Positions 1-64,000 of a stretch of 64,000 bases of DNA are shown in pieces (the first letter of the stretch is position 1; every line of letters begins with the position of its first letter). The stretch is taken from positions 1,550,001-1,614,000 of the forward strand of contig JAGMVK010000004.1 of NCBI GenBank assembly GCA_020747065.1, in the 5' to 3' direction. The DNA is from Cadophora sp. MPI-SDFR-AT-0126. Taxonomy: Eukaryota; Ascomycota; Leotiomycetes; Helotiales; Ploettnerulaceae. The position numbers and the translations under genes are program-made. The notes below the pieces were generated by a model, which was not told where the DNA came from, ran no database searches, and was given only the letters and a program-made list of their open reading frames with translations.

Positions 1-1405
1 GGTCCGTACGGCTTCAATTCGAGTTATGGCTATATTACTTCTCCAAAAACGGACCGGTACGGACGCGTCTTCTACGCGTACGATTGGAGTTCGGTGGCCA
101 TATAACTTCGTCCAACGCCACGATTCTTTACGGACCCGATACAATCGGAAATACGATTACAAACGTGCTCTCTGCGAAGATCCTACGGTTATTCGAGACT
201 AGTTCCGACTCGAATAAAATACAGTCGCAAAATATGGGATTCAAGACGAGGATATTTACAACTTTAATGAGACAGGCTTTCAGATAGGCGTAATCTCAAC
301 TGCAAAAGTTGTTACAGCTTCTGAACGAGCTTTACGGCCCGTTACGATTCAACCTGGGAACCGTGAATGGGTTACGGCTATTGAGTGTATTAATTCGAGC
401 GGTTAGTCGCTTCCCTCGATGATTATACTCAAAGGCAAAACTCATATCTCTTCTTAGTATCTCGACTCTTTACTATCCGATTAGACAATTGCAGTTAGTG
501 ATAATAGCTAGACGACTGATCAATTAGGCTTAACTTAGCTTACGGACGTGTTTCATCCGTATACAAAGGATCGTACAAAGGGTGTATATCGGCTTTTGAT
601 TCTTAACGGACACGGAAGCCACGTAACGCCTGAATTCGACTTGTTTTGTAAAGACCACTGTATTATTACTCTTTATATGCCACCGCATTCGTCGCATTTA
701 CTTCAGCCTCTTAACGTTAGCTGTTTTGCGGTCCTTAAGCGTTCGTACGGACGACAAGTTGAAGACTTAATACGGGCCGGGGTTAGCTATATTAACAAGT
801 CTGACTTCCTTTTAGCTTACCTTACGGCCCGTACAGAGTCTATAACTTCAAATACGGTCCGTAGCGGGTTCGCAGCTACTGGATTAGTCCCGTACGACCC
901 TGAACGTGTCCTCTCGAAGCTCAATACTCAATTACGGACGCCTACCCCTCCTCCTCCTCCCGCGACCGAACAAGCGCCTTAGGTTCCAGAGACGCCATAT
1001 AATATACAGGAGTTGGAATTACAAGCTAAGGCAATCGGAGACTTCGTACAGCGTCGTACAGCTAGTTCTTCTAGCCCTACGGACCGTGCAATTCAACAAT
1101 TAGTCAAAGGTTGCCAAATGGCTATGCACTCTGCAGTCCTTCTCGCGGACGAAAACAAGACGTTACGGGCCGTAAATGAACGCCAAAAGAAGAAGAGAGC
1201 TGTACGGAGGTCGTATATTACTACAAGGGGTGTTTTAACAGTTCAGGAGAGCTTGAATCGATCTGTAATTGCGAATACAGAGCCTACGGGTCAGTTTACG
1301 GGTGGGGTTGAAGAGCGACGAATTCGCGCGCCGCGGACGTGTAGTATGTGTAAATCGCTCGAACACACGGCCCGTACGTGTCCACTTAATTTCAATTCAA
1401 ATTAG
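1..1405 (+). pseudogene. Decayed pogo/Fot1-type DDE transposase, 5' part outside the window
   Basis: A single reading frame (codons starting at 2, 5, 8...) runs from the window edge to 1405 and reads as the DDE domain and C-terminal tail of a Fot1/pogo transposase. Visible landmarks are VRWPYNFVQRH, IYNFNETGF (251-277), PGNREWVT, LILNGHGSH (596-622) and a terminal CxxC...C zinc-knuckle-like motif near 1350-1385. Eight in-frame stops lie at 200, 215, 404, 455, 482, 509, 536 and 980; all but the TAA at 215 are TAG, mostly where the family has Trp. Both Asp codons expected in the first two catalytic motifs read as Asn (266-268, 605-607). These changes fit G-to-A at TpG, the lower-strand signature of RIP. 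The copy is therefore dead. Terminal repeats were not identified. The family assignment is firm; the class of decay is an inference. Confidence 0.85.
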
Positions 1406-1627
1406 CCTAGTTTAATAATAATAATTTCAATTCGTTGTTGAGTTATTAGTTCTTGAAGTGGTGGTTTTGGTGGGGCGTGGCCACCTTACATGCACGGCCA
1501 GCTTACTTATCAAGTACGTTATCTCTTCAGACTTATGTAAGCAATTGTTTACTAGCACCAGTAGCAATTTCCAACGCGCTAACTTTCACTCACAGTACGG
1601 TCTAGAGACGAGTTGCCGTCAAGACTT

Positions 1628-2449
1628 ATGCGAATAGGTGGCTTCGGTTCAAGAGATCCGGGGACAGATCAGATCCACTACAGCGTTCACATTTTACTCT
1701 ATCTTGGGATCGCATCGTACACCAAAGTCACAAGGCTTGACGGAAAGGGCCTGAGTGAAGCCATACCCAAAAATGACGAGAACAAGTTCGAAGCAGAGAT
1801 TCTCGAGAGATGGGCAAAGCATATCCTCTGTGCTCACATCAATCTCAAACAAGCTCGTAACATGGCCGAGACACTCTCGCCAGAAAGCTCGGTATACAGA
1901 GAACGTTTGCAGGTACAGATGCTGGACAATGCTTCGTACAATGCAGACATTCCTATTTCAGCTATCCTTTCAGCATTCGGTCGACTCAAACAGAATGACA
2001 AGAGCGACCAATTGAACGAGATCTTCAAGGACTTGCAAGTTCAAAGTCACAGTCCACACGCGCGAAAAAAGATACCGTGGATTCCGCAGAAACCGAAGAA
2101 AGCGACTTTCGAATTCAAGCACCATGACGATGTAAATGCAGGTCCGGAAACTATATCTGAGGCCCTTCTCAAGGTCGAGTTCAGCGAATACTCGCCAAGA
2201 CCCACCCTTGTGCTCAGTAGGACATTCCCCCTTTTGTTGGGAAGATGTCATGCTTTACCGCCACCCGCTCCGACATCAAGGCTTGAACGGTATGTCCAGG
2301 CCTTTACGAAGAGATTCGACAAGGAAGTCGAAGGAACACATCCATGTGCAAAATGCGCACAGATATGGGCATCGGCACCTAACAATAACACTCCAGAATC
2401 ATCACCAGCGCGAAATAAATCTTCGTCATCGTCTGAGGACTCGGGTTGA
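1628..2449 (+). CDS. Hypothetical protein, possibly 5'-truncated
   Basis: An open frame of 273 codons from the ATG at 1628. I do not recognise the family. The protein is mixed alpha/beta-like in the first two thirds, Lys/His-rich near residues 140-165, has a CAKC pair near residue 250, and ends in a Ser-rich acidic tail (SSSSSEDSG). The frame stays open upstream to 1613 without an ATG, and a plausible splice acceptor (CACAG) lies at 1591-1595. The real gene may therefore have a 5' exon that is missing or was displaced by the transposon remnant ending about 220 bp upstream. Codon use is like that of the genuine genes to the right. It could be a gene fragment. Confidence 0.45.
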   Translation: MRIGGFGSRDPGTDQIHYSVHILLYLGIASYTKVTRLDGKGLSEAIPKNDENKFEAEILERWAKHILCAHINLKQARNMAETLSPESSVYRERLQVQMLDNASYNADIPISAILSAFGRLKQNDKSDQLNEIFKDLQVQSHSPHARKKIPWIPQKPKKATFEFKHHDDVNAGPETISEALLKVEFSEYSPRPTLVLSRTFPLLLGRCHALPPPAPTSRLERYVQAFTKRFDKEVEGTHPCAKCAQIWASAPNNNTPESSPARNKSSSSSEDSG

Positions 2450-2758
2450 GGAAGTATCATTGGGACTCGCGAGGTCATTGCATGTAAAATAGGGAAGTGC
2501 GATATAAAACAGCGAAGCGACAGCAGGCATAAAGATTGGAAGGAGCCTTGGAAGCGAAATATTGCATGGAGCCACGCTCGCGTTGTATTGCGCGAGGCCC
2601 AGATATATAAAACGAAAATGCTACTACACTTCACTTTGTAATAGAAAGCAAGCTCTAAAAAATTTGATTGCCTATATACCATTGCATTAAGCAAAGATAA
2701 CTAATAATCCACGCAAAATCAGACGATAAAACCCGCATCTGATCATTTCGAGGACGAA
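2450..2758. other. Intergenic
   Basis: AT-rich spacer between the hypothetical gene at 1628 and the 3' end of the minus-strand GFA gene. It probably holds both 3' UTRs. No further feature seen. Confidence 0.5.
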
Positions 2759-3342
2759 TCAGCCAAATTGAGGAACTTGCTTCGCATCAGAGATAGCCGC
2801 AGAATACTTCATGCGGTCCTGGGTATAGAACTCCACCCCAACAGAATAGTCTCGAACATTGCGGTCATCCACGCCTCCGCTCTTGATGCAAGTTTGATCA
2901 GGCATGATTTCCAATTCAGTGTACAAGCTACTGCCACAATCTAATTCCGGTCAGCGTATGTCCATCCAGGCGAAATATACTTGTAAATACAAGACTGGAG
3001 CCCTACCGCCGCAGAAGAAATGGTTATTCTTCTTTCCAGAAGCACCAGTGGTGTTGTAGCTTTTAGGCCTTCCCTGCGTAACCTTGAAGGCCGTTCTGGG
3101 GACGACAATGTTGGAAGTGTATGCTCCCCCACTCCACTTCTGGCTAAATTGATGCTGTTAGTCAGGTACTGGAACACCTTGATGGCACTCAACTCACCAA
3201 TCTTTGCAATGACAGAGCGCTGTCACGTCAGGTTCGCCTGTCACCCGTTGTTAGTGAGCTGCAGAGACGGGAAGCTAAAGGTATTTGACGAACCCTCGTA
3301 CTCATAGCGAATTGCGTTGCACATGCAAGATCCGGTAGGCAT
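2759..3342 (-). CDS. GFA-domain protein (glutathione-dependent formaldehyde-activating enzyme-like)
   Basis: Four exons: complement(2759..2940, 3007..3143, 3198..3237, 3294..3342), 408 nt, 135 aa. None of these exons is obvious as a long ORF, but together they give the complete GFA fold. Key motifs are SCMC at residues 5-8, ALCHCKDCQKWSGGAY, the FKVTQG strand, FFCGDCGSSLY and a DDRN segment before the C-terminal Y-x-x-DR motif. The Cys residues of CxC, CxxC and FCGxCGS match the zinc-binding positions of the family. The three introns are 54-66 nt with GT...AG ends. GFA proteins are small zinc proteins related to S-hydroxymethylglutathione synthase; most fungal members have no proven substrate. 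The start is the ATG whose product begins MPTGSC, as is usual in the family. Confidence 0.88.
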
Positions 3343-4320
3343 ACTAGCGATAGGTGTTTCTGCTTGTGTTTTTTTGTGATAATTCCGACTTCTGCTTCCA
3401 ATTTTCTGAAAATGGAGGAGAAGGGAGAGTAAGTGGGATGCTTATACCTGGTACGTAAAAGCGGGGGGAGTGGATCCTCAGGCCGATGTCCTTTCACCCG
3501 CCCCCTCAGTGAACCACAGGTCTCGAAATAATGGTATATGGAGAAGGCTCAACCTGGTACTAGGTACTGATGGAACGCATTTGCTGCAGATCTAATTGGT
3601 GAGTATTTATTTGGTTGAACAAAATACCGCTAGTTTACGTTCCCCTTTCCACTTTTCAGCGATGCCAGGACTAGATCGGCAGCGATTTGAGTTGAGATCG
3701 ATTCGCACTCCAACAAGAATTCCCGAGGTGCTATGATCTGCTATTCATACGAACGGGGCAGCTATCTCGATATTTTGTCCTCTCATGTGGCAGACAAACT
3801 CAGTAGCTACGTCCATCTACCCTTCATGGAAGCAGAACCGATTTCGTATATGCTCCGCCATGACGCCTTTCTGAATTCCAACAAAGTTCTACAGAATTTT
3901 CTGGCCTCCTTGGTAACATGGTGTTCAGAATAAAGGAATCTAAACGGATGAAGAGCGCCAAGAGGGCTAGAATACTCTATGACAACACAGGGCTGCTGAT
4001 ACGAACGAGGTCTTGCTGCAAGGGTAAGTGGGGTGTCGACAGTGCCAACTGATGACTTCACAGAACAGGCTTCTATGCAGTCGAAGATCTTCACAAATTT
4101 CCACTTAGAGGGAAGAATCTTTCTGATATTGTATCCTCCCATCGTGTATCTTCTTTACTTTCCAGTAAATTTCGCTGCAAAAGTCGTGGGAAAACTCCCT
4201 TAGAAAAGAAATATCATTGGAAATCTCAGTACTTTTCCTATCAAACACATGTCTTCTTTCCACACATAGCTCTTTAGCACAGGCGTCATGGAGTGCTATA
4301 TAAAGAACATCGCCTCCTAC
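3343..4320. other. Intergenic, no assignable gene
   Basis: About 980 bp between the GFA gene and the GH43 gene. A short open frame on the plus strand (3733-3933) and one on the minus strand (3807-4142) overlap here, but neither shows a domain or a convincing exon structure. The region upstream of 3342 should carry the GFA promoter. Confidence 0.4.
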
Positions 4321-6100
4321 CTAAGCATCGTGGAAGATCTCGATACCATCCAGGTGAGCTTCAAAACCTGAACGGGATAACATCAGCATGCGAGTAGTAT
4401 CTTAGGAAACACGCATGGGGGGCAAGATGGCGGTAGAATGGAAGGGGCATACCTTCACTGCCGACAACGCCGAACTTGATAGTGTTGATATCGCCGGGTT
4501 TCAATGTGAGCTCAACAGGAACAGATTTATGCTCCCCTGCGCGAGAATTCATGTCGGAGATAATGCTTGGCACCAGCTGATCGTTGACGAGAATATGCGC
4601 TTCGCCAGCTGCAACACCGTCAATACCACTGCTCGAGTACGTAATTGTAGAGACTTACCAGTAGCGTTGTTGACAGTGTAGTGTAGCGATACCCACTGTG
4701 GCTTGCCAGTGCCTGTAATGTTCTGGAAAACGACCTGGCTTTCCGCGCCGACTTAAGAGAATCATCAGTATATGCCCGAAGTACCCTAGATATTGACATG
4801 ACTTACTCCTGTGAACAGCGCGTCTGCTGATACATTCATGGCATTCCGTGATAGCTGTAGGATTTACAGGTCAGCGCCAGTCCATCATATCTGGACAGTG
4901 GGAGTTTTGTTACCTGCTGGACCGAGGATCATTGCAGACTCGGCTTCATACCGTTTTTTGGTGGTGGGCCACGAAACGACGCCTGTTGCTACGTCGATCT
5001 TCCACATTGAGTGGTACTGAAGGTTGACTGTATGCGCACTGAGGTAATTAGCTTGATATGTTTCCTCCAGAAGTACCCGGTTACAAGAACCTACTTCACG
5101 TCAACGGCCATGGGAAGCCAGATATAAGTAGAACTTGGGCCACCTTTCGAGTCCCAGGAATCACCCATGTAAATATATGTTGTAGCTTTTGAACCCTGTA
5201 TGGTAAGCTCGAAGGTGTTCTGGGAATTGTATGTATTCTCTGCTTGAGGGGCAATATCGAAAGGACCCTTGAAACTCCCGCTAATGCCCTCACACCAGAA
5301 CATTTTGTTGGGGTTCGAACGCCATCCAGTCTTGCCGGACACAATCAAGAAGTACGTATTGCCAACTTTGAACATGCCAGGTGCTTCGTATGCTCCCGCG
5401 GCTTGCCAGAATATTTAGCCACTGATCAATTTCACGAATAGCATGAGCACTTACTGACATAATTCTTCCTGTCCCCCAGAGTACCGTCAGAATTGATCTG
5501 GTTGATCTGAACCGTATTGTGGTCGGCGCTAGTCATGAGATACCATGTAAGACTGTCCGGATCCTGGAACATTCCAGTGTCGGAATAGGTGTAGCTATTC
5601 GGAGGTATTGTGACTGCTGTTCCTTTCGTCTTGTAGCCTCCTTCCATTTGCGTAGATACTAGAGGCTGGACTAAACGATCCACTTGTCCATAAATCTACC
5701 GCAACGCATTGTCAGTAGGTCCAATGGACGGGTCTGGGTCTCCCTTACCCAGAATGATCCATTTGGCTTCGCAATCTTGGGCCTCCATAGCCATTGGATG
5801 GATGCTTGGGCACCCAGTGGAGTCCAGTTCAACAAATCAGTTGACCTGTACAAGTACGGGGTGACGCCTATAAAGTCCAGGTCAGCATTGTAATCTCTCA
5901 GACATGTTGCTTTTAAACTCACTGTCGCTGGCAGCTTGGCCTATCCAGTAAAAGTTCGTTCCTCTGTGGTATATCATGCCACCGTGGGCATCGATTGTGT
6001 TTCCATTCGTGTCTTTCCAGACAGCGCCAGGCACAATCCATGATGCCGCAAGGGCACAAGTTACGATGTTTGATGCAATGAAGATACTAGAAAACCGCAT
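4321..6100 (-). CDS. Secreted GH43 (subfamily 24-like) exo-beta-1,3-galactanase-type enzyme with C-terminal CBM35
   Basis: Nine exons: complement(4321..4367, 4453..4608, 4659..4751, 4807..4854, 4914..5016, 5100..5401, 5455..5695, 5749..5867, 5923..6100), 1287 nt, 428 aa, the usual length for this group. Residues 1-19 form a signal peptide (MRFSSIFIASNIVTCALAA). The five-bladed GH43 domain follows, with IVPGAVWKDTNG, DAHGG, LYRSTDLLNWTPLG, YSDTGMFQDPD, YEAPGMF and IYMGDSWD. From about residue 315 a CBM35-like module starts with YEAESAM and includes the small exon encoding ITECHECI. The likely activity is release of galactose from beta-1,3-galactan (arabinogalactan) outside the cell. Neither neighbour is a carbohydrate-active enzyme. 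Family assignment is strong; the exact substrate is inferred. Confidence 0.85.
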
Positions 6101-7330
6101 TGTTGAAGATTTTGAGATCGAGGGATAGATTTAATTTGATCATTAAGTACAAGTACCGACAATATATAGGCATTTATGTCAGTGATTAGTTCAGAATCTC
6201 TCCTGACCACTTTCCACAAATAGGCTGGAACGGCCCGCAAATTCTGCCACAATAGAAGTCTTCTTCTCATTTGGCAGCAGCTTGCCATCGACAACTAAAT
6301 TTGATGTAGGTCTCTCTCGGTCTTCGGTCTGATGAAGCAGCTGCCAGCGGCCTTACCACAATATTTCTCGCATAGCGGCAAGATTGAGGGGTAGGCGTGG
6401 GGATGGCGGGGGAAAAGTTCATACTCCACCAATAGGATTTCTTAGTAGGATCTCCATCGTATGTTTGATTTATGCCGATATTTGCTCGGTGTTGAAATGG
6501 TCCGGTACTTGTCCCATATCCGATATGTTTGTTTCCTGGCCCCGCTGCTCCGCTCTGTTAATGTGAACGGTCGGATCGACCCGAATCCAGGTACGGGACA
6601 TGATTGGAGACTAATATTTGGGTAAGTGTAGCAGACTGGTGCACATGTTGAAAACGAACAGATTTGAGTGACTTCGATTTGTAATGATTGGTAAGTACGC
6701 CAGTGATTATCATGGATCCGTGTTGGGGAATGCAAGCCTCCAATCGGTTCTGATTGGTTTTACTGTCAAACTAACATCTGGGGTGACGAGGTGCATAGGA
6801 TACCGGAGGAGGCATTGTGCAGTGGTAAAGAGATGGTGGTGTAATTAGTCGTTCATTTGTCAATTTCAGAGCAAGACAAGGTCTCGAGTAATCCAACCTT
6901 GAAGAGGTCGAGGAAAGATTAGAGGAAGGCACCTGTCCGTCCTTATTTGAGTGCTTCGTTGCTTCGGCTTCAAATCTCTGGTTCTATTTAAGAAAAGAGC
7001 TCTGGGCGCTGGGTGCAGATCGAATGGGGTACAGTAGTATCCTTCAGGATGATGAATTTCTGATGGCAACAGACCTCTTTGCTCAATGTTGTCTCTCGTG
7101 TTGGCGACATCGGGTCGGGGTTATCTTGCTGCCTCGCTTGACCGCCCAAGTAAACACCAATGATCGCGCTAAATTTAAGCAAAGCCGACTCCTCTCTTCG
7201 AAAACAAACAAACACGTCACCTCGACGACGTAGGTAGCAACGGATCTTCTCCCAGGCTTTGGTATCTATACATATTCTTCAGGAAGTACTAACAAGCATT
7301 TCTTTCTCTGAATACGAAATCACCACAGCC
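6101..7330. other. Intergenic, divergent promoter region
   Basis: A 1.2-kb spacer between the divergently transcribed GH43 gene and the Lys-rich protein gene. It must contain both promoters. I see no convincing gene, tRNA or repeat; the short ORFs in it have no family features. Confidence 0.5.
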
Positions 7331-8467
7331 ATGTGTGCGCAAGGTAAGCAAATGCGTCCTCCAACCATTCCTTCGGTGTCCTCATCACCAATCAGACGCT
7401 AAGATGCAGTGCTGTTTGTGTGAGACGATGCCTATGTTCATCACCGAGTATCAAGCTGACATGTAATAGCTAGCAAGAACGCGCCCGGGGGCAAGGGTAA
7501 TAGCGCGAAGGGCGGTTCCAAGAGGTCAGGCTCTGGTAATGCAAACTTTCCCACATCCGCCAGTACCAATGCGAAGGCACGACACAAAGGCAAAGACAAG
7601 AACCCCAAGGTCCAGCCAAAGGAGGCGAAGGCCAAGGAGAACGCAAAGGCTCAGGAGGCCAAAGCTTCAAAGGGAAAGGTTGGTTTCACCTCGCAGATAT
7701 TTCAAGCCTATCGGAATCAGGGACATCTGCTGACCTTGAATTGCGCACGTAGAAGGGCAAGAACAAGAAGGACAAGAAGGAAAAGGCCAAAGACAAGGCC
7801 GAGTCGAAGAAGCTGAAGGATCAACACAAAGCTGACAAGAAAAAGAAGAAGAAGCTCGAGGAGAAGCGCAAGGCGGATCGGAAGAAGCAGAACGAGTTGC
7901 AGCAGCAAAAGAAGCGGGAGGTTGATAAAAAGAAGGCGCAGGACCTTGAGAAGAAGGCTGAGGCGTGGAACCAAGGCCAGCTGGAGCAAGGAAAGAAGGT
8001 AACAAGCCGCATACGATTTTGGAACATGCAATCTGACCAGCCTGTAGAAGCCACAGCAACAGCCAAAGCAGTCTGAATCCCTTGCACTCAAGCCCATCAA
8101 CGGCGGCGTTCACAAGCAAAAGAAGACAAGGAACGAAAAGAAGCAAGAAGCCAGAGCCGCCTTAGCCAACAAGGAAAACACCACCCCAGAGCCGGAATCC
8201 AGCTTGAAGGAAGAACGCAGCTTCAAGCCAGAGTTCAGTCCCGAGCCTGAGATCGACTTGTCGGATTACAGCTCCTCGCCATCAGCCGAAGAACTGCAGT
8301 CCATTCCTAAGAAGCACCGCGCCCAATATCTGGTCTACTGGGATGAGCGTAAGAGACTGGCTGTCAACATGAAAGATCTGGTTGAGAAGCTGAAGTCGCT
8401 GTCTGAGCGGGATGCACACCTTGATGCCAGACTTGCTGACATGCGAAAGGGTCGATTTGCTTTCTAG
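7331..8467 (+). CDS. Lysine-rich, coiled-coil/disordered protein of unknown function
   Basis: Five exons: 7331..7343, 7396..7419, 7470..7678, 7753..7998, 8048..8467; 912 nt, 303 aa. The first two exons are tiny (13 and 24 nt) but keep the frame exactly. The N-terminus has MCAQDAKMQCCL, then a Gly/Ser/Lys-rich stretch. The centre is an extreme Lys/Glu/Gln segment (about residues 83-165) likely to form a charged helix or coiled coil. After an acidic linker (EIDLSDYSSSPSAEE) comes a conserved-looking helical end (KKHRAQYLVYWDERKRL... to RKGRFAF). The basic composition suggests nuclear, nucleolar or RNA-bound location, but that is inference. No enzyme domain is visible. The long minus-strand frames here are shadows of the Lys-rich codons. 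Confidence 0.75.
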
Positions 8468-8860
8468 ATTGGCATCTGAGGGGGCTTGGGGGGTTTTTCT
8501 TGTCAGTGTTCCGAGTATGAATTTGGCAGCTGGCTTTGCTTTCAACATTACGAGGGGAATTAAGGGAAATACATCATTGGCATGGTCGACGAAATGACAC
8601 CGGATATGATATGAGATTGTGGCTCCGCAGTCGCTTCAGATCGTATGGCGTCAACTTGACCATGGCATAGTAGACTGCAGGACTTAGAAGAGAGATAGCT
8701 CACCTGTCATCGAAACAAACAAAGCACCTTGAATAATTACCCCCGCCTTTAGCATATTTGTGAATTGTGGGATATCTCTGTCCAAGAATCCAAGACACCA
8801 AGACGCCTTCATCAGTCATGTCTAATATACACGGACGTGTCATGCAGAACCACATCTTGC
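8468..8860. other. Convergent 3' ends, intergenic
   Basis: About 390 bp between the convergent Lys-rich gene and PEX8. Probably both 3' UTRs. Nothing else seen. Confidence 0.5.
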
Positions 8861-10942
8861 TCAGAGCCTACTTTCCTTACTCGGTACCCCAAGACCACCA
8901 CTCATGAATGGTCCTCCTTCAGCTTCACCGAATAACACTCTCTCCCTTCCACCCCTCGTCCCCCACCAAGCGACACAAACAGCACTCCTCTCAACATCCA
9001 TCTCTCCGCCCTCTAGCACCTCCCAAAAGCGCCTCTTACAATGCTCCTTCATCGTCGGATCCGGTATCACATTCAGAAGATCTGCCGCTAGCGGTAGCCA
9101 GACTTCTAGAACAGCTAATGTGACATTTGGAAAAGCGTCCAGTAGAGTGAGCAGTAGTACCGCTTGTTCGGAGAGTGGGATCTCCTGGGTTTTCGCATCC
9201 GCTTCAGATTTTATGGATACTGATGGAGGGAGAGGCGCTGTAGGTGCGTTTAAAGCACGGTGATGTAGCATCTCTAGTAGGGTTTCTGCCAAGAAGGGAT
9301 GTGAACTGGATAGTGGGTTTGGAGGTGTGCAGATCTGAATCAGGGCTTTGAATGCAAATCTGAATTGCCGAGGCGAAAGATTTCTTGGGAATGATGCGAA
9401 GAGACTTTCGACGTAAAATGGTAGGATTCTAGCTGTGAGTTCCTCGTTCTGAGGCGCGGCGAGGGCCGCCAACATAGCACTGTGTGCTGCTTCGAAAATT
9501 TCCAGAAGGTGAACATTAGCTGTTGGTGATAAATATGGAGTGCATGGCACCACAACCAGTTTTTCAACATCAGCCGGCTTAAGTGATAGTGTGAAATGCT
9601 CGGCTACGTTGAGGTAGAATAGATCATGATTTCGCTGTAAGGGAGAGGCGGGTATCTGACCGGCGTGTGATGGGTATATTGTGTGAAGGAAAGCCAAAGA
9701 AGATACCGGGAATCGGGCGAGAACGTCGATAGATGTGATGTTGACAAAAGTGTAGGCCGAGAAGGCATTAGATCCTAGCCGAGATGATATGAAATGTATG
9801 TTTTTCAGGGTGAGAAGTGACTGCGATGCAGTTACTGGGGCAAGCTGCGGAGAAGCCAGAACAGGGTCGATTAAGGTCCGTCCGATTACCGCCCTTAGTA
9901 TTACTACAGTGGCAAACATGGCTGTCTTCAATATCTGCCAGAGAACAGGGAATGTGACTCGAAGAGTGTCAGGTGTCAGGAAGGTAGTTTCTTCCGAAGT
10001 ATCAACCTCAGATAGCTTATTCCTCTGCCATCTCTGTGAAATGCCTGTCGTAAATGCAAGTATATGCTCTCGAGCTTCCACAACCAGAAGTGGATTTCTC
10101 ACATTTTCGATGGCATGAGCAATGAGTCTCGACAAAGGACCCATTGAGGCAACCACAGGCTTTTTGGCGAGCTTCTGGAGCTGTCGAAACGAAGCTGATT
10201 TTGCTGACCAGTCAAATTTGGACCCTGACACTTGTTTAACATCGTAATCGATAGCTTCGATAAAGTAGCCCTCCTGGTAACCCTCGGTTGAAGTCATCGT
10301 TCTGACAGCAACCATGAGCAAAGCATCATAATTCAGCTCGCTTCTGACTCCCTCGGAGAGAAGAGGAAATGCATGGTTCAATGCCAATACAAGTGATCCC
10401 GATCCGATTATCCCAGCAGTCGAAGGACTATCCAAAGCAAGATTGACTGCTGTGACCATAGCATGCTCCAGTGTGATCCTCAATCCTCTGGACAGTCCGT
10501 GTCTCTCCTGACCCTCCATCCCGATTAACACCCCACAAATAACCAGTATATGCTGCCATCTGGGTGTCCGATCATCCAGTCCTTTCACTACAGCCTTCGC
10601 CCAGTCATCGCAAGGTATCCCTCCTCCTTGCCGAGGTTGATATGCATCGTACGGTTTTGAGTGTCCCTCAAGCTGGTTTTTCCGTACTGTGATCGCCGCA
10701 GTATTGAAGATACTGATAATTCGTAAACTAGTATCCAGCCCATCTATTTTGCTCCATACGGCTGGCGCCGTGAGGAGATGTGATGTCAGGAGAGTAACAT
10801 TAAGTGGATTCGAGAGAGTCGTGAGCAGCGATGTTGTGCTTGAGAGAATCCTATTATTCTGTTCCGGATCTGGAGCTCCTTGATATGCGCGAAGCACAGT
10901 CGTAAGAAGGCGATCCGCTGGCATTTTGCGAAGTATCCTCAC
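8861..10942 (-). CDS. pex8: Peroxin-8-like peroxisome biogenesis protein ending in a PTS1 signal
   Basis: A single-exon gene of 693 codons; a second Met at residue 7 (MPADRLLTTVL) is the more likely start, giving 687 aa. The N-terminus (MPADRLL, an RAYQ segment, then TSLLTTLSNPLNVTLL) resembles filamentous-fungal Pex8, and the chain is almost all alpha-helical, consistent with a solenoid. It ends in SRL, a peroxisomal targeting signal type 1. Pex8 is an intraperoxisomal peripheral protein that links the docking and RING complexes and helps unload Pex5 cargo; yeast and fungal members carry their own PTS1. I did not identify a clear PTS2. The identification rests on N-terminal resemblance, length and the PTS1. 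It could be another helical peroxisomal protein. Confidence 0.6.
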   Translation of the reverse strand: MRILRKMPADRLLTTVLRAYQGAPDPEQNNRILSSTTSLLTTLSNPLNVTLLTSHLLTAPAVWSKIDGLDTSLRIISIFNTAAITVRKNQLEGHSKPYDAYQPRQGGGIPCDDWAKAVVKGLDDRTPRWQHILVICGVLIGMEGQERHGLSRGLRITLEHAMVTAVNLALDSPSTAGIIGSGSLVLALNHAFPLLSEGVRSELNYDALLMVAVRTMTSTEGYQEGYFIEAIDYDVKQVSGSKFDWSAKSASFRQLQKLAKKPVVASMGPLSRLIAHAIENVRNPLLVVEAREHILAFTTGISQRWQRNKLSEVDTSEETTFLTPDTLRVTFPVLWQILKTAMFATVVILRAVIGRTLIDPVLASPQLAPVTASQSLLTLKNIHFISSRLGSNAFSAYTFVNITSIDVLARFPVSSLAFLHTIYPSHAGQIPASPLQRNHDLFYLNVAEHFTLSLKPADVEKLVVVPCTPYLSPTANVHLLEIFEAAHSAMLAALAAPQNEELTARILPFYVESLFASFPRNLSPRQFRFAFKALIQICTPPNPLSSSHPFLAETLLEMLHHRALNAPTAPLPPSVSIKSEADAKTQEIPLSEQAVLLLTLLDAFPNVTLAVLEVWLPLAADLLNVIPDPTMKEHCKRRFWEVLEGGEMDVERSAVCVAWWGTRGGRERVLFGEAEGGPFMSGGLGVPSKESRL

Positions 10943-11128
10943 CGTTGCATGGAGTTGTTGGTGATGAAAGACGCGGCCAGGATTGGGATGATGTTGAGGT
11001 TTAGAGCCGAGGCATCTTCTTCAGCCTTTCGCGCCAAATCTAATTTCGATCTTCCAACCATCAGTGACGTTTTGAAACAGACAAGGCTGAGAACCTCAAC
11101 GCATTCCACGGGGCACTCTCTCGGGACC
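10943..11128. promoter_or_regulatory. Short bidirectional promoter between PEX8 and TMEM170-like gene
   Basis: The two genes start divergently with only about 190-210 bp between start codons, so promoter and 5' UTR elements of both must lie here. No specific factor site was recognised. Confidence 0.5.
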
Positions 11129-11698
11129 ATGGCTGTCAAGCAAGTTCTCGAACATCCAATCTCCCAGGTTTTGACTAACATAATATATAGTGCTCGGCTC
11201 CAGAGCGCTGCTCCTTTGGACTACGCAACACCATCATTTCCATCCCTGTACTGGCCATACAAAGCAAAGCCCGGAGTCGCCAACTACCTCTACGATACAT
11301 ACGATATCTGGCGTTTCACACTTCTGTGGACGTTGATGATATATGCCATTTGTCATATCGTGGTTGTGGTCTTCGCGGTCCTGATGCAACTTGGAAAGGG
11401 GAAGAAGGCTTGGAAATATGTTTGGACTTTCCCGATCATATATTGTGCCATTGCAGGAGTGGAAGCTTTACTAGCTGGTAGTATTGTCGGATTGATGTCA
11501 GTACACTCTCTCGTCACAGTGTTGATTCTGAATTGTCCAGCATCTTTGCACTATGAAACGAAGCTGATAACGTGTAGTCTCGGCGCTGTATACAACGCAG
11601 GATACTTCAGAATGTCAACCTGGTTTCCATTCATTTGGGCATTAATCAATGTCTTGGTCTTGATAACGTCTTCGTTCTCTATAGAGGGAGGTCTCTGA
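11129..11698 (+). CDS. TMEM170-family integral membrane protein
   Basis: Two exons: 11129..11496 and 11578..11698, 162 aa. The start is the ATG in the context ACCATGGCT. The order of segments is typical of the fungal TMEM170 family: SFPSLYWPYKAKPGVANYLY, a DIWRFTLLWTL membrane helix, two further helices, then LGAVYNAGYFRMSTW and an IWALINVLVLI final helix. Animal TMEM170A acts in shaping ER sheets and the nuclear envelope; the role in fungi is not established. The 81-nt intron is a multiple of three and has no stop, so an unspliced reading adds 27 residues in the middle of the conserved SIVGLILGAVYN region. Splicing there restores the conserved motif. Confidence 0.8.
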   Translation: MAVKQVLEHPISQVLTNIIYSARLQSAAPLDYATPSFPSLYWPYKAKPGVANYLYDTYDIWRFTLLWTLMIYAICHIVVVVFAVLMQLGKGKKAWKYVWTFPIIYCAIAGVEALLAGSIVGLMSVHSLVTVLILNCPASLHYETKLITCSLGAVYNAGYFRMSTWFPFIWALINVLVLITSSFSIEGGL

Positions 11699-11759
11699 AC
11701 GCCCAAGCAAAAGCCGAAATATCTATCTACATACAAGCAGAGACTCGACCAGAAACAAT

Positions 11760-12598
11760 TCAGATCCGCTCAGCCGCTGCCACTACTGGTTCTTTATCTT
11801 CAGAAGAAGCCAAAGTAGGATCAGGCTCCTTCGGTTCGATCTTCCTGATGATTCGAGCGGGGTTTCCAGCAACCACATGGAATGCAGGGACATCCTTGGT
11901 CACGACACTTCCTGCACCGACAGTGACACCTCGACCGATTGTGACATTTGGGCACACGGTGACATTTCCGCCAAACCAGCAATCTTCGCCGACTGTGATG
12001 GTACCTCCAAGCTCAGGTCCTTTGATGCCGTTGCGCAGGAAGGGATCGAGAGGGTGTGTAGCAGCGAAGAAAGAGCAGCCCGGACCAATGAGAGTGCGAG
12101 AGCCGATTGTTATTATGGAGGTATCGAGGAATGTGCAGTTGAAATTGATGTACACACCCTTACCGATTCTGGAAGAATAAGTACGAGATGGTTAGGGTTG
12201 TAGTCTGGACTTACCGAAGATTGGTTCCGTAATCGACTTTGATAGGACCATCGATGTATGCATCATCTTGGAACAGAAGAGCCTCTTCTGCATCAGTGGC
12301 CCCTGGAGGTGGCATAGGTGTCTTGTCATTGATCACGCTGGTCACACGTCAGCATTGGATTCTGAGTTTCTAGCTTCGAGGTTGTGCTATCCTCGCACAA
12401 TGACAATGAAATCTGATTGGGTTCTCACTCTCTCCAGAGTCTCACAAGCTCTCTTCGAGAGGCCTCGCCAGCTTGATTGAACCTATGACATGCGTGATGG
12501 CACCTGTTTCTTTTGGCCGTAATGGTTGGCTCAAAAGCGTGGTACAGTTCCCCGCGTAGCATGCGAGCCTCATTCTCCGCCGCATCAATGTTTTCCAT
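11760..12598 (-). CDS. Maltose/galactoside O-acetyltransferase family (left-handed beta-helix) enzyme
   Basis: Three exons: complement(11760..12168, 12215..12337, 12429..12598), 702 nt, 233 aa. The N-terminal Mac domain is visible (ENEARMLRGELYHAF), followed by hexapeptide-repeat turns of a left-handed beta-helix (IGKGVYINFNC, TIGSRTLIGPG, ITVGEDCWFGGNV, VTIGRGVTVGAGSVVTKDV). The catalytic His is in AATHPLD. The end of the domain, GNPARIIRKI, is canonical. These enzymes move an acetyl group from acetyl-CoA to the 6-hydroxyl of a sugar. The final 20 residues form a variable Ser/Glu-rich tail. It is convergent with the TMEM170-like gene, only about 60 bp between stops. The sugar acceptor is unknown. 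Confidence 0.9.
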
Positions 12599-13055
12599 GG
12601 TTGTAGATTTTCTGACGTGAACGGAAGAAGAAATTGGAAAAGAAATTCTCGATTGCTGCTTTCGGATTTCGAATAGTTTCAGAATAAATACGTCTTTTGA
12701 ATTCACTAGAAGCTAACGTCGGGTTGAATACGACTGCCAAATCCACTAACCTCGAGCCAGCAAGTGGATATCGACAGAGAGAGCAAGGTGGCTGAATGCG
12801 GGATGATTTCCTGCCGAAGTTCAACCGAGCCTCAACGTCCGTCAACTTTCTTGAATCGTCAGCCTCGTCTGAGATATGTGAGCCTGAAATGTGCTTTGTC
12901 CACCACAAAGACTGTTGACAGTCAACCCATTCTTTATTGCATTCCTTTAAGCCGACTGTGTGAATCAATGGGTGAAATCCTTCAGCTCCAGCGATACTAT
13001 TCTACCATGAGTTCCTTCTACTACAACCCCAGTTTATAATCATTTCAACGGAAAC
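12599..13055. other. Divergent promoter region
   Basis: About 460 bp between divergently oriented acetyltransferase and Ste14-like genes. No clear element or small gene seen. Confidence 0.5.
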
Positions 13056-13991
13056 ATGACCTCGGAGAACGGCTCTGCGAATGGTTCAGCGCACCCTTCA
13101 GATATGGAAACCTCGACTAGTTGGACACCTCCTCGTACCAGTATCTTCAATGAAGCTGCGACTCTTATAAACCGTGGTGGACTGGGATCTTCCACCCATT
13201 CCCAAGTGCAGACGAACTCCCAATCGTCAACACCCTCCCAACCTCAACCCCAAGAATTGAACGCCGCCCTCGACATCTACGAGAAGCAGTTCCTCCCAGG
13301 ACAACCCAAGTCGCTCTCCGGAATCGCCATCCGCTCCTTCATCCTCGGTCTCGTGCTCTCCTCAACGCTCTTCCTCTCTGCATACCTCCTCTATACCGGG
13401 CGTCCAATCTGGCGAGCGCCGTTCTTTATTACCATCCTATCGCTTTTCCACTTCCTCGAATTCTACACCACTGCTCGCGCCAACACTTCATCCGCACGAA
13501 TATCCTCCTTCCTCTTCTCCAGTAATGGCTCAGCCTATACAATCGCACACACGACATCCTTCCTCGAAACGCTGCTCTCGCACTACTTCTTCCCAGCCTC
13601 AGTACTGCCCACCTACATCCACTACCCGATCCTCATCCTCGGTCTCTTCATGGTCATAATCGGACAGGTCGTGCGCGCCGTGGCGATGTTAACAGCGGGC
13701 ACGAACTTCAGCCACGTAGTAAAGCACACGAAAGCGCAGAGCCACCAACTCGTCACCACGGGAATCTACAGCGTGTTCCGCCACCCTAGCTATTTCGGCT
13801 TCTTCTGGTGGGGGATAGGCACACAGCTGATATGCGGGAATGTGCTTTCGTTGTTGGGGTATACGGCTGTGTTGTGGAAGTTCTTCGCGAGTAGGATTAG
13901 TGGCGAGGAGGAGTTATTGGTAAAGTTCTTCGGGGACGAGTATAGGGACTATAGACAGAGAACGAGGGTGGGCATTCCTTTTATCAAGTGA
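13056..13991 (+). CDS. ste14: Protein-S-isoprenylcysteine O-methyltransferase (ICMT, Ste14-like)
   Basis: Intronless, 311 aa. The first 75 residues are a Ser/Gln/Thr-rich disordered extension, absent from the shortest family members. Several membrane helices follow (LGLVLSSTLFLSAYLL, a pair around residues 115-140, one at 190-215). The catalytic C-terminal part has TAGTNFSHVV, the FRHPSYFGFFWWGIGTQ motif near residue 240 and the GEEELLVKFFGDEYRDY motif near residue 285, ending RTRVGIPFIK. These carry the SAM-binding His/Arg/Glu residues of the family. ICMT methylates the C-terminal prenylated Cys of Ras, Rho and a-factor-type substrates in the ER membrane. Confidence 0.92.
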   Translation: MTSENGSANGSAHPSDMETSTSWTPPRTSIFNEAATLINRGGLGSSTHSQVQTNSQSSTPSQPQPQELNAALDIYEKQFLPGQPKSLSGIAIRSFILGLVLSSTLFLSAYLLYTGRPIWRAPFFITILSLFHFLEFYTTARANTSSARISSFLFSSNGSAYTIAHTTSFLETLLSHYFFPASVLPTYIHYPILILGLFMVIIGQVVRAVAMLTAGTNFSHVVKHTKAQSHQLVTTGIYSVFRHPSYFGFFWWGIGTQLICGNVLSLLGYTAVLWKFFASRISGEEELLVKFFGDEYRDYRQRTRVGIPFIK

Positions 13992-14576
13992 TATCTGTAC
14001 CTGCTGGTTCGCTGTTACATTTTCTGTTTTTCCATGGCTGCAGGGACGTTGGATTTTTGCATTGGGAGGGCCTCCTGGCATAGCGAAGGATGCAATGTTG
14101 GGTATTGTGATTGAAACTTGGGTCATTGCATTCCGGTCCCATAATTGGTGCCACTTGTCCGAGTGCTAGGGGATATTTTGTTGTATTTTAAGGAGTGCTA
14201 TGAGTAATAAGATGCTACCAAAGCTATAATACCAAGTTCAGTTCTGCTCATTTCGGTATCGCAGCATCTATATCTTCGTTTCTTTGCGAGAGGCAAAAGA
14301 CACATCTTACAACTCCAGAATAAATTGTGTTGGAGCGACAATCGAGCGGATAACATTCAGTGTATAGCCTTGTAAACGCCGACTACAATATGTATGAGAC
14401 TGGAAAAACGGAGAATGCCGAAGCTATGCACCCAGTAACTATGCTGAAAAGAAAAGGGTATGAAAAACCAACTCCGGTACTTTGGTCGTGCGATGCAAAG
14501 CGGGACCATTCTATGCTTTACTCGATGCAGAATGCTGATGCTGCTGCCATGCTGATGCGTGCCCAAAAATAAATGC
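13992..14576. other. Convergent 3' region
   Basis: About 585 bp between the ends of the ICMT and CLC genes. AT-rich, probably UTRs. Nothing else recognised. Confidence 0.5.
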
Positions 14577-17500
14577 TCACATATACCCATCCCGGTCTTC
14601 CAACTCTCGCATGTATTTCACGAATGTTTTCTTGTGAGTCTGCATCTCGTAAGCATAAACGGGCAAGTTCCAGGGAGAATGTAGGCTCACCATTCCGGCA
14701 TATTTGCCATCTCGTGTGACACAGATGTATCTCAATCCAAGCTTGACGAAACATTCGTAGACCAGATCCATTGGTGACTGAATATCCAACGCAAGAGGCG
14801 CCTAGCCACCAGTTAGGTCATCGTGTTAAAAAAAAACATCTGGAATACTTACTGGATCGATGTATGACGAGAAGTCAGTAGGATCAGACGTCGCTTCATC
14901 GTCGGAGTCGTCAAAACTCGCCACCTTTGCCATCAGACATAAGCTTTCGGCCTCGTCCTCCAAATTGTCCAAGGCATACTCCAGATCCGGGGCTGGAATC
15001 AGTCCAACGAGGACTTCGTCTCTAATAATAGGCAGGCCGCCATCTACTTCACCGGCTTGGTGAAGAAGTTCCAGCTTCCGGCGAAGACTGCTTGCTGATA
15101 CTAGCGGTGAGCTGGTAATATCGATGATTCTCTCGCGGCGAACACGAGGCAATATGTCTGCCAAATCCGAGGTAAAGATCGGCTTGTGTTTGTTATTCAA
15201 AAATGGGTAGGAGTTGAGGTTCGTGAGCAAGTCCTATGGAGATTAGCAGACGATTTTCCAATCAAGACTCAGTCATCTTACATAAATACTAAGTGGCTCC
15301 ATGAAGTCGGCAGTCCATTTCGATACTAGAATTGCCAAAGAGAATGGCAAAACGTAATCGAGGCTACCAGTCAGTTCGAACAAAATGACAACCAAGGTGA
15401 CTGATAATCTAGTAACGCCACACATTGTTGAGCCAGCCGCAATGAGTGCATATACACCAGGGGTGATACACGATTGCCCAGTGACGTGCGCTGCGCAGTT
15501 TCCAAATATGGGCGACGTTGGGAATCGAAGTACAACCCACTGAATCAAGTGCCCAATCAGCCGGCCACCAAGACCGCCGACAACCATCGATGGCACGTAT
15601 ATTCCAGCGGGGACTTTCTGTGCAAATTATCAGAATTTTTTGTAAAGAAATTCAAGTAGGTTCCACAAGACTTACAATGCCGAAGGTGATAATCGTGAGA
15701 ATTCCTTTGATGATGAAAGCGATTGCTAGACTTCCAACAACTGGTAGTATTTCATCCATGTCAGTAGGGCAGAGTCCTAGGTCATCTGGCTTGTTTATGT
15801 CACATGGACTGGCCAGGTTGAAGAGCAATTTTGCCACAGGAACCTTCGTATATGGATTCCAGTAGCTGACGATACCGGTGATGAAAGCAACCAAGATGAC
15901 CTCAACAATCGGTTTTTTCTTCATGATGGGTATCTTTCGAAAGGATTTGGCCCACGAGCGCGATGCCTTGATGAAGATCGCTCCAGCAGCTCCTCCAAGA
16001 ATCCCAACGATGATGAATGCCGCGATTTCGAAGAACTCCCAGTCTGTCAAATAACGGACCTCGAACATCACAATCTTGTTGGTCCCGTATGGATTGAGGA
16101 ATTTCAGAGACAGAGCCGCAGTTATGCAGCAGAAAAAGGTTCGGAACAAGGTCTTGGCTGGGAAGAAGTAGGCCACTTCTTCAAGACAAAAGAGGATACC
16201 GCCTATGGGAGCTCCAAATGCTACGGCAATACCTGCGGCGGCGGCGGCTGAAAGTACCTCTCTCCGTTTTGCATCGTTTTTGTCATATTTCGAGAACAGA
16301 CGACATGCAACATTGCCGACACAAGTGGCTATATGGACGAATGGCCCTTCTTTACCTAAGCTAAGACCCGATGCAACACTTAATATGAGGGCGAGTGTCT
16401 TGATGATAAGTGTTTTCAAACCCAAGAATCCATGGAGAACGAAACCGCTGAGTATAACACGGACTTCAGCTACCCCGGAACCAGCAGCTGAGTAATAGAC
16501 CATGGGAGGGGTCGAGGTCTCATCGGAAACCAGATCTGGAGTGGCTGCTCTATCATCTCCATCATCTTGGGTGGGGTTGGGCTGAGTTGATAAAGCTGCT
16601 AGGTTCTCATCAAGGGTCGAGATGTGGTACGTTGAAGGAACAATAGTTTTGGTTGTGAGTGTCAATAGACACGATAGAGTCGAGAATAAAACAACCAAGC
16701 AAACAAAAATGCCAAATTCCACAATTTGCTCGCTAACACCCGGGATCTGGACGAAGTTGGACCATGATTCCCAAGCCGAGCAACGATCTCCATCTGGGCA
16801 GCAGTGCTAGAAATCGAGTTAGTGAAATCTACACCCAAGATAAGCATTGTTGACAAAGAAAAGTATCCCTTCTGGACTTCATCTTATAGTCATCGAAATT
16901 CGGTTAATTAGAGTTGGAGAAAAGGGTGGTAGTGTGACGGGTTTGGACTTCCCAGGTTTCTGACCGCTTATGTACAGGGAAAGGGAACAAATGTGCAAGA
17001 CTTGCCTTCTCACTAATCAAGAACCCAGCCGAACAATAGCCATCCTTCCAGTCAAATACTGGAGCTTCGGATATGTCCACTACATATGCAATGACTGCTG
17101 TAAAGAAGCCGACCACAGCACTCAAAATCCAGCCTTGAACTCCGTCAAATGTTGACTTTATCCGCCCTCGTAGGTCCGTTCGGCCTCGGAGAGCCTTGAG
17201 TCGGTAGGCGTCTGCTATGCTGTCGTGAACCCAGTCCGTAGAAGTAAATTGATCATACCAAACTCGATCGTCGGGGTAGAGAGAGATTTTGGACTCTTGC
17301 ATAGAGTCTCTGTGCTTCCGGTCTGTTTTCAATGCCGTAACCAAACGCTGGCCCCATGATCCAGCGCGGCTGTGATGTCGAGAGGCTCGCAGACTTCCTT
17401 CAGAGTATATGTTAGCATCTGAAGCTATGGGATGTGAGCGATCGGCCATACCGTTGATACTCTGGTGACTCGAGAGCCGAGGAAGCCTGGTCTGTTCCGC

Positions 17501-17716
17501 TGTTGACTGGTGTCGAATCCTGGACCGTCCTGCGCTAGGTAGTAGAGGAGTTCTCTCGTCAGACAAATTGCTCTGACTGCGTTTCAATCCAGTCCTCCGA
17601 GATGTAGGTGAGGGCGGCGACGAAGAGTCTGCGGACTCTGGGAATGCTTGGGTCATGGTCAAGTTGTCGGGAAGATGGCCTGAACGACCTGACCCGGAGT
17701 GTTGAGGGCGAGACAT
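14577..17716 (-). CDS. CLC-family chloride/proton antiporter with CBS domains
   Basis: Five exons: complement(14577..14801, 14853..15233, 15282..15617, 15676..16806, 17006..17716), all introns phase 0, 2784 nt, 927 aa. The first ~190 residues are a disordered cytosolic region, then ILSAVVGFFTAVIAYVVD begins the channel domain. Landmarks are GSGVAEVRV (the GSGIPE site variant), GKEGPFVH with the gating Glu, LFCLEEVAYF with the proton-pathway Glu, AGIYVPSMVVGG and a C-terminal pair of CBS domains. Having both glutamates points to Cl-/H+ exchange on an endomembrane rather than a channel. The first intron (16807-17005) has a GC donor (GAGAAG|GCAAGT); using it joins ISEK to HCCPDGDRC in frame. A tiny extra exon inside this 199-nt intron cannot be excluded. 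Confidence 0.92.
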
Positions 17717-19004
17717 ACTGGACAACAAGGACTACATGCTGTGTCGCGTAGATTTGGACGTACTCGTGCTTCTTGTAAACAGAAGTGGGATCTTGAGCTG
17801 TGGTGGGGGGAAGATGAGCATATTAAGCTTTAGGAAGGCATCGACGGTGGAGTGGAGTCAGCCTTGAGCCCCCTCTGTCTTCCCTGCAAGAAGTGTGGCA
17901 TCCTCTATCAAAGACATTCTGTTTATTTACCTTTCCATCCAACGCCTTCCAGAATGTCCCATCCGTATTGTGAATCAAACACGGGAATGGAGGGGGGCGA
18001 TGAGTGCGTAAATATTGTAAGTTACCTCCTGGGCTGGCGTCTGTGAGAGGTAGAAATGAACCTATTGTCGTCTGACAACAGCGCTGGCTGGCCAGTTGGA
18101 ATGCAGTGCTACCGACGGTGTGCAGCAGTCGTGTGCTACGCCCAAGAAGGTCTGGGGTGCCCCATGTGATGGCGGTGGAACATCACGAGGGATGTTCTTA
18201 CGGGCTTTGACTACTTGGCTTGGTCATGCTAAAAGATGCGAAGTCCGCGTCTTCCGAGAACTGCGAACCCTCCAGGAGAGGACAAACATAAGGTAAATAC
18301 TTAATATTAGCGCTGTAGCCGCAGAAAGAGACTGTTGATGTATTGACTACGTAAGGTAAGTACAAGTACTTGGTGACCGGAACCCGCTGGAGAGACCCTG
18401 AACCATTGCCGAAAATCAGGGTATTCCACCCCCGAAGCGAGGTGGTTTTTAGCGTGCTTGCCACTATGCATTAGGTCAATGACAGGCAGGGGTGTTACTG
18501 GAATGAGCTGGACAACACTTCTTCATGCTCCATTGCTGTTTGTTTGCTGTGAAGCGACATGTGTGGTTTTGAACTCCTGTAATTAATGAGGTATTCTTAG
18601 TGGTAGGACGTAAAAATTGTATATTCGCTATCTATGTACTGCCGCCTTATGGAGGGTACATACTTACGGAGGTAGGAAACAAAAGACTGCAATCTCGAGA
18701 AAGAAATTTCCACTACTTGCGGCCTCTACCAAGCTGAGCCAAGCTCTTACAAATGACGGATACTTTTATAGACGAAGAGTTCAGCTACTTCGAACAGGAA
18801 TAATGTACAGTAGATGTCCGTGTGGCTTCTAGGTATTTCTGCAAAATTCAGGGTTCTCTAACAAATCATCGTTCGCTATTACAGGGTTTTACTTCCCAAA
18901 CAAGTAAGACTGTGGCAAAGTGCACAGATAGCGAATGTACATTTTGCACGAAAGTACCCGGACTTAGTACGAAGTAAGTACTGTATCATTGTCGTAAAGC
19001 CAGC
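17717..19004. other. Intergenic, divergent promoters
   Basis: About 1.3 kb between the CLC gene and the SGNH esterase gene. Several direct and inverted variants of GGTAAGTACAAGTAC-like sequence occur around 18290-18385 and 18950-18990, but no gene or mobile element was recognised. Confidence 0.4.
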
Positions 19005-20066
19005 ATGGCGAACCACAAAATTCCCCAGTTTATCCTCCTTGGAGATTCAATTCTCCAATTTTCGAGCTACCTCCCTCACGGTGCCTCCTTTGGAGCTGGT
19101 CTAGCAGAACGTAAGTCAATATCTTTCAGCTTACCCTCCACGTCTAACCCACCACATTCGCACCCTCCATTCGCTGCCCTCCAGGTGAGACCCAAGCTGA
19201 CCATACTCGAAAGATTGCATGCGAAGACTGGATGTCATCAATCGAGGCTTAGTATTAGCAACCCTAACAAATTCACCCCTCCATCACAGAATACTGAGAA
19301 AGTATCCAGAGTGGGTACAACACAGCGAATGTGCTGGTTATCCTTGAGGATCTCATTCCATCCACAGCAGCTGCCAAGGTCGATTACTTGGTAAGTGCAT
19401 CGGCTTGTCCCAATCCAGCTTGAAATGATATACTCGCATATCGGATACTCTCTTTGCACAACCAATGAGTTTCAGCGAAGTAATTTGAGAAATGATCGTG
19501 AAGTTCTTGCGAAGGGACCTGATTGTCTATAGCTATTACTGCTCGGCTCAAATGATTCTTGTCTTCCAAGCAGTCCCTCCAAGCAGCATGTGGCGTCAGA
19601 AAAATACCGAGAGAACCTGAGGACAATCCTCAGCCATCCCTCCATCACGGCACACAGCCCAAAGATCCTTCTTGTCACTCCTCCACCAGTCAATGAGGTC
19701 CATCTTCAAGAAAATGACTTCGCCAAAGGCTACTCAGCCCTTACTCGCGTCCAGAAAGTCACTGTCCAATATGCCGATGTCGTCCGTGAGCTGGCTACAG
19801 AGTTCAAAAACAAGAACGTTGTACTGGTTGATCTTTGGACAGCCTTGATGAAGGAGGGTGCTAGGCTCACTCCGGACTATAAGGACGACGGCAAGATGAT
19901 TGGCACGCTGGATAAAGGTGACAATGCCGGCCTTCGAACTCTTTTGCTCGACGGACTGCATCTCACTGCTGCTGGTTACAAAGTCTTCTTGAATGAAGTA
20001 CTTCCTTTCGTTGGTCCAGAATGGGCTCAAGAATCGGAGCTTAATCCCAAATGGGTCTTTCCGTAA
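19005..20066 (+). CDS. SGNH/GDSL esterase, isoamyl-acetate hydrolase (Iah1)-like
   Basis: Four exons: 19005..19110, 19214..19251, 19310..19390, 19533..20066; 759 nt, 252 aa. Block I is FILLGDSILQF with the nucleophile Ser, block II LDVINRGLSGYNT, block III LLLGSNDSCLP (GxND, oxyanion hole) and block V LLLDGLHLTAAGY with the catalytic Asp-x-x-His. Length and order match Iah1, a cytosolic esterase acting on short acetate esters. Exon 2 is only 38 nt; its acceptor (CGAAAG) is weak and was chosen because it alone gives the conserved LDVINRG frame without a stop. The last intron is 142 nt. Some relatives extend beyond the stop used here through a possible GTAAGT donor at 20063. Confidence 0.85.
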
Positions 20067-21261
20067 GTCTTATGTAAAAGCAACAACGTAAAATCTCACT
20101 AACAATACAAGTCACTGGAGTGTTGCTCCTAGAATCGATTTAAATCAGAGACATATCAGTCCATAGCCGAAACGAGAAAAGGAGGGACAAAGGTCTGCGT
20201 TAATGGAACTTCAGCCACCGTGTCGCTACATTGCGTTTCTCATAATACAAAATCAATAGATCACAGTATTCATATTTAACTTTGATAGTTTCATCTTTTT
20301 GAACTTATAAAACTCCAATGATGGCTCCATACAGCTGCCGTGACATCCCTGCATAAATTCCGGGGAGCGACTCGACAGGCTTTAGGCTAGTCCCATAGAC
20401 ATCATTTCCGTACTTCACAAGCCTGCATCAAGAACAACAAGAACATTCTGCTCCGCTCCTCACGCATCCATGTAACTTTCGTACCGCCAACGCCTACGCC
20501 TCTCATATAGAATCAGACCAGAACCCCGCCTCTCCGTGCTGCCAGTGATCGCCGAGCTCGCGTCCACTTTCACTGCTACAACATATCTACATCCATCGAG
20601 GTAAAACATCAACAGCAAGGTCCTTGTTCTCCCACTTTGGTGCCGCTTCCAGCCCCCATATCACCCCTCTTGACGATTTTCCACCATTCGTAACGATATC
20701 ATAAACTGCTTGGCAGATCTGTCCCCCACTTTCTCCAGCCAGGAGACGGTACTTGTTCAAGGCCCTCGCCCACCGCGAATTCGAACCGTAGCGTACAACT
20801 TGCGGACGTCTTTGCTGCCTGAAGCTCCATAGACCTCCCGCGGTCACAGAAGCTCGTAGTGACCGACGGTCGAAGGTCGATGCGGTGGGGAGGCCAGAAT
20901 CGTGAATATCGTCGGCAAACGAGGGATAGAGCCAGGAAGGGCTACATTGGGCTGGATACACGCGTTGGAGCTTGTCAATCTTTTGTCCGGACGGAAACGA
21001 CTCAAAAGCTACGGGAACCACATAATTTAGCAAGTTGGAGGATCATTTTGAGGACTACAACAAATCAAGGGTTCTGCTATCTTCGTTCGGGAAATACAGT
21101 ACCACACCAGCGATCGTTCCCTGCCTGAACAGGCAGATACGGTTTCATACTCCTTCGAGAAACCTTAAATAATTTGGTTGATATTATCTCGGAACTCTCT
21201 GGTCACGATCCTGAAGACTATCACCGCTTTCCTTGTGTCTGGCAGGCAAAGGGGGTTGGGC
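20067..21261. other. Intergenic / 5' region of next gene
   Basis: About 1.2 kb. A long minus-strand frame (20587-21033) has no family features and low plausibility. CT-rich stretches near 20440-20580 suggest a promoter and leader for the gene at 21262. Confidence 0.4.
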
Positions 21262-23202
21262 ATGGATTCACAGTTTACCGCTACTCGAGAAGACTTATAC
21301 CATGTTCAGATGGACGTCAAGCATGTCCAAGCTGTACAAATCAACCATGCTGACCGCCTCTTGAGATTAGAAAGACGACAAGCCGATGATGCTGCTCTCA
21401 AATCTGTTTGGGGTCCCAGTCCGCCATTCCCTGGTATCCTGAGTGGCACCCCACAACATGGTAAGTCATTCGCCCACCCCAGATAACACATAGCTAAAAT
21501 TCTGTCAGGTCCAGTTCATAATCCCTCGGCCGATGTTTTTGACGACTTTGATGATGAGCAAGGACAGAATCTTTTAGGAAGTCTACAACTGGAAGCCGAT
21601 GAAGAACCAGTCAGACGTGGTGCGTCCAGAGCAAACAGTGTACGATTCGATGTCAGCGCCTTGCAAGGATCAAATTGGGCAGCAGGTTCACGAAATTCTG
21701 GAGAATTTGCACCAACTCGACCCAACAGCGGATTTGGAAGTCATTCCATGACGGAGCGATCCCTATCTCACAAATCCGATGGGAGACATAGCTCAGCAGG
21801 CCACTCGGTGCACTCGATGCATTCCGCCTCCGGACGGACAAGTAGCTTAGGATTAGATACCAATTTCATGATCGGGGGCCAGGATGACGATTCGCCGCTC
21901 GAAACTCCTGACCCCCCTCCAGGATTGTTCATTCTGGGACCTGTGCCCTCTATCATCCGATGTTGGCTGACCACCAACTTCTCACATAATGCACTCCTCT
22001 ACGCCGCTGTATGTACAGGTTCTCGGAGATCAATTCTGGACTACAGCCTTGTGAAGGATCTAGGATTGGCAGACCAAATCCACAAGAGCTCAAATGGCCG
22101 ATATACAATTAAAGTTCCAGTTTACCTTCCCGAAGCGGTTATCACACAGCCTACTTCCAGATCCAACAGCCCAGCTCCACAGCTCCCAGCTCTCTCGGCC
22201 GACTTTGAGATTGTCGGAATGAATCAACGGGGTATTTCGGACCGAAAGAAGATTCGAGTTTTCCTCGGCAGTGATACTCTTCGAGCCCACAATGCAGATA
22301 TCTTACTATCTCAGAATGTCATGGTTCTTTACGGTGATGATCGCAACAAGCTCTCGGTTCCATTCGTCAGACCTGAAGACGAGAATATGTTCAAGAATTT
22401 GATGACGACGAACGTGCTGCCAGAGAAGAATGAGTTGAAAGCCACCGCGCCATCGTTTACTCCCACAGAATCTAAACCGAGCATTGAGCCGACTCCTGAC
22501 GCTATCAGCTCTGCTTTGGCAGCTGGTGCTGAAAGCGTGGCGAGCTCAAGCAGCCACAAGATCCTCACGCCAACCGAGTTCGAGTCACCTTTCAATGCCT
22601 CTTTTGTCACCAATGGCAATCCTCGTGAGAGAGCTTCAAGTGTGAAGTTAGCAAATGCAGTTGTGAATGGCAGTGTTACCGAATCAGAGAAGCACCGCAC
22701 GTTGGAAAGTGTCGCGATCGAGCCCGAGTCTTCAGATCCTACTACCTCCGATTCAGCTCGTCGTGAATCCTCGGGCGGAATTTGGGGATCCTGGCGTCAG
22801 TCAGGCTCCATAACCGGCAGCGAGACCGAATCAACCAGCGGTTATCAACGAGCAACAAGAGGAGCAAGAAGCATGAAGGTTCTTAAACCTTCATCCAAGC
22901 CAGCAGCGACAGCAGCGACAGCGCCTGCAGTTCCAATTCGTTCTACGTCCGCTGCTCGCACAAACACAACGAACGACCCCCCACCACCTTCTCGTCCATC
23001 CGCCGAATTGAGACGAAGGAGCCAAGCCAGCGGAACTGAGAATGTTCCCCTGCGGTGGGAGGGCAAGCGGACCAGTTCGGAAGAGCACAAAGCCACACAC
23101 AGCATAGCTACGGTCCCACGATCGTCGAATCCCATTGGTGGTGCCTCTGCTTTTGCGTGGATGAATCCGAGTAAGCCAAAGGCGTTCGCTACAGCGGAGT
23201 AG
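21262..23202 (+). CDS. Conserved-looking fungal protein of unknown function
   Basis: Two exons: 21262..21460 and 21509..23202; 1893 nt, 630 aa. Residues 5-45 form a short coiled coil (EDLYHVQMDVKHVQAVQ, then a Leu/Arg heptad run). A disordered region follows up to about residue 200. A compact domain lies at about 205-375 (GLFILGPVPSIIRCWLTTN to NKLSVPFVRPEDENMFKNL), with a beta-rich pattern and a short Ser/Pro insertion. The last 250 residues are Ser/Thr/Ala-rich with low complexity, including an ATAATAPAVPIRS segment. I do not recognise a named domain. The central module resembles an aspartyl-protease-like beta fold in its strand pattern, but I see no DTG/DSG catalytic motif, so I do not assign it. 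Confidence 0.8.
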
Positions 23203-24553
23203 ATGAACAGATGCGGACACGTATAGGGGCACAGACACAAATTAGATCTTTCTTTCCTTTGAAGATGTGCATGCGGCGCAGGCTGCTCGGCTGGGCTTTT
23301 GGACCCGAGACTATGAGGTTACCATACGTTCTATGTACGCATTAGACTAGCTTTGTAGTCAAGAATACAGTAAAAATATTTCAAGTTGAGTTGAGCAGGG
23401 TTTCGTGAACTCGTATTAGGCAAGTTACTCTTCCCAAGAGGGCTCAGCAAGCAAGGCTTCAAGCGAGCGTAATTTTGCGTGGATATTCTTGGTAGATGCG
23501 AGCGATTCTGGCAACCGGCCCTCCGCATTCACAACGCCAGCATTGTGTAGTCAACAAACCGTTAAGGGTGACGGTCGAAGGTGACTGAAGATAACTCATA
23601 ATGATTCTCCGGCAGTGGATCAATGTCAACTATATATAAGTAGAACATAGACCCGGCGGGAAAACACATGTTGACCTGAGTGCGAAGGATGGAATTCTCC
23701 ATGATCGGGCAAGGTTTCATCTCCGTACAGTTTAGATGGTAGCCAGAGTCAACAACAGTTTTAGCAGACCATTCAAGAATCCAGAAACAAGTCCCATCAA
23801 CAAGTCTCTGCGAGACAAGACTACCCGCCACGCACGCCATCAAATCGGAACATTCCCTTCTCCGCAGCGTGTGCATTAATACCACCTTAATGCACAAACA
23901 AGGGACCAGGAAATCACTTTTCAGACTACATGCAAATCAGACGACAAATGACGACGGTTGTGCATGAGGAGCTCATGCATCTGATTGTGGATACTGCTAA
24001 AATGCAGAAGGAAAAGATCGTGTAAGAAATTTTGAAGAAAATTGGAGGCGGCTGCGGGGTGGAACTAGTGCCTGTGGATTGGGCGGATGTGCTGTGGATA
24101 GGAACGATTAAAGGACGATACGGTACTACTTGCACTTGGGTGATAGTGACTAGGATTCTGGTAAATGGACACTGATGTTTTAGGAAGTGTTTTGTGATAT
24201 TTAAAACGTAAATAAGGATGTCCATTTTCATTGTATGGAATTAGGCTCAGGTAATCGTGAGAAAGACGTCTTCCTGCCAAGACAGTTGTTGCTTTCAAGG
24301 GGCAACAAGCGAGACATGGGTTATTGAGGGGTTGAGCTAGCCTTATCTTATCGGGTGGCATGCGCTGCAAGAAAAAAATCAAAGCTTTTAAAGTCACCCC
24401 TCCATCTAGACTTTAACTTTTGCATACTTCTCCTTCCTTCAACCTCACTCAATCCACCTCAATTCAATCCAATTTACCAACTCAAGACATTGAATCCTTC
24501 TGCAAACCACTTCTGTTCATATTTCGATACCAGAGACAATCAATTCAGACAAT
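23203..24553. other. Intergenic and ARG1 promoter
   Basis: About 1.35 kb. A Cys-containing minus-strand frame (23562-23897, 111 codons) is open but has no recognisable family or signal peptide. The region just upstream of ARG1 (24400-24553) is CT/CA-rich, typical of a highly expressed fungal leader. Confidence 0.4.
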
Positions 24554-26425
24554 ATGGCTAAGGACAAGGTAGGTGATGGTCTGAGGGTTGAGTCACCGCT
24601 CTTGTTGACAGAGACAGGTCTGCCTCGCATACTCCGGTGGTCTCGACACCTCTTGCATTCTCAGATGGTTGATTGAGGCTGGTTACGATGGTATGTTTAC
24701 TCTCAGCCCAGTTCTACCTTTGCCAAAGCTAATTGATCAACAGTTGTCTGCTTCATGGCCGATGTCGGTCAAGAGGGTATGCCCACACCGACCTACCCAC
24801 TCTACAAAATTATACCTCGGAACGAAACTGACATGATGGAAACACAGAGGACTTCGAGGCTGCTAAGTCAAAGGCATTGAAGATTGGAGCCGTCGCATGC
24901 TACATCGAGGATCTGCGAAAGGAGTTCATCGAGGAGCTCTGCTTCCCAGCCGTGCAATGCAACGCCATCTACGAGAACGTCTACCTGCTCGGCACATCTC
25001 TCGCTCGCCCAGTCATTGCCCGTGCTCAGATCGCCGTTGCCCAGAAGGAGAAGTGCTTCGCTGTCAGCCACGGATGTACTGGAAAGGGTAACGATCAGGT
25101 CAGATTCGAGCTTGCATTCTATGCTCTGCAGCCAAAGATCAAGGTTATTGCTCCATGGAGAATGCCAGAGTTCTACGAGCGTTTCCCTGGTCGTGATGCA
25201 CTTCTGGACTACGCTGCTGCTACCGGTATCCCTGTTAGCAGCACCAAGAGCAAGCCTTGGTCAATGGATGAAAACTTGGCACATTGCTCGTATGAAGCTG
25301 GTATGTTCGTCCATTCTTAGAGAATGGCTCTTGGGAGACATTCCGAGAGGGCTCGTAAAAGTTGATAAGGCAATTGGTTTCATTCAATACTAAATGATTC
25401 CTAGGTATCCTCGAGGACCCCGACACCACCCCCCCTACAGACATGTGGAAGCTCGTAAGCCACCTTATCATGGTCACGGCTCTTTATTTCAAGCTGGATT
25501 ATATGTTGGAGTCTTGTCGCGGAAAATTCTATGCACAATTGCCGGAAATAACAGGGCTCATTCGAGGCTGGACATTGCTAACATAATCTCTTGCAGACTG
25601 TTGACCCAATGGATGCCCCAGATAAGCCAGAGGATTTCACCCTCTTCTTCGCAAAGGGACTTCCAGTGAAGCTGGTTATTAGCAACAAGACCATCACTGA
25701 CCCAGTTGAGCTTTTCTTGGAGGTCAGTACAGCAGTAGTCTCTATCACGAAGTATTTCAATTGACTTGTATTCTGTAGGTCAACGCCATTGCCCGCCGCA
25801 ACGGTGTTGGACGTATCGATATTGTGGAGAACCGATTCAGTAAGCATTTCGGTTCCTAGCCAGTTCTGTAAACACACTAACCTCAAAACAGTCGGTCTTA
25901 AGTCCCGTGGATGCTACGAGACCCCAGGTCTTACCTGCCTTCGTGGCGCTCACATCGATCTTGAGGGTCTCGTACTCGACCGTGAGGTTCGCGCTCTCCG
26001 TGATCAATTCCTTACCTTCAACTACGCCAAGATTCTGTACAGTATGTCCCTCAGCCAGAACTCTTTCTAGCTTTACAAAGCTAATCTCGTAATCAGACGG
26101 TCTTTACTTTTCACCAGAGCGTGAGTTCCTCGAGCAGAGCATCGTAGCCTCCCAAAAGGACGTCAACGGTCAAGTCAGATGCCGTGTCTACAAGGGCTCC
26201 TTCTCCGTCCTCGGTCGCTCTTCAGAGACCTCCAAGCTCTACGACGCATCTGAGAGCTCCATGGACGAGATTGGTGATTTCGCTCCTTCTGAGACTGGTG
26301 GTTTCATCACCGTAAGTCCTCTGCTGTTCCCTTTTGATCCATTCGATACTAACCATAACCAGGTCCAAGCCATCCGCCTCAAGAAGTACGGCCAAGCTAA
26401 GGCAGATGCTGGTGAGCGTCTATGA
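24554..26425 (+). CDS. arg1: Argininosuccinate synthase
   Basis: Ten exons: 24554..24568, 24618..24690, 24744..24776, 24848..25300, 25405..25454, 25597..25722, 25779..25839, 25892..26041, 26097..26311, 26363..26425; 1239 nt, 412 aa, the expected length. The P-loop-type motif AYSGGLDTS is at residues 9-17, followed by the [13 protein letters not shown] segment, the ATP/citrulline motif [25 protein letters not shown] and a C-terminal [16 protein letters not shown]. The enzyme joins citrulline and aspartate with ATP hydrolysis to AMP in arginine synthesis, in the cytosol. Nine introns is many for such a compact gene. Intron 1, directly after five codons, carries a perfect TGAGTCA site. Confidence 0.97.
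24589..24595. promoter_or_regulatory. Gcn4/CPC1-type TGAGTCA site inside ARG1 intron 1
   Basis: The palindromic 7-mer TGAGTCA is a perfect match to the Gcn4/CpcA/CPC1 bZIP site, which controls amino-acid biosynthesis genes in fungi. It lies 35 bp after the ATG in the first intron. I saw no equal match in the ~600 bp upstream. Its function is inferred from motif and gene identity. Confidence 0.45.
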
Positions 26426-27020
26426 GTTATACGATAGAAAGGGAACAAAATAATGGTGGGATGGGATTTCTGTACGGCGTTATCTCCTCGAGTGTCTCCC
26501 CTAATGTCGCCAAAAGGGATCGGGCAGTAAGCGTTCGCGGATTGATATTTTAAAAGCAAAGGGGACAGAAAGGATTTTTGTGACGACAAAGGAAAATAAA
26601 AAATCTTTTAAAGAGATAAATTTCCACAGGGAATACGACCTACGCGCAAATGTATGCGTGACTTGGCGCCCGGCTCTGCCCCTTCTCTTAGACCCTACTT
26701 CAGATTCTGATGACACTTCGGGCAAGATTACAAGCTGAAAGTGCAGCTCTCATATACCCCGCCCCCATAATACTACTCTACGTATGCAACAGACCGGACG
26801 CCATTGCCAGCTCCCACTAATTTTCCTCCTTGTTCTGGCATCTGTAGTCTAGCACCTCTTTTCGCTTTTCTGCTGATCCATCAACACTATCCATCTCATA
26901 TAAAATACAGAACTCGCTCTCTAAAACTCCAATGCCAAAAGTCTATGAAATCTATTGCCCCGTCTGAGAAACCCCAAGTTCCTAAAGCAAACCCAAAACA
27001 CCTTTTCACACCTCAATCGC
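26426..27020. other. Convergent 3' region
   Basis: About 595 bp between ARG1 and the C6 regulator, which run toward each other. AT-rich; no feature recognised. Confidence 0.5.
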
Positions 27021-28481
27021 TCAATCCACAACGCCTACAGTAGTCTTCGCCCACTCCACCCACTCCTCCCACTCCTTATCCACCTCTTTCGCATAAACCA
27101 ACAATGCCCTTACCAATCTCCTCCCCGCAGTCCTTGTGAACCACCAATACGAGAAAATATCCAACACAACACCATAATGAAAAAAGAGAAGACAGGCTAG
27201 CGGATCATTGCGTTCCAGTAAGGAGAAAATTGAGGTGCTGATCTTGTGGGGCCAGGTAAGGGCTGGGGGTTGAGAGAGTGTTGAAAGGGGCGAGATGATT
27301 TCCGAGAGGGATTTACAGGCTTCAAGGAGTTCGGTTTGGTTTTTTGAGCTGCGTTGGGTGATGCGGGACTCGAGGCGGGCCAGAGAGGTGAGGATTTGTC
27401 TGTTGGAGGTTAGCTGGGATGTTAGAATGTGTGGGTCGGAGTGGATGGCTTACGGGCAAAGTTTTTGGCCGTTCAGTAGAGCAACTCTATTTCGGCAATT
27501 GTAAGCTTGACATGTCCTTCTAATCAAATGTGAATCGGTGGAATGGGAGGATCTTTTTATACTGACTCTTCGGCACCAGGCACCACCGGCCTCGGCTTCA
27601 CAGCCTCCGGGTCAAGCACTGGCAAAAAGAAATCCTTCAACACCCCATTCCTCAACACTGCCTCCGACTGAGTAATCACCAGCTCCATACCTTCCAACAG
27701 CTTCCTCAGCCCCAGCAAGTCAGCCAGCGGATTCCTCGACGCTTCGTCGTCAGGATCATCGAACACCCCTGGTATGGCACTAGACAGCACCAGCACGAAG
27801 ATAGAACACACGGCTACGGCTTCGCAATTCTCTGAGCTGATTCGACAGAGTGCTTTGTTTAGGCCGGCGAGGGTCAAGTCTTGATAGCGCAGTGCAGTCT
27901 GCAGCCATGATTTCTTCGCACTCGTTTCCAGATGCGCAAGATGCAGGGCTGAGATGGCGAGGAGGCCGTCTAACAGAAAGGTGTGTTCGAGTGCCATGTT
28001 GGGCACGTGAACTTGCCAGCAGTAAACGTCTGATTCCCGTGGAAAGAATGTCATGTAGGTTGAGGTGATGAAGTGGTGGAGGAGTTTGAGCTCGAGCGTT
28101 CGGGCTGGGAGAGGGCCTTGAGATCTCTCTCGGAGGAGGGGATCTGTTGCCCCGTCTAATGGTGATTGCCCATTTTCGAAACCCGTATTGGGTTGGAAGT
28201 GACAGACCAGTTCGCGTTTTGTACAGGGAGTGCATGTCGGGCGTTGTTCGTCGCACTGTATGGCGTTAGATTATTGTTGATACTTAAAGACGTTGGAGTG
28301 GCAAGGATGCAAGTTGCCTGTTGCTACTAAAACCTTTACAGCAGGTGCGTTCCAATAGAGGTGCAGATATAAACGAAGTAGATTGACAAATTGTTAGCAG
28401 AAATTATCTTACCTTCACGTGTCTCCTCTTACATTGCAGACAACCATTATGAGATTTGCGGTGCGATCGCCGAGGCGGCAT
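27021..28481 (-). CDS. Zn2Cys6 fungal-specific transcription factor
   Basis: Four exons: complement(27021..27399, 27454..27486, 27567..28255, 28413..28481); 1170 nt, 389 aa. The binuclear zinc cluster has exact spacing C14-x2-C17-x6-C24-x6-C31-x2-C34-x6-C41 and is split by a 157-nt intron after residue 23, between the two halves of the cluster. The preceding PPRRSHRKSHNGC is the usual basic start. The rest (about residues 65-389) resembles the short C-terminal domain found in sterol-uptake-control-type regulators (NMALEHTFLLDGLLAISALHLAH). Such proteins bind CGG-containing sites in the nucleus. The target pathway is not evident from the neighbours; the nearest is ARG1, convergent. A 33-nt exon 3 is supported by frame continuity at both ends. 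Confidence 0.88.
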
Positions 28482-29337
28482 CCCTCCCGGTTAATTGGCA
28501 CTGAGCCCGAAGAAGGAAGTCAACAAACAGAACGTGATTTACAGTGGGTGCCGTGCAATGAGAGTTAAGAAAAGTGAGTTGACAAGTGAGAAAATACGAA
28601 GATACGACGACATTGATATCCTTCTTTCTGATGTAATCCGAAGCTGCCGGGACCAGCGCCAAGACCCTGGTTTTGACCGAAAATTCGGTCGAAAACTTCT
28701 TTCAAGGCTGACGAGCTGACTACTCGGGTTGTTGGAATTTCCGAGTTGTGCTAATGTTTTAGGTTCAGTTAGGGTTGCGGCTGTGCCGGATAGGAATTGT
28801 TCGCTTCGCTTGCTTATGCAACGGAAGACCCGGTTGTTGAAAATAGGGGCTGCATGTTGACTTCACATGCTTGGTAGGCAGTATCGAGTATCGAAGAACA
28901 GTGATTTAGGATGGGCTGCCTCCTCTAAATGTTTTTCGTCTGAGCGTTATTCGCTGCTACAGCCACCTCTTTCTGCAGAAACATCAAGAAATAACCGCAA
29001 TCGCATGAAACGATGCCAGCTTCGATGCTATGGAAAGAAATGCATTGGAATTACGCTGCAGCACTTCCATCTCGGTCAGCCGAAGCTTCCTTCAACTCAT
29101 ACTTGAAAATGATCAGCAAGCATTGTTGAGAGCATATGAAATGCTGCTTCCGTTGACTGAGTTGATCTTGCGACTGTGAACCGAAAGAGTTCGATGAATG
29201 ACGAGGCGACCTTTTACTCGCTACCAACATGTAAACCTCCCCGCAATCTTCAAGAGGGGATCGATGATACCATGCTGACCTATCATGATTTTACAAAGAT
29301 ATGCTATGATGTCTACATCTAGCAACCTCGCTCCTTA
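28482..29337. other. Intergenic
   Basis: About 860 bp containing the C6-regulator promoter and the 3' flank of the membrane glycoprotein gene. Short ORFs only. Confidence 0.45.
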
Positions 29338-30244
29338 TTACCCCATTCCGACATCCCGCATCGACTTCGCCTGTCCATCATGTACCTCCTCTGTCCTCAC
29401 ATTATGAAATGACTTCTGATCCTCCTCTGAATATTGTGGCTCGATTGCAACCTGACTTTGAGATGTCGCCAACCTTCTTCTTCTCTTCCAAAACAAAATA
29501 CCCACTACCAACAGCGCACACACGAACACAAAAGCCATAGCAGACCCAATACCAATTCCGATCTTTGCTCCTCTCGCTAGCTCGGAATGATGACTAGTCG
29601 AGTCCGACGTCTCTGTACTGCTTGGCTCTGCAATGGACGTGACGACGTTCGTACTAGTAGCTTCTGGCTTGGCGAAGAGAATGCCATTGACCTGCACACC
29701 CCAGATAGAAGTTGGTTCCGAGATCGAAGTGCTGGTAGTGGTCCACGTGCCTGAAGCGACCGTTTGAATGTAGGTAATCATCTGAGTCGGCAAAGGGGAA
29801 TTGCATTGGAGCGGATTTGGCGCTGAAGCCCAGTCCACGAAATTATAACCCCTGTACAAATTAGCAAATTGAAGCTTACGAATATTTGGTGGATACTCAC
29901 GAGGGACAACAACCGACCCTGGTACTGCTCTGGTCCAACACACTCATTGCGACAGTTTTGTAAGCTTCAGGACAAACCATCTTGTATCCACCCAACTCAG
30001 TCCTAGTCGTCAAGTCCGTAGCTGCATTTTGCTCCCACCAAAGTGAAGCTTGAGACGGCACACAGGCGGGTCCGGTATTGTGAGTTGCATAGCCGGGGTC
30101 GAATGCAAACAGGCTGGGACCACCTTCAAGAACGGGGTTGACAAACAGAGAAGAGCAGCCTGCTTGAGCAGGATACGCTGTACTGAGCGGTAGGTACGTG
30201 GTCGTTGTACCAGAGCTCGTGATCAGTATAGGAGAGAGAGACAT
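29338..30244 (-). CDS. Single-pass membrane glycoprotein with Cys-rich extracellular domain
   Basis: Two exons: complement(29338..29851, 29901..30244); 858 nt, 285 aa. The N-terminal half has TTTYLPLSTAYPAQAGCSS, a WW pair, a CPEAYKTV segment and a CCPSGYNF motif, a pattern common in fungal surface proteins of unknown function. A Thr/Ser-rich stalk follows (about 165-200), then one membrane helix at about 208-232 (IGIGSAMAFVFVCALLVVGI) with a KRRRR stop-transfer signal and a ~55-residue cytosolic tail. The layout resembles sensor or WSC-like type I proteins, but there is no WSC domain. No signal peptide is visible at the ATG used; a further 5' exon may exist. Confidence 0.75.
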
Positions 30245-30739
30245 CCTCACGAGGTCAGAATCGACCGAAGAGGTCGTTGAACATGAGAAAGACGAGGAGA
30301 TGAAGTTGGAATAAAGTCAAGACCTTGTCCAGCCTTACGTACTGACATGGAAAGAGGCGTATCACAGCCAAGACTGTGCCTCCTCCTCCAGGATGCAATG
30401 CAACCCGATGTGCACCTTTAAGATTGCACGATTTTCAGCCGCGTCCTCATGGAGACCAGCAGGTGGGGACGATATGTCAGAATTGTCTGCACAGACTCCC
30501 ATCCCAGTCTCGGGAGCCAAGCCGTCTGATGTCCCCAAGCGACTGCCGTAGCGTGCCTGGCAAAATCAGGGGTCTCGAACAAAAGTCACTGGCGCGACCA
30601 TTGGCCCGTGACTGGACCATCAACATCAAAGAACAACCACGCGTCTCCTCTATTTCTCTATCCTGATCATACGCGCCTCAACAGTCAACGATTCCCGGAA
30701 GTAGTACATATATCATTTATCCCGTATCCATCCGCCAAG
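30245..30739. other. Divergent promoter region
   Basis: About 495 bp between the membrane glycoprotein and NUC1 genes. The NUC1 frame stays open upstream of its ATG to 30608, but that part is Pro/His-rich and lies before the mitochondrial signal, so it is treated as leader. Confidence 0.45.
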
Positions 30740-31795
30740 ATGTCAAAGACTACAATAGCAATCATAGCGGCTGTAAGCGCTGCAACGGGTGCAGGAGTTA
30801 CAGCAGCCATGTATTCCACGCGCTCAGAAAAGAAGATTCAAGCCGTTCAATCCTCGACAGCACTTTCCACGACATCTACAACGACATCTCCTCCTGCTCC
30901 TGTACCAGGAAGTCTCCCTCTCTCACCGAAAGCCATCATCCCTCCCGTCGACCCAGCAGGCCTTTTCCAATATGGCTTCCCAGGTCCAGTAGCAGACCTC
31001 GCAACTCGTAACGCACTGGTATCCTCCTTCGACCGCCGACTACGAAATCCCTCCTGGGTAGCAGAACACATCACACCCGCCTCCCTCGCCGCCTCGCACG
31101 GAGACCGAAAACACAGCGTCTTCCTAGAAGACCCTTCCGTGCCCGAGAAGTTCAGGGGCAAGCTAAAAGACTACTTCCGCAGCGGCTATGACAGAGGGCA
31201 TCAAGTGCCCGCCGCCGACGCGAAATGGAGCCAGGACGCCATGAATGACACTTTCTACCTGACGAACATGTGTCCGCAGGTCGGCGAGGGCTTCAACAGA
31301 GATTACTGGGCGCACTTCGAGGATTTCTGCCGCAGACTCACGCAGCGATATCCGTCTGTCAGGATCGTGACTGGGCCGTTATACCTGCCTAAACGGGATG
31401 CCGTGGATGGGAAGTGGAGGGTCTCGTACGAAGTCATCGGTAATCCACCGAATATCGCAGTACCGACGCATTTCTACAAGGTTATTTTTGCGGAGGATGG
31501 GACGACGTCTGGACCTGTTGCTGTTGGCGCCTTCGTGCTTCCGAATGCGGCGATCCCGAACGAGAAGCCGATTACGGATTTCGAGGTCCCGATCGAGGCC
31601 GTGGAGAGGGCGAGTGGCTTGGAGTTTGCGACGAAGTTGCCGGTGCAGAGGCGGAAGAGGCTTTGTGCGGATACGGTGTGCAGTTTGATTATTAGGGAAT
31701 ATGCGGCTAGGCAGAAAGCGTTTGGGAAGGGTGAGGGACCGGTTGTGGAGAGGAGGACGAGTCCCAGGAATTTGACGGCTTCTGGAGGCAATTAG
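30740..31795 (+). CDS. nuc1: Mitochondrial DNA/RNA non-specific nuclease (NUC1 / endonuclease G-like)
   Basis: Intronless, 351 aa. The start MSKTTIAIIAAVSAATGAGV is a hydrophobic mitochondrial/inner-membrane anchor as in yeast Nuc1. A Ser/Thr/Pro linker follows (about 35-65). The beta-beta-alpha-metal nuclease domain runs from about 75 to 320. The active-site motif is DRGHQVPAADAK near residue 150 (His general base), with the metal-binding Asn in FNRDYW about 30 residues later. The family is a homodimeric Mg2+-dependent nuclease of the intermembrane space that acts in mitochondrial DNA metabolism and in cell death. The last 30 residues are a variable basic tail. Confidence 0.93.
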   Translation: MSKTTIAIIAAVSAATGAGVTAAMYSTRSEKKIQAVQSSTALSTTSTTTSPPAPVPGSLPLSPKAIIPPVDPAGLFQYGFPGPVADLATRNALVSSFDRRLRNPSWVAEHITPASLAASHGDRKHSVFLEDPSVPEKFRGKLKDYFRSGYDRGHQVPAADAKWSQDAMNDTFYLTNMCPQVGEGFNRDYWAHFEDFCRRLTQRYPSVRIVTGPLYLPKRDAVDGKWRVSYEVIGNPPNIAVPTHFYKVIFAEDGTTSGPVAVGAFVLPNAAIPNEKPITDFEVPIEAVERASGLEFATKLPVQRRKRLCADTVCSLIIREYAARQKAFGKGEGPVVERRTSPRNLTASGGN

Positions 31796-32281
31796 ATATT
31801 GTAGGCTTATGGGTTCCTAGGTTGACTGGGTAGAGAAAGGAGCTCGCGAGAGCAGATATATTCGCATTTGCATGGCGGTTTCATTTGAAATGTTGGTAGA
31901 GGGGAGAGGTACTTGCATAGCATATCAGCATGGCGTTCTTTGTCACTTTGAGGCATTTGCATTTATGGATTGTAGTTTACATCACTATTAGCATACTCAA
32001 TACCCAGTCTAATGCATGAACTTAGCTAGAAGTTTTTCATCTTGACAGTGACATAGCGGTAGATTTCCAAGTCTAGTCATGCACTGGGCATATCATGAAA
32101 GTAGGGACATCACAATTCTTGATAGCCATCAAGATCCAAGTTTTGATTCAGCTGCAGCGACGGATTCTTTCGAGGTCCACTAAAGACTCTTCTCTACGAA
32201 CGCCAAATTCCATTCCTGTTATACAAATACTCTAATCTTCTACCCGTTGTCCTGAACCAGGTAAAGTAGCTACTAGATCAC
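31796..32281. other. Convergent 3' region
   Basis: About 490 bp between NUC1 and PFS2 stops. AT-rich, no gene seen. Confidence 0.5.
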
Positions 32282-34504
32282 TTATCTCGCACGTGTATAC
32301 TTCCCTCTCCTCTGCTCCATCTGCAAACTCTCCTCTTGGCTCGGCAGGGGACCTCTCCTCCTTACACTACCAGCACCACCAGCCTGCTCACTGCCCTGTC
32401 TCTCCTCACCACCCATCCCAGGAATCGGGAAAGGAGGCTGTTGTCCCATACCAGGCGGCGGTGGAAATCCAGGCGGTAAGCCAAATCCAGGGGGAGGTGG
32501 CATACCAGGAATGATCATCCCGGGAGGGGGAGGAGGCATCTGACCAGGAAGTGGTGGCGGCAAGCCAGCTTTCTGCATCATTTCAGCCAGAGCGGCGAAG
32601 TCAGGTGGATTATTGAGATCCATGCCCGGTGGAGGAGGAGGCACACCAGTTCCGTATGGTATTTGAGGCGGCGGTGGTTGGTACTGTGAGAGTGACGGCG
32701 GAGGAGCATTCCCCATCCCCGGAATGATGGGCTGAGCGCCGCCTGGGAGAGGAAGACCTGGGATACCTGGAAAGCCAGGGAGTTTGGCAGGCATTTTCTG
32801 GTCGACGAGACCCTCGGTTTCATCTTCCAACTCTTGCTCCTCCTCTTCCTGGCGTTGACGGCGGCCACCGCGGCGATCCCAGGTTCCTTGTGCTTCGGCG
32901 GCGGCTTCGCCGATGTGATGTCTGTCGTTCGCTATGTCTACGTCGCCTGGTCGAGCGCGTGTCCAGAATTTGGTAGTGCGGTCGTTGGACCCTGATGCGA
33001 GGATGTGGCCTAGCGGGTGCCAATCCAGAGACCAGATTGGGAACTCGTGGGCGTGCTTTATTTTGTGGGCTGGGTAGATCGTTTGGGCTGCGGCTGTTGA
33101 TGGTGACGTGCTGTCCCATGGTGCTAGCGTAGGGACTGTTCCTGGTGGGTTGTTGGGCTCATCGAGCAAGTAGTGGAAGATTGCTCCGTCGCCTCCTCCG
33201 GTGCTGATCATGTTCGAATGAATCGGATGCCAAGTCAGCGTGGATATCTCCTTCTCGTGCCCTTTCAAAAGGACTATGTCACGCATCATTCGGAGGTCGA
33301 ATACACGTGCTATCTGGTCTCGTGCTGAAGTTGCTAGGCAGTCGCCTCTGACTCGTTCGAAGAGTGTCTTGGTGAGGGTATTCTTGTGTCCATGTAATGT
33401 TGTTAGGACACGACTTGTACGCGGGTCCCATAGCTTAACCAAATGATCCTTTGATCCAGATACGATCAGGCCCTTGGTAGGATGCCAATCAACACTTTTG
33501 ACGTCCCAACCATGCCCCTCGAGGACAGACTCCTCTGTGCCTAAAGCAAAATCGAAAATCTTCAATCTTGAATCGTCGGCAGCCGTAATAAACTTCGAGT
33601 CATTCGGACTGAATGCAATATCTCTGATCGCATCACTGTGTCCTTGGATCACTTTGACATTATTGAAATTCGGCTGCCAGTACTTGATCATTCCATCATG
33701 ATCAGCTGACAGAAGCCAGTCATTATTATGAGAATAAGACAGAGCTCGGATAGCAACATCATGTGCTTGCATAATAGTCTCGAAATTGAAACCAGTACCA
33801 TTCCATAGCGTAAATTCGCCACTGCTTGAGCCTGTGAGTAATCGTCGGCCATCTGGTGTCCACCGGACGACATTGACTGGATGTTTGTTCTTGTTTAAAG
33901 AAGTGTGAAGATGTCGAGCCGGAATCGTATCAGCAGGCTCCGTAATTCTTGCAAGAGGCGGGATCATCTACTGCGATTAGTAAAAGAACGATGGCTTGCA
34001 GTGAACACTTACATCCACGATGTAGCTTGCACTCGGTCTTTCCATCTCCCCTTGATACCCGCCTTTGAATCTCGGTTGCCGGTTCCGCATCCAATGCACC
34101 ATAGTCGATCCATAATCAGTCACCGGCCCTGACACAACAATTAGCCATGTTTATTTACTGCTAGTGAACAGCTTGAAAGAACAGAGATTTCAACAGCATC
34201 CTGACGAATCACGTGCTGATCATCTTCTCATTCACAGGCTCCTCAAGAACTGAACGCAAACGCCGTAGATGCTCCAAGTGGAGACTGCTTCTCTCCAACA
34301 CTCTACACATGGGTTTCCATTGGATGTTGACTTGCAGTTCAAGACCCAGGTGTTCTCACGGTGCCTCGCCCAGAACAAACCCTCTCATCACAAGTGCGAC
34401 TTACTTCTGCCTCTTCCACGAATGAAGACTCCCTCATATCCTCCGCCACCTCCTCCGCCCCCTTGGCCACCATGGTCGCGCTCGCCGCGTTGATCGTATG
34501 CCAT
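32282..34504 (-). CDS. pfs2: Polyadenylation factor subunit 2 (WD40, WDR33/Pfs2)
   Basis: Three exons: complement(32282..33967, 34013..34128, 34405..34504); 1902 nt, 633 aa. The N-terminus is Gly/Arg-rich, then [19 protein letters not shown] and SYIVDMIPP, which are signature Pfs2 sequences. Seven WD40 blades span about residues 90-400 ([52 protein letters not shown]). The C-terminal 190 residues are Pro/Gly-rich ([12 protein letters not shown] type), as in filamentous-fungal orthologues. The protein is part of the cleavage and polyadenylation factor and contacts the AAUAAA-type signal. The exon 3 acceptor is the TAG just before the ATG at 33967; the AG three bases earlier would create a stop. 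Confidence 0.95.
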
Positions 34505-34788
34505 GGTCACTACCGGGTCATTCTCGAGGTTTGTGCGCTGTCAGATGAGGCTCTGTTGCTGAAATGACCAGAAATAGTTCGCAGTAGCGATAGGCGAGGT
34601 CCAGGAGAAGTCACACGGAGATGTGTCGTCGCGAGTTGTCCCACAGGTGAATGTCATCTGCTCAAAGATCACGTTTCTGATATGAAAGCTTTCCATCCAT
34701 CATGTCCTGTCCTGTCCTGTCCTGACAAGGGTTGTGGATCCGGAACTTTCACCTTTGATCGGAATGGATTATCGTTTCCCCTGGCTTG

Positions 34789-34821
<33 letters not shown>

Positions 34822-35315
34822 TTTTGGCTGGCCATGGATTTCTCCCTCTCCCTCTCCCCTCCTTGATCCCGTCCGTCCCCCGTTCCCAACACCGACGCAC
34901 GCAGCCAATTCAACCAGTCCAGAGGCAAAACTTACCTTACCCCACCCAATTGCATCAACAGAACCCCTCTCCCTTTTATGATTACCAGAGTATACAATAG
35001 AGTATTCTCCATGTTTCTTTTTCCCCTTTGCCATTCCAATCCTCATTCCAAGCTTTTGGCAGGAATTTCGATCATCCTCTTTCTGTTCGTGCACATACCG
35101 AGCGAGCTAGACTAGGTAGCTTGGCTCCTTCCTGCCTTTCCCTGCCCCGCCACAGTCGTCCCGCTTCTGGCTCTCCTCCTGTCGCATTGATCCCAGTCCT
35201 TGTTCTGTTATTATCTTCTTCAACTCCTTAACTCAAGAATCTCTCTTGGGTCGAGGACATCCTCGAGGACGTTTACTTTCATTTTACTTTTCTATCTTAT
35301 TTTGACTTCGAAACA
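34505..35315. other. Divergent promoter region with two short tandem repeats
   Basis: About 810 bp between PFS2 and the DGAT1-type gene. It holds a CCTGT tandem run around 34704-34724 and five exact copies of GCTCGT at 34789-34818, then a long CT-rich tract up to 35300 that looks like a transcribed fungal leader. Confidence 0.6.
34789..34818 (+). repeat. Hexanucleotide microsatellite (GCTCGT)5
   Basis: Five perfect tandem GCTCGT units followed by a partial one. It lies in the non-coding region upstream of the acyltransferase gene. Confidence 0.9.
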
Positions 35316-37007
35316 ATGGCTACTTCTATCAATACTGCAACGACCACTGGAACAGAGCTCTCCACAGAAGCAGCACCTTTCAAACGAGCGGCCCATTCAC
35401 ATGTCAATCTCAAACTCAATGGATTTTCCACGCCACAACCTCTCGCACCCCTCCGCCTGAAAAAGAAATACAGACATGTTGCAGCTGTCCATTCGAATCC
35501 CCGGACGTCGTGTCTCAGTCATGATTCCGAGTCCACTCCAAGTTTTCTTGGTTTTAGGAATTTGATGGTTATTGTACTCAGTCAGTTACAGAACAATTGA
35601 TCCGCCAGATGGAGCTGACTATATTTAGTTGTTGGGAATCTGCGATTGATGATTGAGAACTTCAAGAAGGTATGGGTATCCTCGATTTAGGAAGGAGCGA
35701 AACTAACTGGGTACAGTATGGAGTCCTCATTTGCATACGATGTCACGACTACAGACGACAAGACCTAATTCTGGGAGCTGCTTTATACTTCATCATACCA
35801 TGTCACCTCTTCCTCGCATACGTCGTCGAACTGGTTGCAGCTCAACAAGCAAGAAGGTCGTTACGCGGGGGCAAGAAGAGATCGGGAACTGCTACTCCGG
35901 GTGGGAGCTACGTCGCATCTGATGAGGAGGTATTGAAGTTTCAATCGACCTGGAAATTGATTGCCTGGGTACATGGGATCAATGTGACATTATGCCTCCT
36001 CATCACTTCCTTCATTGTATACTTCTTTATCCACCATCCGTTGATCGGGACGCTTTGCGAAGTCCATGCCATTATCGTCTGGCTGAAGACTTATTCATAT
36101 GCGTTTACCAATCGGGATCTTCGACATGCATATCTACACCCCTCAAAACGAGAAGAAGACGCCCTCCCGGAGATATATCATCAATGCCCATACCCTCAGA
36201 ACATTACACTCAGCAACCTCACGTACTTTTGGTGGGCCCCTACTCTAGTATACCAGCCGGTATATCCTAGAACAACCAAGATTCGATGGGTGTTCGTGGG
36301 AAAACGAATGGCCGAAGTGTTTGGATTAAACGCCTTCATGTGGATTGCAAGTGCTCAATATGCTGCACCAGTATTGAGAAACTCCTTGGAGGAAATTGCA
36401 AATCTCAATCTTATTTCCATTCTAGAACGACTCATGAAGCTGTCGACAATTAGCTTGGTTATCTGGCTTGCTGGATTCTTCGCCCTTTTTCAATCATTCC
36501 TTAACGCTCTGGCCGAGGTCATGAAGTTTGGAGACAGAGAATTTTACACCGATTGGTGGAACAGCCCTAGTGTAGGTGTTTACTGGCGGACATGGAATAA
36601 ACCTGTCTACCAATTTATGAAGAGACATGTTTTCTCGCCACTTATTGGTAGAGGTTGGGGTTCAGGTTCCGCGAGTATTGCTGTTTTTGTATTCTCAGGT
36701 GTGTTACACGAGCTTCTTGTGGGCATCCCAACGCATAACATCATTGGTAAGGAATCTTAGCCACTTTAAAGCCCATGTATACTTACAATGGATAGGTGTT
36801 GCTTTCATAGGCATGATTGCCCAACTGCCACTCATTGCTATCACAACACCACTGGAAAAGATGCAAGGCATTAATGGACGAATCATTGGGAACTGCATTT
36901 TCTGGGTGTCCTTTACTCTCATCGGACAGCCACTTGCGGCACTACTTTACTTCTTCGCTTGGCAAGCCAAATACGGCACTGTTAGCAAAGGTGTTGGGAA
37001 AGCTTAG
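35316..37007 (+). CDS. Diacylglycerol O-acyltransferase type 1 / sterol acyltransferase (MBOAT family)
   Basis: Four exons: 35316..35580, 35629..35669, 35717..36746, 36796..37007; 1548 nt, 515 aa. An N-terminal cytosolic part ends in a conserved entry to the membrane domain (KKKYRHVAAVHSNPRTSCLS, PSFLGFRNLMV). Multiple membrane helices follow. The MBOAT acyl-acceptor motif FYTDWWN is near residue 377 and the catalytic His is in SGVLHELLVG near residue 432. The spacing and the final LIGQPLAALLYF helix favour DGAT1 over the ARE1/ARE2 sterol enzymes, but the two are related and the substrate is inferred. The enzyme would make triacylglycerol in the ER membrane. Confidence 0.9.
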
Positions 37008-37076
37008 TTTACTACTGACAACTACTGGATAGACAACATGTAGCATTACTTGAATTACTTGATTAAATTTCATTAT

Positions 37077-38118
37077 TCATGACACTCTATCGTTCTCAGC
37101 ACTGAGTTCGGCCATCATGCCCCCCTTGTCCCTTTTCTTTTCATCCTCCTGTAATCTCCTCGCAATAAATTTAGACATCTCTTTGACCTTAACAGCCGCG
37201 ACCTCAACACAGTTCAGCAACGTCAATGCATGGACAGGCACACCTCCCAACTTGGCAATCTGGCAAACCTCCCCATGCCTATTCATACCAATAGTCACAG
37301 ACCCCTCCCTCAACTGCTCCTCCATCAACCCCGCATCAAGCAAAACCTTCTCCTTTTCTCCTTCCCCATCCTTCCCCAATACTCCCTCCCCATAGAAGCT
37401 AAACGTCACACACAATGGGAAATGCAACAAGCTCAGCTTCACCGGCTCCCTCTCCGCACTACTATACACAACCACCTCCTCGCCCCTAGTCTCCGTATCC
37501 GGCTTCCTGAAATGCTGTAGCGCCGCAATGACAGCTATACACGCCGCATCCACCAGATTCCCATCATGGCTTATGACATGCACGTCTGCGCGTATAGACC
37601 AGACTTTTGAGCTGGCAATCAGGCAGAGCGATTCTGTGTCCAGCGCGCCTGAGCGCCGGATCGTCTTTTCGAGGAGGCGGGAGAGGAGCGTTTCGGTTTC
37701 TGTTGGGCGCGAGGAGGATTCGATGGAGGGGGAGAGCATGGGCGACAGTTCGGTGGTGATGGTGAAAAGGCCGTCGATGGGGCGGTCGGGGAAGGGTGTT
37801 ACGACTTGGGCGGAGATGTGAGTGTGTATTCTGTGGAGGGGTTAGTGGGGACGATGGATTTGGTGGAGTGTTCTCTCCCATGACAGGAAACATAGTATTC
37901 AAAGGATTCAGTATCTTGCCAGAAGAGCTAAACAGGGAATAAAGTAAAACATGCCTCGTCTTCCCTAACCTGACATCCACCACACCCAACTCATCCCCAA
38001 AATCCAGCTCGAGAGCTCTATATTGGTCGAAACTCCTTCCATCTAGCCGTATGTTTTCTTGTAGAGCCTTGGCAAAGAACTGCCGCTCATTGAGCGAGGG
38101 TTCGACTTCTCGCGGCAT
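37077..38118 (-). CDS. rrp45: Exosome complex component Rrp45
   Basis: Two exons: complement(37077..37830, 37955..38118); 918 nt, 305 aa. The start is MPREVEPSLNERQFF; a frame-open extension to 38202 is treated as leader. Signature sequences are ENIRLDGRSFDQYRALELDFG, GVVDVRLGKTR, AQVVTPFPDRPIDGLF, TELSPM and the RNase PH-like second half with DGNLVDAACIAVIAAL. Rrp45 is one of six RNase PH-type subunits of the exosome ring and is catalytically inactive. The single intron (37831-37954) has a GC donor (ACGAG|GCATGT); joining there gives GKTRIHTHISAQVV exactly in frame. It is divergent from CWC15 with 232 bp between starts. Confidence 0.94.
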
Positions 38119-38350
38119 TGTGAATACCGTGCAATTGTTGCTTGTCAATAGCACATGTTGAACTGTCAAGGCTAGCAAAAGAAAGCTGGATGGGAAATTC
38201 AATTGTGATCGCTTAATGCGGAGGCGGTGAAGATCTAGCGCGCGGAGATCGCCGTTGAACCTTCAAAATAATCCAGATTGGGATTCGAGCTTGAGGGTGG
38301 GAGTTGATAATCGCGACTTTTTTTCGAATTTCACAGCCCACACAGCAACT
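38119..38350. promoter_or_regulatory. Bidirectional promoter between RRP45 and CWC15
   Basis: Only 232 bp separate the two divergent start codons of two RNA-processing genes (exosome and spliceosome). No specific site identified. Confidence 0.55.
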
Positions 38351-39518
38351 ATGACCACTGGTATGTATTATTTTGGGTATGCAAAGATATAAGCTAACGC
38401 GAAATAGCACACAGACCAACATTCGATCCCGTTTGTCTTCACAGATTCCTCGAACGACCTCAGCTAATATCTCGATAGGCACGGGGAAAGGATGCCCAGA
38501 GAGGCCCAGCATACCATCAGCGACTTCTCCCAGCTCACACGCAACTCAAAGTTCGGTATGCAGCCTTCAAACTCGCAAAAGACTAGGAGAAGTGCTGACG
38601 GATTCACAGACAACCGGGACAGGGTGGCGATGCCGACCACGAAGTTCGCGACCTCCGCGCAGAGTTACTCGCAGCCGAAGCAGCACACTTTGCCAAAGTA
38701 AAGGGTGGCCCGGCTCCTACGCCTTCTATTGCGGAATCTGAGGTCCAGACGAATACGGCGAAGAGACAACTGGAAAATGGGGAGAATGAGGAGGATGTGG
38801 ATGCTAAGCGGAGGAGAATATTAGAGGAGACGAGGGACATTGATGCGGATTCTGAGAATGATGAGGATGATGATAGTAGTGATGATGATAGGTGCGTTGT
38901 CTTCCACTATGGAGCTTGGAGCTGGAGGGATGATTTGGGCTGAGTTAATGCTTCATAGCGACGATGAGGACGAGACTGCGGAGCTACAGAGAGAGTTGGA
39001 GAAAATCAAACGCGAGAGAGCAGAGAAAAGAGAGCAGGAGGTAGGTTGAGACAAGCTCTTTCTCTAGAGCAGCCCGAATCTGGAGAGGGAAGACTATGTT
39101 TGCATACTGACGGGACCCTGCAGGAGCGAGAGAAGGCCGCTGAAGAAGAGGCTGCTCGGGAACGTGATATTGCTCTTGGCAACCCTCTTTTGAACCCGAA
39201 AGCCGATTTCAATGTGAAGCGCAGGTAAGTTCACATGCTTCAAGTTTGACACTGATTCACATGCTAATGGGACGGGTAGATGGGATGACGATGTGATCTT
39301 CAAGAACCAAGCTCGCGGGACCGAGGACAAGGGAAAGAAAAAGGAGTTCGTCAATGTAAGTCTACTTCCAGATATGTTCTGTGACCATCCCAGCTGCTAA
39401 CTCGGTACTAGGATCTTCTCCGGTCTGATTTCCATAAACGCTTCATGAGGTGGGTAAAATCAAGCTTTTTGGTGCCGGGATTTACGGCTAATCTATGTCT
39501 AGCAAATATGTGAGGTGA
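38351..39518 (+). CDS. cwc15: Pre-mRNA splicing factor Cwc15/Cwf15
   Basis: Nine exons: 38351..38360, 38408..38430, 38479..38555, 38610..38891, 38959..39040, 39124..39224, 39280..39355, 39412..39449, 39503..39518; 705 nt, 234 aa. The N-terminus MTTAHRPTFDPARGKDAQRG and the segment KVRQPGQGGDADHEVRD are diagnostic, as is the C-terminus WDDDVIFKNQARG to DFHKRFMSKYVR. The middle is acidic (SENDEDDDSSDDD) followed by a Glu/Lys/Arg coiled coil. Cwc15 belongs to the Prp19/NTC-associated core of the active spliceosome. Three exons are under 25 nt, so a splicing factor gene is itself cut into very small pieces. Confidence 0.95.
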
Positions 39519-40954
39519 CGAGGGACTTGCATTTATCTGGTAGGCGTTCATGGTTTGCCGTTGGACAAATCGGGCAGGATTTGTGGAGATGGTCGAATGT
39601 CACAGCTCGCATTTGTGACTTGTATGATTGGAGGGAGGGAGTTGAGAATATGCTCAGATTTCCGAATATCCGTAGAGATGAAGGGCTTGCATGGACCCAT
39701 CTGCGATACTGGTACAGCTGAGCGATGCAGCAAGTACCCATAGGTAGATCTGATAATGCAATTCCCATGCCAGGCCTTTCAGCTGGAGCAATACCAACTC
39801 GTCCAGTTCGGGAATGACGTTAAAAGCTTCGATGCGGGCAACTGACTTCAGTCTCGAACGATTGGTCAATGCTGGAGCCACACCGTGCCACAGACAAGGG
39901 TCAAGCTGACGGACACGCCGATCATGACGAACGACCATCTCGCATCTCCATGGAGGGGCACAGCACAACTCTACAATTCGTAGCGGCCGAATCAAACCTC
40001 AGCTATCCAACACGCAGCACAATATTACATCCGGAACGAGTCCAATCAGCTCAGATAGATAATGATAATGCAGGAGTAAGAAAGCGGGGTCGAATGCATG
40101 CATCGCGAGCTGCGAGCAAGTAGCAAAGCCTCATCCGAAGAACTGAGAGCTGTCTGTAGTTGGCTGGTCGTTACTCGCATGGCTTGAGTCTGGCCAGAGT
40201 CTTTCTCGCATACATCATGCAAGTGTCCATGCACAGCTAAGAGCTATCCATGAGCAGCGGGTGCCAAGTTTGACTCCGGATCTGTCAGAGCAGCAAACCA
40301 ACTTCGAAAGCTGAATTTGCGGGATTTAGCCAGCCTTAGTGCGGGGTCAAACTGCACCACCATCGAAAACATCGATGGTATCGCTCCACTTTTTCTCTCA
40401 TTATCAAGATCTTGTTTCGCTTTGTTGCTTTGGTGCCTTGCTTTTTGGGGACTGGTCTCGCTTCTGTGAATGTTACGCCATGCCTTGTTTCACGGAATTT
40501 GATCCATTCGAGCCATTCCAGATCGCGGGAAGGAAGGGAAAAAGGAAGGCGTGATGTCGTCTCCGCCAATGGCATCAGTGGAAGTTGAACGATGCGAGCG
40601 ACCTTTGAGGTGGACATGGGTACAGATGACGCAACTGTCTTTCGAGCTGGACGACAGCAAGGTGGCTATCCTGAATGAGGTTGTCTGTACTAGGAGTAGC
40701 CTTGTCGAGAAGCACCAACACGAAAGGCATCACTAGCTGTCAACTAATGGAGGGGTAAAGTATAGCTTTGCCTAGTGCTGAACGCGAGAGGGGCAGAAAT
40801 GGTATCATGGGGCTTTCCCGAACTGATATATAGCATTTCCCCTCCCTCTTTCCTTCCTGTCTTCTCATCATCATCTCATCTTACTATCACATCTTCACTC
40901 AATTTCCGCAACCAACAACATATTCTTCAAGAAAGAAGATCCAACTCAACAATC
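39519..40954. other. Intergenic
   Basis: About 1.4 kb. No gene recognised; short ORFs on both strands have no domain. The 150 bp before 40955 are CT/CA-rich, as in strong fungal promoters and leaders. Confidence 0.45.
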
Positions 40955-42141
40955 ATGTCTAACTACGATAACGACAACAACAACTCCGTAAGTACCTAAC
41001 ATATTATCCCGATCGCCAATTCTCCTTTCGTGTCCTTTCCTCTGACAGACTTGCTCCCAGGGCTCATACGGCAGTGGGAACAATGAATCCTACGGAAGCA
41101 GTGGAAACAATGACTCTTATGGGGTAAGCTCTCTGCTGTCTTAGAGCACATCATTCTATTTCATTGCATTATTTCATTGGATACTAATGCTCTCCTTAAG
41201 TCTTCTGGTCGAGGAAATGACAGCTACGGCGTAAGCTTACCTCATTTGGATACCCGTCAGCCATGCTGTGCTGGGTAGCACTTTTCTTTCGGATACTGAT
41301 GTGTTTTCTTTCAGTCCTCTGATCGTCAGGGAGGTGATAGCTATGGTGTAAGTTCCCTCTGATACAAGCAATGCTTGCACCTATAGACACCCCCTTTATC
41401 TCCTGCCATACAAGCCAATGATGAACTGATTCGATACATGGGCTGACATTTATCTCATAGTCCGGCAACACCGGCTCTGGCTTCGGCAGCAATGACAACA
41501 CCACCTCATCCGACAATTACGGATCTTCAGGACGAGGAAACAATGATTCTTCGGACACATATGGCTCTTCAGGCCGTGACAACACATCCGGCGGTTTCGG
41601 TGGATCCTCGAACGATGATACTCTAGGGTCATCAGGACGCAACACAGACAGCTACGGAAGTGGAAATACTGGATCTGATTCTTATGGATCTGGCAACAAG
41701 ACTGGGGGCTATGGAGGCTCCTCAAATGATGATACTCTCGGCTCTTCGGGACGAAACACAGATTCTTACGGAAGCGGAAATACTGGATCTGATTCCTACG
41801 GCTCGGGCAATAACACCTCCAGCTCAGACAACTACGGATCATCCAACACCAATACCTACGGTTCCGGCAACAATACGTCCAGCTCTGACAACTACGGCTC
41901 ATCCAACACCGACAACTACGGCTCGGGCAATAATACGTCCAGCTCTGACAACTACGGCTCATCCAACATCGACCACAACTCCAAGTCGAACGACTCCACC
42001 TCTGGCAAGATTATGGAGAAGGTCGGCGGTATGTTGAAGAACGAGAACCTGCAGGAGAAGGGAGCTGCCAAGCGCGCTGCGGCTGGCAGTGATAATGATA
42101 ATAGTTACGGAAGTGGGAACAACAACAACAATGATTACTAG
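40955..42141 (+). CDS. Gly/Ser/Asn/Tyr-rich repeat protein, stress-type, intrinsically disordered
   Basis: Five exons: 40955..40987, 41061..41123, 41201..41230, 41315..41347, 41461..42141; 840 nt, 279 aa. All four introns are phase 0, and exons 2-4 each encode a short unit ending in a Tyr-Gly pair (ESYG...DSYG, NDSYG, GDSYG). Exon 5 holds two 33-residue repeats (41599-41697, 41713-41811) and two and a half 20-residue repeats (from 41812) built on SSDNYGSSN. The end KIMEKVGGMLKNENLQEKGAAKR resembles the amphipathic segment of small fungal stress proteins of the CsbD/glucose-repressible type. Function is unknown; repeat-rich, charge-poor SYG sequences often form condensates or hydrated glass-like states. 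Confidence 0.82.
41599..41991 (+). repeat. Tandem coding repeats inside the SYG-rich gene
   Basis: Two copies of a 99-bp unit (41599-41697 and 41713-41811), followed by 60-bp units at 41812-41871 and 41872-41931 and a partial third. The copies are nearly identical at DNA level, so they are recent duplications or are kept homogeneous. Confidence 0.85.
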
Positions 42142-43444
42142 ACAGTAGTTGTACGAATGATGAACGGGAGGGAAAGGACTTTTGGATTGTATTGTTTAGT
42201 ATGATTAATCAATGAACGTTTTGAAGCAAAAACTTATTTCTTCGGTCTTGAAAAGCATGTTCTTTTGCAAGCGAGGTTCAGATATGTCTCCAGGTAAGGC
42301 GACAAGGAAATCAAATCGACAGCTCAGAAAGTTCTCTGCCCCGCACCACGGGCTCGTCGTGCCGAGCTCATCCTGGTCAATCGAACGTCATTCTGCAGCT
42401 TGGTCCTTGGATATGGTTCATTTAAATGTAAACAAATCCGAGGCAGACAACCCGAAGAGCATTGTAAATTTCTGATATATCAGAATAGTCTGTGGCAACA
42501 GACAGCCCAGTCCTTGATTCCATCTACAGAATCTCCATTGAACACATTCGATCTGCTGCAGAGTCGCGTTATCTCCGCGGTGCATTTGAGTACGTCTCCG
42601 ACACAGTCAGTAGAGTCGGTAGAATTTCATTCCAGTCTGTCTTGACTCGAAGTTTGCGCGGGAAATTCCTGGAATAAGTTGTGTTTTTAGTAACATGAAT
42701 GGAATGTGTTCCAGGATGTCAAGATCTGTTTTGAGGCGACACTCCTAGCATGGTTCATCATCACGAGCTTGGATTCTGCATTTCGTGGTTGGGCGGTAGC
42801 TGCTTCCCAAATCATCATCTGGAGTTCTGGAGGAAGGTTGGGTAGGCTACGCGAGAGATACGGAAGCTCTGGGAGAGCCCCGGTCTACCGGATGTGTAGA
42901 GCTGGTGGTGGATGGAGCATTTTCCATGCTGAATGGGGGTCTGCTGAAAATGGTTGCTGCAATAACCTGACTTCAGCCGACCAACGATTAGTACCCCAAA
43001 AACCGGGGCTCGAAATGAGACTCCCTGGCTACCGATGCTCTTGGCTTTATTAGTCTTGCAAATAAATTTATTCTCTTTCGCTGTGGGGCCAAGTGCCGTC
43101 GTGGGTTTGACCAATTTTGCAAGGGTCTCCTTTATGGATTAGGCGAGGAGTATGTTTACTTCGTAGCGAGGAATTGTTTTCTAAGCACAATATCGGGCAA
43201 GAAGTATCTCTGAGTTCGTAACAGCTGTGATATATCTTCTCTCTTGAAATGAAAACTAGATAAATCAATTTCAAGATGTACCCTTTATTGGTACAGCTTG
43301 GTGCAGAGAAGCCCCATGCAACTCGCCTAAGCCTGCACCTCACTCCACACCGCTAAGGTACACCTGCGGGGAAAATTTGTAACGTCTTCATCTAACCAAA
43401 TAACCAAATCGATTTCAACCAGCTGAGCAACACGTTCTCACAAA
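42142..43444. other. Intergenic, left part of a gene-poor stretch
   Basis: About 1.3 kb with short uninformative ORFs only. It leads into the split tRNA gene. No clear TATA-like box was seen in the 60 bp before 43445. Confidence 0.45.
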
Positions 43445-43459
43445 GGCACTTTGGCGGAG

Positions 43460-43509
43460 GTTAGTCCCTCATCCAACATCCCACGTGAGCAACCACTAAT
43501 CATAAACAG
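43460..43509 (+). other. Spliceosomal-type intron 1 in the tRNA (D loop)
   Basis: 50 nt, GTTAGT donor, branch-like CTAAT at 43496-43500, AACAG acceptor. It lies between GAG and TGG of the D loop, inside the A box. Confidence 0.8.
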
Positions 43510-43522
43510 TGGTTAACGCGAT

Positions 43523-43576
43523 GTGAGATTTCTCTCTCCTCAGCTTATCCTGAGCTGTATCTAATAAACCATACAG
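43523..43576 (+). other. Spliceosomal-type intron 2 in the tRNA (5' anticodon stem)
   Basis: 54 nt, GTGAGA donor, branch-like CTAAT at 43561-43565, TACAG acceptor. It splits the 5' strand of the anticodon stem after two bases. It contains an internal CTCAG/CTGAG hairpin. Confidence 0.8.
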
Positions 43577-43585
43577 GGCCTGCTA

Positions 43586-43601
43586 TTACACAAGTAAAGA
43601 C
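43586..43601 (+). other. Canonical-position tRNA intron (37/38)
   Basis: 16 nt starting one base after the GCT anticodon, the standard place for introns removed by the tRNA splicing endonuclease. It has no GT...AG ends. Confidence 0.75.
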
Positions 43602-43606
43602 AGCCA

Positions 43607-43658
43607 GTAAGTTTATCTGATGGCATTACTCATCTCTTCACATCTAACATATCATCAG
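43607..43658 (+). other. Spliceosomal-type intron 3 in the tRNA (3' anticodon stem)
   Basis: 52 nt, perfect GTAAGT donor, perfect CTAAC branch sequence at 43644-43648, ATCAG acceptor. It separates the first four bases of the 3' anticodon strand (GCCA) from the last (T). Confidence 0.85.
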
Positions 43659-43708
43659 TTTCCTTCGGGAGCGAGTGTTCGAATCACTCAGGTGTCGCAT
43701 ATCAACAA

Positions 43709-43715
43709 TTTTTTT
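43709..43715 (+). terminator. RNA polymerase III terminator (T7)
   Basis: A run of seven T on the coding strand begins 12 nt after the tRNA discriminator base, with a second run of six T at 43721-43726. This is the expected Pol III stop and argues for Pol III transcription of the split tRNA gene. Confidence 0.75.
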
Positions 43716-43813
43716 GTTCGTTTTTTGAGTTTGAAATATCAACTTTGATTTCATCCTCTTGTTATCTCTTTTTAGCATCGTGGGCGTTTCGGCTTTGCAT
43801 TGCATATTATCCA

Positions 43814-43854
43814 CTTCGCTGGGTGGTGCGACCCGATATCGGGTTGAAGCGAAG
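43814..43854. repeat. Inverted repeat with perfect 14-bp palindrome
   Basis: Outer arms CTTCGCT (43814-43820) and AGCGAAG (43848-43854) flank the palindrome ACCCGATATCGGGT (43831-43844). It could form a cruciform or an RNA hairpin. Confidence 0.8.
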
Positions 43855-46437
43855 CTCCACCTTGGAGATCAAGTGACTCTAAAGCTGAAAAGCGTTCGAT
43901 AATTTGGCTACTCGCTATGAATGGGGAAGGAAGACAAAGCTACAATTTCTTTCGTATATCTCACTGTCGTGTCTTCCGGCAAGCGAGGATCTCAGTTGTG
44001 AATTCCAAACTCAGGAAGCTCCCTGAGAAGCAACCAAAGTCCTATTCACTTTCATTCAGACAAGGCTCTCGATAGATTTTGAGGTAATAGAGTCGCTGAA
44101 TCTTAGGAAATAGGTATATGATCACTTTCCAACAAAGAGCTCTTGAGACATAATCTTATCTTGAATCCCGCGTGCTATCCTCGCTTAGTCTCAACATCAA
44201 ACATACCATCCAGCTCCGCAACAGTCAAGGATAACTAGGTAGCCTCTATCTATACAAGTCAATCGAGAGTAGAACAGATATAAATAGAGAGGTCCATTCT
44301 TATATAGCTGGGGTTGGCTGACATCTCGCGCGGCTGAAGTGTAATAGTCAAGCCATGACGCCTAGACACCTGTTTCCGGCCTCAGGCCTTCCAAGCATTG
44401 GTGGTTATCATTTATGAAAATCCATTGAATGGACTCTTATATAACTGATATAGTTTTAGAATAGTCTCTTTTCGACGCATATAATGGCCTATCTGTGGAG
44501 TTTCCAAGTCAATAACGGAAGTATTTTGCTTTCGTCGCCTCACCAACTTCTCCCGTGACCAGCCTACACCCATGTGTTGAGTTAAGCGCAGGATGTACAA
44601 ATACCTGCCACAATAACCTAGCTGTCGAATTTTACGTTAAACCGTTTTATGTTCATTTAGCTAAATATCTATAGAAACAAAACAGAGGACGGTGAAAAAG
44701 CCATGATCTTGTCTTAACGCCAATGTATCTACCGCGGCATAGAGAGGGCTCTAGAAGAGCCCACAGGACTGGCTTTGGAGGAGGAATACGGGATAAATGA
44801 CGTCTTGGAAATTCGTCTTACAGACATCTGCGATCCATCGTATAAGGTTGGTAAGATTTTCAAGCTTCAGGCGAGTTTCGGCGAGCATCTGGGAGACATC
44901 TCAGAGAGCCGCTGTTTCTTGCAAGTTCAACAACAAACAATTAAGAATGAAAATCAAAAACATCTCAACGAGAGCTCTAGAACCAGATGTCGAAAGTGAG
45001 TCAGTCCTTATCTCCCTTATAAGCTCGACAGCCCAGGCTATTTTTCTTTTCCTTTTTATACCTTTGTACGAATTCGGGTTTCATCTGGTGGTATATCTGG
45101 CGACAAGGATCTCAAAGCTTTTGATTCACGGTCTAACTAATAATTCAGAAAATACATAGGCTTTTGTTCGAAAACACTCCTATTATCCCTATGCATTCGT
45201 ATGATTCACCGCACCAAGCTATCTTCAAAGACAACTTGATTTTGTCATTTAACCACTTCTTCATCGAGTAGTCATCGCGCTCTATTGGGATATCAAAGTA
45301 GGCGAATACACACAACGATGATATCTCGATGGTCGAGCTGTCGGACTCTACCTCCAACATCTTAAAACTTTCCAACTGACAGCTTCCAGAACTCAGAAGG
45401 AGTAGAAATTAGCAGACAAAGGTTTTGGTTCCAAGTTCCAAAGTCTCCACTGTGAAACTGAACACAGGGGGGCAATAATAAAGCCTACTAGCAAAGAGCG
45501 AAAGGTTGGGTTGGAGGGTACAAGCAAGTCCCTAGGAAGATTGCTCGCCCCTCACCTCGCCCCCAGGCAGAAACACTGGATGCTAAATATGTGATGGGAG
45601 AGAGATCCAGGTTTGAAAATTTTCTACAGTTTTTCCGCTGTTGATGGATTCAGGTGGCATCACATAACGAGCGATCGCTTCAAACCAGATTCATCCTTCA
45701 TTTTTCAATATCAAGTGAGAGCACAATCCAGTATGAAACCAAAAATCGAAATGTCAACCGATAATTTAAACACCAAAAAGTCACAAAACCATATGTGGGC
45801 ATTTTCATCACCGGTGAGGAAGTTCGACAGCTTAAAAGTGAATGTATGCATTTGTTTGGCCGCAAATCTCTTTCGATCTCTATTCACTCCTAAATTTCGG
45901 GCTGTGTAAGACACTGATGGAAGATCCTCCCGCGCAGATATCTCGGAATCACAATTCACTACTTAGAATTGAATAATTAAAAAATTTCCACCAAAAGTCC
46001 TCAAACTCAGCTGCCGAAGCTTCATCGATTGTCTCTATTCATAGTCAAAACTAACAACTTCTCAGTAGTCAATATAAGCAATGCAAAACCAGATCTAAAG
46101 TATCCACCGAGGCTCTGGGAGCAGCAATCACATTACCTGACGGTGAAGCGGTGCGGACTGTTCTTGAATAAGAGTGGAACCTGCTCCCTGAAGGTGGTGA
46201 GCAAGTCCTCTGAACTTGCAAGCTTAACAATAAACAGTACCGGAAACAAAACAGAAAAAAGCGACAAAATCCGGAAAATGAGCAAACGACGAAATAGCAT
46301 TGATCCGTAAGTCTCAACGCTTCATCGTCCCAAAGCTTCGGCAGCTTGAGCACCAGTTTTTCTTTTTGTTCTTCCATTTTACTTGTAAGAACTGGACTGA
46401 CTTCCGATTAACGTTAGATTACTTGGTTGTTGGGATA

Positions 46438-46565
46438 AATAAACCCCTACCCTAAAGGCGTGGTTTTAAGAGCTTCTCCCCCACAAATAGACCAATGCTG
46501 ATAAAATGATTGGAGACAGGTCCTTGCTGAGGCTCGTGCTGATAGAGACAGGGTAGGGGTTTATT
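46438..46565. mobile_element. Short non-autonomous Tc1/mariner-like MITE with TA target duplication
   Basis: 128 bp with perfect 16-bp terminal inverted repeats AATAAACCCCTACCCT and its complement, flanked on both sides by TA (46436-46437, 46566-46567). TA duplication is the hallmark of Tc1/mariner/pogo insertion. There is no coding capacity, so mobilisation would need a transposase elsewhere. Family membership is inferred from TIR and TSD only. Confidence 0.75.
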
Positions 46566-47064
46566 TACCCTGAATACCAAGTATGATTAGGGGATATTTT
46601 CTTTTGTCGCTCCTCTCACATCTCAGTCCATCCAAACAAACCCAGCCAATGGGGCGCTCCGAACACTCGCCAAAACTTTGGTCGGCCTCTCGATGCCGAC
46701 CTCGGCACATGCATTTCATTGGCGTGGGGCAATAAATTTTGATCTCAAGAACTTCACATGAATCATCACAACAGACCCACACCAGCCCCAAATAAAATAC
46801 GACTTCCCGCGCGGCAAAGGTAAGCTGAGACAGTAAAAGGGTCAGACACGAGATAAGGCTTGCCGCGAAGCCTCGGCTTGTGAGTCTTTTTGCTGAACGA
46901 ACCTCGTTACGTATTTTTCTCGACATGATGCGTACTATCTCATAAATTGCCTCTTGCCTCTCTACGTTTTTTTCTCTTTACTTTCTGTCATAGACAATAG
47001 ATTTCGCGTTCGCTAGATACAGCTCATTAGATTCCTTTGCTGGTTCAAGATAGAGATAGACACA
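46566..47064. other. Promoter region of the peroxidase gene
   Basis: About 500 bp between the MITE and the peroxidase start. A minus-strand frame (46561-46926) overlaps the MITE end and has no family features. Confidence 0.45.
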
Positions 47065-48084
47065 ATGAGCAAGATGGGGGATTTCGATGCCGTCCGACAG
47101 GACATTGCAAAGCTCTTGCACCAACCTGAGTACGACGATGGCAGTGCTGGGCCAGTCTTGGTCCGCCTTGCTTGGTATTTTCTCCCACATTCCACTGGCA
47201 TGCATCGTCTAACAACTCGTAGGCACTCAGCAGGAACTTATGATGCAGAAACAGATACCGGTGGTTCGAATGGAGCTGGAATGCGATATGAAGCTGAAGG
47301 CGGCGACCCCGCTAACGCAGGCCTCCAACACGCGCGTGTCTTCCTCGAACCGGTCAAGGCCAAGCATCCTTGGATCACCTATGCCGACTTGTGGACACTT
47401 GCTGGTGTGGTGGCTATAAAGGAGATGGGAGGACCTTCGATACCGTGGCAAGGGGGACGAACCGACTATGTCGATGACAGCAAGCTGCCACCTCGGGGCC
47501 GATTACCGGATGCTACACAAGGATACGATCATTTGAGACGTATCTTCTACCGGATGGGTTTCAATGATCAGGAAATTGTGGCCTTGTCAGGAGCGCATAA
47601 CCTTGGACGTTGTCATTCCGATCGGTCTGGGTTCGATGGAGCTTGGGTCAATAATCCAACGAGATTCTCGAATCAGTACTTCCTTCTCTTGCTCTCGTTG
47701 CAATGGAAGAAAAAGACACTCGAGAACGGCATCGAGCAATTTGTGCACTACGACGACGACTCGGAGACCGAACTCATGATGCTCCCAACCGATATGGCCC
47801 TGAGACAGGATAAGATCTTCCTCAAGTATGTGGAGCAGTATGCTACCAACAAGGATCTTTTCTTTGCGGATTTCGCGAAGGTGTTTGCCAAGTTGCTGGA
47901 GTTGGGTATTCAGAGAGATGCAGAGGGGAGGATCACCAATTCTAATAACGAGAAGGGTGGATACCTTTCTGCGCCGAAGAAGAAGGCCACTCCCGGGACA
48001 GACGAGACTACGGATGACAAGGTTGGACCGAGTGAGGGGGAGCCATTGATGGAGGAGAACAAGGCTTTCCGAGCAAGGTTGTGA
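47065..48084 (+). CDS. Cytochrome c peroxidase-type heme peroxidase (putative CCP2)
   Basis: Two exons: 47065..47174 and 47223..48084; 972 nt, 323 aa. The start [18 protein letters not shown] lacks a mitochondrial presequence, as in the fungal CCP2 group. The distal heme pocket RLAWHSAGTYD (Arg, Trp, His) is formed only after removal of a 48-nt intron; this intron has no stop and is a multiple of three, so the unspliced frame would separate Trp from His. The proximal His is in [11 protein letters not shown], followed by [13 protein letters not shown] and the [10 protein letters not shown] segment. The enzyme reduces hydrogen peroxide using cytochrome c or another donor. The last ~45 residues form an acidic tail not present in yeast CCP1. 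Confidence 0.92.
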
Positions 48085-49195
48085 ACGGGAGCTCTGTAAT
48101 ATATAGATTTTGCGACATAGACATAGACTTAGAGTTAGGGGCATAGATTAGACTAGAACAGGCTCCTCTTTTTAGATGGTAATGATCATACCAACATGGC
48201 GATCTCTCAATTCTCGGTGCCGGCTATTTGACCAAGATAAATATAAACCCTAAATGCTGCCTTGTCAGAGCCGAGACATGGCAATCCCCAGCCTCAGCCT
48301 TCTTCCAGGCTCGGAGGTCCGTTGATTGGCCATACAGACTCAGTCCAATGAAATCCTCGTGTATTGCCCGTGGCAGTCTGAGTCGCGTGGATGTTCCAGC
48401 CAACAAACACCAATAATAAGCTCCAGTTCCTCCTTACTGAGCATCTAACTATTTACAGCTTTGACGCTTGACAATAGCGGGGAGAAGAGTAAGGCCTCGC
48501 GATCTTCATGATCTGGCTGTGGAAATTGTCTTTTTGAAGAGAATGAAAATAGGCTTTACGCCGCCGCTGGGCTGAGCAGGTGGCTTTCTGCCGCGTCAAG
48601 ACAAATACGAGTGCCGTGACTGGAAGTGAGTCGTGGAGACTGGGTCTGGAGCTTGGACGGATCATATCGGCTAGGCTGAGGCGAGACTCCAAGAGAAGGT
48701 TGCATGATTCTGCTGCTTGTAACGTTCAGTTGACGGTAGCAATTGCTCTTGCAGGATCAATATATATAACTCGTATCAGCAAAACAATAGCTATTGCTTT
48801 AAGGCATATAATACAAGACAAGATAGTATTGGGCGGCTATTTTTGCAATCAGACTGCATGTATCTCCGTAGGGTTCTGGCTCTGCTGCTTGGCACTTAAA
48901 ATTAAGCTCCTCTTCTCCAGTCGCTGAGTACCTCCGTAAGTAACGTCGTCAAGCCTCGCCGCAGTGCGATCCTCCGCGCTCTCCTGTTTCCCCAACCTTC
49001 GATTCGAACGCCGTCCGAACGTCACCTCCCTTGTCCTACAACCCACCGATCCCACTTCATGTCGCACTCAGCAGAACCAGTCCATCTCGTCTTTCGTTGA
49101 CGAGGTAGACAAGCTGCGCCGCATCACCACCGTCATATATATCTACGATAGATAGAGCTCCACCCGAAACTTTGGTCGTCACCGGACCCCCCACC
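48085..49195. other. Intergenic
   Basis: About 1.1 kb. No supported gene. The 200 bp before 49196 are rich in CT and probably leader sequence of the kinase gene. Confidence 0.45.
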
Positions 49196-51465
49196 ATGTC
49201 AAACTTAGATCCCAAGACACCCAATTTGCGCTCTGAAGAGAGAAATGATGTCGCTTCGCCAATGGAATGGAGAAATGCTACAGCTATGAACGAGCAGAGC
49301 GCGAGACAGAACTCTGAGATCCCAGCGTCATTCCCCGCCGACCAGCCACAAGATTCAGGCTCCCTATTCAGATCCACGACGATTGCGCCCTCACCTCCTC
49401 CCGGCGCATCTGGCGCATCTGTCCCTTCCGAGAACCAAAGACCTCTCCCATATCTCGACACGTCCTCCCGTCTTCTTCCTATAGATATACATCAGTCGAG
49501 TCCGAGTCCTTTGAGCGCGGGTCTGCGAATACAAACCGATATCGTTCCGGGCTATATCGTCACTGCAGCGAGTACAAGTAACACGGCGAGAAGTTCGAGT
49601 GATTCGACGAGGATCCCTTCTAAGCCATCTAGTACAACATTAGCGAGGACGCCCAGTGTCAAGAACGTCTTTGCGAGCAGTATAGGCAGCAACTCGAACT
49701 TCAGCTCTGCGCCGAACTCTGCTTTATCCTCACCCATGTTGAGCGCAATGGCAGATGTCACTCCTCTCCCTTCGCCACTTATGACCGGAGATTCGCCTGG
49801 ACCTTGGAAGAAACTCACAGCCCGTCCCCAATCAAGGGACCTCATGGTCCCCTCTACAGCCGATTCGGCGCTGGTTACCGCGAACGGAGAGTCGATATCT
49901 GCAGCTATTGCAAACCAATCGAAACGGCGCGCTTATCATGGATTATCGAATTCCAACGCATCTGCTTTATCGAGTTCTGAGAACAAGGAGAAGAATGCTG
50001 AAGGACATACAAGGAACAGGAGCGTCAGCGAGTATGTGCCCGAGTCCGTTCAACTACCAAAGACCCGCCATATTACAGTCTCAGGTTCACACGCCGTGGT
50101 TCTCGACGTAACTCCAACAGAGCCTACAGCGGATTCACACATGCGAAGGGAGCCACATTTGGCTGTACAGAGAGGTTTGGCACCGGTACCGACCCCTCCA
50201 ACTCCGCCTTCAAGTAGAACTGGTGGAGAGAGCAGTGATAGTGATTCTTCATTGACTGCTGCAAACCTGCCTCGACCTAACAAGAAACCGCGCTACGAGT
50301 ATTTTGATGCTTATACGAGGGAGGACTCCAAACGAAGGAGATGGAGAGCATTGAAGATTTTGGGCCAAGGCACTTTCAGCAAAGTGATGCTCGCAACGAG
50401 CCAAGTCCCAGAAGCGGAAACTCGCATAGACGAAGACGACGTTTTTGGTTCCCAGATGGATGGGATTGTAACTCCAGTTCCAGAAGCAAAGATTGACCGA
50501 AAAAAGCTTGTTGCGGTCAAAATCTGCGAACATGGACCCAAAGGAGGTGCATCCGAGGAGCGGGTGGAGATTTCTCTGAAGCGAGAACTGGAAATCATGA
50601 AGTCAATACAACACCCTTCGCTTGTGCATCTCAAAGCGTGGAATATCGAAGAAAGTCGAGCGATTCTAGTTCTCAGCTACTGTCCTGGCGGGGACCTCTT
50701 CGAGGTTGCAAGCGAGCACCGAGATTTACTTGTGCCTAGCCTACTGAGGAGGATGTTCTCTGAGCTTGTAGCTGCAGTGCAATACTTACACGACAGGCAT
50801 ATTGTGCACCGGGATATCAAGCTTGAGAGTATGTCTTTTGACTAATTGATATTGTGTGGTGCTGATTACATCTAGATGTTCTCGTCAACCTTCCTCAGCA
50901 TGAGCTCCGTAGACCTCAGAACTGGGCTACATATCCCAACTCTATCATCACCCTCACTGATCTAGGGTTGTCACGTCGTGTGGCTGATGACGAGAAACTC
51001 ACTACCCGTTGCGGGTCAGATGATTACGCTGCCCCTGAAGTGATTATGGGGCAACCCTACGATGGCCGAGCAACAGATGCTTGGTCACTGGGCGTGCTCC
51101 TCTACGCTCTTCTCGAGAGCCGATTGCCCTTTGACCCCAACCCAGGGATGTCCGAAGGTCACAAGCAACGCAGCCGTACTAGTCACCGCATTGCAAGAGT
51201 GGAATGGAGGTGGATAGAGTACGCAGGCGAGGAGGGAGACCATGAAGGAGACCCCGAGAAGTTCAAGGAGCGTGGGCTCCTTGGGGCGATGACCATCACC
51301 GAAGGCCTTTTGAAGCGAGCCCGGAGTCGATGGACTATGGCGAAAGTCGCCGAAGAAGAATGGGTGAAGGGAGGCATTGAGGTCGAAAACGGTATCAAGT
51401 TCTGGGAGGAGGATATTCCCGAGGAAGTCCCTGATAATGGCCCCGTGATCCAATCACCGTTATGA
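49196..51465 (+). CDS. Ser/Thr protein kinase (CAMK-like, fungal) with long disordered N-terminus
   Basis: Two exons: 49196..50828 and 50876..51465; 2223 nt, 740 aa. Residues 1-380 are Ser/Thr/Pro-rich and disordered. The kinase domain starts at LKILGQGTFSKV (Gly loop), with VAVKICEHG near 440 (Lys), HIVHRDIKLENVLV near 537, and the activation segment from LTDLGLSRR to YAAPEVIMG near 597. The metal-binding motif is DLG in place of DFG, a tolerated change. There are inserts in the N-lobe between the Gly loop and the Lys, and in the C-lobe. The last 70 residues are Glu-rich. Yeast Prr1/Prr2-type and other CAMK kinases are related, but I do not claim an orthologue. Substrate and pathway are unknown. 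Confidence 0.87.
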
Positions 51466-52772
51466 CAACAATAGCATTTCTATATTTTCATTTTGTTCCG
51501 GGATGGCGTTTGGACCAGACAACAACCTCTTTCCAGACATTCCTTAGCTAAGCTTAGCTATGGCTTTTTCCTTTGTCATTCTTCTTCTGCAAATGGAGAA
51601 TAGGGAGACGGGACGGAAGAAAGGAATGACGGCTGGACGGCTGGCTGGACGGACGGATAAAGAGGATACTGTTAGATAGATGGCGATTTGGAATTTGATT
51701 CCCTGCTGGCGCGAGCGAGCGAGCGAGTCAGCGAATGGTTGGGTTTCTAGGCTCGGCATGGCGTTTTTGCTGTGCTTTTGTCCTCTCTTGCTGGAATGAA
51801 TGACTGGATCGATGGTGGGATTTAGAGAGTGTGTCCTATTTGACAGCTTCTTGAATTTGTTTTTGTCTTTGATTGGGAAGAGTTTGGATGTGAGCAGTCT
51901 GGCATGGTGGGTGAGGGTTTGAGAGATTGCGATGAAGGACAAGCATTTATTGGCGGTGCCGTGCGGAATTTTGGTCCGAGTGAGGCGGGAGAGGGTAGGA
52001 GGATGTTATGTATGATAGTTTGAGGATGGTGACGTGGAACAAAGACGACAAGAACACGAGAACGCAAGGAAGGTGGTGTGATGGAATCAAGAAGATCTAG
52101 AGGCGTCGAGGGTTAGATAATCAACAATACAGAAAGGTTGTCGATGCCGTTCTTATCACTACTTGATCATATGGTGTAATGGCTTGCATCAATTCCATCC
52201 GCCCAGGCTGCCGTAAGGTATTGATTGCTGTAACTCGTTTCCTATATTTTCTGAATTTGCAACTCATCAGAGAAGCCATACCTTACTGTGTAAAGTAGCA
52301 AAAAGGGCTGCAGACTCAAAGCGTATATTTCATAACACGTACATGCATACATACAGATGTGGATATCGCCAAGGCAAAGTAGAGACACAAAAGCAGCCAG
52401 CCTATGACCCACCCCATGCGCAAGCCGCACAAACTACATTGACAAAAGAAAGTATCGAACAAAAGCAGACGCACAAACACACAAATGCAAGGCAAATCAA
52501 GTGAAAAGAACCATTTGTGTACTGTAATATGGAGCATCGCTAGATATCGACGATACGATGCGCTGCGCTGCCCCTGCCTGTCAAATAAGAAAAATGTGTA
52601 CAATCATACAAGGGTGTTGCCATGCATCTTCTCTCCTCTTCATCATCGAACTTCACTCTGCTTTTCAAATCCACTGATCTGTTGCGTTCCTGATTCCATT
52701 TCGATCCTCTCCTTTCTTTTCCTTTCCGTCCTTACACTTCATCATCTCGTCTCATAAAATTATCATTATGGT
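51466..52772. other. Convergent 3' region, low complexity
   Basis: About 1.3 kb between the kinase and the HDEL-protein stops. It has short imperfect repeats such as GCGAGCGAGCGAGC near 51711 and GGACGGCTGGCTGGACGGACGG near 51633. No gene seen. Confidence 0.5.
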
Positions 52773-55700
52773 TCATAGCTCATCGTGGGAAGTAGCAGAG
52801 CTGATAGCGCTGCTTACACTACTTGCAAAATCCTCAACACCTTCACTAGCTTGGCGAATAGCCTCATTTGCACCTTCTCCCGCGGAGCTGGCAAACTCGA
52901 CGAGTTTCGCTCGGGCACTCTCAACAGCGGCTGCCAAGCGGGATTGTGCGCTCTCAATGGCACCTTTTTCGGGTCCGTAGATCGCCTCGCTGGCCTTTGC
53001 CGTAGCTGAGGCGTACGCTTCAGCCATTGCTTCTGTTGCCTTCTCGTATGTGCCTGTCTCGGTTCCGTAGATGGCTTCTGAGATTGCCTTTTGGGCGGAT
53101 AAAGCGGCATCCGATATAGAGCTCTGGGCGGCTTCAACGTAACCTGTGGTTGTTCCGTAGATCTTCTCGGATGCTACACTTTGAGCTGAGCTGTAGGCAG
53201 CGGCGGCGGCTGAGGTTGCTTCTTCATACGTTCCCTTCTGACTGCCGTAGAATTGAATACTGGCGGCTTCAACGGCTTCGTTGACACGGAGGGATGCTGA
53301 GTCAAGAATAGCCTCCAGAGATGGCGGTGGGGTGAAGACAGAGCTGACGACAGAGCTGGCGGAAGCGTATGCCTCGCTGGCATAAAAAGATGCGGAAGAA
53401 GCAGCCTGTCCTGCACCAGTGTAGTAGGCAGAACTAAGGCGTCCGTAGACAGACTCGGTGAAATCTGGCTCTTTTCCAGAGACAAGTTCTCCGATCAAGG
53501 ATTGGACAGCCGCGTATTGAGAAATCGCCCCTTCAGTGGCTTGGGCGGCGTATTCCTTGACCTCGGAAAGGAGTCTCCTAGTCACGAAATAGGGAGTTGG
53601 TGCTCCATACACCTGCTCGCTTGCCTTTGTGATGAGTGCTTCCCAATTCTCGCTGGCAGCTGATGCCACAGACTCAGTCCAAGGAGTTTCAGTTCCATAT
53701 ATAGCAGACGAGACAGACGAAGAGCCAATTTCTAACTTCTCCGAAATGACGGAATTAATGGATGCGAAGGACTTAGAAGCTTGAGACATCGCCGAACTGT
53801 ATTGTGCAGAAGCCGCAGACACTAGGGTGACAGTGGGAACGTGCTCAGCATTCTCACTGCCGAGGCTAGAGATCGATGCGATAAGCTGGTCGAACTTGGA
53901 TGAAGCAGCTTCGACGGCTTCAGCATAATGTGCGGAAGCGGTGTTTAATGCAGCTTGAAATCGGTGAGTGGGAGTGCCAGCAATTTTGGCACTGGCGCCA
54001 GAGTAGATACTCTCGTAAACAGGGGTCTTTCTGGGCATGACAGCTGAAGAAGCCGAATCTAAGAACTCGGAATAGCGGGCGTGAGCCATTCCAATTCCAG
54101 CATAGTATTGTTCCTGCATTTGTCCCAAGAGCTTCTGCTTGGCAGGAGCGCCTGTGTTGATTGCGGCCACATAGTCCCTTCCGTCTTGGTACTGAGCAGA
54201 CGCTCGGGAGAGCCCTTCTGAAAGCTTTACCTGGGCCACCGAGGAGATGGAAGACAAGACAGATTGGTAGGCAGGCGTAGGTGTGCCATAGACGGCAGTA
54301 GATGCGGCCGAGAGAGCAGATTGTAATCTTGAGCTTGCTGCAGCCTTGGAGTCTGAGAAGACAGCCTCGGCCGAAGAAAACATCTCTTCATGGACTGGTT
54401 TTGGCTCTCCAGAGATCTGGGCAGAAACGAGGGATCGAGCTTGGGAATAATGCTCATTTGCTCTCGAGACTGCTGCATTGTATGCATCCGTAGCTTGAGC
54501 AGCGATGGAATCAGTGATCGGCATTGGTGTTCCATAAATGATAGCACTGGCACTAGATACGTCTTAGTTACTGGGCAATTGTGTCGGAATCAAAGAGACT
54601 TACGCAGCAACGGCTTCGTCGTACTTGCTTGCCACAACGCTCGATATACTCTCCCCAGTACCTAGCTCGGATCCATAAAGAGCAACGCTAGCAGCAGACA
54701 AGGCGCTTGAATATTTTTCAGCGGCGAGCTTGGTCATTGGTGAACTTTCGATACTTGTGGATTTTTTTAAGGCTTCGCTCACAGCGTTTGTGATGTCCGC
54801 ATATCGATCACCGGCTTTGCTTGCCATGCTCTGTATCTTTTCGCTATAACTGGCGTCATCAGAATCATCAACAATATCGTCAAAGATAATCTTCCTGGCT
54901 TCGACGTGTTGGGCCATGGCCCCACCCCAAACCTTCTTAGATGCAGTGCTTGAAGCTGAGGAGGCCTCAGAACTTATTGACCTAGATGTGTCGGAAGCGC
55001 TCTTGGAAAGTGAGCTTGCAATCGACGATGTGACAGAGCTGAGAGAGCTGGATGCCTTCGACGCGCCCTCTGAAAGTTCGCTTCCACCGGATGATACTGA
55101 GGAGCTTGCAGCATCGGAGAGGCTGGAAGCAGACTCTGAGATAATGGAAGCCGCGGATTTGACATTTTCTGATGCCTTTTCCAGGACACCCGGCTCTGTA
55201 CCCGCGATAGACGATGAAGCTTTGGCAGAAAGACTGCTGGCACTTTGACCAACTACGGAGGCAACACTCTCGAAGCTTCCTTGTGGGGTACCGATGATGG
55301 AGCTCGATGCCTGATCCACGATACTACTAGCAGATGCCTTCGCAACAGAAGCAGCACTTTCAAGACTTCCCTGTTGAGTGCCAATGACCGAAGTCGATGC
55401 CTGATCCACCACACTGCCAGCGGAAGCCTTAGCAGCAGATGCAATGCTTTCAACCGTGCCTTTCTGAGTACCGACAATGGAGCTTGAGGCTTGATCCGCA
55501 AGACTGCTCGCGCTTGCACTTCCGATAGATATCACACTTTCAACAGTCCCTTGGGATGAAGGAGCGACAGCTTCACTCAATTCGCTGGCTTTCTCGGCGA
55601 CCTTTTGAATGACTACTGCAGCGGGGGCAGGCATGATCTTTGTGCTGAAATCGTCGCTCGTATCGGCCGCATGGATCTTCCAGCGTCCGGTTTCCTTCAA

Positions 55701-57395
55701 ACGTGCCAGTTCCTTTGCAGCATTCTCGGCGATACCCATTGCTTGGCTTTCGATCTCTTCGGAAGCCGTCCGAGCCTTTTCAAGCCCAGGGTGGCCAGTC
55801 ACAACATTCTCGACGTCGACTCTCCACTCGTCGAATTTGGTTTTCAACTGATGATACTTTGCCCAGTCCTTGTGAGTGATACCATCGGTCCATGCCCATC
55901 TCATCCCTATTTCTTGCAAACCAAGGTCTCTGATATGGTCGAGAATTTCAAAAGTGTCCTGAGCAGACAAGCCAATAAGCTCGTTTGTCTCGCGGTCATA
56001 GTTCTGTCTCCAGCTCCGAACGGCTTGTGCCTTCTCCTTGATTGCAATGCCAGCTTTTCGAACTGCAGTGCTGAGAGCATCTTCGGATTCTTCGATGTTC
56101 TTGGAATCGGAAACAATGGAGATTATGGCGTTCTTGAGCTTCCTGAGGCTGGAATTGACGGTCTCTTCAAGCTGAATGATATGTGCTTTGCCAACTTCCT
56201 CTGCTTGACTTTGCACCATTCGGTCTGTAATCTCCGTGATTCTTTCCTCAAGATCAGCCGAGCCCTCGTCCGCAGCCTTGGCGAACTTCTCTTGCCATTC
56301 TTTGAGATCATGACCGACGATCTTCTGAGCCTTCTCGCGGATCTCCCTCTCTGATTCAGGAGTAGCTTCAGGCGCTTCTGATGATTCGACAATGGTTTCG
56401 CTCGAGGTTATTTCCGTAGTTGGTATAGAATGATCAGATGAGACCGAGGATGCTATAGATGATAGTGTCTGTGATGCAACTGAGGCTGAAGACGAGCTGT
56501 CGATATCCTCGACGACTGCCTTAAGTTTCTTGCCATCACGGTATCTGCCCAAACGTTCTCCGATCCTCACCAACTGAGGTTCAACATTCTCACCATATAG
56601 GATTCGAATTTGTGGCCAGACAGTACGATCCAGGAAAACAACACCAGCAGTCCAAGCCCATTTTGAGTAAGGAAGGGCGGTATTTACTGCGAAGTCGTTG
56701 GCGAGGCTATAACCTTGTAGCGCGTATGGGTGGACTGCAGTGTATGTTGGAAGAATTTGTTCATAGTAAGTCTGCTGAGCACTGGTCTTCGCGATTTCGT
56801 AGTATGGACTAGTGGCTGCCACAGCTTTATCGACATGTGGCCCCACTGTCTGATCGTATTTCTCCTTCAGAACAGCTTGGTATCTTTGAACTTGTGGTTG
56901 CACGTTCTTCTCCCACTGAGCTTGACCGAAAGCTTGTGCCTGTGCAACACGGGGCGCACCATATTTCGTGCCCAATGCCGTCGCAGGAGAGATCACTCTC
57001 TTGTCCAAAGTAGCATAGTATGGTCTCGCGGCATCAACATACGGAGCCGCGTAGGTGTTATAATAGGGTTCGAGATGGGGAGCTATTACAGACCGTACTT
57101 GGAAGTATGGCTTGCAAATCCTGGGAGACGTGTCTGTGAGGAGATCGACTGTTGAAGGGCATCGAAAGAGGATGGTGATGATGGAATACCATGTCAAAAT
57201 TCTGCAGCACGTTAGGTTCTTCCCTCTAAGAAGAACAAGAGGCAAATTTCTGACATACCTGGATAGAATGCTAAAGAGACTGAAGCCCTTCTTTGGTCTG
57301 GGAACTGGCTTCGAACTGGAAGCTTTTGGTTTGGCATGGCCGTTCATCCCCTTCTGACTAGGCTCAACTGCCCGTCCATTACTTTCGACTGCCAT
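52773..57395 (-). CDS. Giant Ala/Ser-rich repeat protein with N-terminal membrane segment and C-terminal HDEL
   Basis: Three exons: complement(52773..54552, 54604..57201, 57259..57395); 4515 nt, 1504 aa. After a basic start (PRPKKGFSLFSILSR) a hydrophobic segment at about residues 45-65 (ILTWYSIITILF) can act as signal anchor. Residues 80-260 are Tyr/Pro-rich helical (APYVDAARPYYATLDKRV). Residues 300-600 are charged coiled coil. From about 610 to 730 a ~31-residue repeat recurs (GTxxGxxESxxS...DQASSSI). The last ~580 residues carry repeated YGT/YGS/YGA motifs 40-60 residues apart, each in an Ala/Ser amphipathic helix. The final four residues are HDEL, the fungal ER-retention signal. The 57-nt first intron is stop-free and a multiple of three. 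No named domain is recognised. A lumenal ER or lipid-surface role is inferred. Confidence 0.85.
55160..55560 (-). repeat. Coding tandem repeat, about 31 residues per unit, five units
   Basis: Reading on the minus strand, the units share GT-x-x-G-x-x-ES near the start and ASS-x-x-DQASSSI near the end (for example GTVESIASAAK and GSFESVASVVG). Divergence between units is moderate, so the array is old. Confidence 0.75.
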
Positions 57396-58677
57396 CTTCT
57401 AAAACAGCATGCAGCTTAGAAAGAAAAGTCCCAGCTTCAAGAGTCGTGCGTGTCTGTGATGGAAACTTGGTTCGAGAGGTTTGCTGACCTGACCTCGAGG
57501 AGTGAGGTTGAGGTAGCTTTACCGAGCTGGTAGATTTTGGACCAGGTTGATCGACACGGACCCAATGCTTGATGTGAGGTGAGGCAAGGAGCAACAACTC
57601 CTTGGTTTCGCAGTCAGACAATTCCGAACTGATGGACTATATCGAGAGACGAACGTGAAGGAGTCCTAAGTAGATGTCCTAAGAGATCGTTCGTTAATTA
57701 ATTTATCGCAAGCTTGCTCGAAGCATCCTGCCGGAACGCTGTTCTGCTCTGGGGCAAGCAAGATAGATAGCGCAAACGGGGGCGGGATGCTAAGCAAAAC
57801 GTCATTGCGGCCTGGGATGTCCAACCTACTTGCAACGACCTGCAGCTGTCCGCGAATCGATTGACGAGTGAGAAGACTGTGGCTTGGAAAATATCCTGAA
57901 AGCTACACAAATGACCCTGACCCGACAGATAATTTCAAAGTCAGCAGTCAAGTGCATGCGCGCACACTTGTCCTGCTTGAAATCCTTGCCTGGTTGCTTT
58001 GTTGCCAGCTTTCATTTCTACTTGTCGCTGGATGTCTGGAGCACATGCAGCATTATTTGTTTCACGTCCGTCCCATGTACCGCACCGAGGTCTATTTGGC
58101 TATGCTAAGAATTTATTGTACTTTTTTTGCTATGTAAAATTCGTCCCAAAAGAACCAAGTAGAGAGAGAAGTAGGTACTGTACGGAGGTACACGGTGCAG
58201 TAAATAATGAACTCGAGTTGTATGAAGTGCCTCCATCAATAAAGCAGCCCAAATACCATCCAGGCTGCCTCGGAAGATAAGTTCTGCCGTCCTCCGGCGG
58301 CCGACATGAACTCCGACTGCATGACAAGACGGACAGACTTCCGGGGATTTACAATTCGATTCGAACATTCCCAGCCAGAACACTCACCCCACCAAAACGC
58401 CTCCACTACAAAGATCCGGCGGATCATCTCAACCTTTGTGAGCTGTTCTCTGAATCCATATCAACTCCGGAAGCCCAATACACCGGTCAAGACATCGCAT
58501 TTCCGGCTCGCAAATCAGCTCTTAGAAGGACACTAATAGGGCTGACAATTACTACATGCTTCTGCAGATGGTCCTACAGCATCGATGATCGCTGGGCTCT
58601 GCCTATTCGCCTCTTTCCTATATCCTTCCGTGCCTCATTCCCTCGCGAGGGTCTCGTTCCCCTAGTAGATCTCCAAG
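57396..58677. promoter_or_regulatory. Divergent promoter between the HDEL protein and the Doa10-type ligase
   Basis: About 1.28 kb between two ER-related genes transcribed away from each other. I looked for UPR-type elements and saw no clear match. Short ORFs here have no features. Confidence 0.45.
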
Positions 58678-61600
58678 ATGGCGGATACTCAAGTTGGCCA
58701 GGCGCCACGCCCGGATATTATGAACGATCCCCAATACACTACGAACTTCGATGATGGGGAGGATGGGTCTGGAGATGCAGATACTTGTAGGATATGCCGA
58801 TCGGAGGGTAGCGACGCAGAACCTTTGTTCCATCCTTGCAAATGCAGCGGGAGTATCAAGTTTGTCCATCAGGACTGCTTAATGGAATGGCTATCACATT
58901 CGCAAAAGAAACACTGCGAGCTTTGCAAGACACCATTCAGGTTTACGAAGCTGTACTCTCCGAATATGCCGAAATCACTTCCTTTGCCAGTACTTGCTCG
59001 ACACGTTGTCGTACACTCCGTTAAGAACATTGCAACCTGGCTGAGATTCTTGGTCGTGGTAGCCGTTTGGCTCGGATGTCTTCCCTTCATCATTCGACAG
59101 GTATGGCGCCTATTATTCTGGTTTAGTGATGGAGGATGGCCATCGAATTACCTCCCAGCGAACTCGACCAACAACTCTTCATCAGACCAAGCATTAGAGA
59201 TGGCACGAGAGATACATAGGCTGTCGAAGATCGCTGGAAATGGAACATCCCCAGTCACTCCATTACAGGATAATCTGACTACGTCCGCGAGTATGGGAGG
59301 TATGATGGAGAAGCTCATGGGACTATTGATGCCAGTTTCTCAGTCACTAAATATCACTGACTCGGATCCTTTGCTTGCTGGCTTACTCAAGACGGTTTAC
59401 TACGGTCTGGGTGCTCAGAATATGGTCATTCCGGAGACTGCTAATTCTAGCACACCGCCAAACCTCATGAGCCCACCCACCGAGTCTCGTTATTCATCGC
59501 TTCTCAGTGATGTTTCATTTCTGCGGAATTTGACGAGGCACTCATACATCAATCAGCTTGTTATTACCATAGCCGAAGGATATGTCATCACCATTCTTGT
59601 TGTTGTATGCTTCATTCTCGTGTTTCTCATTCGAGAATGGGTTGTTCAACAACAGCCAGGGATTAACATAGGTGCTGGCTTCAACGCAGAATTCGCGGCG
59701 CCCGACCGGGCAAGGGATCAACAACCAAATCGAGAAGCAGCTCAAGATGTTGTTCGTCGTGCAGATGGTGATAACCTTATCGAGAATGGCCAGGACCCGA
59801 GAGATATTGGAAGACGCCCAATAGCACGACCACGACGAAGAAATCATCATTTAGATGATGTGATCGAATTTCCTCGTGCCAATGACGAACTTCTGGAGGA
59901 CATGCGCAACAGGAATGGGGAGCTTCAAGATGACATACGCCATTTGGAAGAAAGTTCTGCCTCACTGCATCGGCCTGCTCCAATTCGGGATGCTCTTACA
60001 CCAGCTGCTGAAATACAACGAGCTATTACTGAGGAGCCAAGAATGACGGAAGAATTTCTTGCCATCTGGCGACGAGCCGATAATGATCCTTCGGAAGTAT
60101 TGCGCATCATCGAGAGAGAAGACAAGAATGATCAGATGCGATATTGGGTCAATGCTATGAAGCTACTCACCAAACGGGACTCTCAGGCCGCTGGGCTTCA
60201 TGGACCCGCTGTTCCATCTCCCAACCTCGCCACTCAGTCAGAGGCGAGTGGGGAGTCTATTTCGCCCTTCCTGGAGCCCGACCGATTGGGATTTGAGACT
60301 GCGAAGCCAACAGGATCCCTGGCAAGTAATGGTCGGAGTAGAGCTAGCTCTGATAGTTGGGAGGACGTCGAGCCGCTTAATCTTCAGCAACAGAGACATT
60401 CGCCAGACGAATCAGGCAACGATGCAGACGCTGATGACCAGCCTCCACAAAAAGGCAAAGGCAAAGCCATTGAAGAGCCAATAGAAGAAGAGAGTCTGAA
60501 TACCAGTCTTCAGGAAAGGGTCGAGAAGGGTAGTTCACCGAGACTGAAGGGCCGAGGGGGACGCAACCACATCTTGGAACAAAACATCGGGGCTACAGAG
60601 TTCTCTACACTCCCTTGGTTGCGCTCAGGAATCAGTACTTCTCCTCAACAAAATTCTTCCAGGCCACGCGCTGTGTCAGATGGACCTCAGATACGCGACA
60701 CGATATCTCCCCTGGCGCATAACAACTGGAGCTTCTCGAATTTGGACATCAACGAAGGAAAGGCTGATGAGAGTGTCCCACAAAGCATGTCGAGTAAGGA
60801 GAACAGTAAGCCTAATGCCGAGCTTGGTGTGCAGATAAATGCTAGAGTACACGATGCAATCCCCGAAAACAGCAGAGCAGCGTCATCTGAACAAGTGAAT
60901 CAAGCTTGGAAAGCTGCGCAAGACCTTCGAGTCCAGCAGGCTATTGAAAAAGCGAGAGAGGCACAAAAGTTGAAAGCTGAGCGTCAAGCTCAGCATACTG
61001 TAAATCCCGCCCTCCAAGTGTCTGAAGATGAAGATCCACTTCAAATTGTGGGCCAAGATGGGACCACACGAATCGCGCGAAACTGGGACGAGGTTTTCGA
61101 CGCAAACCTAGTTGACTCGGAGTCCGAATCGGAGGCCGGCTTAAATGCAACTCCAGCCCCTATACAGGCAGATCCTCATCCTGAGAACCACGAACCTTTA
61201 GCACCACGCCCTATCGAACCTGAAGGCGTCTTCGGGCGTCTTGCAGACTATCTTTGGGGAGGTGTCGGTGAAGACAGACCTCAGGAGGATTTAGGCGCCA
61301 ATGATGAGCACATTGTACATGACCTAGCGGCCGAGGCGCCCTTTGTGCCCGTCGCACACCTCGATCACTTCGAGGACGATGATGAGTTCCCGGAGCCTGA
61401 CCAAGATGTTGTCGATGCTGCAATTGCTGCAGGATTAGATCCAAATGATCCTGATGCGTTGGAGGATGCCGAGGACTTTGAGGGCATCATGGAACTTATT
61501 GGAATGCGTGGGCCGCTTTTCAGCCTTGTTCAGAATGCCCTATTCAGCGCGTTCTTGTTGGCCTTGACGGTTGCAATCGGTATTTGGATTCCATACAACA

Positions 61601-64000
61601 TTGGCAGAGTTTCTCTTCTTTTAACTGCCAATCCTGGGCCCGCCATCAAATTGCCGTTGCGACTAATATTCGCTTGTGCGGCATTCCTGCAAGATCTTGC
61701 TTTATCCATACTAGGAGCGGTGTCGTATTTCACCCTTTGGCTCCTATCCGTCCCATTCAAACTCTTGTCACCATACTATCCTACAGTTCACACTACGGTT
61801 GCAACGAAAGGGCTCGCCCTAAGTTCGACCGCCATGAATCTTTCTCATGATGCCGTCAATCGAATATTGAATGAGACGCAGAGCAGCCTTACCCACATAC
61901 TAGATTCTGAAATATTTGTCTTCTCGGCCGCATCGCATGAATCCTTGATCTCATTGAGATCTTTCGTCCTCGACACTCTTGCTAGCATTGGCAGCACTGT
62001 CGTCTACATCTTTACGGGTGACTACCATGTGAGCCTGGGAGGCATATGGAGTGTCGTAGCTGAGGTAACAAATTACTGTTGGGGTCTACTCGCAGGTTTA
62101 CCGACACTCCTGGCCAGACCAGATTCTTGGGTGATCAGCCTTGAACTTGGAAAGCGAGCAGCTCCTCTAGATCCTGAGCTCAGCGTTTGGGATGGTACAG
62201 ACCGATTCTGGGCAATTTTTGCGGGCTACACAGCTCTTTGTCTGCTTGGGGCGCTGTACGTCAAGAAAGGATCGCCATTCTCCACGAGTCAAGTCGGGCG
62301 TGAGTGGGAAGCCACAATCATCGACCTACTCAACCAAGCAGGAGGTGTCATGAAGGTGATCTTGATCATCAGTATTGAGATGCTGGTATTCCCACTGTAC
62401 TGTGGGCTTCTTCTTGATGCTGCTCTCCTCCCCTTGTTCGAGAATACAACCATCATGTCTCGACTTCTTTTCACAATCAAATCCCCCCTTACTTCTATCT
62501 TTGTACACTGGTTCGTGGGAACATGTTACATGTTCCACTTTGCTCTCTTTGTCTCGATGTGTCGCAAGATCATGCGGAAAGGAGTATTGTGTAAGTAGAT
62601 CCCTACCACCAGTTCTAAATTCTCACTGACCTATGCAGACTTCATCCGTGATCCTGATGATCCGACATTTCATCCTGTACGAGATGTTCTGGAGCGAAAT
62701 GTAGCAACACAACTGCGAAAGATCCTCTTTAGTGCCCTAGTGTACGGCGGTCTGGTCGTCGTCTGCTTGGGCGGCGTTGTCTGGGGATTGGCATTTGCAT
62801 TCAATGGCGTTCTCCCTATCCACTGGTCATCAAATGAGCCAGTGCTGGAATTTCCGATCGATTTACTTTTCTACAATTTCCTGATGCCTTTAGCAGTCAA
62901 ATTCTTCAAGCCTTCGGATGGCTTGCATGCCATGTATAGTTGGTGGTTCCGCCGGTGCGCGAGAATGCTCCGACTCACCTGGTTCATGTTTGATGAGAGG
63001 AAGCTGGATGAAGAGGGTTATATTGTTCGCCGAACCTGGACAGACATCTTCAAAGGCGCTACATCCGACCAGCCGAAAAAGATCAAAACCGATGATGTTG
63101 AGAAGCCATTTATCGAAGACCCAGAAATGAAGGTTTATTTCCGCATGGACGGCCGCTATGTTAGAGCACCTGCATCAGACCAGGTCAGAATACCAAAAGG
63201 TGTAGGGACATTTCTCGAGGTCGACGAGTCGAATGAGCGAATCGACGGCAAGAAGGAACGTGATGGCGTTCATAGCAAGTCATCCACGCACTTCAAGCAG
63301 GTCTACGTCCCCCCTTGGTTTCGGATCCGGATTTTCCTCTTTATCGTCTCTATTTGGCTGTTCGCAGCTGTTACTGGAGTCTCCATTACCATTGTTCCAC
63401 TTGTTCTTGGACGGCATATCTTTGCTAAGATCATACCCGCACATGTCCGCAAGAATGACGTCTACGCTTTTTCAATTGGCATCTACATCCTGGGGTCGGC
63501 CTTGTACGCCATTCTGCATGCCAAGCAGTTCTACTCTTTTATCAAGAGTACGATTAACGTCAATGAGGAGACCCCTCAAAATGTACGTCGCCGTGTGATC
63601 GCGGTTGCTTCTCGAGTTGGACGTATCGCATGGACTTACACGGCATTCCTCTTCATCTTGCCGACTCTCTTTTCCTTCTTAGTCGAGTTCTACCTGATCG
63701 TACCGCTTCACACATATTTCGCAATTGAAGAGCGACACGTCATGCATTTCGTTCAAAGCTGGACTCTGGGTCTGCTTTACGTCAAGCTCACTACGCGGAT
63801 TATTCTTTGGCATGAGGATTCCCGACCAGCTCAATCGCTACGCGCAATCACCCGGAATGGATACTTGGATCCAGATGCGCGCCTGGCAACTCGAAGCTTT
63901 ATCCTTCCCGTTGGGCTCAGCCTCTGTTTTGCATTGGCGTATCCATGGGCATGCGCAACACTAGCAACAATGACTGTCCTTCGAGACCGCCCAGAGAAGC
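58678..64000 (+). CDS. Doa10/SSM4-type RING-CH (MARCH) E3 ubiquitin ligase, 3' end beyond window
   Basis: Exons 58678..62590 and 62639 to the window end; 1758 codons are present and the frame is still open. The N-terminal RING-CH finger is at about residues 37-85: CRICRSEG, CKCSGSIKFVHQDCLMEW, HCELC (C4HC3). Two membrane helices follow (about 115-140 and 300-325), then a ~600-residue acidic cytosolic loop with coiled coil, and from about residue 945 many further membrane helices. This is the layout of Doa10, the multi-spanning ER and nuclear-envelope ligase for ERAD-C and nuclear quality control. The intron after residue 1304 is phase 1 (TTGT|GTAAGT, GCAG|ACTTC). The C-terminal Doa10 element is not in the window. 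Confidence 0.93.

Follow-up and report, generated by a model that had tools for sequence, protein, structure and literature searches.

Candidate spliceosomal introns in at least 29 tRNA genes of Cadophora sp., including a tRNA-Ser(GCU) gene with three mRNA-type introns

By the textbook account, nuclear tRNA introns lie at position 37/38, where a dedicated tRNA splicing endonuclease removes them. A first-pass annotation of a 64,000-nt stretch of the genome of the ascomycete Cadophora sp. MPI-SDFR-AT-0126 (contig JAGMVK010000004.1, positions 1,550,001 to 1,614,000 of the forward strand; hereafter, the window) described a tRNA-Ser(GCU) gene into which three introns of the spliceosomal type are set, which raises the question of whether the spliceosome takes part in the production of a nuclear tRNA. 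The four blocks of this gene, the inserts of 50, 54 and 52 nt that separate them, and the donors, branch sequences, CAG acceptors and coordinates all proved to be as first described (Table 1). The joined length required correction: the four blocks yield 97 nt, and the 81 nt given originally is the size of the mature tRNA after loss of a 16-nt intron that ARAGORN places at position 37/38, within the third block, where it had been overlooked. Thus, the count of three introns stands for the mRNA-type introns, and the gene contains four introns in total, the remaining one being an ordinary tRNA intron. The fold expected of the joined exons was borne out, with ARAGORN recognizing a tRNA-Ser(gct) with a complete class II cloverleaf and the anticodon GCU. 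In the unspliced window, ARAGORN detected no tRNA, and Rfam gave no match at gathering score. Compared with shuffles, the fold of the unspliced window RNA is more stable (z = -3.05), an observation from which we draw no conclusion. With a probability of about 0.9, judging from the sequence evidence, we interpret the locus as a tRNA-Ser(GCU) gene with three mRNA-type introns and one ordinary intron, the transcript of which likely passes through the spliceosome before it is finished by the usual tRNA enzymes, and as one of at least 29 such genes in this genome.

Table 1. The split tRNA-Ser(GCU) gene, its flanking elements and two mRNA introns of the window. Positions are those of the window; the number in parentheses after a branch sequence is its distance (nt) from the intron end.
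Feature	Position	Strand	Description
TATA-like element CTAACCAAATAACC	43392..43405	+	40-53 nt upstream of the tRNA
Exon 1	43445..43459	+	5' strand of the acceptor stem, beginning of the D arm; intron interrupts box A after nt 15
mRNA-type intron 1	43460..43509	+	50 nt, GTTAGT...CTAAT(9)...CAG; insertion relative to the intact C3 copy, with GT-AG placement
Exon 2	43510..43522	+	remaining D arm and anticodon stem bases 1-2
mRNA-type intron 2	43523..43576	+	54 nt, GTGAGA...CTAAT(11)...CAG; insertion relative to the intact C3 copy, with GT-AG placement
Exon 3	43577..43606	+	anticodon arm, anticodon GCT; contains the ordinary tRNA intron (ARAGORN)
Ordinary tRNA intron, position 37/38	43586..43601	+	16 nt, ARAGORN; no GT-AG
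mRNA-type intron 3	43607..43658	+	52 nt, GTAAGT...CTAAC(10)...CAG; after mature position 42; insertion relative to the intact C3 copy, with GT-AG placement
Exon 4	43659..43697	+	final anticodon-stem base, variable arm, T arm, acceptor 3' strand, discriminator G; box B uninterrupted
T-run (7 T), likely Pol III terminator	43709..43715	+	11 nt past the tRNA; pattern match (chance expectation for the window, 0.29)
Likely mRNA intron, peroxidase gene	47175..47222	+	48 nt, GTATTT...CTAAC(9)...TAG; Pfam PF00141 on the ORF
GC-AG mRNA intron, RRP45 gene	37831..37954	-	124 nt, CTAAC(10)...CAG; tblastn of P0001

The strongest evidence on the boundaries of the inserts comes from an uninterrupted tRNA-Ser(GCU) gene on another contig (C3:602156-602252, minus strand). 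The mature sequence of this copy was compared with the window gene by an aligner in which insertions are unrestricted and splice motifs play no part. All 82 aligned bases were identical (81 tRNA bases plus one base of the 3' flank). The only insertions in the window gene were those of 50, 54 and 52 nt, all three of which can be placed with GT-AG ends, and one of 16 nt at position 37, which cannot. The weight rests on this alignment because an ARAGORN fold is unable to set the boundaries to the base: when the introns were shifted by 2-12 nt, acceptable folds were obtained at 4 to 19 of 63 stretches, compared with 22 of 63 without a shift, and the window was among them at shifts of -12, +2, +3, +4 and +9.

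Given the intact paralogue, the window gene alone need not be essential, and the locus could instead be a decaying duplicate, with introns lodged in a dead tRNA copy that yields no tRNA; the interruption of box A in the window gene and the presence of a degenerate-looking tRNA-Pro copy (L154) in the genome would fit this scenario as well. However, exon decay relative to the functional copy, the mark of a pseudogene, is absent, and the complete identity of the exons is accompanied by 37/38 introns that agree in only 8 of 16 bases (manual count). Constancy of the exons while the adjacent intron sequence has changed speaks against a decaying copy. Decay is also disfavoured by a further split tRNA-Ser(GCU) gene, L123, which contains introns at the first two sites of the window gene and differs from it in the anticodon stem by two double changes that preserve pairing (28-42 from T-A to C-G and 29-41 from G-C to A-T, so that ATGGC/GCCAT becomes ACAGC/GCTGT). 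In the window gene, this stem is assembled from exons 2, 3 and 4, and the paired bases meet only after splicing. The unchanged exon sequences of six split tRNA-Gly genes, the failure to find an unsplit tRNA-Asn locus, and an upstream element that accompanies split genes as it does unsplit ones, all described below, also count against decay, which we therefore consider unlikely.

The interpretation of the locus as a tRNA gene with mRNA-type introns gains from a survey of the genome (54 Mb, 38 contigs). Candidate stretches were collected by two routes, namely, patterns consisting of box B followed by a T-run and a tRNA model, and were then read by a splice-aware search that combined up to three GT-AG introns with an intron quality score; without this score, wrong combinations were chosen, including that for the window. 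The box B and T-run patterns matched 405 places versus 244 in the backward control, and, with further patterns, 62 versus 28, 48 versus 50, and 78 versus 62. From these matches, 60 stretches were taken, for the 405-place pattern from among about 100 matches listed, and the census is partial and biased because it was mainly matches resembling tRNAs by eye that were chosen. The tRNA model, which scored 62 of 1988 candidates, produced 52 matches; the 50 that were read comprised 8 split and 42 unsplit genes, with L049 rejected as a split gene because of an intron at its 3' end and L046 added by manual placement, the search having preferred no intron there. Four split loci (L045, L046, L048 and L097) were matched by the model in part only. 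Among 63 box-B stretches, 24 were read as split genes, 10 as unsplit genes and 29 as lacking a tRNA; removal of L093 and L142, which were equally good under many intron shifts, of L099, which has a poor anticodon arm, and of L150, which repeats L045, together with the addition of L153, leaves 21 split genes from this set.

Altogether, 39 mRNA-type introns were identified in at least 29 of the 81 tRNA genes recognized by this partial census. The split genes represent Ser(GCU) (three), Ser(AGA) (one), Thr(AGU) (three), Thr(UGU) (one), Gly(UCC) (three), Gly(GCC) (three), Tyr (two), Pro (two), Asn (three), Ile (three), Met (one), Ala (one), Arg (two) and a Leu-like tRNA (one; L124, which ARAGORN assigns to SeC). 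The introns are found from acceptor base 5 through the 3' acceptor strand, including the D, anticodon, variable and T regions and even the T loop, and occupy 28 isoacceptor-and-site combinations (manual count). Individual genes contain up to three of them, and several genes also carry an ordinary tRNA intron. Two other tRNA-like loci, L025 and L147, were called by ARAGORN as Cys with the anticodon ACA, possibly through a misplaced intron boundary.

The assignment of GT-AG boundaries was further assessed by alignment blind to splice motifs. Of the 32 stretches entered, L100, L101, L116, L118, L125, L132, L143 and L145 did not resolve. The tally covers 22 split genes, each aligned to an unsplit gene of the same isoacceptor. 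A GT-AG placement was available, among 1 to 4 equivalent placements, in 27 of the 30 insertions of at least 40 nt located outside the anticodon loop, but in none of the 15 insertions within the loop (manual tally). In the exceptions, intron 2 of L123, L050 and L046, a GT-AG intron exists and the gap was set a few bases away, reflecting base changes or short flanks; in L045, no gap was opened. The exons of the three split Gly(UCC) genes (72/72), the three Gly(GCC) genes (71/71), and two Ile genes and the Met gene (74/74) are identical to those of their unsplit counterparts, with lower identity in Thr (64-68/72), Tyr (70 and 71/76), L123 (77/82), L119 (64/82), L050 (77/81), L051 (63/72), L052 (67/72) and L046 (64/73). 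For L124, L137, L138, L140, L141 and L153, no unsplit reference of the same isoacceptor was available, so that these genes rest on the motif-guided search or, in the case of L153, on reading; their alignment to other isotypes gave one clean GT-AG insertion, in L124.

Which machinery would remove such inserts? They display the features of U2-type spliceosomal introns, with GT-AG ends, a GTRNGT-like donor, a CTRAY sequence near the acceptor, and placement anywhere in the host RNA. The 39 introns have a median length of 51 nt (range, 47-96); in 38 of them, donor position 5 is G, and CTRAY is present 8-16 nt before the end, also in 38, compared with 17% of shuffled interiors, whereas the last three bases are CAG in 25, TAG in 8 and AAG in 6, all these counts being subject to the proviso that the introns were mostly picked with a motif score. 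The spliceosomal nature originally ascribed to the window inserts agrees with these marks, and inserts of the same kind occur in 28 other tRNA genes and two U6 genes. Both mRNA introns of the window share the end geometry of the tRNA-gene introns, with CTAAC 9-10 nt from the end; the one in the peroxidase gene is presumed, having been placed by a peroxidase motif and not by alignment. RRP45 shares 96% identity with a Cadophora gregata cluster, and endonuclease G 95% with Oculimacula yallundae, which puts the genome in or near Ploettnerulaceae (Helotiales).

U6 RNA is a component of the spliceosome, that is, of the very machine proposed to cut the introns in its genes. The U6 genes L055 (C38:2221085) and L058 (C11:486589) contain one and two mRNA-type introns, respectively, at different sites; after joining, the two sequences match at 93 of 107 columns. 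Unspliced, L058 scores 38.6 bits, under the U6 cut-off of 44. No introns were discerned by eye in the U6-like L056 and L057, which score above the cut-off. For 5S rRNA, at least 26 dispersed matches, among the 47 of 2664 candidates that were scored, span 119-121 nt and hence, judged by span, lack inserts.

A length of 47-96 nt is too short for self-splicing introns of group I or II, and the window contains no Rfam family at gathering score. Self-splicing, although such introns are known in tRNA genes of bacteria and organelles, is thus hardly credible here. Another possibility is that the inserts are additional substrates of the tRNA splicing endonuclease, with bulge-helix-bulge motifs at odd positions. 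This situation resembles that in the red alga Cyanidioschyzon merolae, where nuclear tRNA genes possess several introns each, including in the D and T arms (PMC9602550); the likeness lies in the multiple introns per nuclear tRNA gene, and the difference in that those introns are described with bulge-helix-bulge motifs, whereas the inserts here carry spliceosomal signals. In a search for a 4-bp helix on either side, 5 of the 39 inserts scored, compared with 8.0 expected when introns were dealt to other genes; the 37/38 introns, serving as a positive control of moderate power only, gave 14 of 34 versus 11.8 on either side and 14 versus 7.9 on the exon-1 side. Ordinary 37/38 introns resemble the inserts in residing in nuclear tRNA genes, the window gene among them, but the inserts differ in position, in their GT-AG ends and branch site, and in showing no excess of the bulge-helix-bulge signal. 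Conversely, none of the 34 anticodon-loop introns (at least 10 nt, ARAGORN) starts with GT and ends with AG. Removal of the inserts by the endonuclease is accordingly highly improbable, and from their sequence marks we infer that they are removed by the spliceosome.

This interpretation has to be reconciled with transcription. Box A or box B is cut by an intron in 15 of the 29 split genes, which would be expected to weaken the internal promoter, and an upstream element may offer an answer. A GTAACCAAATAAGC-like element precedes 21 of the 25 split and 46 of the 52 unsplit tRNA genes examined, compared with 4.1 and 9.0 in shuffles, and sits 18-70 nt upstream in these 67 of the 77 genes; the pattern was drawn up after the sequences had been viewed, and the count omits four split genes whose available upstream sequence was too short. 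Four of the 25 split genes have no such element. In fission yeast, upstream TATA boxes of tRNA genes recruit TFIIIB directly. T-runs of five or more, present in 1 of the 39 introns versus 2.7 expected, are not significantly depleted. Given that mRNA-type introns normally belong to Pol II transcripts, the tRNA sequence could alternatively be a set of exons within a longer lncRNA or mRNA and not be made as a tRNA. This appears distinctly unlikely in view of the TATA-like element upstream of the window gene, which most of the unsplit tRNA genes examined have as well, the seven-T run close behind the gene, and the lack of an overlapping ORF of at least 180 aa among unspliced ORFs. Rather, the split tRNAs are probably made by Pol III.

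The following pathway would accommodate these features. Pol III, positioned by the upstream TATA-like element, which possibly recruits TFIIIB directly, would transcribe all exons and introns up to the T-run. As the first processing step, the spliceosome would excise the three GT-AG introns as lariats. The cloverleaf could form only thereafter, given that exons 2, 3 and 4 each contribute to the anticodon stem. A folded tRNA is required by RNase P, RNase Z and the tRNA splicing endonuclease, so spliceosomal removal would have to come first, and these enzymes would then act as usual, the last of them on the ordinary intron.

The argument that this splicing is needed rests on the tRNA-Asn loci, not on the window gene. 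All three tRNA-Asn loci found (L140, L141 and L153) are split at position 26/27, and no uninterrupted tRNA-Asn was found by a DNA search with the joined tRNA-Asn as the query, which returned three candidates, all scored. This search missed the 26-nt first exon of L141, so that short pieces escape it; an uninterrupted 5' half would measure 38 nt. The tRNA sequence of the three loci is the same outside the anticodon-loop intron, whereas their mRNA-type introns are 67-75% identical, compared with 64% for shuffles. In eukaryotes, both Asn codons are read by tRNA-Asn(GUU); therefore, provided that neither the search nor the assembly missed an intact gene, protein synthesis in this fungus depends on removal of these introns. 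Pro(AGG), considered as a second essential case, has a copy nearby in which the 5' half is uninterrupted. The Pro(AGG)-like L154 (C8:689740-690090) combines an uninterrupted 5' half with a possible T-loop intron, a non-pairing acceptor end and an AT-rich flank, and looks degenerate. Taken together, the sequence data indicate that the split tRNA genes are likely in use.

We consider it quite probable that, in this fungal lineage, spliceosomal introns form a lasting additional class of nuclear tRNA intron, affecting about one-third of the recognized tRNA genes in some 28 isoacceptor-and-site combinations and subjecting single transcripts to two splicing systems; with every Asn locus found being split, all protein synthesis would depend on the spliceosome acting on tRNA precursors likely made by Pol III. 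In this fungus, tRNA genes seem to accept spliceosomal introns as readily as protein genes do. If so, the supply of translation adaptors would be coupled to the spliceosome, splicing could handle exons of 5-15 nt in RNAs likely made by Pol III, and the failure of ordinary tRNA finders, which miss or truncate tRNA genes in such genomes, would be explained.

The closest parallels are found in other non-coding RNA genes. As of 2017, frequent interruption by spliceosomal introns was known, among small structured RNAs, for U3 and U6 only (PMC5832005). Like the tRNA genes described here, the fungal U6 and U3 genes, including the U6 genes of this genome, encode a small structured RNA and are interrupted by short GT-AG introns that have a CTRAY branch; unlike in those genes, the host here is a tRNA, many isotypes are involved, up to three introns occur per gene, and several lie beside an ordinary tRNA intron. 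Spliceosomal introns are also mentioned for the nuclear rDNA of ascomycetes (PMC11782384), again mRNA-type introns in a non-coding RNA gene, with rRNA in place of tRNA as the host. For nuclear tRNA genes, the first-pass annotation knew of no described case, and we likewise found no report of spliceosomal introns in the open-licence PubMed Central literature.

With exon boundaries fixed by structure and by intact paralogues, the split tRNA genes would, if correctly interpreted, provide a countable record of intron gain. Introner-type copying was not apparent, introns of different sites sharing only matches of 12-16 nt, mostly around the branch and acceptor. The number of equivalent placements, at most four in the same-isoacceptor pairs, limits target duplications to 3 nt or fewer. 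Two minor observations concern other tRNA-related loci. Within about 600 bases, L101 (C3:1368800-1370150) contains three stretches resembling tRNA 3' halves, along with T-runs. The acceptor stem of all four Gly(UCC) genes that were read (L095, L096, L120 and L122) contains two U-U mismatches, with GCTTCTG facing CAGTTGC.
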